This document shows, piece after piece, positions 1 to 39,110 of a DNA stretch of 39,110 nucleotides. The notes below the pieces were generated by a model that worked only from the letters and a program-made list of their open reading frames with translations, was not told where the DNA came from and did no database searches. The stretch comes from a virus. How positions within the stretch are numbered: the first letter of the stretch is position 1; every line of letters begins with the position of its first letter. Made by a program: the position numbers and the translations under genes. Where the stretch lies: the IMG/VR virus record IMGVR_UViG_3300020430_000001, positions 1 to 39,110 of that record. One strand, given 5' to 3'.

Positions 1-77
1 CCACCATTACCAGAAATAAGCGTAGAACCAGACGCAGAGGTTGCCAAATAATAAACTGCTGACATACCATTTTGAGC
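1..77. repeat. 77-bp terminal direct repeat (contig circularisation overlap, left copy)
   Basis: Bases 1-77 are identical to bases 39034-39110. The repeat lies inside an open reading frame that continues smoothly across the join, so it is best read as the overlap left when a circular or terminally redundant genome is assembled. The length of exactly 77 equals a k-mer size commonly used by de Bruijn assemblers, which favours an assembly overlap over a biological terminal repeat. The unit genome is then 39,033 bp. Confidence 0.93.
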
Positions 78-419
78 GTTACTTGCCGCAAGCGTCATGG
101 ATGAATTACCTAAATTACAATATGTATTTTGATAGCCCGGCATACACAAACAAACGACAACGACTTTTGTTCCAGAACTTAAACTAACAGACCCTTGTGG
201 AAAGCCGTCGCTAGTTGTGCGGATGAAGCCTTTATAAGTTGCAATAGGAGCGGCGGCAGAAATGCCATAATACTCATTAAAAGAGTTTTGAGCCGTTGAA
301 CCTTTACCTAACATACCACGTATATCAGCATCGTTTAAACTAGCCTGGGAGCCGCTTGACCCGCCAGCCTCTACATGAATTTGATTTAAGCTAATGGCAC
401 CACTACTTGGTAATGGCAT
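1..419 (-). CDS. MPLPSS-type tail fibre protein, N-terminal part (gene continues at the other end of the window)
   Basis: The start codon at 419 (MPLPSSGAISLNQIHVEAGG) opens a frame that reads off base 1 and continues at 39033 down to a stop at 38634. Rejoined, the protein is 272 aa. The N-terminal sequence is a recognisable opening of tail-fibre or structural proteins in many marine phages, with ...SLNDADIRGMLGK following. The start overlaps the end of the S74 fibre gene by 17 bp. An internal Met at 65 (39098 in the other copy) is codon 119 and should not be taken as the start. Role in host attachment is inferred from family and position; no enzymatic motif is seen. Confidence 0.85.
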   Translation of the reverse strand, partial: MPLPSSGAISLNQIHVEAGGSSGSQASLNDADIRGMLGKGSTAQNSFNEYYGISAAAPIATYKGFIRTTSDGFPQGSVSLSSGTKVVVVCLCMPGYQNTYCNLGNSSMTLAASNAQNGMSAVYYLATSASGSTLISGNG

Positions 420-1266
420 TTCTTAACTCCTCAACTTCAGCTTTTAGTTCTTTTATTGCTTCAATTACCAAACCATGGAGCTGGTCATATTGAACAGTTT
501 TATACTTCACACCTTCTTGACCATGAAAAACAAGCTCTTTGTCCTCAACCGCTGAGGGCAAAATTTGTTCTACTTCTTGCGCTATCACCCCGGCGCTTTC
601 TTTATTATCTTTATTGTAAGTAAAAGTGTAACCGCTGATTTGACAAATTTTGTCCAACGCATTTTCAATCTTATTTATGTCATGCTTAAGACGTTGATCT
701 GAAACTACTGTTGAGTAAGCTGTTACGTTACCGTCAACATGTAAGTCACCATCATTTTCAAGCCTCATCTCCTCATTACCGCCAGTCATAAATTCTATAT
801 GCTGACTGCCATCATTGAAATGAATATGCTCATGTTGATTGCCAACATATACATCAGTAGATGCTACTAGCCTTTGGTCACCGCTTAACTCAAACGTTAA
901 ATCAAAAGGGTCACTATCTGAGCCCGTTGTTAAATCTGACCAATTAATATTTAATCCCGTACCATCAATAAATTTAATTTCTTTACCATTAGTCACTGTA
1001 AGTTCAGTTCCGTCACCGTCCTCAATAACAAAGCTTTGCATAAGCGCTCCAGACCCGCTCAAACCGCTTACTAAATTTAAGTCATCTGCGGTTGCTGTCG
1101 TAGTAACGCCATTAATGACTAATGCGCTTAAATCAGGGGATACTAGGGCTTTACCTGTTCCCGAACCATTAAGAGAGGATTGAACCGCTGTAAGGCTTTG
1201 GTTCAAGAGTTGCCCCCAGGTATTTTGAGACCCCCCTTGCTGGGGAAGGGTTAAGCTTATAGCCAT
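403..1266 (-). CDS. Tail fibre/spike with C-terminal S74 intramolecular chaperone (287 aa)
   Basis: The C-terminal ~100 residues match the Peptidase_S74 (endosialidase-type) intramolecular chaperone: SDQRLK at residues 189-194 (catalytic Ser189 and Lys194 by analogy), SAGVIAQEVEQILP at 224-237, YDQLHGLVIEAIKEL at 260-274 and a terminal coiled coil. In this family the domain trimerises a beta-helical fibre or spike and is then released by self-cleavage before the SDxRxK Ser. The remaining N-terminal ~188 residues (MAISLTLPQQGGSQNTWGQL start) form a short, Gly/Thr-rich attachment and shaft region. It is therefore a short fibre. Its stop overlaps the start of the next fibre gene. Confidence 0.9.
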   Translation of the reverse strand: MAISLTLPQQGGSQNTWGQLLNQSLTAVQSSLNGSGTGKALVSPDLSALVINGVTTTATADDLNLVSGLSGSGALMQSFVIEDGDGTELTVTNGKEIKFIDGTGLNINWSDLTTGSDSDPFDLTFELSGDQRLVASTDVYVGNQHEHIHFNDGSQHIEFMTGGNEEMRLENDGDLHVDGNVTAYSTVVSDQRLKHDINKIENALDKICQISGYTFTYNKDNKESAGVIAQEVEQILPSAVEDKELVFHGQEGVKYKTVQYDQLHGLVIEAIKELKAEVEELRNAITK

Positions 1267-1324
1267 ACGTTATCTCCTTTTTCTACAACATAACAGAAAC
1301 TAGAATAATATAGTAATTTTGGTG

Positions 1325-2197
1325 TTAAACTTTGGGTGTTTGCTCGGTGTAAATTTCACTTGGGGGCGTATTAGTTGCAATGCTCCAAATTTCATTCAAA
1401 TCAGGGTCGGGCACAATAATTTCTGTAAATGCGCTAACTGTTGGTTGTATTGGGGCTGTATAGGGAAAGGTTGTTGTATCAATTTGAGGCAACCCGGTAA
1501 TAATGTTGTTAGTTGTAAGAAAGTATTGTTGGCCCATATTTCCAAGGCCAACAGTCGGATAACCCATATAAAAAACGGGAGAAAATACGTGTGATTGCGT
1601 AAGTATAGTACTTTCAACTTGCGCCGTGCCAGTTAATATATTGGGAGCTGAAAAGTTTTCATTTTCAAACATTGTAGCGTTCGGAACCGAAGCGCCCTGG
1701 CCATTATATAGACCCGATAAGTTGTGTATTTGACTTAATTGACCTTGCGCCAGGTCAACGCTACCAGTCTCTAAACTACTGCTAGATAAGTTATGAACCT
1801 GAGTAAGTGTTGCCGTATCAACAGTAGGAACGCCAGTATTTAGAGGTAAAGCCGCAAAATTCTCAGCTTCAATCAGTAATGTTGTACCGACAACCGGGTT
1901 AGCTGTAGTTATATCACTTGGCGCAAAGTTATGAAGCTGAGTGATAGCAGTGGTATCTAAAACAGGGTTTTGAGTTTCAAGAGTAGTAGGCGTGAAAACA
2001 AAATTATTAGTTAAAAAGGCGCTATCTACAACCGGGTTTTGAGTTTCTAAAGTTGTGCCCGCAAAAACTAAATTTTCTGTTAAAACACTAGCATCTACAA
2101 CCGGGTTTTGAGCCGCAACATCATTACCAGCCAGGAAAACGTTTCTTATTCCAACAAAACCTAATGGCTGAGTAGCTAGGGGGTGAAAGCCTAACAT
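1325..2197 (-). CDS. Repetitive tail-associated protein with ~23-residue tandem repeats (290 aa)
   Basis: About ten tandem units of 22-23 residues fill most of the protein. A typical unit is LVFAGTTLETQNPVVD plus SAFLTNN; later units read HNFAPSDITTANPVVG and HNLSSSSLETGSVDL. Similar LTxxHNLxxxxLxTxxPxVD-type repeats are known in tail or virion proteins of many phages, but their function is not settled. The start at 2197 uses a TAATG overlap with the upstream 160-aa gene. No signal peptide or enzyme motif is seen. A structural fibre or host-binding role is inferred from the repeats and from being between fibre genes. Confidence 0.75.
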   Translation of the reverse strand: MLGFHPLATQPLGFVGIRNVFLAGNDVAAQNPVVDASVLTENLVFAGTTLETQNPVVDSAFLTNNFVFTPTTLETQNPVLDTTAITQLHNFAPSDITTANPVVGTTLLIEAENFAALPLNTGVPTVDTATLTQVHNLSSSSLETGSVDLAQGQLSQIHNLSGLYNGQGASVPNATMFENENFSAPNILTGTAQVESTILTQSHVFSPVFYMGYPTVGLGNMGQQYFLTTNNIITGLPQIDTTTFPYTAPIQPTVSAFTEIIVPDPDLNEIWSIATNTPPSEIYTEQTPKV

Positions 2198-2679
2198 TAT
2201 GGGGTCCAGTCTGGGTTAAGGTTTTCGTAATTAAAATGAGCTATTGTAAATTGGGCATGCGTTTCATTGTATGTGCCATAAATATAATCATTGTCTAACT
2301 TTGTTAGCCAATCATCAATATCAGCTAATAACCACATTGGTTCTTTGTTTGCATCCATATCAACTCTAGTTTCTCTATACATTGTTAGAGCTGTATGGCG
2401 TTGCATCATAATGTTATATTGCAAGTCATTCCATGCATTCTCTTTAATGTCAGCTTTTTCATCATCAGATAATTCACTTACAACCCATTCAGTATTAACC
2501 CATAAACATTTATGGGTTTTATCATTGTAAACAGGCATATCAGGGGCGGCTACATACCCGGCATCAAGTATTTCAGCATCAGTAAATGTATCGGGGTCAG
2601 TGCGTGTAAAACCGTTACTTAATACAATTTTATCGGGCAACGGTTGAGGTGTATTTAAATTATGAGAATATAAAGTCAT
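2197..2679 (-). CDS. Tail-fibre-associated protein, possible assembly chaperone (160 aa)
   Basis: An N-terminal segment (DMPVYNDKTHKCLWVNTEWVV, residues ~48-68, then SELSDDEKADIKENAW) resembles the short beta/alpha arrangement found in small phage tail-fibre assembly or tail accessory proteins. The rest is helical and contains a MYRETRVDMDANKEPMWLLADIDDWL region. It lies between two fibre-type genes and is coupled to both by TAATG junctions (start 2679, stop 2197). The chaperone idea is inferred from size, position and this loose resemblance; no family is certain. Confidence 0.6.
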   Translation of the reverse strand: MTLYSHNLNTPQPLPDKIVLSNGFTRTDPDTFTDAEILDAGYVAAPDMPVYNDKTHKCLWVNTEWVVSELSDDEKADIKENAWNDLQYNIMMQRHTALTMYRETRVDMDANKEPMWLLADIDDWLTKLDNDYIYGTYNETHAQFTIAHFNYENLNPDWTP

Positions 2680-5027
2680 TATCCTACCCCTAGAAAAAAT
2701 GCATCTGAAGCCACAAAGCTATGCGTGGTTGTTGTTGCTATCCCAAAACAAACCCTAATTGTTTCACCAGTTGTAAATGTGTAGGTAGGGCTTCTTAAAA
2801 CGCACCCTTTATCAAGCGAACCTGAGCTACCATCACTTTCATAATAAATGTGTCCTGTTTGATAGCTGGCTTGGGTTTGCGGTTGCGTTTCTACAGTATT
2901 AGGATTTTCTGAATTCAATGGCACAAAACCACCCGTCATATTATGAGTGTTTGGATTAACTCCACCCGCAAAACCAGTGTAAGTTGTGGGCGTTCCAAAA
3001 TTTTGAAAGCCAGTTACATTAAATCTACCGTTAACAAAATTGTTTGAAGTAGACATGGCATAAATATTAGCAAAATTTAATGAATGATAGGCATAGTTTT
3101 TTACAGTATTTAAACTCGGAAACTCTTGAAAACCCGATGTTACATTGAAAGTACTGCTAGTTTCAAAATAACCCGCAGATGTTTCATAATTAAGAGGATT
3201 TGATTTTGTTACCCACGTTTGTTCGGAAGGCAAACCCCTAATAGCCATAGCCCTTAGCACTTGATTATAACCAAGCGGTTGCGTCAAATCTAAAATCTGT
3301 AAACCACCTATACCAAAATCATGTAGGTTTTTAGTATTTCCATTGGCTTTAACACCAATATAAATTCTAGCGGTTACGCCATTTAATTCAGAAGGTACGG
3401 TAAAATCTTTTATATCAAAACCGTTTGTTAAATTACCCCCATTTGTATTAGTTGTATTTAAATACGAACCAGTGCCAAAATTGACCATTTTTGCCCATAT
3501 TTCATTTGGTGGAATATCAACAATTCTTACTTGGGCAGATGAACCTAACAGTGTCGCTGGATTTTTGTTTTCTGGATAAACGTTAACTTTCATCCCTTCA
3601 TACGCTTCAGACGTATTTGCTGACCCTGGCCCACCTCCACCAACGTTATCGGTAAGCGCTTGAACATCTATGCCACCAGTATTAGCACTACCTTCTGTAC
3701 CACTAGCATCAATGGGTGTTGCGGAGACAAATGCCCCAGTGTCATCTATTGAAAAATGCCCAGAATAAGAATTGTTTAACGGGTATATTCGCCAATCAGC
3801 ATTTGACCCGCCTAATGTACCTAATGTCTGGCCAAAATAATCTGTCACATTTCCAGTTGCGGCTACTACTTCAAAATAATATCGACCGCCAACGCCTGTT
3901 GTTGTTGTGGAAGGTATAAATCTGTTCTTAGCACCTTCATTCATTGCGCCTAATGTTGAGAATAAATTATATAAATTGCCTGTTGAGGGGTTACCACTTT
4001 GGTAATAAGTTCTTGGGCCAAGGCCAGCACCAGGCGTTCCGTATGACTGGCCAGCGGGTGGGTCATAAGTAAAAGAAAAAGTAAAAGGTACACTTGTATC
4101 TAAAATGTTTAATGGAAGTGAACCAATAGTTGCTGTACCGCCTACGAGCGGGTCTTTATAAACCTCTAAACCAACTGTAAAAGTTTCTGTGCCCTCAGTT
4201 GTTGCGTCACTTCTTACGTCAAAACCAGAAAAGTCAAAAACATTTGTGCTACTTTCTCCTGTTCCTGATTGTGCTAATGCGCCATAAGCGTTTGCAATTT
4301 GGTCAAAAGGTACAGCGGGGCTTATTTCTATATCATCTGTACTAGCTGTATTAAATGTCGTGGAAACTACCCTAGCTTTTACAAGACCAGTAAAACCCGC
4401 ACCTGGGTTATACCCTATATTCGCAAGATATAAGCGCCAGTCATTATAAGAATTTTGCTGTGACCCCTCAGTTAATCCACCCAAACTTGTGTCAAGATTG
4501 CCTTGCCCATCATAAAACTGCGTGCTTAAAAAGGGCAGTAAGAGCTCCATGGTAAACGTTTTGAGAATTGGGCCGCTCGTACTTCCTGACCTAATTCTTA
4601 AACTAAAAGTTGGAGCTGTAGTAAACCAATCGATAAACCTTGTTCTAAAAACAGCAGATCCTAAGCCACTTGCATTATCAACGACTATTGAACCTGTTTG
4701 ATCTTGGAAAATTAAATCATTAGCAGTGCTATCTATTGACCAATAACGTGTAGTGGTTCCCGTAGTTGCTTGTAGATTTTCAACTATACCCAAATAATAT
4801 TCTTCATTTTGAATAAATGGTATTGCCCCGCTTGCTATTGGGTTGTGCCTAGGAGCGGCTAAAGATTGCCCTAGTCTTAAAGACGCTTCTTTAACACCTA
4901 AAGCGGCTGGGTAACCGCTACTATAGCGCCAGATGTTAGTTTCCTCTATTTCAACGACACCTTGTACTTTGTTTGCCGCGTCACCTAAGTCTGGGTCATG
5001 CCCTCTATATCCGTAATTACGTTTCAT
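2679..5027 (-). CDS. Large tail fibre/virion protein with Calx-beta-like domains (782 aa)
   Basis: The 782-aa protein begins MKRNYGYRGHDPDLGDAANK and is rich in Ser, Thr, Gly and Asn with no enzyme motif. Around residues 255-310 it contains TEGTETFTVGLEVYKDP followed by a LNILDTS strand, the usual ending of Calx-beta-type repeats. A second unit near residues 440-510 ends AQVRIVDIP. The two halves also share DWRLY/DWRIYPL strands. Such beta-sandwich repeats are common in extracellular adhesins and in phage fibres. It is coupled to its neighbours by TAATG on both sides. A distal fibre or adhesin is inferred; which receptor it binds cannot be told. Confidence 0.7.
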   Translation of the reverse strand: MKRNYGYRGHDPDLGDAANKVQGVVEIEETNIWRYSSGYPAALGVKEASLRLGQSLAAPRHNPIASGAIPFIQNEEYYLGIVENLQATTGTTTRYWSIDSTANDLIFQDQTGSIVVDNASGLGSAVFRTRFIDWFTTAPTFSLRIRSGSTSGPILKTFTMELLLPFLSTQFYDGQGNLDTSLGGLTEGSQQNSYNDWRLYLANIGYNPGAGFTGLVKARVVSTTFNTASTDDIEISPAVPFDQIANAYGALAQSGTGESSTNVFDFSGFDVRSDATTEGTETFTVGLEVYKDPLVGGTATIGSLPLNILDTSVPFTFSFTYDPPAGQSYGTPGAGLGPRTYYQSGNPSTGNLYNLFSTLGAMNEGAKNRFIPSTTTTGVGGRYYFEVVAATGNVTDYFGQTLGTLGGSNADWRIYPLNNSYSGHFSIDDTGAFVSATPIDASGTEGSANTGGIDVQALTDNVGGGGPGSANTSEAYEGMKVNVYPENKNPATLLGSSAQVRIVDIPPNEIWAKMVNFGTGSYLNTTNTNGGNLTNGFDIKDFTVPSELNGVTARIYIGVKANGNTKNLHDFGIGGLQILDLTQPLGYNQVLRAMAIRGLPSEQTWVTKSNPLNYETSAGYFETSSTFNVTSGFQEFPSLNTVKNYAYHSLNFANIYAMSTSNNFVNGRFNVTGFQNFGTPTTYTGFAGGVNPNTHNMTGGFVPLNSENPNTVETQPQTQASYQTGHIYYESDGSSGSLDKGCVLRSPTYTFTTGETIRVCFGIATTTTHSFVASDAFFLGVG

Positions 5028-6190
5028 TAGTTTTCCGCTATACTTGCTAGGCTGTCAGCCTCACTGGTTAGAGTTGATGGGAATGATCTGCCTGGGCCCC
5101 AAATTATTCTGACCGCGCCACCCTGACCGCTACCAACAGGGCCGTGTCTGTTACCAGCGGTTTGGGTCCTTTGAACGTAACCAGTTGGAGTACCCTGACC
5201 AGTATTACCGCCACCGCCGCCGTACATCCCGGCTCTACTTGCATCTGCATCATTGTGATCGACAGTTGAACCTGACGGAACTAATGGGGCGCTGGTTGGG
5301 TTCCAATTACCTAATGAGCCTATAAACACCGCTTTATTAGCTGGAGTTGGAGCTGGATGACTTGAGTGCCTACCAAATGAACCGCTTTCTCCTGGTTGGG
5401 TAGGAGTTCCCCCATAAGGCTGATTAGGGTCAGTACCATAAACATTAACGCCACCGCCTGGACCACCGTTTAAGTCAGCCGCAACAATAAAAGAGCCACC
5501 GTAACCATAATTTCCACCGCCACCCGTGGCGTTATAAGGAGTGCTAGGACCTCCACCAGTCCAACCGCCGCCATCACCAGAATAGCCGCCAGCGCCTCCA
5601 CCACCTGTTATGCCAGCTCCAAAAGGATGCTGAAGGTGTGTATTGCTAGTATAACCACCCCTCCCACCACCGTCACCAACAGGGGCGTCTGATTGTAACA
5701 TACCCGTAACAGGTGCGGCAAATGCCATACAACCGCCACCATAACCACCACCCGCCGCAACAGTGCTTGGATTGTTAAACCAACTTATTTCGCCAGCATT
5801 TCCCAATGAACCGGGAAACGCACTATTTGGAAGTGTCAGACCAGCTCCACCAGCGCCAACTTTTAAATCATAGCCCTGGCCAGGAACAACGGTAATATTA
5901 TTTTTATAAGCTAAAGTACCGCCACCGCCGCCACAGGTAGCAAAAGGTAAACTATAAAAATTGTGTTGTACCGCCCCGCCACCGCCGCCAACGCATACTA
6001 CTGAAATGGTTGTAACTCCAGCCGGGCAAGTCCAAGTATAATTTCCAGGATTATAATATATATGCTCACCTACGGCCGCCGGGGGAATACTATGCAACTC
6101 CACAGAGGCCATACCAAACCGACCGCCTTTTTTAGCTTTGTGTTCATCACTACCTTTAAGACTGCCAAATTTAGTTATGCTTGCTGGCAT
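5027..6190 (-). CDS. Glycine-rich tail fibre/structural protein (387 aa)
   Basis: After a basic N-terminus the protein has a beta segment (YTWTCPAGVTTISVVCVGGG, ~residues 51-70), then about 270 residues dominated by Gly-rich runs (GGGGG, GAGGAG, GGGYGGG, GGGGNYGYGG). It ends with GAVRIIWGPGRSFPST. This architecture is widespread in marine T4-like and podoviral virion proteins. Gly-rich tracts of this sort can form polyglycine-II-like packing in fibre tips, as in S16 and T2 adhesins; whether that applies here is inferred. The stop overlaps the next start (TAATG at 5027). Confidence 0.75.
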   Translation of the reverse strand: MPASITKFGSLKGSDEHKAKKGGRFGMASVELHSIPPAAVGEHIYYNPGNYTWTCPAGVTTISVVCVGGGGGAVQHNFYSLPFATCGGGGGTLAYKNNITVVPGQGYDLKVGAGGAGLTLPNSAFPGSLGNAGEISWFNNPSTVAAGGGYGGGCMAFAAPVTGMLQSDAPVGDGGGRGGYTSNTHLQHPFGAGITGGGGAGGYSGDGGGWTGGGPSTPYNATGGGGNYGYGGSFIVAADLNGGPGGGVNVYGTDPNQPYGGTPTQPGESGSFGRHSSHPAPTPANKAVFIGSLGNWNPTSAPLVPSGSTVDHNDADASRAGMYGGGGGNTGQGTPTGYVQRTQTAGNRHGPVGSGQGGAVRIIWGPGRSFPSTLTSEADSLASIAEN

Positions 6191-6197
6191 TTGTCAC

Positions 6198-6560
6198 CTA
6201 TGAAATTTCTTCATAGGCCACGACAATATCTATATCACTAGCCGCTGAAGCTAAGGCCCTAACGCTGTCATTTTCTTCTAAATAAATGCCCGTATCCCTG
6301 GATAAAACTACAAGAGAAGCATCAGCGGGAACCGAAACAGTTTTGACTAAAAAAAACTCACTTGATTGATTTTTAAATACTGAAACTGAAACATCAGCAT
6401 CATTTACACCATCAATATTAGAGCAAACTATGCTGTTTATTTTAAATATCTTGTTGCTACCACTAGCGTTTGTAACAACGTTAGCCGCCGATGTTGTAAG
6501 TGTCTGACCGTGGGTTTTGCCCAGGATATTATTAATATTTACTATGTTAGGGTTTGCCAT
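6198..6560 (-). CDS. Small virion protein, hypothetical (120 aa)
   Basis: This 120-aa protein (MANPNIVNINNILGKTHGQT start) has alternating beta strands (KIFKINSIVCSN, ADVSVSVFKN, DIDIVVAYEEIS) and no enzyme motif. It resembles small virion-associated proteins that sit between neck and fibre genes in marine myo- and podoviruses. Position in a run of three small beta proteins between the adaptor and the fibres suggests a decoration or tail accessory role. It is 7 bp from the downstream gene. No Pfam name is claimed. Confidence 0.65.
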   Translation of the reverse strand: MANPNIVNINNILGKTHGQTLTTSAANVVTNASGSNKIFKINSIVCSNIDGVNDADVSVSVFKNQSSEFFLVKTVSVPADASLVVLSRDTGIYLEENDSVRALASAASDIDIVVAYEEIS

Positions 6561-6568
6561 GCTCTTTC

Positions 6569-6910
6569 CTATCCAAAACCAAAAATCAATGAGTAAGCTA
6601 AAGTTTTACCGGGAGAAACAATGTCATCAGCCGTAAACGTTACAAACACAACTGCGTTGCCACTTAGATTAAGCAAAGAACCCGTGGAGCTTTCTGTTAG
6701 AGTTCTTGTGAGTGTAGTTCCGCTATGAGTGTATACTCCCTCAGATATCTCGAATGCCAATCCATCCTCAATAGTAAAACGTACAGTTTCACCATCAGCT
6801 ATGCCGCCAGCGCTAAAAGTTTGAAAACCTGGCTCCGCGGCCCCTAAAGTAATGGCCCCGGTTCCCGTGGTTGAGGTTGCAACCTTTATTCTATTTCCGT
6901 TTGCTGGCAT
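6569..6910 (-). CDS. Small beta-rich virion protein (113 aa)
   Basis: The sequence [19 protein letters not shown], then [22 protein letters not shown] and [20 protein letters not shown], is a pattern I recognise from short virion proteins that recur in many phages, often as the N-terminal attachment part of larger fibres. Here it stands alone. It may be a fibre-base or decoration protein. The spacing to the next gene is 8 bp. Exact function is unknown. Confidence 0.7.
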
Positions 6911-6937
6911 TAACTTAAGCCTTTAATTAATTGTTTT

Positions 6938-7309
6938 TTATGACGGATCTGGGATACCTATATCTAATGCTTGCAAACTAAATGTGTTCCCAGTGGCTAC
7001 ACTTTGAGAAGCAGTAAGGGCACCAGTAGCTAACAAACGTGAATTTGTTGTATCGCTAATGCTGTAGTGGGTAGCAGTGCCAGAGCCCGTAACGTTTGCG
7101 TTACTTATTGCCGACATAGTGACCTTGCGACCTCCCCCCGTCCTGTCCGTGGGTGAAGCAATAGTAATGCTGGTAGTGTTCCCTAGCGTGTACGTACTTG
7201 TTGCCTCAGCAAAGCTGGCCGCTTCTTGTGAGGTAATATCTACACGGTTTGCCTCGGTTGATAAAATTGATAGCCCCGAGTCAAAAACACGGTCATTCAA
7301 ACTTGCCAT
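6938..7309 (-). CDS. Small virion protein, hypothetical (123 aa)
   Basis: The 123-aa product (MASLNDRVFDSGLSILSTEA start) is Ser/Thr-rich with a beta pattern (SITIASPTDRTGGGRKVTMS; THYSISDTTNSRLLATGALT). Similar proteins follow the head-tail adaptor gene in many phages. The start at 7309 is a TAATG overlap with the adaptor stop, so it is probably made with the adaptor. A neck or decoration role is inferred from position only. Confidence 0.65.
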   Translation of the reverse strand: MASLNDRVFDSGLSILSTEANRVDITSQEAASFAEATSTYTLGNTTSITIASPTDRTGGGRKVTMSAISNANVTGSGTATHYSISDTTNSRLLATGALTASQSVATGNTFSLQALDIGIPDPS

Positions 7310-7932
7310 TATTGATAGCTCCTTATTTTCATACGGCGGCCTGACCCGCCAGTTCTTGCCTTTTCACTTTCTTGATTGAGCGACTGAGCCGCCTTTGCAT
7401 ACAGTGTTGACCACACTGCAATTCTTTCATCTGCCTGGAGATAGGGAGCCGCGTGTAGCAGAGCTCCATAAACGTATAAATCTGGATTACCTAGTAGAAC
7501 CCAATTATTAGCGTTTACGTCACTCAGCGGCTCTAATTTTGAGTAGTAAAGCATTTCTAAAGTATATGACTGGTCAGGTGATGGCATCACCTCAATAGAC
7601 CCATCAAGAATTGTATAAAATCTAGGTTGCCCGGTAGTGTTAGCTATTTCAGCTCTAAGTTTAGATATTTCATAACTACCAACCACCTCTAAAGGTGCGG
7701 TGCCTGGAGTATTTAGGGCTAATCTTACACCTTCTAAAAAGTCACTTGGAATAGCTGTAAATTGAGTAGTGAGGCTTGCAGTAACACGTTTTTCCATTTG
7801 CCAATGCCGCAAATCTCTATTCATGTTTGCTTCAGCCATACTTATAAAATCTGGAATTACAGAAGTTAAATCATCACGATTTAAAAAATCAGCAATACTT
7901 GCTTTCAATTCTGTATAAGTTGTTAGAGCCAT
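7309..7932 (-). CDS. Head-tail adaptor (connector) protein, SU10_adaptor-like (207 aa)
   Basis: The N-terminal region TYTELKASIADFLNRDDLTSVIPDFISMAEANMNRDLRHWQMEKRV (residues 5-50) is the hallmark of the phage adaptor family that docks beneath the portal. A beta region (SLTTQFTAIPSDFLEGVRL, then RFYTILDGSIEVMPSP) and a C-terminal helix pair follow, which matches the usual ~200-aa length. By analogy with SU10 and P22 gp4 it would form a dodecameric ring joining portal to tail. Unusually the gene is far from the portal gene, on the other side of the fibre genes. Confidence 0.8.
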   Translation of the reverse strand: MALTTYTELKASIADFLNRDDLTSVIPDFISMAEANMNRDLRHWQMEKRVTASLTTQFTAIPSDFLEGVRLALNTPGTAPLEVVGSYEISKLRAEIANTTGQPRFYTILDGSIEVMPSPDQSYTLEMLYYSKLEPLSDVNANNWVLLGNPDLYVYGALLHAAPYLQADERIAVWSTLYAKAAQSLNQESEKARTGGSGRRMKIRSYQ

Positions 7933-8151
7933 CTACTTTCTCACTGACTTTTTACCACGGCAACCCCAGGCTTTGCGCCGCACTTTGACTTTTGCAGTTT
8001 GCTTTTGGCCACTTGATCTAGCGCAATAAGCATCACCGCGTTTTGTTCCTTTAGCCGAGGTGCGCTTATGGGTGCGGCCCTGGCTATCTTTATAAGTTGT
8101 GCCATTAGCGTACTTAACGCTGGCGGGTACTTTTCTCCGCTTAGCTGGCAT
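7933..8151 (-). CDS. Small basic protein with CARSSG motif (72 aa)
   Basis: A 72-aa, Lys/Arg-rich protein (MPAKRRKVPASVKYANGTTY) contains KGTKRGDAYCARSSG at about residues 35-49. The YCARSSG or FCARMSG signature recurs in small phage structural-region proteins (DUF6321-like). The stop abuts the adaptor start (7932). The start at 8151 overlaps the upstream stop (TAATG). It is the last of a chain of four tiny basic genes. DNA binding or capsid-interior role is inferred from charge only. Confidence 0.7.
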   Translation of the reverse strand: MPAKRRKVPASVKYANGTTYKDSQGRTHKRTSAKGTKRGDAYCARSSGQKQTAKVKVRRKAWGCRGKKSVRK

Positions 8152-8321
8152 TACTTCTTTTTCTTTGCTGGCCGCTTTTTCGCAGTCTTAGCGCTTTCTC
8201 TAAACGCCTTTGCAGTTGGTGCACCCTTAGATCCGGGCTTACGCATTTTTTCACCACTGCCAGCTTTAATTCTTGCACGTTTCTTATGAATATTTTTATA
8301 AAGTCCGGGTCGTTTGGCCAT
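8151..8321 (-). CDS. Small basic protein, RPGLYKNIHKKR family (56 aa)
   Basis: The start at 8321 opens MAKRPGLYKNIHKKRARIKA and continues GSGEKMRKPGSKGAPTAKAF to a stop at 8151. This short protein is strongly conserved in many marine phages and bacteria-infecting podoviruses, where it sits near the terminase or connector genes. The sequence is ~40% Lys/Arg. Its start overlaps the upstream stop (TGATG) and its stop overlaps the downstream start (TAATG), so translation is probably coupled. Function is unknown. Confidence 0.75.
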   Translation of the reverse strand: MAKRPGLYKNIHKKRARIKAGSGEKMRKPGSKGAPTAKAFRESAKTAKKRPAKKKK

Positions 8322-8494
8322 CAGCGTCCTACCTTTTTCATTGCTTTTTTATGCGCGGCTGTAAACGTTGAGCCGCCAAGCATCATTTTGGTCATTTCAC
8401 GCATATGCTTTGCCGTATGATGCCGAGCGTGGTTTTTCATTGCCGCTTTCTGCCTAGCAGTAAGGGCTTTTTTCTTTGCAACTTTAGTAGGCAT
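8321..8494 (-). CDS. Small Lys/His/Met-rich protein (57 aa)
   Basis: The frame from 8494 reads MPTKVAKKKALTARQKAAMK, then NHARHHTAKHMREMTKMMLG, and ends GRC-less at ...AMKKVGR (stop 8321). It is 57 aa, highly basic, with several His and Met residues and predicted helices. It overlaps both neighbours by one base (TAATG upstream, TGATG downstream). I recognise similar short KHxxHHTxxHM proteins from phage packaging regions, but no function is known. Confidence 0.7.
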   Translation of the reverse strand: MPTKVAKKKALTARQKAAMKNHARHHTAKHMREMTKMMLGGSTFTAAHKKAMKKVGR

Positions 8495-8547
8495 TATTTT
8501 TTCTTAGTGCCTTTTTTCTTGCCGCCCTTTTTTGTTGATCCGTACAT
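8494..8547 (-). CDS. Tiny Lys/Gly-rich peptide (17 aa)
   Basis: A start at 8547 with a good ribosome binding site (AAAGGGG, 6 bp upstream) encodes MYGSTKKGGKKKGTKKK, then stops as TAATG over the next start. An in-frame start at 8583 would add 12 residues (MARLILSLKGLF) and give 29 aa; the ribosome site favours 8547. Peptides of the form MYGxxKKGGKKK occur in other marine phage structural regions. It heads the chain of four coupled basic ORFs after TerL. Confidence 0.5.
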   Translation of the reverse strand: MYGSTKKGGKKKGTKKK

Positions 8548-8618
8548 AAATAGCCCCTTTAATGACAAAATTAATCTTGCCATCAAATTAACACGACCAG
8601 GTAAAAATCACCTAAATT

Positions 8619-10016
8619 CTATGCAATCCCAGCTAAGTTACGGCGCAATTCACCGCGCCACATTTTAAAGCTACCGCTTTGAGCCGTAGCCGCGTCACTA
8701 GCCATGCTAAGGCAAAGAGCATCAGCTAGGTCAGGGGAGCCAAGCCCACGCTTTCTAAGCTCATCTTTGCTTTCAGCTTTCATTTTGCCTGAGCTGGTAA
8801 AGCTATAACGTATGCTAGTAAGCTCAGATAAAAGCCGTTCATCTTTAGGTATTTTGCAACTACGGCCCTCTAACCAGGCTTTTGTCTTAAACCATAACTC
8901 AGACCGTAGATTTAAATAAGTATCACCCATAGACGGGCTTTCAGACACATTTATGCCTCTAACAGGCAAACCCAATTCCAAAGCACGGTCAACAACACCG
9001 CTACCTAGCCCTATGCTATCAACAAGAATTTCCTGAGGCCGCTGAGAAGGGGGCAAACCATTATATTCAGCCATTACCCGGCCCGTTGTTTGCATCAAAT
9101 CTAAGCCACGCCAGCTCTTAATCTCAGTTACCACTGAACCACGCCGCTTACAAAGAGCTGTAGCGTCTGTACCATACCGGGCAACATCAAGTGACCAAAC
9201 TTCAGAAACACCTTCACTTTCGTCAATGTCTCTATGCTGAGCCGCTTCTACCAAATGAATAGGAATAATTGTGTCATCGTCGCTCATAGGAAATTCACCC
9301 ATGACCCTTACCCTATAGGCGTTACTCAGCTCCCCAAAACGCTCTTTCATTTCATCTACAAATTCATCAGAAACTAACGGGCTTTCAATGCACGACCAGG
9401 TACGGGTCCACCAGGCATGCGATAAACGGTTATGACTTTCATAAAACGTACCGCTAGACCGGGTGGGGTTGCTCAAAAGCAAAGTTGTTGCATTGTGCCC
9501 GGACATACTACCAGCGGCGGCGGCGTAGACTTTCTCACTAATACCGCTGGCCTCGTCACAAATTATAAGCACGTTTTCACTATGCACACCCGCTAAACTT
9601 TCTGGCGATTCAGCTCTTGCAGTTCTACAACTTATAAACGCCTCAGCCGGGGCCGCTATCAGCTCAACACGGTCACCCTTAACATTCAAAAGCTGTTGTA
9701 ACTCTTTTGGTAGCTCGTTTATCCAACGCTTTAATTCAGCATACATGGCGTCAAAAAGCTGGCTTGAGGTAGGGGCCGTAACAACAATTTTGCACGGATA
9801 CTTTAACAACAAAAACCAAAGCATAGCCCAGCTTGCAGTAGTTGATTTTCCTACCCCGTGCCCAGCTTTTACACTCATTTTTCTAGTGTTCTGAGCAACG
9901 GCATTTAAAAACTCTACTTGATAATCAAAAGGTTCAGCTCCAAGCATTTCCTGGACAAACTTGACCGGGTTGTTTGCATAAGCCTCAACAAATTCTTCCA
10001 TAAAATTGTTAGTCAT
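8619..10016 (-). CDS. terL: Terminase large subunit (465 aa from the preferred start)
   Basis: This is the packaging motor and nuclease. Walker A is GHGVGKST (residues 52-59), Walker B is VLIICDEAS (DE at 154-155). The C-terminal RNase H-like nuclease has WSLDVARYGTDA, ILVDSIGLGSG and GSPDLADAL with the three expected acidic residues. Length is normal for the family. The ATG at 10016 overlaps the small-subunit stop by 8 bp and has AAAGG plus GAGA upstream; an ATG at 10046 would add ten residues inside the terS frame and is less likely. Packaging mode cannot be told from sequence alone. Confidence 0.95.
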   Translation of the reverse strand: MTNNFMEEFVEAYANNPVKFVQEMLGAEPFDYQVEFLNAVAQNTRKMSVKAGHGVGKSTTASWAMLWFLLLKYPCKIVVTAPTSSQLFDAMYAELKRWINELPKELQQLLNVKGDRVELIAAPAEAFISCRTARAESPESLAGVHSENVLIICDEASGISEKVYAAAAGSMSGHNATTLLLSNPTRSSGTFYESHNRLSHAWWTRTWSCIESPLVSDEFVDEMKERFGELSNAYRVRVMGEFPMSDDDTIIPIHLVEAAQHRDIDESEGVSEVWSLDVARYGTDATALCKRRGSVVTEIKSWRGLDLMQTTGRVMAEYNGLPPSQRPQEILVDSIGLGSGVVDRALELGLPVRGINVSESPSMGDTYLNLRSELWFKTKAWLEGRSCKIPKDERLLSELTSIRYSFTSSGKMKAESKDELRKRGLGSPDLADALCLSMASDAATAQSGSFKMWRGELRRNLAGIA

Positions 10017-10512
10017 TCTCAATAGCCTTTGTGCTATCATTAACAACCTTCATTTTGCGTAAAGCGTCCAAATGCATATCACCAACAGACAAAGTAACCT
10101 GGGTTTGGTTTGCCGTAGATCCGTAGCGGTTTTTATTCCAGGATTGAGCTATAAATTTATGCACAGCTACTTCCTCTTTGGCTATGGCAACATCTATAGC
10201 GCTTATCTCAGCTTGCTTACTGCCTGGGTCAGCCTGGTCTCTTTCCAGCTTACGATCAGCCCGTAAACGTTTCATAATATCAAAACCCGCCTCAGCATGG
10301 GCATCAGCCGCTTGTTCACGCACTTCATCTAACGCCGTAGAATAAACATCATGCTTAGTCAGCAAAGTGTGCAAATAACCCCGTGAAACATCCAGCTCTT
10401 TAGCTAATTTTGATATTGTACCCCCAGACAAAATATATTCCTGGAAGTATTGCTTACCGCCGCGCTTTTCTAACTCAGCTAAGACTTTTCTTTTCATAGG
10501 TCTACCAGCCAT
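10009..10512 (-). CDS. terS: Terminase small subunit (167 aa)
   Basis: The protein begins MAGRPMKRKVLAELEKRGGK and has a helix-turn-helix, GTISKLAKELDVSRGYLHTLLTKH (about residues 31-54), which is the DNA-recognition element of this family. A long helical oligomerisation region (ADAHAEAGFDIMKRLRADRK; EEVAVHKFIAQSWNKNRYG) follows. It lies directly upstream of terL with an 8-bp overlap, the usual order. It would recognise the packaging start site and load TerL. The upstream 460 bases are non-coding and could hold promoter and pac/cos elements. Confidence 0.85.
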   Translation of the reverse strand: MAGRPMKRKVLAELEKRGGKQYFQEYILSGGTISKLAKELDVSRGYLHTLLTKHDVYSTALDEVREQAADAHAEAGFDIMKRLRADRKLERDQADPGSKQAEISAIDVAIAKEEVAVHKFIAQSWNKNRYGSTANQTQVTLSVGDMHLDALRKMKVVNDSTKAIEND

Positions 10513-10654
10513 ATTTATAAAACTCCTTTGTGATTAACAATTAAACTAAGGGGGGGCTCAAAACCAAATTTTGACGGGGCGTGTGTGTGATTACTAGCAC
10601 AAGTACTACCCCTAGCTAGGCCGCCCGGGGGGGCTTTTTTTGTCGTTTTTCGCA

Positions 10655-10676
10655 CATAATTAACATAATAATTATG
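10655..10676. promoter_or_regulatory. AT-rich inverted repeat, candidate operator or promoter element
   Basis: CATAATTA (10655-10662), a 6-bp spacer, then TAATTATG (10669-10676) form a perfect 8-bp inverted repeat. It lies ~145 bp upstream of the terS start. A related shorter repeat is at 10739-10754. No clear -35/-10 pair of host type was found nearby, though TTGACA occurs on the minus strand at about 10698-10703 with poor spacing to the next TATAAT-like box. Confidence 0.4.
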
Positions 10677-10738
10677 CCGCTTTTGGACCCCGCTATTTAT
10701 GTCAATAAAAACAATCACTTATCACCTACGCAATTACG

Positions 10739-10754
10739 CATAATCTACATTATG
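10739..10754. promoter_or_regulatory. Second CATAAT/ATTATG inverted repeat
   Basis: CATAAT (10739-10744), spacer CTAC, ATTATG (10749-10754). The half-sites match those of the repeat at 10655-10676, so the pair may be binding sites of one protein controlling the late operon. This is inferred; no protein is assigned. Confidence 0.35.
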
Positions 10755-10821
10755 TTAAATCATGCCTGGTTTTCTCTCGCGTGCGTGCGCGAGGCTGTAC
10801 TTTGTAAACCCTAGCAAAAGA

Positions 10822-10860
10822 CAAAAAGAAGGCGGCATTGGACCTGCAACCAACACCGCC
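10822..10860 (-). terminator. Rho-independent terminator of the leftward early operon
   Basis: Read on the minus strand, a hairpin with GGCGG/CCGCC outer stem and TTGG/CCAA inner stem (10831-10860, two mismatched pairs between them, 8-nt loop) is followed by TTCTTTTTGTC. It lies 113 bp beyond the stop of the last early minus gene (10973) and would stop early transcripts before the late promoter region. Confidence 0.6.
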
Positions 10861-10872
10861 CTCAGTACGAGT

Positions 10873-10896
10873 TTTACAAGCGGGAGGACTTGTAAA
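10873..10896. other. Hairpin with 8-bp perfect stem
   Basis: TTTACAAG (10873-10880) pairs with CTTGTAAA (10889-10896) around an 8-nt loop. It stands next to another hairpin, GAGCGGG/CCCGCTC (10908-10914 with 10926-10932). Together with the terminator at 10831 they make three stem-loops within 102 bp. The role is unknown; they could be part of the terminator, a structured RNA or a packaging site. Confidence 0.5.
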
Positions 10897-10972
10897 CTTG
10901 AGCAGTTGAGCGGGTAGACTATGACCCCGCTCGTTTATAGTTTTACAGCACATCACCCTGACCACCAAAATA

Positions 10973-11257
10973 TCACGTAACCTCACTGGCCAGCTTGTGA
11001 GCTATTACCAGGTAGTTGATTTGATCCAGCATGCTATCCTCATGATGACCATTAATATCAACTCTTGAGGCTTTGAGCTCAGCCATAAGCCTAGCTACAT
11101 CATAAGCATTGACCTGTTTGCCAGGCACCAGCTTGTCACTAAGCACGTTGGTAAACCTACTGGCTACTGCATCAAACAATGGTTTAGCATCACCGTAAGA
11201 TTGCTCCCGGTCATTTATTATATTCTCACAATCACTAAATATTTTCTTATAGTTCAT
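10973..11257 (-). CDS. DUF6378-like early protein (94 aa)
   Basis: The pattern IINDREQSYGDAKPLFDAVA (residues ~13-32), then NAYDVARLMAELKASRVD and HHEDSMLDQINYLVIAHKLA, matches the small phage family usually labelled DUF6378 (INxDRxxxYGDxxxNF...DVAxLMxxLKxAR...DxxxDxxGYxxL). These are helical and found in phage early or replication regions; their job is not known. It is the last gene of the leftward early operon and overlaps the previous gene by 11 bp. Confidence 0.75.
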   Translation of the reverse strand: MNYKKIFSDCENIINDREQSYGDAKPLFDAVASRFTNVLSDKLVPGKQVNAYDVARLMAELKASRVDINGHHEDSMLDQINYLVIAHKLASEVT

Positions 11258-11534
11258 CTTTGCTCCTAGCCTTGTAGAAAGCGTAACCCTTCACACTCAC
11301 AACTTTCACATAATCTCTATCAATCAGGCTTTGGAGTTGTGAGTACATTTCATCCTCAGTTTCATCCATAGCCCCGCTCAGTGTCTTTCTATCAATCAAT
11401 CCATATTCCCTCATAAATGTGAGTAGGTGTAACTCATGCCTTGTTAGCGGCTCTCTCCATTTACGTTTTCTCTTATCGTCTGGTATTGCTGACCTCAGCC
11501 CTAGCTTTGCCGCTCTACGCTCAACCAATGTCAT
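11247..11534 (-). CDS. Small winged-helix-like protein (95 aa)
   Basis: The preferred ATG at 11534 has a perfect AGGAG site 7 bp upstream and lies 19 bp beyond the stop of the upstream gene; a start at 11600 would overlap that gene by 47 bp. The product begins MTLVERRAAKLGLRSAIPDD. It contains a winged-helix pattern: LTRHELHLLTFMREYGLIDR, then KTLSGAMDETEDEMYSQLQS and a wing strand YVKVVSVKGYAFYK. A regulatory or replication accessory role is inferred. Confidence 0.6.
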   Translation of the reverse strand: MTLVERRAAKLGLRSAIPDDKRKRKWREPLTRHELHLLTFMREYGLIDRKTLSGAMDETEDEMYSQLQSLIDRDYVKVVSVKGYAFYKARSKDEL

Positions 11535-11553
11535 TAGTTCTCCTAACTTCTTT

Positions 11554-11781
11554 TCATCCACCGTTCTCAAGTTCCCACTTACGGTTGATGATTGCCTCAC
11601 GTTGCCAGTCGTTCCAAAAGGGTAGTTGATGATTGTTAAGCCACTTACGTCTATTGGCTAGCCCCTCAAGTTCATCAACAGTCTGAATATCCTTCAAAGC
11701 CCGTATAAAATCTTTTTCTTTTAATTCACTATAATCTGGTGCTTTCCAGCTCAGTCTTTTGAGGTCAGCTTCATGTATCAT
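11554..11781 (-). CDS. Hypothetical early protein (75 aa)
   Basis: A 75-aa product, MIHEADLKRLSWKAPDYSEL start, rich in Trp and charged residues (RRKWLNNHQLPFWNDWQREA). It has no recognised family. The ATG at 11781 overlaps the stop of the preceding small frame (ATGA). It lies in the leftward early operon downstream of the primase-helicase. Confidence 0.55.
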   Translation of the reverse strand: MIHEADLKRLSWKAPDYSELKEKDFIRALKDIQTVDELEGLANRRKWLNNHQLPFWNDWQREAIINRKWELENGG

Positions 11782-11969
11782 TTGAAGCCCCGTTTGCTAA
11801 GCGTAACGGCACAAGTCGTAACAGTAACATCCCTTAAGGGATATGTTACTGATGTTACGCCTACACTTGTTTCGTAACAGTTACCGTAACAGTTCGTAAC
11901 ACTGCGTAACAGTTGTGCTGTTTTATTGTTTATTTTGAGTAGCTTATTAAAACGGCGTTTTTGTGACAT
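11778..11969 (-). CDS. Possible small protein overlapping the GTAAC repeat cluster (63 aa)
   Basis: A frame from ATG 11969 reads MSQKRRFNKLLKINNKTAQL, then a Val-Thr-rich stretch (GVTSVTYPLRDVTVTTCAV) that comes from in-frame GTAAC/GTTAC repeats, and ends at 11778 with an ATGA overlap to the next gene. Val-Thr-Pro-Leu-Arg-type peptides at the same place, after primase-helicase genes, are found in other phages, which argues for translation. The alternative is that the repeats are an origin and the frame is fortuitous. Both may be true. Confidence 0.35.
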   Translation of the reverse strand: MSQKRRFNKLLKINNKTAQLLRSVTNCYGNCYETSVGVTSVTYPLRDVTVTTCAVTLSKRGFK

Positions 11970-11977
11970 ACTGTTAC
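11803..11977. repeat. GTAAC iteron cluster with long inverted repeat: candidate replication origin
   Basis: At least twelve GTAAC or GTTAC pentamers lie within 175 bp (starting at 11803, 11818, 11824, 11845, 11854, 11874, 11880, 11886, 11896, 11906 and 11973). Four copies of CGTAACA (11873, 11885, 11895, 11905) are 10-12 bp apart, about one helical turn. A near-perfect palindrome spans 11817-11859: CGTAAC and AGTAACAT arms around CCCTTAAGGG, with matching ATGTTACT and GTTACG on the other side. The cluster is at the 3' end of the primase-helicase gene. Origin function is inferred from iterons plus palindrome plus location. Confidence 0.55.
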
Positions 11978-13902
11978 ACCCCGCCAATTTTGTGCTTATT
12001 TCTGGTCAGCCACAAAAAGCCCTCATTTATGGACATTTCACCCTTCTTTAAGAGCCCATCCCGTGCCCGTTTATAGGACTGTCTTTGATTGCCTGTTGTT
12101 ACCTTGCCGTAATAGTGTTCCTTTAAATCATCCTCAGCAATACACCATCTTGTACCGCTTTGTGGCCATCCAGCTCCACCAGGGTTTTCTTTACCTATTT
12201 GCTCACCCCAGAGCTGGGTAAAGCATTCAACAAGCACCTTTTCATTTGGGCTAAGTTTTACCTTAGCTTCTGCTTTGCGTTCATCTGATACGGGCAAAAT
12301 AAAGCAACTAGTAACCGGGTCACCGTCTTCATCTTTGCCCAGCTCTACAGTTTGGAGTTCAAAAGCAAATTCTTTATTGGTGGCAATGTCACGTTGTTTA
12401 GTTGCCCTGGCAAATCTAATGCCAGTTGTTTCATCAACATCTAATTCTATCTCAGTGCTTGTAGCGGCCCTCAGGGAGCTATGACCACGGGCACCAGCCT
12501 CATTACCAGCTTTCCCGCTATGGTGCACTGTAAGCACGCTACATTGGCCGTGAATAGCTAATGAATCGCTACATGAAATATAAGAAGTCATAGCCTCAGG
12601 CGCATTCTCATTGCCCCCGGCCATGGCCCGGCTAAGCGTATCTATGATAATTAATTCAATTTTACCGTGCTTTTCTTTGACAATATCAATGAGGTCAAAA
12701 AGCTTTGGCAAATCAGCATTAGGGTCCAGCATATTTATAGGGCTAGGTCTAATGGCTAATGGTACGTTTTTATCACCGTAATGATCCTGGACTGCTCGCA
12801 TGCGTGCTAAAAAGCCCTGGCCACCTTCACCCGCCAAATATAAAACTGTTCCTTGTCTTACTTTATTGCCATGCCAGTCGCGTCCAGCGGCTATGTGATA
12901 AGCTAGGTCTAAGGTAAAGAATGATTTACCTACATTAGACTGCCCATAAATTACGGTCATTTGCTGAGCGCCTAGCCAGCTCTTAATAAGATAATTAGAT
13001 GTAAGCACGGGCTCCGCATCATCAATCCACACCAGCTCATCTAAAATGCTTTCTGGAGTTATAAGCTTGGCAAGCTGGTCAGCTACGGCTTTGAGCCCCA
13101 ATGATACATGTATGTCATTAAAGTCTGTATTTTTGGCTTTGGGCACTGCATACGGCTTTCCAGTCTTTCTAGCGGCTTCCTGGCCCCCGCCATCTGCATC
13201 ATTATCAGCGGCTACAAATACATCTAATTGTGGCCATGTTTCAGCTATGGCTTCACATACTGGCACTAGGTTTGATTTATCTAAACCAAAAAGCACTGGG
13301 GTAGGGTCACCATTAGCTTGTAGCGCCATTTTTATAGAAACGCTTGTAGCCCAGCCTTCAGCTAACCACACTTTGCCAGGTGTATCTGTGTCCAGGGTTC
13401 CAACAACCCCAAACACTCCTGAGTTTTTAGAAAGCCCTTTGTTAAAACGCTTGCTACTATCCGGATAAATAGTTTGAATTCCAACTTGCTCTTTTTTGGT
13501 ATTAAAGAGCGGCACCACTACATTGTTACCGTCAAGCTCCGCGCCTATGAGGTCCACTTTCTTTTTTATATGGTAAGGTATCAGATCATCAAACTTGTGC
13601 GCTGTAGGCCCACTTATGGGCACTACATTGTCATAATTTTGGTTAAGTAAAGGCCAGCAACCATCATGCTCCAAGATTTGCACAATATCAGAAAAGCTTT
13701 GGCATTGCCGACATTGGAACTTAACCAGGCCGTCACTAGATTGATTGATCCAAAACCTTGTACTGGGCCAGTCATTATGCCCACAGCTAGGACAAGCCCC
13801 ATGATATTCGAGCTGGTTGCCTGACCCTTGCGGCTTTAAATCATATCTTTGTATGATTTTATCAGCCCATTCTGACCAGTACGCTTTTGGGTAGTCGTCC
13901 AT
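11974..13902 (-). CDS. Primase-helicase: zinc ribbon, Toprim and RecA-fold ATPase (642 aa)
   Basis: The N-terminus has a zinc ribbon (C37, C40, C64, C67; CPSCGHND and CRQC). A Toprim-like domain follows (VWLAEGWATS with E182; VFVAADNDADG with D233 and D235), as in phage primases. The C-terminal half is a RepA/AAA_25-type RecA-fold ATPase: GQSNVGKS (320-327), Walker B IELIIIDTLS (D421) and TVHHSGKA (HH at 460-461). The protein would unwind DNA and make primers at the fork. No phage DNA polymerase gene is present, so the host polymerase must extend them. The gene is followed by the candidate origin. Confidence 0.88.
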   Translation of the reverse strand: MDDYPKAYWSEWADKIIQRYDLKPQGSGNQLEYHGACPSCGHNDWPSTRFWINQSSDGLVKFQCRQCQSFSDIVQILEHDGCWPLLNQNYDNVVPISGPTAHKFDDLIPYHIKKKVDLIGAELDGNNVVVPLFNTKKEQVGIQTIYPDSSKRFNKGLSKNSGVFGVVGTLDTDTPGKVWLAEGWATSVSIKMALQANGDPTPVLFGLDKSNLVPVCEAIAETWPQLDVFVAADNDADGGGQEAARKTGKPYAVPKAKNTDFNDIHVSLGLKAVADQLAKLITPESILDELVWIDDAEPVLTSNYLIKSWLGAQQMTVIYGQSNVGKSFFTLDLAYHIAAGRDWHGNKVRQGTVLYLAGEGGQGFLARMRAVQDHYGDKNVPLAIRPSPINMLDPNADLPKLFDLIDIVKEKHGKIELIIIDTLSRAMAGGNENAPEAMTSYISCSDSLAIHGQCSVLTVHHSGKAGNEAGARGHSSLRAATSTEIELDVDETTGIRFARATKQRDIATNKEFAFELQTVELGKDEDGDPVTSCFILPVSDERKAEAKVKLSPNEKVLVECFTQLWGEQIGKENPGGAGWPQSGTRWCIAEDDLKEHYYGKVTTGNQRQSYKRARDGLLKKGEMSINEGFLWLTRNKHKIGGV

Positions 13903-13911
13903 TTAAGCGCC

Positions 13912-14724
13912 TCAAAATGGAATTTCATCAGGTAAGTCACCTAAAGCCGGGTGTGTTTCAATGTTATCTTTCTTTGCTACCTCAGCTTTACCAAAAGGGT
14001 TTGTTGGCGCTTTTTGCACTGGAGCATCTGGCATTAAAGATGGTTGCGTTGGTGCGCTTGCTGTAGGCTTTAACAGGTCATCAAACCCGGTTTTAGGAGC
14101 TTCACCAACAATGTCCTTAAATGGGTGCTCTTTAGGCTTTGCTGGTTCATACTCTTTACGTTCAGCCAGCTCACTTACTAAAATCTCCTCTAATCTAAGG
14201 CCCACACCAGCCATTTCCGCTGACCACGGGTCTATTTTAATATTTGCATGGCCTTTAGAGTGCTTTGTGAGCTGAAAATCGTCAGGGTATTCTTTGCCCG
14301 TGGCATCATATTGAGTTGGCTTAGTTTTAGGGTCACCAAAGCAATTATTATTTGTTTGGACAATCCAGCGGTCACCATATTCCTCAAGCTTTTTAAATAT
14401 ATGCTTTAACTCAGTAACAGGCGTTTCAGCCTTATAGCCCGTTTCTGGGTTTAATAAATTTCTTGTCCAAGTCTTACCTTTAGTTTTTGGATGGTTGGCA
14501 AATGCCTCAAACATAGCTCTAGCTAAGTCTTGGGCCTGTTCGTCAGTTACTAAAAAAGCACATTGGTAAGAGCCACGTTTATCAGTTTTTTCCACCCTTA
14601 CATCAAAGCCAGTTTTGCTTGGGTCAAATGGGTTAGGGGCCGTTTTGTCATACCAATACGGTACGTCTATTTTTGGCCAAATAATTTCAACGTTTGATAG
14701 CCTATATGTCATATTATTGCTCAC
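13912..14724 (-). CDS. Single-stranded DNA-binding protein-like (270 aa)
   Basis: The product (MSNNMTYRLSNVEIIWPKID start) has a beta-rich N-terminal domain with GSYQCAFLVTDEQAQDLARA and a middle ...QYDATGKEYPDDFQL... region that resembles the DUF2815 or gp2.5-type SSB fold. A flexible Pro/Lys linker follows, and the tail ends ALGDLPDEIPF. The acidic tip ending in IPF is like that of bacterial SSB (DDDIPF), which recruits partner proteins. It lies between the exonuclease and primase-helicase genes and overlaps the former by 11 bp, as expected for a recombination and replication module. Confidence 0.72.
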   Translation of the reverse strand: MSNNMTYRLSNVEIIWPKIDVPYWYDKTAPNPFDPSKTGFDVRVEKTDKRGSYQCAFLVTDEQAQDLARAMFEAFANHPKTKGKTWTRNLLNPETGYKAETPVTELKHIFKKLEEYGDRWIVQTNNNCFGDPKTKPTQYDATGKEYPDDFQLTKHSKGHANIKIDPWSAEMAGVGLRLEEILVSELAERKEYEPAKPKEHPFKDIVGEAPKTGFDDLLKPTASAPTQPSLMPDAPVQKAPTNPFGKAEVAKKDNIETHPALGDLPDEIPF

Positions 14725-15559
14725 TTTCTATTCTGAAGTATTCAGGAAGGGGGTGCACTGTATAATCACCCCAGTTAGTAGGGTATTCACCCCGTTGTTT
14801 TGCATGAAAAAGGTCTACTAAAGTTTTGTAAACTTGACGTTTTCCATACTGCAAAGCTTCATCATCAAGCATGTGATAATGAGCTAAATAAGGGTAGGAT
14901 TTTTGCACTGCCATAAATGCAAAATGGTCTATTTCTATTCCAGCAATTTCTGCCACCATAAGATAGAAACTTGCCTGGGCGTAATAAAGACGCTTCCATA
15001 TCTCCCGGTTAAACCCCGCCGGGCTACAATCCTGGGTAGTTTTAAGATCACCCATTGTTTTTAGTTTTTTAGAAAATATGTCAGGCCGTGCTTTCAACAT
15101 CATGCCCGACTCGTGTTCTACAAATATGCTTGCCTCGCAAATGCGGTCCTCAGCATGTAGTAGTTTGGCGCATGCTGGGTCTCTTCTTACGCCGCCAACA
15201 ATTATAGTTTTGTCATTGTCATCTGTTACCTGGACCCCGTGCGCCATGCCCTGGACCAGGTCATAGTCTTTTTGTGTAAGCAGTATTTTCCCAGCCGCTT
15301 CACATTTGTCATATTCTTCTTTCCAGGCTTTTGTGCGCCTAGTTTCTTCTTTGCTTAAAACAACATTCTTTTTCTCAGGCTCGAGCACCTCAGAATGTGT
15401 GGACGTTCCTATTTCAGCTACGTTTTTATTTATATCTGACTTACCAAACCGTGCCTGGAATAAGTTAGTCAGTATTGCTGACTTAATAAAGCTTGCAGAA
15501 ATAGCATCTGTAGAATGATATTCCTGGTTAGTCATTTCATAGTAAATGCCTGGTTTCAT
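14714..15559 (-). CDS. PD-(D/E)XK exonuclease, RecE/exonuclease VIII-like (281 aa)
   Basis: The N-terminus YYEMTNQEYHSTDAISASFI (residues ~5-24) is typical of the phage-encoded putative exodeoxyribonuclease 8 family (PDDEXK_1). Catalytic elements are KARPDIFSK (D at ~160) and MGDLKTTQD (D-x-K). The HSEVLEPEKK helix supplies the upstream acidic residue. It probably degrades one strand at double-strand ends to give recombination substrates, working with the adjacent SSB-like protein. It overlaps the methyltransferase gene by 4 bp. No separate annealing protein of the Beta or RecT type was seen. Confidence 0.85.
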   Translation of the reverse strand: MKPGIYYEMTNQEYHSTDAISASFIKSAILTNLFQARFGKSDINKNVAEIGTSTHSEVLEPEKKNVVLSKEETRRTKAWKEEYDKCEAAGKILLTQKDYDLVQGMAHGVQVTDDNDKTIIVGGVRRDPACAKLLHAEDRICEASIFVEHESGMMLKARPDIFSKKLKTMGDLKTTQDCSPAGFNREIWKRLYYAQASFYLMVAEIAGIEIDHFAFMAVQKSYPYLAHYHMLDDEALQYGKRQVYKTLVDLFHAKQRGEYPTNWGDYTVHPLPEYFRIESEQ

Positions 15560-16299
15560 GTGCTCTCCCTAGTGTCTTGTAGTTGTATAGTAATTTGTTC
15601 AGGTTGCGCTGGTTTAGGCACAAACAAATCTGGCTCCCTGGTAGCCTGAAAAACACGCTCACAAGCTACGTCAAAAAATTCTTTGTCTATCTCTATCCCA
15701 GTGCCGTTTAGTCCAAGTCTTTCACAAGCAACTAGGGTAGTGCCTGAGCCCACGTAGGGATCGAGCACTGTTTTAGGGCTACGTGCTTTTTCAATAGCCC
15801 ACTGCATCACCTCAACTGGTTTTTGAGTAGGGTGCACCCGGGCTTCACGCTTACCTAATAGGCCGTTATATTCATATGTGAGAAGCTTAACGCTTTTCTT
15901 ATCTATGTTTGTCCAGGCAAGCTCACAATCACTGAAAGTCGGCATTGTATTTTTTTTATCCCAAACTAACCAATGCCCAGAAACAGGTAGCAGATCCGTA
16001 AAATAATTACCGCCAAAGATAATTGAATAAACAGCGCTGTTAAGCATGAGCTCAAAAGCTTTAGGGGTAGGGCGGTCATTATCCCAGCCGCCTTTATATT
16101 TACGCCTGGCAATGGGCTTACCACCCGACTTTTTACCTCCAAAGCCTGTTGGCTCCTTAAAACCTTTGTCTGTCATATTGAGGCCATAGGGTGGGTCAGT
16201 TACTAGTGCATCAAAAAGCTCCAGGTCAGACACAATGTCTAAACAGTTACCTAATATAATGCGCTGACCGCCTATATATTGCTCGTCAATAATGCTCAC
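15556..16299 (-). CDS. DNA N4-cytosine/N6-adenine methyltransferase, DPPY type (247 aa)
   Basis: Motif IV is TDPPYGLNM (~residues 33-41). Motif I follows later, LDPYVGSGTTLVACERLGLN, with GIEID. This order (IV before I) is that of the beta class, which includes CcrM-like enzymes of alphaproteobacteria. The specificity cannot be read from sequence. The C-terminus ends IQLQDTREST, and the last codons form one copy of the recurrent TACAAG-type motif just upstream of the exonuclease start. The enzyme likely protects phage DNA or modulates origin or host interactions; no restriction partner is present. Confidence 0.88.
   Translation of the reverse strand: MSIIDEQYIGGQRIILGNCLDIVSDLELFDALVTDPPYGLNMTDKGFKEPTGFGGKKSGGKPIARRKYKGGWDNDRPTPKAFELMLNSAVYSIIFGGNYFTDLLPVSGHWLVWDKKNTMPTFSDCELAWTNIDKKSVKLLTYEYNGLLGKREARVHPTQKPVEVMQWAIEKARSPKTVLDPYVGSGTTLVACERLGLNGTGIEIDKEFFDVACERVFQATREPDLFVPKPAQPEQITIQLQDTREST
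15569..15590 (-). promoter_or_regulatory. Recurrent motif copy before the exonuclease gene
   Basis: On the minus strand, CTATACAACTACAAGACACT (20 of 22 bases shown), ends about 10 bp upstream of the exonuclease start at 15559 and encodes IQLQDTR at the end of the methyltransferase. Confidence 0.5.
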
Positions 16300-16463
16300 T
16301 TTTTGGCCCCACGCTTATCATAAAGAAGTTTTGTGAGTGCTAATGCCTCTTGCACTCTTTGGTGGGCTGTAAGGCGCTTAGGTTCCCTCAGTAAGTCTTT
16401 TTCGAGCGTTTCTAATACTCTTATAAGTCTCTTAAATCCCGCCTCTATATTATCTTTGGACAT
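16296..16463 (-). CDS. Hypothetical small helical protein (55 aa)
   Basis: MSKDNIEAGFKRLIRVLETL is the start chosen at 16463 (14-bp overlap with the RuvC-like gene); an ATG at 16478 would add MRDLL. The product is all-helical and charged (LLREPKRLTAHQRVQEALAL). Its stop overlaps the methyltransferase start by 4 bp. No family was recognised. Confidence 0.55.
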   Translation of the reverse strand: MSKDNIEAGFKRLIRVLETLEKDLLREPKRLTAHQRVQEALALTKLLYDKRGAKK

Positions 16464-16917
16464 TAGTAAGTCTCGCATATTCTGCCATCAATAAGGCTTC
16501 TGCCCGGTGCTCATGCTTTTTGAGCCCTAAATTTGCAGACTGTTGGGGGAAAGTACGCATGGCTATTCTACGGGCCGCGTCCTTGTCTTTGGGTACAGTT
16601 AAAGCTTTTTTCCACTTACCAGGCGTAACCTCAACAAATCTATATTGGAGCAAAGTGAGTGAGCCTATAATCTGGCCGTAACCCATGCCTAATTTAAATG
16701 AGCTGGCCACGCCTTGCATGGGCCGGGCTGATTGTTTCTCTATTACAACTGTATCAATGGTTACACTTTGTAAAATCTGCGCCAGCTCAAACGTATTGAC
16801 CCCGCCAGCTTCCCAAACGGGTAAGTCATATACCTCAGCCCACTTATCAGTTATCAGCGCTACAGCGCCCGTTTTGTAGCCTGGGTCAATGCCCACAAAG
16901 CAAGGTAAATTGCCCAT
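16450..16917 (-). CDS. RuvC-like Holliday junction resolvase (155 aa)
   Basis: RNase H-fold motifs are visible: FVGIDPGYKTGAVALI (D at residue 10), TVVIEKQSARP (E at ~60), and C-terminal KKHEHRAEALLMAEYA (H and E/D positions), with DKDAARRIAMRTFP in the expected place. The length matches RuvC. It would resolve branched DNA before packaging. It is the second gene of the leftward operon, 10 bp after the repressor gene. Confidence 0.85.
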   Translation of the reverse strand: MGNLPCFVGIDPGYKTGAVALITDKWAEVYDLPVWEAGGVNTFELAQILQSVTIDTVVIEKQSARPMQGVASSFKLGMGYGQIIGSLTLLQYRFVEVTPGKWKKALTVPKDKDAARRIAMRTFPQQSANLGLKKHEHRAEALLMAEYARLTNVQR

Positions 16918-16927
16918 ATGAATAGCC

Positions 16928-17116
16928 TCATTTTTCTTTGTTAAATCTTTGCTCTAAAATAAATTCTAAATGACTTGATGTGCTTCGCTTATGAAGCCTG
17001 GCATCATTTTCCAACGCTATTTTTAGTTGTTTCGGTAGCCTTGTATAAAGAACGACTCGGTCCGATTCATCCTTTATCCAGTCGCTAAGCTCCTGATTTT
17101 CCTCAGTATAATACAT
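16928..17116 (-). CDS. Arc-like ribbon-helix-helix repressor (62 aa)
   Basis: Residues 20-58 (DRVVLYTRLPKQLKIALEND, then ARLHKRSTSSHLEFILEQRF) fit the Arc/MetJ ribbon-helix-helix fold: a beta strand, then two helices with the RSxSSHLE turn. Such dimers bind short operators with the beta ribbon. It is the first gene of the leftward operon and faces the divergent early control region, so it probably regulates that region and itself. Operator candidates are the 11-bp spaced AAACTGTA repeats and the TACAAG motifs. Confidence 0.8.
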   Translation of the reverse strand: MYYTEENQELSDWIKDESDRVVLYTRLPKQLKIALENDARLHKRSTSSHLEFILEQRFNKEK

Positions 17117-17141
17117 TTTTGCCTGTAGATTTTATTATTTT

Positions 17142-17163
17142 GATAGTCTTGTACTTGTATAAG
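17142..17163 (-). promoter_or_regulatory. Recurrent motif copy (leftward early)
   Basis: On the minus strand this reads TTATACAAGTACAAGACTAT, ending 26 bp upstream of the repressor start. It is one of seven or more copies in the genome that face into a downstream gene. Confidence 0.6.
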
Positions 17164-17226
17164 TGATATCAAATTGCTATCTAAATAGTAGGAAACTGTA
17201 AGAAAACTGTAGGCATACGGTAAAAC

Positions 17227-17245
17227 TATACAAGTACTAGATACT
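17227..17245 (+). promoter_or_regulatory. Recurrent motif copy (rightward early)
   Basis: TATACAAGTACTAGATACT lies 15 bp upstream of the 17261 start, followed by AAAAAGGATATTAAAATG with a usable ribosome site (AAGGA). Same sense as the gene. Confidence 0.6.
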
Positions 17246-17260
17246 AAAAAGGATATTAAA

Positions 17261-17932
17261 ATGGATAATGGTTGCAAAGTATTAATAGGGTGTGAGACCA
17301 GCGGAATAGTTAGAGAAGCTTTTACAGAATTAGGTTTTGATACCTGGTCATGTGATTTACTACCTTCAGACACTCCAACTAACCGTCACATTCAAGATGA
17401 TGTTAGAAATGTAATGGCTATGGATAGCTGGGATCTGGTATTTATTGGCCACCCGCCATGCACCAGGCTATGCAATAGCGGCGTGCGTTGGTTGCACAAA
17501 GCACCTCCTGGCCGCTCAATCAATGATATGTGGAATGAGTTAGATGAAGGAGCTGAATTGTTTAGCGACTTGTGGAATGCTGACGTGCCTTGCCTGGCAA
17601 TAGAAAACCCGGTCATGCATAAATACGCTAAAGAACGTATCCGTAACTATCAGCCATTTACTCAATCTGTTCAGCCGTGGGAGTTTGCTCATGATGATGA
17701 CGGGGCTGACAACGTTAAAAAAAGAACATGTTTCTGGCTTAAGAATTTACCAGCATTAGAAAAAACAGGGTCATTAGATGGGTCAACCGCTAGAGCTGAC
17801 GTCCACAATGCTACACCTGGACCAGACCGCTGGAAAATCAGATCAAAGTTTTATCCAGGCATTGCCCGTGCAATGGCTGAGCAATGGGGCAACGCGGCTC
17901 TTGCAGTACAAAACCAACAACTAGCCGCATAG
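17261..17932 (+). CDS. Cytosine-C5 DNA methyltransferase-like protein (223 aa)
   Basis: Motif I is LIGCETSGIVREAF (residues 8-21). Motif IV is FIGHPPCTRLCNSGVRWL with PPC at 65-67, the C5-methyltransferase catalytic Cys by analogy. Motif VI is IENP (114-117) where canonical enzymes have ENV. The C-terminus has the family signature ...RSKFYPGIARAMAEQWG. At ~220 aa this common phage family lacks a long target-recognition domain, so it may not be a standard C5 methyltransferase. It is the first rightward early gene and is followed by a GNAT protein. Confidence 0.82.
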   Translation: MDNGCKVLIGCETSGIVREAFTELGFDTWSCDLLPSDTPTNRHIQDDVRNVMAMDSWDLVFIGHPPCTRLCNSGVRWLHKAPPGRSINDMWNELDEGAELFSDLWNADVPCLAIENPVMHKYAKERIRNYQPFTQSVQPWEFAHDDDGADNVKKRTCFWLKNLPALEKTGSLDGSTARADVHNATPGPDRWKIRSKFYPGIARAMAEQWGNAALAVQNQQLAA

Positions 17933-17942
17933 GAGAATTACA

Positions 17943-18479
17943 ATGTTTCATCTTAATTGTAGTCTTGGGTATGCTCAGCGGTTTATTAAAAAACATCACC
18001 GCCATAGCAAGCCGCTCAAACGTCATATGTTTAGCATTGGCGTTTGTGAAACTGAGGATGTTTGGCAAGGCACGTTAGGGGTTGTTACGGTAGACCGCTG
18101 TAGTAGTGCCTGGTCAAAGCATAATGAAATGGTTGAGATCCGTAGATTATGTGTCATTGACGGTGCGCCTAAAAATACAGCCAGCTTTTTACTTAGCAAA
18201 GCTAGAGAAGCATGCTTTGCCATGGGCTACCTAATAGTCGTTACTTATACCAAACCTTATGAAAGCGGTGCATCACTCCGGGCGGCTGGCTTCCAGCTCA
18301 GCCGTGCCACTTGGGTTAGGAGCGAGCCGCATCACCCAAAAGGTTTAGTACGGTGGATATCTTATAGAGAACACCGACCAGATGTTGATGACATTGAGTT
18401 TACAAATGACACGCTCATGAGAATGAAAGATGAAATCAACAATCCACCAAATGTTTATGTTTTAAGAAGGGGGCAATGA
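17943..18479 (+). CDS. XF1762-type GNAT acetyltransferase-like protein (178 aa)
   Basis: The core EIRRLCVIDGAPKNTASFLL (residues ~66-85), then KAREACFAMGYLIVVTYTKP and ESGASLRAAGFQ, matches the XF1762 family of GNAT-fold proteins, found mostly in phages and mobile DNA. The substrate of this family is not known. It follows the C5-methyltransferase-like gene by 10 bp. The pairing with DNA-modifying enzymes invites the idea of base hypermodification (the Mu Mom protein is also GNAT-like), but this is inference. The C-terminal ~45 residues are not recognisable. Confidence 0.75.
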   Translation: MFHLNCSLGYAQRFIKKHHRHSKPLKRHMFSIGVCETEDVWQGTLGVVTVDRCSSAWSKHNEMVEIRRLCVIDGAPKNTASFLLSKAREACFAMGYLIVVTYTKPYESGASLRAAGFQLSRATWVRSEPHHPKGLVRWISYREHRPDVDDIEFTNDTLMRMKDEINNPPNVYVLRRGQ

Positions 18480-18480
18480 C

Positions 18481-18705
18481 TTGCAAATTTACATAAATAA
18501 ACAGGAAGCTGAAATGCTTTTGAAAGCCATTCATGAACTACAGCATGTAGTTGCTGAAATGGAGTTAGAAGAGGAAGGGTCGTCAGGTTATACACCTACT
18601 GACATGGTTGCTACCAATACCCTCAAATTGAAAATCAAAAACGAATTGAGAAAACAAAAATCGAAAGAATACGTTTTTAATAAAATTGGGAGACCTTTAA
18701 AATGA
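18481..18705 (+). CDS. Hypothetical helical protein (74 aa)
   Basis: The likely start is TTG at 18481, one base after the previous stop and behind GGGGG; an ATG at 18514 would shorten it. The protein (QIYINKQEAEMLLKAIHELQ, then VVAEMELEEEG) is helical and acidic at the centre, with a basic end. It resembles small phage proteins with NKxEAxxLLxAL patterns but no function is known. It overlaps the next gene by 4 bp. Confidence 0.5.
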   Translation: MQIYINKQEAEMLLKAIHELQHVVAEMELEEEGSSGYTPTDMVATNTLKLKIKNELRKQKSKEYVFNKIGRPLK

Positions 18706-18890
18706 ACATACAAGTACAAGATACTAGAGACCGTTTATTCTGGCGGTTGAAAGTAGATCAAATCACCAGGTCAATTTTGTCAGCCGAGTTCGACTATGCT
18801 GACATAAAAGATGAAGCGGCAAACACACCGCTTCCTGAGCTTATGAATGAGCTTAAAACTTTAGCAAAAAAAATAGAGGGAGTGAGATAA
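18702..18890 (+). CDS. Hypothetical protein (62 aa)
   Basis: MNIQVQDTRDRLFWRLKVDQ start; helical, no recognised family. Its first codons (IQVQDTR) are encoded by a copy of the recurrent TACAAGTACAAGATACTAG motif, so the peptide sequence there may simply reflect a DNA element. ATGA overlap with the previous gene. Confidence 0.5.
   Translation: MNIQVQDTRDRLFWRLKVDQITRSILSAEFDYADIKDEAANTPLPELMNELKTLAKKIEGVR
18709..18727 (+). promoter_or_regulatory. Recurrent motif copy inside the start of the 62-aa gene
   Basis: TACAAGTACAAGATACTAG, plus strand, at codons 3-9 of the gene starting at 18702. The same DNA element encodes IQLQDTR at the methyltransferase end (minus, 15569-15590) and LQVQDT in the scaffold gene. 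Confidence 0.55.
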
Positions 18891-18891
18891 G

Positions 18892-19701
18892 ATGTTTTTT
18901 TATAGACATCCAGATAACCGTGCTTATGCTGGTAAACTTAAAACTGCACAAAAGGGGAGACACTTGAAAGCTGGAGTATTTATATTTGGTGCCACTGAAG
19001 CCAGCCAACAAAAACAGCTAGAACAAATCAGGGCACTTTTTAAAAACGCTAAGACTAACGTCAAATATTTTAAGGAACCCCGGGGCCATCAAAAACGTGC
19101 ACCTGAGGACCGTGAAGTTTTACAGCAAGCGGCACGTTATTGTAGAACGGCTGACGCTACTTTTGTGATATCCTCATTGAAGGGCTTTTGTGAGACTAGG
19201 TGGCAAGCTCTTAGCTGGATGGTTAGCCAGGCAGAAATGCACAACATGCAATTTATGGTGGCAGACGACCCAGCAGTAAGTAGGGGCTCCGTGCATGTTA
19301 TGGCATTACAATCAGAAGAACGTAGGCATAAAATAGCCAAAAGTTCTAAAGAAGCTTTAGACAACATCAAAAAGCAATTAGCCGCTGGTAAACCTATTGT
19401 GGCTAAACGTACTGGCCGCCTGGTAACTAAACTAGGTGTTCATGATACTTTAACCGAAACTCAACAAACAGGTAATGAGGAGCAAGCTAGGCTAGCCAGG
19501 GAACGGGATAAAAAATATTTACCTGATATAGAGAAACTCCAGGCGCTTGGGATGGGTTACAATGCTATAGCCAGGCAGTTTAATGTCATGGCAATTCCAA
19601 CACCAGCACAAGAAAGAAAACAAAAAAGTGAGACCGCTGGTGAATGGTACGCAAGTACAGTTCGCAACATAGTTTTAAGAAATAAGGGAGAAAACAAATG
19701 A
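18892..19701 (+). CDS. Serine-recombinase-like protein, probably catalytically inactive (269 aa)
   Basis: The N-terminal region aligns to a resolvase domain: GVFIFGATEASQQKQLEQIR (residues ~28-47) is where active enzymes have YxRVST..Q, so the Arg and Ser appear to be replaced (FGAT). A loop with CETRWQALSW and MVADDP follows, then the long helix ERRHKIAKSSKEALDNIKKQ. The C-terminal recombinase/HTH region is recognisable: KLQALGMGYNAIARQFNVM, then EWYASTVRNIVLR. DNA binding is therefore likely, strand exchange unlikely. No att site was seen. The product could be a regulator or an old integrase. Confidence 0.72.
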   Translation: MFFYRHPDNRAYAGKLKTAQKGRHLKAGVFIFGATEASQQKQLEQIRALFKNAKTNVKYFKEPRGHQKRAPEDREVLQQAARYCRTADATFVISSLKGFCETRWQALSWMVSQAEMHNMQFMVADDPAVSRGSVHVMALQSEERRHKIAKSSKEALDNIKKQLAAGKPIVAKRTGRLVTKLGVHDTLTETQQTGNEEQARLARERDKKYLPDIEKLQALGMGYNAIARQFNVMAIPTPAQERKQKSETAGEWYASTVRNIVLRNKGENK

Positions 19702-20204
19702 TCAGTGAAAATATTGTTAAGTTAGAACAGGACGACCACTTAGTTTACTTAAAGGGTGCATTAGATTTTGCACTACGTGAATATGCAAAGAAAAATCTCG
19801 ACCTCGAAATTTCAATAACTGAGGGGGGTAGGGTTGCTCCTACGGGTGAGGAACGGCGCATAAAAGAATGGTCACTCGAATCGTCAAATCAAAGACGTTT
19901 TTTAATGTATGTCATAAGAAGTACTTTAGAGGACTGTAATATTACTACCGCCGAGATTGTAAAGAAACTTCGCACTAGTCGTCCAACTGTTATTAAGATG
20001 ATGAATTTTTGTCTTGAGCGAAAATGGATAGAAAATGAAAAATGTTCCAAAGGTCATAATCATCTGACTGCAACGCCAATAATGATAGAATGCTACCAAA
20101 ATTACGTTAATTGGCTTTGGAATGTTGTTGATGATTTGCAAATTCGTGATCTATCAACACAAATAAAAGAGCTCAAAAAACAAATAAACAGTTCAAACGA
20201 ATAG
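19698..20204 (+). CDS. MarR-like winged-helix regulator (168 aa)
   Basis: Residues ~70-120 form a winged helix: LMYVIRSTLEDCNITTAEIV, then KKLRTSRPTVIKMMNFCLERKW (recognition helix RTSRPTVIKMM) and NHLTATPIMIECYQNYV. The C-terminal helix LSTQIKELKKQINSSNE may dimerise. It is preceded by ATGA overlap with the recombinase-like gene. Palindromic operator-like repeats sit immediately downstream at 20226-20265, so it may control the next gene or itself. Confidence 0.68.
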   Translation: MISENIVKLEQDDHLVYLKGALDFALREYAKKNLDLEISITEGGRVAPTGEERRIKEWSLESSNQRRFLMYVIRSTLEDCNITTAEIVKKLRTSRPTVIKMMNFCLERKWIENEKCSKGHNHLTATPIMIECYQNYVNWLWNVVDDLQIRDLSTQIKELKKQINSSNE

Positions 20205-20225
20205 TCTCAAAATGATATGCCATAG

Positions 20226-20265
20226 TGTAAAATCATTTTACAGTGTGGTGTAAAATCATTTTGTA
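20226..20265 (+). promoter_or_regulatory. Two palindromic operator-like repeats
   Basis: TGTAAAATCATTTTACA (20226-20242) is a perfect 17-bp palindrome about a central C; TGTAAAATCATTTTGTA (20249-20265) is a near copy 23 bp further on. A weaker copy, CAAAATGATAT, lies at 20207-20217. Spacing is about two helical turns. They sit between the winged-helix gene and the 20301 gene, so a MarR-like dimer is an obvious candidate ligand. Inferred. Confidence 0.6.
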
Positions 20266-20300
20266 TTGAAGGCAAAACCAAACGAGTACATTATAGGGGT

Positions 20301-20666
20301 ATGAGAAAAACTATGAGAAAACACCGTAGGCAATCAGAAACGGTTATGAGGCTAGGGGCTGGTCAAATGCGCTTTAAACGGCGCATGGACCTTCCTTTGT
20401 GGCACCAAGATCATTTGCTAAAAGTTGCTCGTATACTTCAAGACGCTGGAAAGCGCATAGAAAAAATCTCTAACAGCAATTCATTAAGAAATGTTGACAA
20501 AGCGTTAGCCGCCCAAACAATAATAACTTTAGCTAATATAGACGCTGGGCGTATAACACCTTTAGACCCACGGGAACGCGGGTCTGAGAAACTTGAATGG
20601 CGTGAAACTGGACTTGTTAACACAAGTGGCTTTGACGAGCTTAATGCCAGACAGGATTTAGACTAA
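20301..20666 (+). CDS. Hypothetical basic protein (121 aa)
   Basis: The N-terminus is very basic (MRKTMRKHRRQSETVMRLGA). A helical middle (LLKVARILQDAGKRIEKISN; KALAAQTIITLANIDAGRIT) follows. No family was recognised. Start at 20301 is preceded by AGGGGT very close to the ATG; an ATG at 20313 is an alternative. It lies downstream of the palindromic repeats, so it may have its own control. Confidence 0.5.
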   Translation: MRKTMRKHRRQSETVMRLGAGQMRFKRRMDLPLWHQDHLLKVARILQDAGKRIEKISNSNSLRNVDKALAAQTIITLANIDAGRITPLDPRERGSEKLEWRETGLVNTSGFDELNARQDLD

Positions 20667-20697
20667 GTATCTAGTACCTATAAAAAGGTATCTAGTA
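20667..20697. promoter_or_regulatory. GTATCTAGTA direct repeats, variant of the recurrent motif
   Basis: GTATCTAGTA occurs at 20667-20676 and 20688-20697, 21 bp apart. Its complement TACTAGATAC is the 3' half of the motif at 17231-17244. Unlike the other copies it faces away from the downstream gene (20727). It fills the 60-bp gap between two plus-strand genes. Confidence 0.4.
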
Positions 20698-20726
20698 ATT
20701 ATAAACAACAGGCAGAGGGCTTGATT

Positions 20727-20942
20727 ATGAATAAACAATTACTTAGGGGGTTCTCTATAAACCCTATTCGCATAATATATATTATCCCAGAATTAACTAT
20801 TGCTTCAGTAAATCAGGTTAGACAGTACAGCCAGGGCAGTGCGTTCAGAACATTCTGTTCTGTAATTGGGGATATCTTAGGGGCAATAAGTATTTTTCTC
20901 TTAGGATACATTTGGTTACTAACAGCGGCCTTTTTCTCATGA
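20727..20942 (+). CDS. Small membrane protein (71 aa)
   Basis: The ATG at 20727 is preceded by AGAGGG; a TTG at 20721 would add two residues. The C-terminal half is a hydrophobic segment (DILGAISIFLLGYIWLLTAA) predicted to cross the membrane; the N-terminal half is amphipathic (INPIRIIYIIPELTIASVNQ). The TGA overlaps the next ATG. Host-takeover or superinfection-type roles are possible for early small membrane proteins, but nothing in the sequence decides. Confidence 0.55.
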   Translation: MNKQLLRGFSINPIRIIYIIPELTIASVNQVRQYSQGSAFRTFCSVIGDILGAISIFLLGYIWLLTAAFFS

Positions 20943-21217
20943 AGGTTACAAAAATTTTACAAGACCAAACCGTGGACGATTTAACGGCTCCAAGGTTGTC
21001 TGAAGAGTTCTCAAATTCAATCTCAATCCTGGCTGAAAACTTGGCCGTAGCAATGGCTGAGCATAAACGCTGGGAAAGCATAGAGGAAGTAAGTTCTGAG
21101 GCATTAGTTGAGGCCATGAAAATTTTAGATGTTGTTGAGTTGCGTTCATCTTTTTGCACCTTCAAATTGAACAAAGGTGACTTAGAAGTTTTATATGAAG
21201 GGGGGCATTTGCATTGA
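20939..21217 (+). CDS. Hypothetical helical protein (92 aa)
   Basis: The ATG at 20939 overlaps the previous stop (ATGA). A TTG further upstream (20912) would extend the frame into the membrane-protein gene and is not preferred. The protein (MKVTKILQDQTVDDLTAPRL start) is helical and acidic (EHKRWESIEEVSSEALVEAM) and its last residues are EGGHLH. No family was recognised. Confidence 0.5.
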   Translation: MKVTKILQDQTVDDLTAPRLSEEFSNSISILAENLAVAMAEHKRWESIEEVSSEALVEAMKILDVVELRSSFCTFKLNKGDLEVLYEGGHLH

Positions 21218-21480
21218 ATAGACCCCCATTAACACCAGCCCAAGAGCAAGTTTACACGTACATTAAGGAGTATCAAAAGGTGCACAAAAACCGCACTCCC
21301 AGCCTACGTGAAATTGGCTCAGGTTTTATAAGCGGCAATCAAGTCATCCCAGAAAGAAAAAGCAAGGGTAGCACTTACAAGCTTGTAAAAACATTAGTTA
21401 AGAAAAAGTACGTCACTCAAAAATTTTGGGAAAACGTGCCTTATTGGGTGGTTGATGATGACGAACCGCACGATAGCTGA
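21214..21480 (+). CDS. LexA-N-terminus-like winged helix protein (88 aa)
   Basis: The sequence PLTPAQEQVYTYIKEYQKVH, then NRTPSLREIGSGFI and STYKLVKTLVKKKYV, resembles the LexA DNA-binding domain (LTxRQxxVLxxIxxxxxxxGxxPTxREI...). No protease domain follows. The start is TTG at 21214, overlapping the previous stop. It is one of several small DNA-binding proteins in this operon, so a transcription switch function is plausible. Confidence 0.6.
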   Translation: MNRPPLTPAQEQVYTYIKEYQKVHKNRTPSLREIGSGFISGNQVIPERKSKGSTYKLVKTLVKKKYVTQKFWENVPYWVVDDDEPHDS

Positions 21481-21721
21481 AATGCAAGCCTTAGCCGCTG
21501 TAGAGAACGACAAGGTAAGGCGTAGCTGGGGCATGATGTATCACGCCAAACATATACGAACCCACGCTGAGAAGCTCTTAGATTTGAGCAAAAACGCTAA
21601 AAGGGTAGACCGTATGCTGAAGCGTGGAAGGACTATAGACCACATTGCTAAACAAATGGGGTCAACAAAGCAAACCGTTGGGCAGTTGATAAGTATTTAT
21701 AAATTGCCCCGGCAAGAGTAA
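21455..21721 (+). CDS. Small helix-turn-helix protein (88 aa)
   Basis: The C-terminal region TIDHIAKQMGSTKQTVGQLISIYKL (about residues 61-85) is a typical helix-turn-helix. The N-terminal part is basic and helical (AAVENDKVRRSWGMMYHAKH). Two adjacent ATGs (21455 and 21458) are possible starts; the gene overlaps the preceding one by 26 bp. It is the last recognisable gene of the rightward operon. Confidence 0.55.
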   Translation: MMTNRTIAEMQALAAVENDKVRRSWGMMYHAKHIRTHAEKLLDLSKNAKRVDRMLKRGRTIDHIAKQMGSTKQTVGQLISIYKLPRQE

Positions 21722-21725
21722 ATCC

Positions 21726-21863
21726 ATGTGGTTTTTTATCTATGTTTTTCCACATGGTCGGTCAGCTATGAGTGCCGGGTGGTTACCTCCAAGTGGAAAC
21801 ATCATCAAAATAACCACAACCATAGCAGTCTGGGCCTTGTTATCCTTCTTGGTGACCAGATAG
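21726..21863 (+). CDS. Possible small membrane peptide (45 aa)
   Basis: A frame starting MWFFIYVFPHGRSAMSAGWL continues to a hydrophobic C-terminal segment (IKITTTIAVWALLSFLV) and stops at TAG 21863. It follows the HTH gene by 4 bp but has no good ribosome binding site, and it overlaps the CCATGTGG hairpin. It may be real or chance. Confidence 0.25.
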   Translation: MWFFIYVFPHGRSAMSAGWLPPSGNIIKITTTIAVWALLSFLVTR

Positions 21864-21890
21864 TGTAACTGAATGAGTGGTTGCACTTAA

Positions 21891-21921
21891 AAGAACAAAC
21901 GGGGGTTTTGTTACCCCTTGT
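21891..21921 (-). terminator. Late-operon terminator candidate
   Basis: On the minus strand, ACAAGGGG then TAACAAAA then CCCC is followed by CGTTTGTTCTTTT. The stem (GGGG/CCCC extended by ACAA/TTGT with a small bulge) and U-rich tail form a plausible rho-independent terminator about 115 bp beyond the endolysin stop. Confidence 0.5.
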
Positions 21922-22035
21922 CAGGTCACTTCTATTGTGTGACCCGTTTCACGGCGGGGAAGTGGCATCGTGACTGACATTGAGGCGGTGTATATCTTGG
22001 TTGCGTATAGCCAGGCACTGGGGCTCCCGTTTACT

Positions 22036-22575
22036 TTAAACCAGCTTAAGAGCTTTTTCTAAAGTCTCTTTATTTCTCCTAGACCAGCCTTTGCCGTAGA
22101 TTTTATAATCATCTAATGATCTGTAAAAACCTTCTCTACCATCATAGTATTTTTCTATTAAATCTTTAGGTTCATGATCAGCGACAGCGGTCAAGGTCTG
22201 TTTTCCAATGGCCCCATCTTGCGTAACGCCAACGATACGTTGCAAAATTTTACTAGCTCTTGATTTTCCGGCGTTCACCGAGAGATCCGCAACGCTGATA
22301 TCTAAGCCACTGGGCAGATTATCACATTTGCATGTATCCCAGTAGTTTTTCTTATAAAGCGGCTTTACGTCTTCTTTTGTGAGCTTCCGCATTACATCTT
22401 TGGGAGCTGGCTTACCCGTCCATTTTGCCCAATTATAAGCAGTGACGCCCAACATAGTAGAGCCCTCATTTCCATGCCCATCACCCTTAGCGTTGCCACT
22501 GTCACGCTGGTCATCTTGGAATTGACCTTCGTGATGAATTAACATTTCAAAAAATTCATGCCAATTATCTTTCAT
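22036..22575 (-). CDS. Endolysin, GH108 family with C-terminal binding domain (179 aa)
   Basis: The N-terminal domain has FFEMLIHHEGQFQDDQRDSG (residues ~8-27) with the catalytic Glu of the HEG motif, and TMLGVTAYNWAKW, the pattern of GH108 muramidases (HEGxxxxxxxDxG...GIT). The C-terminal half (KILQRIVGVTQDGAIGKQTL, DLIEKYYDGREGFYRSL, KGWSRRN) matches the Pfam peptidoglycan-binding-3 module that accompanies the family. No signal peptide is seen, so export through the holin is expected. It is the last late gene and overlaps the holin gene by 4 bp. Confidence 0.88.
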   Translation of the reverse strand: MKDNWHEFFEMLIHHEGQFQDDQRDSGNAKGDGHGNEGSTMLGVTAYNWAKWTGKPAPKDVMRKLTKEDVKPLYKKNYWDTCKCDNLPSGLDISVADLSVNAGKSRASKILQRIVGVTQDGAIGKQTLTAVADHEPKDLIEKYYDGREGFYRSLDDYKIYGKGWSRRNKETLEKALKLV

Positions 22576-22916
22576 TTCTTAAACCCCTTTATTCCACGAA
22601 TTCCAAATGAGGCCGCTATGCTGGCATACATGCCCCAGGCGACCCAGTCCGGGCATTGCTCGAGATTAGCAAAGCCTTGTCTCATAGGTTCTTGTAATGC
22701 TGGAAAAAAATTGGCTCCCAATATGATTACGAACACTATGGTCCACAGCTCATCTTTCCAGGAATTGTTACTAGCCTCTATAGCGGCTTGTTCCCAATTT
22801 ATCTCGCCAGTTGCTTGCTTCATTTTGATTTCTGCATTTGCCTTTTGGATTGCAGTTTTCCCATCAATGTATGAAGTGGCTAAACTTCCAACGCTTGAAA
22901 TAATTTGACCTATCAT
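22572..22916 (-). CDS. Holin, 3TM gene-transfer-agent type (114 aa)
   Basis: A conserved N-terminal segment (EIKMKQATGEINWEQAAIEA) leads to KDELWTIVFVIILGANFFPA (TM) and DWVAWGMYASIAASFGIRGI (TM); the first ~20 residues may form a further helix. This resembles the GTA_holin_3TM family. It would permeabilise the inner membrane and let the endolysin out. ATGA overlaps on both sides tie it to endolysin and the EF-hand protein. Confidence 0.8.
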   Translation of the reverse strand: MIGQIISSVGSLATSYIDGKTAIQKANAEIKMKQATGEINWEQAAIEASNNSWKDELWTIVFVIILGANFFPALQEPMRQGFANLEQCPDWVAWGMYASIAASFGIRGIKGFKK

Positions 22917-23209
22917 TTTTTGCCTCCTAGTGCGTTAAACCCAAAAAAAGCCCCAACAATGGCGCTTAGAGATCCGTACATCATCATTAAGACTGCATCA
23001 GCTTGAGCCATACGCTCAGGCTGTACTATTACCGCTACGGTACTTGCACACATGATAAGTAAAACAAGCCAGCACATGCGTAACTGATTGTCCCTTTTTT
23101 GGTTTTGGTCGTTGTATTCCTCTTCTAAACGTTTGTATTCCAGCTCCTGGAATTCATCTTTTTCAATGGTGCCATTTCCATTTTTGTCTAGCTTCTCAAA
23201 CTCAGTCAT
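22913..23209 (-). CDS. EF-hand membrane protein of the lysis cassette (98 aa)
   Basis: Residues 8-19 (DKNGNGTIEKDE) are a textbook EF-hand calcium loop with all ligand positions filled. A charged helix (QELEYKRLEEEYNDQNQKRD) and two membrane segments (MCWLVLLIMCASTVAVIV; VLMMMYGSLSAIVGAFFGF) follow. Similar EF-hand-plus-TM proteins occur in marine phage lysis regions. Calcium sensing in lysis timing is inferred. It overlaps the holin gene by 4 bp. Confidence 0.75.
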   Translation of the reverse strand: MTEFEKLDKNGNGTIEKDEFQELEYKRLEEEYNDQNQKRDNQLRMCWLVLLIMCASTVAVIVQPERMAQADAVLMMMYGSLSAIVGAFFGFNALGGKK

Positions 23210-23312
23210 TCTGCATTATCCTCACTGCTAACCGTTTGTCAGATGTTTGGATAACTACCCGGTTATTTTTGTAGACTACCCATCTGTTTCTTTTCACCTC
23301 AATCAAATACAT
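23202..23312 (-). CDS. Small beta-rich protein (36 aa)
   Basis: A frame from ATG 23312 reads MYLIEVKRNRWVVYKNNRVV, then IQTSDKRLAVRIMQND, and stops at 23202, overlapping the EF-hand gene by 8 bp. The WVVYKNNRVVI-type pattern recurs in short phage proteins. It fills what would otherwise be a 100-bp gap between coupled lysis genes. Not proved; no strong ribosome site. Confidence 0.5.
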   Translation of the reverse strand: MYLIEVKRNRWVVYKNNRVVIQTSDKRLAVRIMQND

Positions 23313-23315
23313 CCT

Positions 23316-23777
23316 TCATCGGAAGTAATCTCTTAAATCCAGCCACTGCATATAGTGGAGGTAGCCAATAGCGCCGATAAAAGACGCGACCAGTAGGAAA
23401 ATAATCCCGGCTATGGTCATATATAATTCTTGCTTTTCTATCAGCTCACGGCGTTTCCTGGCTTCTTCTTCACGTTTCTCAACGAGTATTTCTTTTCTGA
23501 TTTTTAAGAGCTGGGTCCAATATGAGGGGCCTAGTTGTTCATCAATAAATTTTTTTAAATCTTTCTCTGCATTTTCATAAGCTATCTTATCTGCAAAAGT
23601 TGAAAGAGCTTGTTGGTTTACGCTAGTAAATGACTTTTGCATTTTACGTGAATGATTTTTTTTGGCTGTATCAGCGCCATCAAAAAAATTACCTATTTCT
23701 TTTGATAAGCTTGCTAAACTGCGCCCGGCTTTTAATGCGCCAGTAATGCCCGTAACTATTGTGATAGGGTCGGGCAC
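23316..23777 (-). CDS. Membrane-anchored protein of the lysis region (153 aa)
   Basis: MPDPITIVTGITGALKAGRS start; amphipathic helices (SLASLSKEIGNFFDGADTAK), a charged coiled-coil segment (KIRKEILVEKREEEARKRRE) and one C-terminal membrane segment (YMTIAGIIFLLVASFIGAIG). Comparable proteins accompany holin/endolysin genes in marine phages. Candidate lysis accessory or spanin-like partner, inferred from topology and place. Confidence 0.6.
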   Translation of the reverse strand: MPDPITIVTGITGALKAGRSLASLSKEIGNFFDGADTAKKNHSRKMQKSFTSVNQQALSTFADKIAYENAEKDLKKFIDEQLGPSYWTQLLKIRKEILVEKREEEARKRRELIEKQELYMTIAGIIFLLVASFIGAIGYLHYMQWLDLRDYFR

Positions 23778-23779
23778 GT

Positions 23780-24181
23780 TTACATTCCATCTTGTTTAGT
23801 ATATTGCAGTGTTTTCTCTAAAATACTTACCCGGGCACTTAATTTAATAATGTCCATCAAACTACTGCTAAGCCCATTTAAATCATCATAAATTGAGTCG
23901 ATTTCCTCATAAACTTCAGTTGCAGTGCTTTCCCCTTCATCCTCTAAATCAATTAGATAATCTATTAATTCTTCTATACGCTCTTTATTTTCCTCTACAT
24001 CCCTGATCAAATTGGTACGGTCTACCGCTGAGTTGGCCACCGTTAATTTTTCCAAATCTGACTGGAGTGCTTCAATGACTGAAGCTTGCTGGCTCATATA
24101 CCAGACGCCACCCCCCAAAGTACTACAAATCGCCACCACCGCACTAGCGGCAACAGCAATATTTACCTTGGGCAGTTCCAT
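23780..24181 (-). CDS. Single-pass membrane protein with coiled coil, spanin-like (133 aa)
   Basis: The ATG at 24181 lies 2 bp after the previous stop; a TTG at 24202 would add seven residues. An N-terminal membrane segment (VAASAVVAICSTLGGGVWYM) is followed by a long coiled coil (DLEKLTVANSAVDRTNLIRD; SIYDDLNGLSSSLMDIIKLS). Topology resembles inner-membrane spanins, but no outer-membrane lipoprotein partner was found, so this is tentative. Confidence 0.6.
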   Translation of the reverse strand: MELPKVNIAVAASAVVAICSTLGGGVWYMSQQASVIEALQSDLEKLTVANSAVDRTNLIRDVEENKERIEELIDYLIDLEDEGESTATEVYEEIDSIYDDLNGLSSSLMDIIKLSARVSILEKTLQYTKQDGM

Positions 24182-24183
24182 AA

Positions 24184-24477
24184 TTACCAGGTGCCCGTCC
24201 AAGAGCCCCTAAGCTTTGAAAACTCATTGCTCATTAGTTTGCGTTTTACAACGTCTTTGATACCCTCAACATCAGTCCAGGCAACACCAGCTTCCTCCAG
24301 CCAAATTCTTAAAACCACCGGGTCAATATTTCCTAGGTGGATGTTGTCCTGGCCAAATTTGTGGACGCCATTTATTTCCCTGGCAAACTCAGCATCTTTT
24401 ACCATGCCGCTTACATCATGGGTATTTTTGACAATTAGATTGTCACCATCCATCCAGGCTTTTTCTTTGACCTTCAT
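24184..24477 (-). CDS. Hypothetical late protein (97 aa)
   Basis: MKVKEKAWMDGDNLIVKNTH start. The segment RIWLEEAGVAWTDVEGIKDV, then VKRKLMSNEFSKLRGSWTG, resembles a small family found beside capsid genes in many phages (LWxxEAGxxxxDxxxxKEIlRRKLxdPEf...). No function is known. The start overlaps the upstream stop (TAATG at 24477). Confidence 0.6.
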   Translation of the reverse strand: MKVKEKAWMDGDNLIVKNTHDVSGMVKDAEFAREINGVHKFGQDNIHLGNIDPVVLRIWLEEAGVAWTDVEGIKDVVKRKLMSNEFSKLRGSWTGTW

Positions 24478-24755
24478 TATTCATAAGCCTCATTAACGTT
24501 AGGGGTGCTTGGGTCATCAGCTTTGAGGGTGCCGTTAGCATTACGTGCCCGTTTCTTTTTCTGGGCTGGAGCTTTTTTAGCCGGGGCTTTTTTAGCAGTT
24601 GATTTAAAAACAACAGTGTCCTCAACCGCCTCAAATGTGCCTGGTTTCATTTTATGAATTTTTGTGACTTCCGCTTCTGGCAAGTCAACAACTGTACCTT
24701 GAGCGTGTATGCCTGTTGAGGTGCCTACGCTTTTGGCTTTGATAATATATTTCAT
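24477..24755 (-). CDS. Small protein following the capsid gene (92 aa)
   Basis: The ATG at 24755 (MKYIIKAKSVGTSTGIHAQG) is preceded by GGGAAAA; ATGs at 24767 and 24806 would extend it towards the capsid gene and are less likely. The first half is beta (TVVDLPEAEVTKIHKMKPGT); the second is Ala/Lys-rich (STAKKAPAKKAPAQKKKRAR) and looks disordered. It may be a minor head protein or packaging accessory; position only. Confidence 0.55.
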   Translation of the reverse strand: MKYIIKAKSVGTSTGIHAQGTVVDLPEAEVTKIHKMKPGTFEAVEDTVVFKSTAKKAPAKKAPAQKKKRARNANGTLKADDPSTPNVNEAYE

Positions 24756-24765
24756 AAGTTTTCCC

Positions 24766-24782
24766 ATAATATCTAGTAGTTG
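24766..24782 (-). promoter_or_regulatory. Recurrent motif copy after the capsid gene
   Basis: On the minus strand, CAACTACTAGATATTAT ends 11 bp upstream of the 92-aa gene start. It matches the 17231-17247 copy at most positions. Confidence 0.45.
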
Positions 24783-24786
24783 AATA

Positions 24787-24804
24787 GGGGCGGTCTCCCG
24801 CCCC
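24787..24804 (-). other. GNRA-loop hairpin between the capsid gene and its neighbour
   Basis: On the minus strand GGGGCGG, loop GAGA, CCGCCCC: a 7-bp GC-rich stem with a GNRA tetraloop, 9 bp after the capsid stop (24813). No U-run follows, so it looks more like an mRNA-stabilising or attenuating hairpin than a full terminator. It could raise capsid yield relative to downstream genes. Confidence 0.6.
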
Positions 24805-24812
24805 ACATTTTA

Positions 24813-25781
24813 TTATGATGTTGTATTGTCAGCTATTAACCCTGAGGCGGCCTCATTAGCACAGATCATAGTTAATTCCTGTGTAATTTGGCGGCGCTCT
24901 GAGTCGCCTGTTTTAGCCAACGGCACGTTCTTAGCCGCACGTAAAACACCAACATGCCACATATCAGATTGCATAATCCAAACGTCCGAACCACGCACCT
25001 CGCGGGAGGGTTGGAAGGAAATTTGACCCCATGGGGTCAAGTATACGCTCAAACTATTAACAACTCTTTCATTATCAGCCACAACATTAGCTCTTTGGTT
25101 GTTATTTCCAACAAAGCCAAGTGCCTGGGTCATATTGAAGGGGCTGAGGTAGCAAGTATCGGGCGACCCTCCGTTGGTCCAGACAGATTGCATAACACTA
25201 TCAAACTTTGTTTGTGTGAATGCTGTAGGCGTTCCGTCATCAGTTCGCGTATCACTTCCGTCACCCGTTGGGTTTGCACCTGACGGTGAACCACCAGTTA
25301 CAAAATTGACGTTTGTTGTGACCCAAGAGCCTAGACCAGCCATCTTTCTAGCCGTGCTTGCATTTCCAGCATTTTTGCTTTGATTTGCAAACATTGTTGC
25401 CTCTACGTCTAATTTTTGCTCTTTTAAAACTTTGAGCATTTCATGGGCCATAACACCGCTACGACCAGCGTGGTCTATGCTTGTGTCCGTGTCGCTTACC
25501 GCCACAGAATTTTTAAATATCTGAGTCGAATTGTTTAAGCGAGTCGACTGGGTCCGGGCCTCAGAAGTGGTATCATCACCCTCAATATGGGCGTTGTTTA
25601 GTGTTGAGGACCTTAGGCTTCCAGTGTTCCATTCATGCAAAGTATTAGAGATGCTTTTTTTCTGAGACTTAGAAAAAAATGGGGTATCTTCGGGAGTTAT
25701 CAGATAGATCACGTCCTCGAGCGATTCCTTAATAGTGTTTACCGCATCATAGGTATCCACTAGGTTAGTTGGTTGTGCCAT
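24813..25781 (-). CDS. Major capsid protein, SU10/DUF5309-like (322 aa)
   Basis: The opening LVDTYDAVNTIKESLEDVIY, then LITPEDTPFFSKSQKKSISN (residues ~7-46), followed by LHEWNTGSLR and TEARTQSTRLNNSTQIFKNSVAVSD-like segments, is the pattern of the SU10-type (DUF5309) HK97-fold capsid family. The C-terminal part (VYLTPWGQISFQPSREVRGS; MWHVGVLRAAKNVPLAKTGD) fits the P-domain and the terminal region of the same family. Length is typical. It follows the scaffold gene as usual. Confidence 0.85.
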   Translation of the reverse strand: MAQPTNLVDTYDAVNTIKESLEDVIYLITPEDTPFFSKSQKKSISNTLHEWNTGSLRSSTLNNAHIEGDDTTSEARTQSTRLNNSTQIFKNSVAVSDTDTSIDHAGRSGVMAHEMLKVLKEQKLDVEATMFANQSKNAGNASTARKMAGLGSWVTTNVNFVTGGSPSGANPTGDGSDTRTDDGTPTAFTQTKFDSVMQSVWTNGGSPDTCYLSPFNMTQALGFVGNNNQRANVVADNERVVNSLSVYLTPWGQISFQPSREVRGSDVWIMQSDMWHVGVLRAAKNVPLAKTGDSERRQITQELTMICANEAASGLIADNTTS

Positions 25782-25798
25782 GGTTATTCTCCTATAGG

Positions 25799-26803
25799 CT
25801 AACTATTCAAGATTAAGGCAACGGCATCCTCAGCCTTGCCTGATTTTTTCAAGCGCTGTAGCGCCTGTTCATTAGCTTTAGCTTTTATAGAGCCAGGCCG
25901 TTTTTTGGCCCCCGCTTTTACTGAAGGGGTAGTTGTTTTACCCGCTTTAGTGTTTGCAGTTTTGCGCTTTTTAACCAATGCTTGATATTTCATGGCGTCA
26001 TTAAGAGTGAGCACATATCTGTGGTCTCTCACCATACTTAATTCTTCAGCCGTAAAACCATAATGTTCACCAGATTTTAATAACTTCTTTTTGTAAGCTT
26101 CACCCTTTTCTGGGTTAGCTAACTCCGGGAGCTTTTCTAGTAATATTTTGGTTTGAGCATCAGTATATTCTGAAAGTTGTTTGTTTGCCTCGTCTTGGCG
26201 TTCAGTGTGCAACTTTTGTAACTTATTGATGTTTTCATTGTACTCACCAACTTGCTTATCATAAACCATTTTAGCCCTCATGTATGCCATGGGGTCATTT
26301 TCAAACAGTTCTTCTGAAGGGGGTGTTGGTGCAACGATAGGCGCTTCTTGCATTTTATTAGCAAACTCTAGTAATTGCTGTCGCTTATCAGAAAGCTCAG
26401 ACTGGGCATCCTTGAGGTCTTTTTCAAGTTTTGCTACGTCTTGCATTCTTTGTTGAATATAGCTTTGTCCAGAATATCCCCGGGTTAACTCATCTAAGGT
26501 TACTTCCTTTGTAACACCGTCAACCTTGACGGTATAAAGTTGTTCTTCCTGAGTTTCGGTTTCTTCCTCAATAGCCTCATCAGTATCAGCCTCAAATTCT
26601 TCGTCAAAAAGGTCATCATCAGCCTCAGCCTCCAGCTCAGCCTCATCAGTTTCAACGGTCTCAACCTGAGGTTCCGTTTCTTCTGGTTCAACTTCAGCCT
26701 TTTGGACTTCTTTATTTTCTCCCTCAGCGGGAGTATCTTGTACTTGTAAGATTGAAGCAACCGCTTCATCCTCACTTATTGATTGCATAGTCGCGTCATT
26801 CAC
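25799..26803 (-). CDS. Scaffolding protein (334 aa)
   Basis: The N-terminal ~90 residues are very acidic (EVEPEETEPQVETVETDEAE; DDDLFDEEFEADTDEAIEEE). A beta/linker part (YTVKVDGVTKEVTLDELTRG) and a long coiled coil (DVAKLEKDLKDAQSELSDKR; NENINKLQKLHTERQDEANK-like) follow. The end is basic (KTTTPSVKAGAKKRPGSIKA), as expected for the capsid-binding end of scaffolds. Gene position between portal side and capsid supports it. A recurrent motif copy with a hairpin lies inside codons 18-26. Confidence 0.78.
   Translation of the reverse strand: MNDATMQSISEDEAVASILQVQDTPAEGENKEVQKAEVEPEETEPQVETVETDEAELEAEADDDLFDEEFEADTDEAIEEETETQEEQLYTVKVDGVTKEVTLDELTRGYSGQSYIQQRMQDVAKLEKDLKDAQSELSDKRQQLLEFANKMQEAPIVAPTPPSEELFENDPMAYMRAKMVYDKQVGEYNENINKLQKLHTERQDEANKQLSEYTDAQTKILLEKLPELANPEKGEAYKKKLLKSGEHYGFTAEELSMVRDHRYVLTLNDAMKYQALVKKRKTANTKAGKTTTPSVKAGAKKRPGSIKAKANEQALQRLKKSGKAEDAVALILNS
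26734..26748 (-). promoter_or_regulatory. Recurrent motif copy inside the scaffold gene
   Basis: Minus strand TACAAGTACAAGATA, codons of LQVQDT, immediately followed by a CTCCC/GGGAG hairpin (26719-26733). Unlike the others it lies 55 bp inside the gene rather than before it. Confidence 0.45.
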
Positions 26804-26807
26804 GGTG

Positions 26808-27047
26808 CTACTTCCTTCTTAGTTCCAAGAGGGTCTCTGCCGCTATTGCGGCGTCGAGGTGTACCTCTATCTCTTTTACAGCCCTTATAATTGCGTGGGC
26901 ATCCTCACGCCGTTCAACTTCATGAGCGGCGGTATTCAAAAAAACGTCTTTTTGACGTTCACGGACTTCATGCAGTACCTTCTGGAAAGAGGTATCAGCT
27001 AATAACCGTTTGGCTTCCTCAGCCGTCAAAGGTTGTTTATCCATCAT
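26808..27047 (-). CDS. Small helical protein between portal and scaffold (79 aa)
   Basis: MMDKQPLTAEEAKRLLADTS start (27044 is an alternative Met). All-helical: FQKVLHEVRERQKDVFLNTA and AHEVERREDAHAIIRAVKEI. Similar small helical genes stand between portal and scaffold/capsid genes in other phages with P22-like portals. No function is established. Confidence 0.6.
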   Translation of the reverse strand: MMDKQPLTAEEAKRLLADTSFQKVLHEVRERQKDVFLNTAAHEVERREDAHAIIRAVKEIEVHLDAAIAAETLLELRRK

Positions 27048-27092
27048 GCTTGCAACATAACATCAGTCATTGGAATATAACAAAAAACGGCG

Positions 27093-29174
27093 TTACTGTT
27101 GTGACTGCCCGGCCTGGGCAACATCAGCTATAGTACGTATTTTATCTTGCTCAGCTTTGATTGATGCTACATCAACCTGGGTGCCATACTGCCCAGCAAT
27201 CTTAGCGCCCTGGATAAATAAATCTTGAGCCATTTTATCACGCTCCCGGTCATCCTCAGCCGCCGCTTTTTGTGCATCTAAACTAATCTTAGCCATGTCA
27301 GTTTGCGCCTTAGCTGTAGCTTTCATTTGCTCAGCTTGTAAAAATGCGGCGTTAGGGTCCTGTCTGTTTTGAGCCATTGCCGCTTGTTGTTGCTGTTGAA
27401 GGGCTAGTAATCGCTGTTCAATTTCTGGATTAATAGGTGCAAAATATCTATCACTATTCCTAATGCCAGTTACAGAAAGCATATCAGTTAGGGTGTTTCT
27501 AATGTTTGTTAGTGAAACTAGGCCATTATTGGGCCCATAACCCTGGTATATTTGCATTTGTAAGGCTAGGGCGCTCTGTAGGGCTTTCTGCTTCTCATCT
27601 TCTCGCCCGGTGCCTAAACCTACATTTATAGCAATGTCGCGCTGTACATCCCATACACGGGGGTCTATGGGCGTATAAATCCCATTTAACCTAACCATTT
27701 GCTCCTCGTCCACATTCTTGTGGATAGTTCTTAGCAAGATACCAAACAAATCTTTCATACCGCTAGCTAAGTTTCTAACCATAACCTCAACCTGGCCCTG
27801 GGCCGCCTCTACGGTAGCCGTAACAGCGGCCTTAGTTGTGGACTGCAAAGCATCTGGATTAAGTGCCACGTTTTGAGTAACACCTGTTTTTTGCTCTACC
27901 ATTTTGTCCATGTAGGTAAGAGCTGATAACGTTTGCCCGGCAACAAATGGCACACTTAAATCTTGGATAGCTCCTTGTTGCCTCATTCTGACTAGGCCGC
28001 CAATCTCACTTTGCATCAGGTCATCAATATTTACGCTACCTTCTAAAAACCCTAATCTTGGTGAATTTGTCAGTGCAACGTTATCTAATATGCCTCTCAA
28101 AATAGCAGTGCTTGCATCCTGGTCGTCACAACAAATGCTGGCTAAACTTCGTCCGAAAAAACTGTGGGGTTCCGGGTCAACTTCTAATTTTGCAAAAGGT
28201 ACTTCATCACAAGGCATATAATCTAATAGTTGGTAGTCTTGACCACCACAAATGAGCTTGTGAAGGACTGGAACCCCGGTTCCAAAAACATCAATTCTCA
28301 TATAAGCTTCAGAAATTTCTACTGTTTGCATTGACGGATCTAAAACGTGTTCATCATCATCATTGCCAGCAAAGCTTGTTCTATAGTTCTTTTCTATTTG
28401 TGTAAAAGCTGACCCTTCATCATTACCCGCCAAAGCTATAATTTCATCCGGGTCAAATCCCATAGCAATAACGTCACCAACTCTCATTTCACTCTTTTGG
28501 CAGACCACATATGCATCTTGGAATGTACGGGCTTCACGGTTCACATACATTTCCTCAGGTGGGATAGCTTCTATGCAAACCTCACCTTTTTCTTTTGTGC
28601 GGCTTATTTTGACTTCATGCACTGGCACTTCTGCTTCAACACCAAATTCATCAATGGTCATGCTTTGTGTTGTAGTTTGTTCTAAAATTTCTACCTCATC
28701 ATCATCAGTCAAATATGCCAGTTCGTCATCAGACAAATCAGAATAAGAAAAAATCTCAGACTTAGGGTAACGTTTGTAATAAGCTTTTATGAAGCCAGCA
28801 GACTTTACTAGTGCATCCTCAATGACTTGGTTAAGAATGTTAAACCCGTTTTGTCTTTCAAATTCATGTTGAACATAGCTAGTAATTTGCTCAGCTAGTC
28901 CAATGTCTTGTTCAGACTTAGCCACGTATTCTACTGGCTTACTAGTAGACATAAAAATACGCATTATTGATGGTTTAGTTGCCCTGACAACATCCCTAAC
29001 TTTAGTACTGACAACCTTGCTACGCCCTTCCTCATGGCCAATGTCAGTTTCACCGTTCATGTACCTAGCAGATTTGAGGCGCTCCAGGGCTATATCCTGA
29101 TCAATAAAATCTACAGCATCCTGGATAGCGTCACGCACTATTTCTTGTATATCATTTTCTGTTAATGGTTCCAT
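27093..29174 (-). CDS. Portal protein (693 aa)
   Basis: The N-terminal region (RYMNGETDIGHEEGRSKVVS, then TKVRDVVRATKPSIMRIFMS) and the middle part (IEAIPPEEMYVNREARTFQD) are typical of the large P22/SU10-like portals. TGVTQNVALNPDALQSTTKA at ~435-455 and the long C-terminal Gln/Ala-rich coiled coil (QLLALQQQQQAAMAQNRQDP-like) also fit. It would form the dodecameric DNA gate. The start uses TAATG coupling to the ejection protein gene. The gene is far from terminase in the late order. Confidence 0.87.
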   Translation of the reverse strand: MEPLTENDIQEIVRDAIQDAVDFIDQDIALERLKSARYMNGETDIGHEEGRSKVVSTKVRDVVRATKPSIMRIFMSTSKPVEYVAKSEQDIGLAEQITSYVQHEFERQNGFNILNQVIEDALVKSAGFIKAYYKRYPKSEIFSYSDLSDDELAYLTDDDEVEILEQTTTQSMTIDEFGVEAEVPVHEVKISRTKEKGEVCIEAIPPEEMYVNREARTFQDAYVVCQKSEMRVGDVIAMGFDPDEIIALAGNDEGSAFTQIEKNYRTSFAGNDDDEHVLDPSMQTVEISEAYMRIDVFGTGVPVLHKLICGGQDYQLLDYMPCDEVPFAKLEVDPEPHSFFGRSLASICCDDQDASTAILRGILDNVALTNSPRLGFLEGSVNIDDLMQSEIGGLVRMRQQGAIQDLSVPFVAGQTLSALTYMDKMVEQKTGVTQNVALNPDALQSTTKAAVTATVEAAQGQVEVMVRNLASGMKDLFGILLRTIHKNVDEEQMVRLNGIYTPIDPRVWDVQRDIAINVGLGTGREDEKQKALQSALALQMQIYQGYGPNNGLVSLTNIRNTLTDMLSVTGIRNSDRYFAPINPEIEQRLLALQQQQQAAMAQNRQDPNAAFLQAEQMKATAKAQTDMAKISLDAQKAAAEDDRERDKMAQDLFIQGAKIAGQYGTQVDVASIKAEQDKIRTIADVAQAGQSQQ

Positions 29175-31216
29175 TATCTACCCGCCCCTCCAAGAATTCC
29201 ACCCGGCACTCTATAACTACCACCAGCCATAGCCCCTTGTTGCATGCCAACACTTCTAGCTAATGGCGCGGCAACACGGTCAGCCGGGCCCATAATGCGC
29301 CTATTAATCATCTGACCTATTTTTGCTAGAGCCCCGTCATCAACTAATGCTCTTTGCAATATTGCTGGGTCAGTGGTTGTTAGTAGATTTACGAGTTGTC
29401 TGTTTTCAGCTTCAGTTAGACCCCGGCCAAACTTACTAGCTAATGCATTTCCAACTTGGCCTATCAGCATACCAGGATTATTTACTGGGTTTATTGCAGT
29501 CATAGCGGCCCTAGATAGAAGCCCGTCACGCCCTAGAAATTTAGTTTCGTTGGCAACCTCACCAGTAATTGTTTTATTTAAGATTGTATTTGAAGCCTTT
29601 GCAGACTCGTTAGCTACTTCAAGCTTTTTAAATACGCTTTCTACAGTTTCCTCAGGTAATATTTTATCAAGCACCTGGGCGGTGTGGTTTTCTAAATCAC
29701 CTAAATCTTTTATCAATGCGCCTTTTTGTTTACCCACAAATCTGTTTTGTATGGTTATCAAAAAGCCAGTTCTGTAAGCATTTAGCTCAGCATCAGCTCC
29801 AGCTAGTGCAGTTTCTAATTCATCACCTTTTAAATCTTTGCCTTTTATTGCTTCAATGGCATCATCACGGCGTTTTAATAATGCATCTAGTTTAAGCATG
29901 TTTTCACCAGGCTTCCCGGCAAGTGCTTTTTCTCCTAGTTCAAAAGCATCTTTTTCTAAGTTCATGGCTTTAGCTTGTGCTCTTACAGTCGCTAATTCTG
30001 TTAAATTTTGATCCATAATATCACGTAGCTCTTTTGCTACGTCACCATATTCTTTTCCAACAAAACCGCCGCCAGCTTTGCCAAATTCTTTACTAGTAGT
30101 AGCATCAGCTCCACGCCTTACCATTTCAATTTCTTCAACGCTGGGCTTTTTGTTTAGTTTAAAATCACCTTTAGCTATACCAAGTTTTTTAGCTTCAGCT
30201 TCATCAGTAACTTTTGTAATTACATCTTTATATGGCTCACCCGTTAAAGGGTCTATTTTGCCAGTTCTTGTTTTCTGTACTTTTTGTATAGGCTTACCAA
30301 CTCCAGGCAATCTATTAACTGCGTCAATCATTGCATCATCAACAACATCTGGAGCCGTTTGCGTTTTAAAAGGGTCATACAATTCTGCTTGTTCAGTTTT
30401 CATGTCAGCTTTTCTAGTATCTCGTCTTAGTGTAGCACTTGTGCCGTCACCGCCTAGCGCTTGATCCACTTCTTGCATGGCAACATTTCTGGTTTGCCCA
30501 GGTCTAGTTTGCGCCGCTATTGTTATACCTTCACCGCCTGGCTGACTTCTTAATGCTTTCATAGCGGCGTTAAGAGTTTCATTTTCTGAAAGTATTTTGC
30601 CGTCCAACAAATCTTGTAAAATTTCATCTGTTGTTTTGCCAGTTCTTGCCGCTAAACGCTGTATTTCATTATTAACAATGTTTTCCCCGGAGCGCCCAAC
30701 TAACATTTTAGCTTGATTGCCTAGTGCCTTCAAAACGTCACCAGCAAACTTTACGGTCCTATCACCTACAACTGCACCGACACCGCCTGTTACAGCGCCC
30801 CCTGGCACTCTTTTAGCTCTTTCTGCTACGCCACCCTCACCAGTAGCATAAGCATAAGCCCCGCCGTATGCCGCGCCTTGTCTGGCTAAATTGGCAAGCC
30901 TTACTCCAGATCCGGCGGCACCTAAACCACCAGTAAATAATATAGGTATTATCCCGCCAATACCTTCCAATGCCATAGACTGGTAAGGATTTGACTTAGC
31001 AAAGTCTGCTAATGAATTTCTGGCTACATTTAAAACTTGCTCATATTCTGCATCAGTAAAAGTAGAGGTTAAAAATGCTTCAATTTCATCTGAGGTTCCT
31101 AAGCTTAAACCTTGTAATAAACTCCGCAACCGGGCTTTTGCTTTAGACTTTTTTGGTGGGGCTACGGGCTCATTAGTTTGATTTAATAATGCTAATGCTC
31201 TTTCTTTCTCACTCAT
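29174..31216 (-). CDS. Internal virion/DNA-ejection protein (680 aa)
   Basis: MSEKERALALLNQTNEPVAP start. A hydrophobic Gly/Ala-rich segment (GGIIPILFTGGLGAAGSGVR, ~88-107) is followed by a long helical body with alternating charges (VRAQAKAMNLEKDAFELGEK; KKLEVANESAKASNTILNKT). The end is Gly-rich. Large, helical, mildly hydrophobic proteins next to the portal gene in podoviruses are ejected with the DNA to extend the tail. No catalytic motif was found. Coupled to its neighbours by TAATG and ATGA. Confidence 0.68.
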   Translation of the reverse strand: MSEKERALALLNQTNEPVAPPKKSKAKARLRSLLQGLSLGTSDEIEAFLTSTFTDAEYEQVLNVARNSLADFAKSNPYQSMALEGIGGIIPILFTGGLGAAGSGVRLANLARQGAAYGGAYAYATGEGGVAERAKRVPGGAVTGGVGAVVGDRTVKFAGDVLKALGNQAKMLVGRSGENIVNNEIQRLAARTGKTTDEILQDLLDGKILSENETLNAAMKALRSQPGGEGITIAAQTRPGQTRNVAMQEVDQALGGDGTSATLRRDTRKADMKTEQAELYDPFKTQTAPDVVDDAMIDAVNRLPGVGKPIQKVQKTRTGKIDPLTGEPYKDVITKVTDEAEAKKLGIAKGDFKLNKKPSVEEIEMVRRGADATTSKEFGKAGGGFVGKEYGDVAKELRDIMDQNLTELATVRAQAKAMNLEKDAFELGEKALAGKPGENMLKLDALLKRRDDAIEAIKGKDLKGDELETALAGADAELNAYRTGFLITIQNRFVGKQKGALIKDLGDLENHTAQVLDKILPEETVESVFKKLEVANESAKASNTILNKTITGEVANETKFLGRDGLLSRAAMTAINPVNNPGMLIGQVGNALASKFGRGLTEAENRQLVNLLTTTDPAILQRALVDDGALAKIGQMINRRIMGPADRVAAPLARSVGMQQGAMAGGSYRVPGGILGGAGR

Positions 31217-32838
31217 AGCCCAGCCCTCCGCTTCATTTCATCTATAATCATTTGCCGTTTTTCTGGTATGAGCATTGAGTTCCCTGACTTGACCTCCAAA
31301 AACAATTCTTCTAATTCATCAAATTCAGTATCTACGTAGTCATTAACAACTTCCTGTTTATCAAGTACGTTTTCTATATACATACCAATAGTATTATTAG
31401 GATCCGTTAAATACTGAGCCGCTTTCATCAATTCAAATTGATATTTTTTAAGGGCGCTTTCTCTACGCTCAATATATTCTAACAACTCTTTTTCACCTAA
31501 ACCTAATGGCATTTCTTTTGACAAAGCTAAGTCTAGCTCGCCTTTAGAAAGTGCGCCAAATGTTACAGACCCAACAACGTCCAAACCTAAGCTTGTGGCC
31601 GCAAATTGTAATTCTTGCGCTTCTAAAGACACATTTGGAAAATATTGAGTTAAAAAACCCGTTACGTTTATATTATCTGCTATTGCCCGGCGTAAAGCAT
31701 CTTTTGCTATTTCAAAACTTTTCAATGAGCTGTTTGTATTTGCCATTTTGCTCATTGTGTCCTCAACAAGATTTCCTTGTATTGCACCAGTCTTTTTTGA
31801 AAGTTCTTCTTGCCGGGCAAGCTCTAGCTCTAGTTTTTGGCCTTCATTGCGTAACTCGTTTATTCTTTCGTTGTCAGTAATTTCCTCATTATTTAAAAAA
31901 TACTTTATTGTGCCGTCTTGGAATTGTTGAACCCTAAAACCATTAGGGTACAAAAATGTGTCAGCTTCAGTTTTGTTGCCAGTGCTAGCGCCAGTTTTAT
32001 CTAAGTATTCTGTCATAGCGCCACCCGCCCCAATAGCTGGCACCATTTCTAAAACACGTTGCGCTTTAGCATCACCCGCTCGAGCTTTAGCAGTTAAAAA
32101 TTCTATGGTGGCATTTTTTTGTTTATCCAGTTTTTTCTGTTCTTTGTTGTCCTGGATATCCTGGGCCGCCATTTCCATCAAAGGGCGCAAGGAATCGGGA
32201 TTGCCGCTTAAGCTCATCAAGGCCAATGCTAAACGGTCACTAGCTTCCTCGTCCTCACCAGTTACAGCTTGCTTAACCTTGTCAAACCCACCGCCTACAG
32301 CGTTGCCTATCATTGCTAATAGACCTGGCTTAGTGCCAGTCATTGCTTGGCTTTGATTAACAGCATTGTTTGTTAAACTAGGCTCCAAAAGGTTAGTTAC
32401 ATTAAGCGGCGCAACCATAGCTGTTTTCCTTTTTTTTTTAGGTTTTCCAAATAAGTGATCTCCTATAGTTTGCCAGTTGCCTCCCGCCATCTGGCCCCAA
32501 CTAGGATTTGAAATATTAGGATTGTAAAAATGGGTAGCCCCACGAGTAGGGTCATTGTAGTTTTGATCTAAAAGCTGGTCAGTTACAGAATAAGCCACAT
32601 TGCTAGGCTGTATATTTGCAACGTCAACGCCTTGCTCACCGCCAGCATAACCAGTCGTTTTATTCCAAACTGAAAACTGACCGGGCTGTAATATTACATC
32701 ATGCAAATTATTTGCATAGTTAGGGCTCATCAATCTATTCATAATCACTGAGCCGACTGAAAGCATACCAAGTGCCCCCTGGTTGCCAGCCTCAGCCTCT
32801 AAAGTTTTTGCTAATATATCTCTAGCGTTTAAGTTCAT
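31213..32838 (-). CDS. Virion protein with SleB-type cell-wall hydrolase domain (541 aa)
   Basis: Residues ~5-135 match the SleB/Hydrolase_2 fold: RDILAKTLEAEAGNQGALGM with the E-x-E/A-x2-G core, VGSVIMNRLMSPNYANNLHD, VILQPGQFSVWN and THFYNPNISNPSWG. The rest is a helical body (YIERRESALKKYQFELMKAA) typical of ejection proteins. It could open peptidoglycan locally during DNA entry, as other virion-associated lysins do. Coupled by TAATG to the upstream gene. Confidence 0.8.
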   Translation of the reverse strand: MNLNARDILAKTLEAEAGNQGALGMLSVGSVIMNRLMSPNYANNLHDVILQPGQFSVWNKTTGYAGGEQGVDVANIQPSNVAYSVTDQLLDQNYNDPTRGATHFYNPNISNPSWGQMAGGNWQTIGDHLFGKPKKKRKTAMVAPLNVTNLLEPSLTNNAVNQSQAMTGTKPGLLAMIGNAVGGGFDKVKQAVTGEDEEASDRLALALMSLSGNPDSLRPLMEMAAQDIQDNKEQKKLDKQKNATIEFLTAKARAGDAKAQRVLEMVPAIGAGGAMTEYLDKTGASTGNKTEADTFLYPNGFRVQQFQDGTIKYFLNNEEITDNERINELRNEGQKLELELARQEELSKKTGAIQGNLVEDTMSKMANTNSSLKSFEIAKDALRRAIADNINVTGFLTQYFPNVSLEAQELQFAATSLGLDVVGSVTFGALSKGELDLALSKEMPLGLGEKELLEYIERRESALKKYQFELMKAAQYLTDPNNTIGMYIENVLDKQEVVNDYVDTEFDELEELFLEVKSGNSMLIPEKRQMIIDEMKRRAGL

Positions 32839-33593
32839 TAACCAAATAGACCCATGTTAGGAAATGCATATTTAATAGCTCCGAGAGTTCCTAATATTCC
32901 TGGGTTGTTAGTTGTCATTGTGCTTTGTGGTTTTGGCACAACTCCAAGAGCTGTTAAGGGCATTGTTAGACTATCAGCCGGGGAAGTCGTATAGTTGGAA
33001 AAATCTGTTCTTGCCGCGTCTATGAGCTGTTGCTGTAACGCTTGCTGTAACAAGCCCTGAGCCATCAAATCATTGTTAATTGTTCTACCAGTAGTAAACG
33101 CCTGGTTAGCAAGCCCAGCCAACTGATTAGCCGCTCCTAAACGCTGATTGCGGTCAGCCATGGCGTTACTTATTGCCGTATTGTAACCCGTCATACGCAA
33201 AGGCGCTATTGTATTAGCCGCCAGTCTGCCAAACTCAGCATTTGTTGTGCCTTCCATAACACCTTGCCTACTACCGCCATATGCGCCAGCCGCTTGTGCT
33301 TGTGCCCCAACATCATTAATTGCCATTTGGCGTTGCCTATCTATGTCACTTTGCACATTTTGGATAACTTCATCTTGGAAGGGGTTGTTAAATGCGCCAA
33401 CGTTTAATGGGCCGCCTAGAATGCCAGTCGTTGCACCCATAGCATTTTGCAAACCAGTTGCCGCCGCATTGTTTACATTAAAACCGCCACTCATATCACC
33501 ACCTGGTCCAGCCAGGTTTGGAGTTGTGTTGTAGTAATCACCTTGCGGGAGTTCGGTAACTCCACCGCCTTTGCCACCACTTGCCGCGCCCAT
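32838..33593 (-). CDS. Internal virion protein (251 aa)
   Basis: The centre NPFQDEVIQNVQSDIDRQRQ, then MAINDVGAQAQAAGAYGGSR and QGVMEGTTNAEFGRLAAN, is a recognisable pattern of small internal virion proteins in marine podoviruses. N- and C-termini are Gly/Thr/Pro-rich. A good AAAGGAGG site precedes the start, and a recurrent-motif copy lies 30 bp upstream inside the end of the previous gene. Role in DNA ejection or core assembly is inferred. Confidence 0.68.
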   Translation of the reverse strand: MGAASGGKGGGVTELPQGDYYNTTPNLAGPGGDMSGGFNVNNAAATGLQNAMGATTGILGGPLNVGAFNNPFQDEVIQNVQSDIDRQRQMAINDVGAQAQAAGAYGGSRQGVMEGTTNAEFGRLAANTIAPLRMTGYNTAISNAMADRNQRLGAANQLAGLANQAFTTGRTINNDLMAQGLLQQALQQQLIDAARTDFSNYTTSPADSLTMPLTALGVVPKPQSTMTTNNPGILGTLGAIKYAFPNMGLFG

Positions 33594-33594
33594 T

Positions 33595-34761
33595 TTATAC
33601 CTCCTTTATTGTACGAGATAAATGTATCTTGTACTTGTATAAATTTCCACATAAGCGACTGAACGGTTCGCCTACAAGCTTAATCATTTTACCAACATAG
33701 TTAGGCTTATATTCTTTTGGCTTCATGCAATGCGCCATTTCTTCAGCCCAGGCTTTTACAATAGGCCACATTAACAATCTAACAATTCTAGCAAAAAATG
33801 TATTTTTCTGAATGTAATTAGCCGTTGGAATTCCCCACAAGTGATAACCTTTAATAAGGGTAGGGTCCTCTCTTAAAACCTTTACGCCATAGCGACGATC
33901 AAGTTGCCAAATTTCTTTTGGTAAATATCCCATTTTACAATAAGCTGAGCACATAACGGTGCCGTCACCACTTGCAACACTTTTAACATCATCAACAACC
34001 TTATCTTTCATATTAGATACGTCTTTTCTGATTTGACCAAAATGTTCACCAACAGACATATCAAAAGGGTTTTCATCCCTCATTCTAAAACCACGTTCTG
34101 CCGCTTCTCTAGGAGACATTTGACCCGGTTTATTTCCAACAGCATAAATTCCACCGTCAGGCGTTTGGGCAAAGCCTATTGCACCAGCTTCATTACCAGC
34201 CGCGAAATTTTTCTTTTGGCGTTCCATATGTTGAGCCATAAAGTCAGCTCTTTCTTGACCAACTCCACCGCTATTACTGCCGCCAACTCCAGCTCCAGCT
34301 CCACCGCCAGAGCCCTCTAAACCATCACTAACCAAAGGCATATAACCTATGTTAGAGACATTACCAGCGTTTACGCCAGTAGTTCCAGTAAATGGATTAA
34401 TAAAAAAGCTATCAATGTAAGACGCCTGGGCTGGTCGATCAGCTCTAAATTCATCCATTGTAGCATCAAATATAGGTTTAGCTGAATAACCCAAAACACC
34501 ACCGCCATAATCAGTTGGGGCATCCATACCGCCAAAAACGTCATTTCCAGTAGGAGCTGATAATCCAAACGCATTAGCTGTATTTGCTGTATTCAAAAAG
34601 CTACTATTTTGCATTGGAGTAAAAGCGGCAACGGTAGGGCCATAGCTCAGTGGTACTGGACCCATACGGCTTACCCGGTCAGCTTGATTAAGATTTCTTT
34701 GTGCCGCATCCTCTAACCATCTTGGTATGGTAGTATCTACAGACTTGCCACCTTTGCCCAT
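33595..34761 (-). CDS. Internal virion protein with conserved C-terminal domain (388 aa)
   Basis: The N-terminal half is low complexity and Gly-rich (GGGAGAGVGGSNSGGVGQER). The C-terminal ~110 residues are a distinct domain: VMCSAYCKMGYLPKEIWQLD, GYHLWGIPTANYIQKNTFF and IVKAWAEEMAHCM, seen at the end of other phage internal proteins. Two Cys pairs occur there. The function is unknown. It lies 1 bp from the next gene. Confidence 0.62.
   Translation of the reverse strand: MGKGGKSVDTTIPRWLEDAAQRNLNQADRVSRMGPVPLSYGPTVAAFTPMQNSSFLNTANTANAFGLSAPTGNDVFGGMDAPTDYGGGVLGYSAKPIFDATMDEFRADRPAQASYIDSFFINPFTGTTGVNAGNVSNIGYMPLVSDGLEGSGGGAGAGVGGSNSGGVGQERADFMAQHMERQKKNFAAGNEAGAIGFAQTPDGGIYAVGNKPGQMSPREAAERGFRMRDENPFDMSVGEHFGQIRKDVSNMKDKVVDDVKSVASGDGTVMCSAYCKMGYLPKEIWQLDRRYGVKVLREDPTLIKGYHLWGIPTANYIQKNTFFARIVRLLMWPIVKAWAEEMAHCMKPKEYKPNYVGKMIKLVGEPFSRLCGNLYKYKIHLSRTIKEV
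33623..33640 (-). promoter_or_regulatory. Recurrent motif copy before the 251-aa virion gene
   Basis: On the minus strand, ATACAAGTACAAGATACA, 30 bp upstream of the start at 33593 and inside the last codons (YKYKIH) of the previous gene, followed by an AAAGGAGG ribosome site. Confidence 0.55.
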
Positions 34762-34764
34762 TTT

Positions 34765-35154
34765 TTAAATCTCCTTTACATAGCTAGAGTGAATTGGCTT
34801 CCAGCCATATTTTTCTAAAGGTTTTTTCCAGCCAAAACGCCCGGTCATATTGAGGGCGCTACAGCCTTGCTCTTTTGCCCAAGTTATCACAGACTCGTGC
34901 ATTTCCAGAATTTCCGCGAGATCACCCCCGCCAAGAAACACATTTAAAACTTTTTTCTTTGGATAAGTTACTATTTCTGTAACCAGGCAACTATTATCAT
35001 TTGGCCATAATTGCATCGTGCCTTTATACAAACCCTCATAAATATCAATAATATCATGAGTGCCGCCCGTGTATTTCAAAGCGGCTTCTATATATTTTTT
35101 ACAACGCTTAAATTCCTGATTGCCTAGAAGCTGGTCAGTTGTACTCTTTTCCAT
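34765..35154 (-). CDS. GNAT-like internal virion protein (129 aa)
   Basis: The core IDIYEGLYKGTMQLWPNDNS, then CLVTEIVTYPKKKVLNVFLG, GGDLAEILEMHESVITWAKE and QGCSALNMTGRFGWKKPLEK, matches a small GNAT-fold family frequent in podovirus structural regions. The canonical acetyl-CoA loop (Q/RxxGxG/A) is not evident; GGGDL lies where it might be. Virion location and lack of the loop suggest a structural use. It overlaps the next upstream gene by 31 bp. Confidence 0.7.
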   Translation of the reverse strand: MEKSTTDQLLGNQEFKRCKKYIEAALKYTGGTHDIIDIYEGLYKGTMQLWPNDNSCLVTEIVTYPKKKVLNVFLGGGDLAEILEMHESVITWAKEQGCSALNMTGRFGWKKPLEKYGWKPIHSSYVKEI

Positions 35155-35471
35155 ATTGCAGTGGTTCCGTCATAATTATTTGTGCAAACATAAATGTAAT
35201 TTGTATCCCAGCTTATCATGCCAGTGACATTACCCGTAACGCCAATACTGGTCGGTGGGGGGGCTTGTTTCATAGCAACTTGTCTAAAAGCGTTTTGAGC
35301 TGAAATAACTGGGTAGTTTTTTGTATCATCCCATAATAAAATACCGTTTTCTGACGGGTTATCATCACTTGTTCTAAAATATAATTTGCCTAAATTACGT
35401 TGCAAATAAATATTTAGCTGTCTGCCCCATTGTCTGAGATCCGGGCCAAGTACTGGCAAATTTACTGGCAT
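35124..35471 (-). CDS. Small tail-associated protein (115 aa)
   Basis: The start at 35471 (MPVNLPVLGPDLRQWGRQLN) overlaps the 1053-aa gene stop as TAATG; a start at 35522 would lie inside that gene. The sequence NIYLQRNLGKLYFRTSDDNP, then ENGILLWDDTKNYPVISAQN, is a recurring small tail protein in marine podoviruses. Ending YIYVCTNNYDGTTAIWKRV has the pattern of a short beta domain. Role in tail assembly is inferred. Confidence 0.65.
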   Translation of the reverse strand: MPVNLPVLGPDLRQWGRQLNIYLQRNLGKLYFRTSDDNPSENGILLWDDTKNYPVISAQNAFRQVAMKQAPPPTSIGVTGNVTGMISWDTNYIYVCTNNYDGTTAIWKRVQLTSF

Positions 35472-38400
35472 TATCTTTTGCCTCCCGGCCTTACATCGAG
35501 CCTCATGGTGCCCACTTTCCAATCTGTTGACCGTGCACCATCAACACGCATTTTTACCTGGCGACCCTGAAATCTTAATGATGTTGGATTTGATGGGTTA
35601 AATGGGCCATAACTTCTTTCTGTATTGTTTGGATGAAACTTTGTCTTAAAGGTTAAATTTACGTCACCCTGGGTTCTTTCATCAGTTATAACATCAGTCA
35701 CATTCATTACCTGGTCACCGTTGCCAATTTCCAGGGGTCCTGTTTCACAAAAAATATTTCCAGTACTAATGTTATAACCAATTTCATGATTATAAACATT
35801 TTGATTAGCAGATATTGTAAAAGCTACATTCCCCATATTTGCGTGGTGTTGACAGTAAAAATAGAGGTTAGGAGTACTACTCGTAACTGTTATTTGAGTA
35901 TAGCTACCAGGCTGACCAGGTACGCCCACAATTACAACATTATCTGTATATTGTACACCGCCGCCATGTGTGCCGTTTTCTGTTGTGGAAAATTTAAGAG
36001 GGTGGTTTGAATTGCTTGAGTCGGATTGATCAAATTTATAAGTATTTCCTTCAACTAATGAAATTGTTGGAGCCGCGCCGTTATACCCACCTATGTAATA
36101 TCTATTACCACTACCAGGGTTTGCTACCGTAACAAGTAACGTTTCTGTTACAGCTTCATTACCACCAGTCATAAAGGGATTGGCAAAAACGCCACGACTA
36201 GCGCCAGCCGTCCTTGATAAATTACCAATGAGCCAGTGACCATCCCCATAATCATAACCTACGTAACGGTCTATCTCATTAGAATTTGATGAACAATAAA
36301 ACCACCAAATTTCAGAATGGCTAGCTAAACTCATGCCCCAAACTTTACTTTGTTGAGCCTGGTTAAAATCATTAAAAACGTGATCATGAACGTCACATTT
36401 TAAAGTTTCTACAGTGTTGCCATCAAAATAATAAAAATTCTCTTGCCCATACCAAAAACAACCCTGGTCAACAGCCACCGCGCTTAGCCTGGAAACTGCC
36501 CCTGAATTTGTAGCTATACGGTTTACAGAATAGACATACGGGGGGCCAGTATATACCGCAAGATGTGTATCTGTATCTGTTAGGATAAGAGTACCGCCCC
36601 GCGTTCTTACCGCTTGTAGGCACTGCCCCGAACTTGCCAGCTCTATGTCACCAGCTTCATTTGTGGGAGCCGCAACCCATGTATTTAAATCTTCTTTGTC
36701 ACTCCAGGCAATCTTACGTGAATTCCCACCCGCACCAATGCACATTAAAAAACGTTCTTCAGTAACAACAATGCCTTTATTATTAATTGGAGCATTGGCA
36801 ATCGGCTCTAGCACTCTTTTTTGTTTTAAAGAAATATCATCAATGTAAAAATTTTGAGTGTTTGCGGCTGGGATAATTTCTATTTTAACTTCTGTATCAT
36901 CAGACCCAAACCTAAATAAATTTTGACCTGATAAGAGAGTTTGATTTACTAATTCTGTTGTGCTTGTTGTGCCTGTTACTTTAACAGTAACGTCTGGCGT
37001 TACTGCATCATCTACGTCAGAATTTGGGTCCAACAAAGTTATTTCAAAATCATATGTATCTTGAACATCTGGCGTTGAAACTAAGCCACTTACAGTTTGA
37101 TCTAAATTGCCCCCAGCCGGGTTTGCGTATTGTAATTGATGAAAACCTCCAACAATAAAATTTTGAACAAATCTATGATAACCCACACCATCATCAACGT
37201 TAGATGTTAAATTTATTGGAGTGCCAAAATTTCCTACAACTGTAACGGTATTTCCCATATAAGAACCATGTACCTGGCACAAATATGAAGCTGGAATTTG
37301 TCCAGAAGTAGGCACTGAAACAACATGACTTGAGCCAGGTTGCCCAGGCACACCATTTTGAACAGTAGCAAACGTAACGCCACTAGCATCTTGAAACACC
37401 AGTGGATGGCCTGTGTTGGAATTATCAGAAGTGTCAAATGTATAAGTTTGGCCTCGTAATAATGTTATCGGTGGATTAGCCACGCCATCCAAATAGAAAA
37501 CACCACCTACCACCGTTAAAGTTACCGATGTTGCCAGGGTATTTGTATTTTGTGTATAAGTTGTTGAAAGTTGATAGGTGTTATTTACGGTATCTCTATT
37601 AATTATATAATAATGACCGTGATCTGTAAGCCCACCTATAGCAGTAGTTGCGCCGTTTTCTAAATTATAGATAATAGGCATCCCATCTACAAAATGAGGA
37701 TCAGTGCAGTTAATTGTGTTATCTGTTAAATTAACATTTTGTGAAGGATTATTAAATTGATGACTTTTAACATTTGCTAGATCAAGAGTTGCCCCGTTTG
37801 GCGTTGCGGCTAATTCTAATTCACTACCGTTATGTGTAAAATCAATTTTTACATAATACGTATTGCCACTAACTAGTGGACTAACCGCGGTTGAGCCGGG
37901 CGGCACGTAATAAATAACTGGGTCGCCATCAGAAAATGGTTGATCTGATAATATGTTGCCGTTTGCGTCCACAAATTCTATTTCATCATGAAATGCGTTC
38001 CAACTTGTATAATCGCTAGCATTAATAAATCTTGTCAATGAACCCCAGCGTGCTTTTCCATTAGAAATAGACCAGCCAACGCCTTTGTTCCAATTCGTAT
38101 CAGTTGCAAACTCGCCATTAGTAACTAATTCTGACCCGCCAGTTGTGTTTAAATCCCAAACAAAAGCGCGGCCATCATCTGAGTGAAATGCAACGCCAGC
38201 TTGCCCAAAATTATCAATTTGCCAAATGCTACATTCTAAGGGAATAGACGCCGAAGTTACTGGCCGGGGTTGTCCATAGTAACCCGTTCCGTAATAACCA
38301 TTACCGTAACCAGTGCTAACAGCCGCATCTATACGGCCAGTTGCTAGGTCATCTGGCGTTAAATCATAACTTACCCCGGATCCAGTCATTGCTATAAATT

Positions 38401-38632
38401 GGTCGTGTGTACCTCCAGCTATCCAGGCAGTTCCAGCGTTATCTTGCCACGTATGCAATCCTCTAACAGGGTCTCTGGAAAATCTATTTTTTCTTACCGT
38501 CCAGCCGCCTATTGGCCGTAAACTTCCATCAAGCCATCTAACAAGTGACCCATTTTGCCACCTATTAGCACCCTCATATTCAGTGCCATTTTTATAAAAT
38601 CCAGGTGGTAATTTTATAGGAACTAAAGTCAT
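35471..38632 (-). CDS. Large tail protein with beta-propeller-like core, cupredoxin-like inserts and split CBM-like domain (1053 aa)
   Basis: The N-terminus MTLVPIKLPPGFYKNGTEYE and later TWVAAPTNEAGDIELASSGQ, ILTDTDTHLAVYTGPPYVYS and WWFYCSSNSNEIDRYVGYDY fit a tail-hub/nozzle family comparable to P22 gp10 and T7 gp12. At ~residue 167 a carbohydrate-binding-like domain starts (ELVTNGEFATDTNWNKG) and is completed only near ~570-630 (YDFEITLLDPN, NFYIDDISLKQ). Two inserts resemble cupredoxins: GHPLVF...YLCQVHGSYMGN (~405-465) and NHPLKF...YFYCQHHANMGN (~885-950), with His, Cys, His and Met in type-1-copper-like places. Metal binding is not proved. Confidence 0.75.
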   Translation of the reverse strand: MTLVPIKLPPGFYKNGTEYEGANRWQNGSLVRWLDGSLRPIGGWTVRKNRFSRDPVRGLHTWQDNAGTAWIAGGTHDQFIAMTGSGVSYDLTPDDLATGRIDAAVSTGYGNGYYGTGYYGQPRPVTSASIPLECSIWQIDNFGQAGVAFHSDDGRAFVWDLNTTGGSELVTNGEFATDTNWNKGVGWSISNGKARWGSLTRFINASDYTSWNAFHDEIEFVDANGNILSDQPFSDGDPVIYYVPPGSTAVSPLVSGNTYYVKIDFTHNGSELELAATPNGATLDLANVKSHQFNNPSQNVNLTDNTINCTDPHFVDGMPIIYNLENGATTAIGGLTDHGHYYIINRDTVNNTYQLSTTYTQNTNTLATSVTLTVVGGVFYLDGVANPPITLLRGQTYTFDTSDNSNTGHPLVFQDASGVTFATVQNGVPGQPGSSHVVSVPTSGQIPASYLCQVHGSYMGNTVTVVGNFGTPINLTSNVDDGVGYHRFVQNFIVGGFHQLQYANPAGGNLDQTVSGLVSTPDVQDTYDFEITLLDPNSDVDDAVTPDVTVKVTGTTSTTELVNQTLLSGQNLFRFGSDDTEVKIEIIPAANTQNFYIDDISLKQKRVLEPIANAPINNKGIVVTEERFLMCIGAGGNSRKIAWSDKEDLNTWVAAPTNEAGDIELASSGQCLQAVRTRGGTLILTDTDTHLAVYTGPPYVYSVNRIATNSGAVSRLSAVAVDQGCFWYGQENFYYFDGNTVETLKCDVHDHVFNDFNQAQQSKVWGMSLASHSEIWWFYCSSNSNEIDRYVGYDYGDGHWLIGNLSRTAGASRGVFANPFMTGGNEAVTETLLVTVANPGSGNRYYIGGYNGAAPTISLVEGNTYKFDQSDSSNSNHPLKFSTTENGTHGGGVQYTDNVVIVGVPGQPGSYTQITVTSSTPNLYFYCQHHANMGNVAFTISANQNVYNHEIGYNISTGNIFCETGPLEIGNGDQVMNVTDVITDERTQGDVNLTFKTKFHPNNTERSYGPFNPSNPTSLRFQGRQVKMRVDGARSTDWKVGTMRLDVRPGGKR

Positions 38633-38633
38633 T

Positions 38634-39110
38634 TTATTTCCAATGCGCTACTGCTAATGCGTGAAAAGTGCCATAAGGACTAGCGTTATTTGCCGGGCTT
38701 GCTTGATTAGCTGTATAACTTCTAGTTCCTGAGGGGGTATTTTCGTCTTTCCATGCGTAGTGATTAGTCGCCAGTTCTAAATCCTGTTGCGCTAATTGGT
38801 CAGAATTGCTGACTGTTACACCTGATCCAGTTAAGGGGTTTACTGTACCCGTTGCAGGAGTAGTATCCTCGCAAACTCCCGCCCCAATGGTTACGCCATT
38901 ATACTGGCACGCCACAGATATAGTTTTACTAAAGCCTGAGGTGTTGTTTGCACTTTTAACAGCGGCTGTTGCCGTAGGTGTGGAACTATTATATCCAGTT
39001 ATTTCCCAAATATAACCTACAGATCTACCACTGCCACCATTACCAGAAATAAGCGTAGAACCAGACGCAGAGGTTGCCAAATAATAAACTGCTGACATAC
39101 CATTTTGAGC
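38634..39110 (-). CDS. MPLPSS-type tail fibre protein, C-terminal part (5' end at window positions 1-419)
   Basis: Frame continuous with the start at 419 when the ends are joined; bases 39034-39110 duplicate 1-77. This part contains MSAVYYLATSASGSTLISGN, then SGRSVGYIWEITGYNSSTPT and ends AVAHWK (stop 38634). It is beta-rich with several SxSG loops. The stop is one base from the start of the 1053-aa tail gene. Total length 272 aa. Confidence 0.82.
   Translation of the reverse strand, partial: AQNGMSAVYYLATSASGSTLISGNGGSGRSVGYIWEITGYNSSTPTATAAVKSANNTSGFSKTISVACQYNGVTIGAGVCEDTTPATGTVNPLTGSGVTVSNSDQLAQQDLELATNHYAWKDENTPSGTRSYTANQASPANNASPYGTFHALAVAHWK
39034..39110. repeat. 77-bp terminal direct repeat (right copy)
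   Basis: Identical to 1-77. Removing it gives a 39,033-bp circle and restores one uninterrupted late operon. Confidence 0.93.

Follow-up and report, generated by a model that had tools for sequence, protein, structure and literature searches.

A 17-letter element that recurs in nine copies across a phage genome is the probable, conserved docking site of a small Arc-like repressor, and through it one small protein apparently controls early and late genes at once. The window (the whole 39,110-nucleotide stretch of DNA analyzed here) comes from one virus record whose ends repeat over 77 bp, which makes it a 39,033-bp circle, and the wiring of the element is conserved across dozens of related uncultured phages. 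By examining the copies of the element, their placement relative to genes, and the regulator that accompanies them among relatives, we hypothesize with moderate confidence that the element serves as operator for an autoregulated ribbon-helix-helix (RHH) repressor encoded by the phage itself, whose sites would form a network across the genome at which transcription is blocked.

Refined with relatives, the 17-bp consensus is TACAASYACHAGAYACT, with weaker flanks (YTW on the 5' side and A on the 3' side). It contains three direct TAC units at a spacing of 6-7 bp (TACAAS-TACHAG-A-YACT), its core AGTACHAGATACT is quasi-palindromic, and TACAAGTACAAG is one of the window's commonest 12-mers. Enrichment over shuffled sequence, on which an earlier note on this DNA had staked its reading, is present: the 19-mer TACAAGTACAAGATACTAG (up to three mismatches) has 5 matches in the window and 0 in 100 dinucleotide shuffles, a degenerate 17-mer (up to three mismatches) has 10 matches against 1.5 expected, and a scoring profile trained on other phages only, with the window genome left out, finds the nine sites given below. 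Eight of the nine score 18-31 bits, above every shuffle (the best of 15 shuffled genomes reached 14.6), and after the ninth the profile drops to background, the next match scoring 8.1 bits; the copy at 20687 is marginal by itself, because its 14.1 bits must be set against that best shuffled score. All copies listed in the earlier note were recovered, each at its position and on its strand. The sites and the features next to them are as follows.

15571-15587, minus strand: element at the end of the DNA methylase gene, 28.6 bits, 11 bp before the PDDEXK (DUF3799) gene
16928-17116, minus strand: gene of the 62-aa Arc-like RHH protein, the proposed reader of the element
17143-17159, minus strand: element before the RHH gene, 20.3 bits, 26 bp to the ATG, a candidate autoregulatory site
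17165-17181, no strand assigned: imperfect inverted repeat GATAGCAATTTGATATC (read on the minus strand), 4-5 bp upstream of the 17143 element
17229-17245, plus strand: element before the divergent rightward operon, 31.3 bits, 15 bp to the ATG at 17261
18709-18725, plus strand: element over codons 3-8 of a 62-aa gene (18702-18890), 25.5 bits
20666-20682, minus strand: antisense tandem pair, copy 1, 18.2 bits, directly 3' of the stop of gene 20301-20666 (plus strand)
20687-20703, minus strand: antisense tandem pair, copy 2, weaker, 14.1 bits, 0.07 expected
24768-24784, minus strand: element between the capsid-gene hairpin and the next gene, 21.0 bits, 12 bp to the ATG (24755)
24787-24804, no strand assigned: GC-rich hairpin that follows the major capsid gene, immediately 5' of the 24768 element
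26732-26748, minus strand: element within the scaffold gene, 25.0 bits, 55 nt past the gene start
33623-33639, minus strand: element at the 3' end of gene 33595-34761, 24.6 bits, 29 bp to the next ATG (33593)

The five copies said to lie 10-30 bp before a start codon do so, at 11, 26, 15, 12 and 29 bp. The IQVQDTR-like peptides attributed to copies in coding sequence are found for several copies, all in one frame; the 33623 copy encodes YKYKIH in another frame, and those at 17143, 17229 and 20666 are noncoding. Since the peptide varies, one copy uses another frame and some copies are noncoding, selection acts on the nucleic acid. Peptide selection was considered and rejected, the element being found in two reading frames and in noncoding DNA, and a synonymous-codon test was uninformative because the codons of the element are common in these AT-rich genomes.

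By our own count over the relatives, 15 of 16 position classes are in the sense direction (two-sided sign test, about 0.0005). The earlier note had taken every copy but its last as sense: this holds for most, but the copy at 33623 runs in the sense direction of two genes, the one at whose end it lies and the one that follows, and only those at 20666 and 20687 are antisense. These two form the sole antisense class, a pair right behind the stop codon of an early gene and 21 bp apart, or about two helical turns. An antisense copy or pair is kept behind the same gene's stop in ten records, and L267 and L272, too, have a second copy at 21 bp; it is chiefly this conserved spacing that supports the weak 20687 copy. 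Copies of the scaffold class begin to be found 43-55 nt into the gene, a position shared by 15 relatives, and some genomes (G026, G039, G053, G062 and G063) have two of them 30 bp apart. The post-capsid class sits 11-14 nt before the following gene in most records, directly behind a GC hairpin whose position is kept in relatives while its sequence varies; the site is in the same place in G001, G002, G004, G005, G007, G026, G039, G045, G053, G062 and G063. The terminase class is upstream of its gene and behind a stop codon, in some genomes directly before a terminator-like hairpin, and further classes flank the divergent early promoter on both sides or precede several early genes, with three such sites in G040. 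In many cases a Shine-Dalgarno sequence follows 1-4 nt after the end of the copy.

A strong RNA hairpin was also observed at 26746-26775 (minus strand), just upstream of and touching the scaffold-gene element (z of -4.4 for the wider region and -4.9 for the upstream stretch); G006 also has a hairpin at this place, though its sequence differs.

The positional conservation that the earlier note had put forward as a test is found in related phages, although shared ancestry means that the positions kept cannot be counted as independent. At 85% portal identity, relatives carry eight sites (G002) or seven (G001, a shorter record), nearly all at the positions of the window; the 15571 and 18709 sites are syntenic in both, and the equivalent of the 17229 plus-strand site in G002 is 5366 on the plus strand. 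At 65-69% portal identity (G+C 54-56%) several classes persist, with the element at the scaffold start, after the capsid gene and before the terminase gene, and at about 60% it is mostly absent. When IMG/VR was scanned for the near-exact consensus, 112 stretches matched; among the 80 of these that were listed, about half clearly come from this group of phages, as their context shows, and the others are apparently chance matches. Matches in coding sequence at G004 2265 (plus) and G006 11994 (minus) are probably chance, and that at G045 12254 (plus) is doubtful. The best isolated phage, Octadecabacter Antarctic DB virus 2, has 43% portal identity, a single match with three mismatches, and no RHH protein seen among the regulators read. 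In bacterial genomes a related portal was found on two short MAG contigs only, and hence there is neither a prophage nor a firm host.

Loci of the proposed reader, the RHH protein, were fetched by protein search, not by motif, and in 24 of 24 the element is the best match of the upstream region, in sense orientation and 26-41 bp before the gene, although these are not 24 independent events because the lineages overlap. In these loci the element is preceded by an inverted repeat of the GATAGCAATNTGCTATC kind, the form that the repeat at 17165-17181 takes in many relatives, and this repeat is a probable second operator or promoter element. In every genome that includes the divergent early region, a small RHH protein is encoded behind the element. 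Many element-bearing contigs are fragments too incomplete to show whether the RHH gene is present. Near-complete genomes with the gene (G000, G002 and G053) carry element networks, and the long relatives that lack the protein (G011, G014-G024) show at most one match, with two mismatches. The M[KR]HIIDYDH gene keeps an upstream site both where it is next to the RHH gene (L259) and where the two are separated by about 1 kb (G047 7209). In G053 a more distant RHH protein goes with a weaker upstream site, and G009 has a still more distant homologue (E 6e-11), with TACAACACCCAAACCTAA before its RHH gene and TACAAGACCCAGACATTA in its scaffold gene. The shared, altered core TACAASACCCARAC occurs at just two positions in the 39.5 kb of G009, upstream of the RHH gene and at the scaffold start, and we read this as site and reader diverging together. 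Together with the constant RHH neighbor at the early promoter, such co-divergence is most simply read as autoregulation. Among the three options of the earlier note, the Arc operator is supported (24 of 24 loci, co-occurrence, and co-divergence in G009), and the promoter and RNA options came out weaker, the RNA option keeping some probability because of the sense orientation and the many sites that abut a Shine-Dalgarno sequence.

Proteins behind the element are 62 aa long in the window and 50-63 aa in relatives, with a conserved beta-strand, V-x-L-[FY]-x-R. The RHH architecture (a beta-strand and two helices in about 45-60 aa) appears to be present, but the assignment of the window protein itself is weak by sequence and by fold search: its Pfam Arc match is below cut-off (E 0.023), while its relatives match HicB (above cut-off), Arc and RHH_5; a profile match to AmrZ has E 0.11; and its AlphaFold model superposes locally (30-37 residues, 0.5-0.9 A) on AmrZ, Arc, CopG and VapB12, although E>1 for these matches. 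The single-chain model is of moderate confidence (pLDDT 71), and the beta-strand is not formed in it.

RHH regulators usually control their own genes, and their dimers insert a beta-sheet into the major groove of the operator. For the phage repressor we infer binding, the number of dimers and the blocking mechanism as follows. The three TAC units would be occupied by stacked RHH dimers. Through the site ahead of its own gene the repressor would close an autoregulatory loop; a second site would control the divergent early operon, and the others would act in the leader or at the beginning of the reading frame of replication and capsid genes. Bound repressor would then stop RNA polymerase at promoter exit or during elongation, in the manner of a stoperator. 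Because the Shine-Dalgarno sequence trails the element by few bases, the transcript in many classes must begin no later than the element itself. This makes it unlikely that an activator binds there; the element either overlaps the start point or, being transcribed, works as a block. A block of RNA polymerase is the most likely action, since most sites are in transcribed DNA, just 5' of the ribosome site and aligned with transcription. Besides the weak RHH assignment and the fragmentary, related genomes, it counts against the RHH-operator reading that the quasi-palindromic core would not by itself give a reason for single orientation and that no integrase was seen in the window, so that silencing of late genes has no obvious need.

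The alternative that survives best, although we consider it unlikely, is an mRNA element near the ribosome-binding site, read by a protein or RNA to tune translation in the way of Start-Associated Sequences. Nearly all classes are sense, and many copies come just before the Shine-Dalgarno sequence, as it would predict; however, the scaffold class lies well inside its gene, another class follows a stop codon at a distance of 37-87 nt upstream of its gene, and the tandem pair has been conserved despite being antisense. Nor do the surroundings of the elements share a fold: hairpins lie upstream of some classes (the scaffold hairpin, the capsid-gene hairpin and the repressor palindrome) and not others, so there is no common RNA structure, and neither known RNA families nor tRNAs were found in the window.

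Rather unlikely, too, is a phage-specific promoter that would serve some RNA polymerase or sigma factor and yield short leaders. Sense copies 11-29 bp before start codons suit it, as do the placement behind the capsid-gene hairpin, as in T7, and the superficial likeness, in our own comparison, of GACACTAGGGAGA at 15571 to T7/SP6 promoters. Yet no phage RNA polymerase, T7-like single-subunit enzymes included, was seen among the proteins of the window, the large ones matching structural, lysis, packaging or primase families or nothing. Around the aligned elements there is no conserved start base after the element, no upstream box, and no conserved -35 or -10 at fixed spacing (in agreement with the earlier note, which had seen no classical pairs), and sigma-70 promoter-like matches at the sites are no more than in shuffles. 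In addition, a terminator hairpin follows one class at once, and the conserved antisense pair fits a promoter poorly.

We give little credence to the idea that the element is an operator for some other DNA-binding protein of the phage, such as the winged-helix-like 168-aa protein at 19698-20204, and that the RHH gene is a mere target. In both cases the RHH gene would be found linked to the site of its regulator, and the rightward operon encodes further putative DNA-binding proteins; the co-divergence in G009 and the constant RHH neighbor at the early promoter speak against it. A trans-acting small RNA from the region of the antisense pair, pairing with all sense copies, is highly improbable: no other class is antisense, and the pair has been conserved, but it fits the element less well than other copies do (2 and 3 mismatches) and sits in a short gap between two genes. 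A coding constraint (IQVQDT-like peptide), chance or base composition, suggested by the frame and peptide common to several copies, can be practically dismissed in the face of noncoding and other-frame copies, shuffle tests and syntenic conservation.

P22 Arc acts at one promoter region. The RHH protein proposed here is like it in its Arc-like fold and likely autoregulation, and unlike it in having nine putative sites genome-wide and a different operator. The arrangement is closer in form to the stoperators of cluster A mycobacteriophages (L5, Bxb1, TipsytheTRex), which are short, asymmetric, scattered and transcription-oriented, with one at the repressor gene, and the window shares this trait of many asymmetric, oriented sites. 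Such L5-type sites can stop elongation when oriented with transcription, and motif and repressor co-diverge among these phages (PMC9283540; PMC6550527). We say that the element works like a stoperator, not that it is one, because the candidate found in the window is a small, Arc-like RHH protein and not the L5-type repressor, a two-domain monomeric HTH protein; moreover, there are more than twenty sites in those phages and about nine here, and lysogeny is part of the comparison there only. The closest RHH precedent is AvtR of AFV6, which is autoregulated and has eight potential genome sites conserved in its genus; SvtR of SIRV1, also RHH, targets its own promoter and a structural gene (PMC5569661). 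Both are likewise small viral RHH proteins with several genome sites, but they belong to archaeal viruses and have putative imperfect inverted repeats near promoters, in contrast to sense triple repeats in leaders and genes. The omega/ParB protein of pSM19035, an RHH protein, binds contiguous 7-bp repeats, direct or inverted (PMC9499535); the TAC units 6-7 bp apart would similarly fit stacked dimers, although omega/ParB serves plasmid partition and regulation on longer contiguous arrays. Cluster K Start-Associated Sequences are also asymmetric short repeats upstream of start codons and mostly in one orientation, but they contain the Shine-Dalgarno core and are limited to non-structural genes (PMC3203893), whereas our element lies outside that core and occurs also in genes, before terminators and in antisense.

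If the operator reading is true, a single 62-residue protein runs the entire program of widespread uncultured podovirus-like phages, and an orientation-linked, genome-wide transcription block has arisen a second time, with a DNA-binding fold unrelated to that of the mycobacteriophages. The element is also a search handle, which links the contigs of these phages and predicts their regulator and its targets from sequence alone.

Several further features of the window were observed. At 10733-10760 (plus strand), ATTACGCATAATCTACATTATGTTAAAT fits the proteobacterial dif-type (XerC/XerD) consensus, a site described in PMC2731167, at 23 of 24 scored positions; similar sites occur at G001 4933, G047 714, G053 5532, G060 673 and G015 16257, and the phage may use host XerC/XerD. 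A second dif-like palindrome, TATTCGCATAATATATATTATCCCAGAA (20765-20792, plus strand), lies about 60 bp past the antisense pair and is kept near the pair in G001, G053, G045, L267, L270 and L278; its XerC-type arm stays constant, and the other arm varies. It is a long shot that these are tailed phages with host-type dif sites and stoperator-type silencing by a minimal RHH repressor; with no integrase of their own, they may rely on host XerC/XerD to persist, and the antisense pair, close to the second dif-like site, would keep transcription that enters at the junction out of the phage genome. The 269-aa protein encoded at 18892-19701 (plus strand) has weak resolvase/recombinase matches, and the usual catalytic serine motif is not recognizable by eye; it may be an inactive recombinase serving as a DNA-binding protein. 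Finally, a match to Mom-like proteins at 17943-18479 (plus strand) falls just under the curated cut-off (E 6.8e-5).
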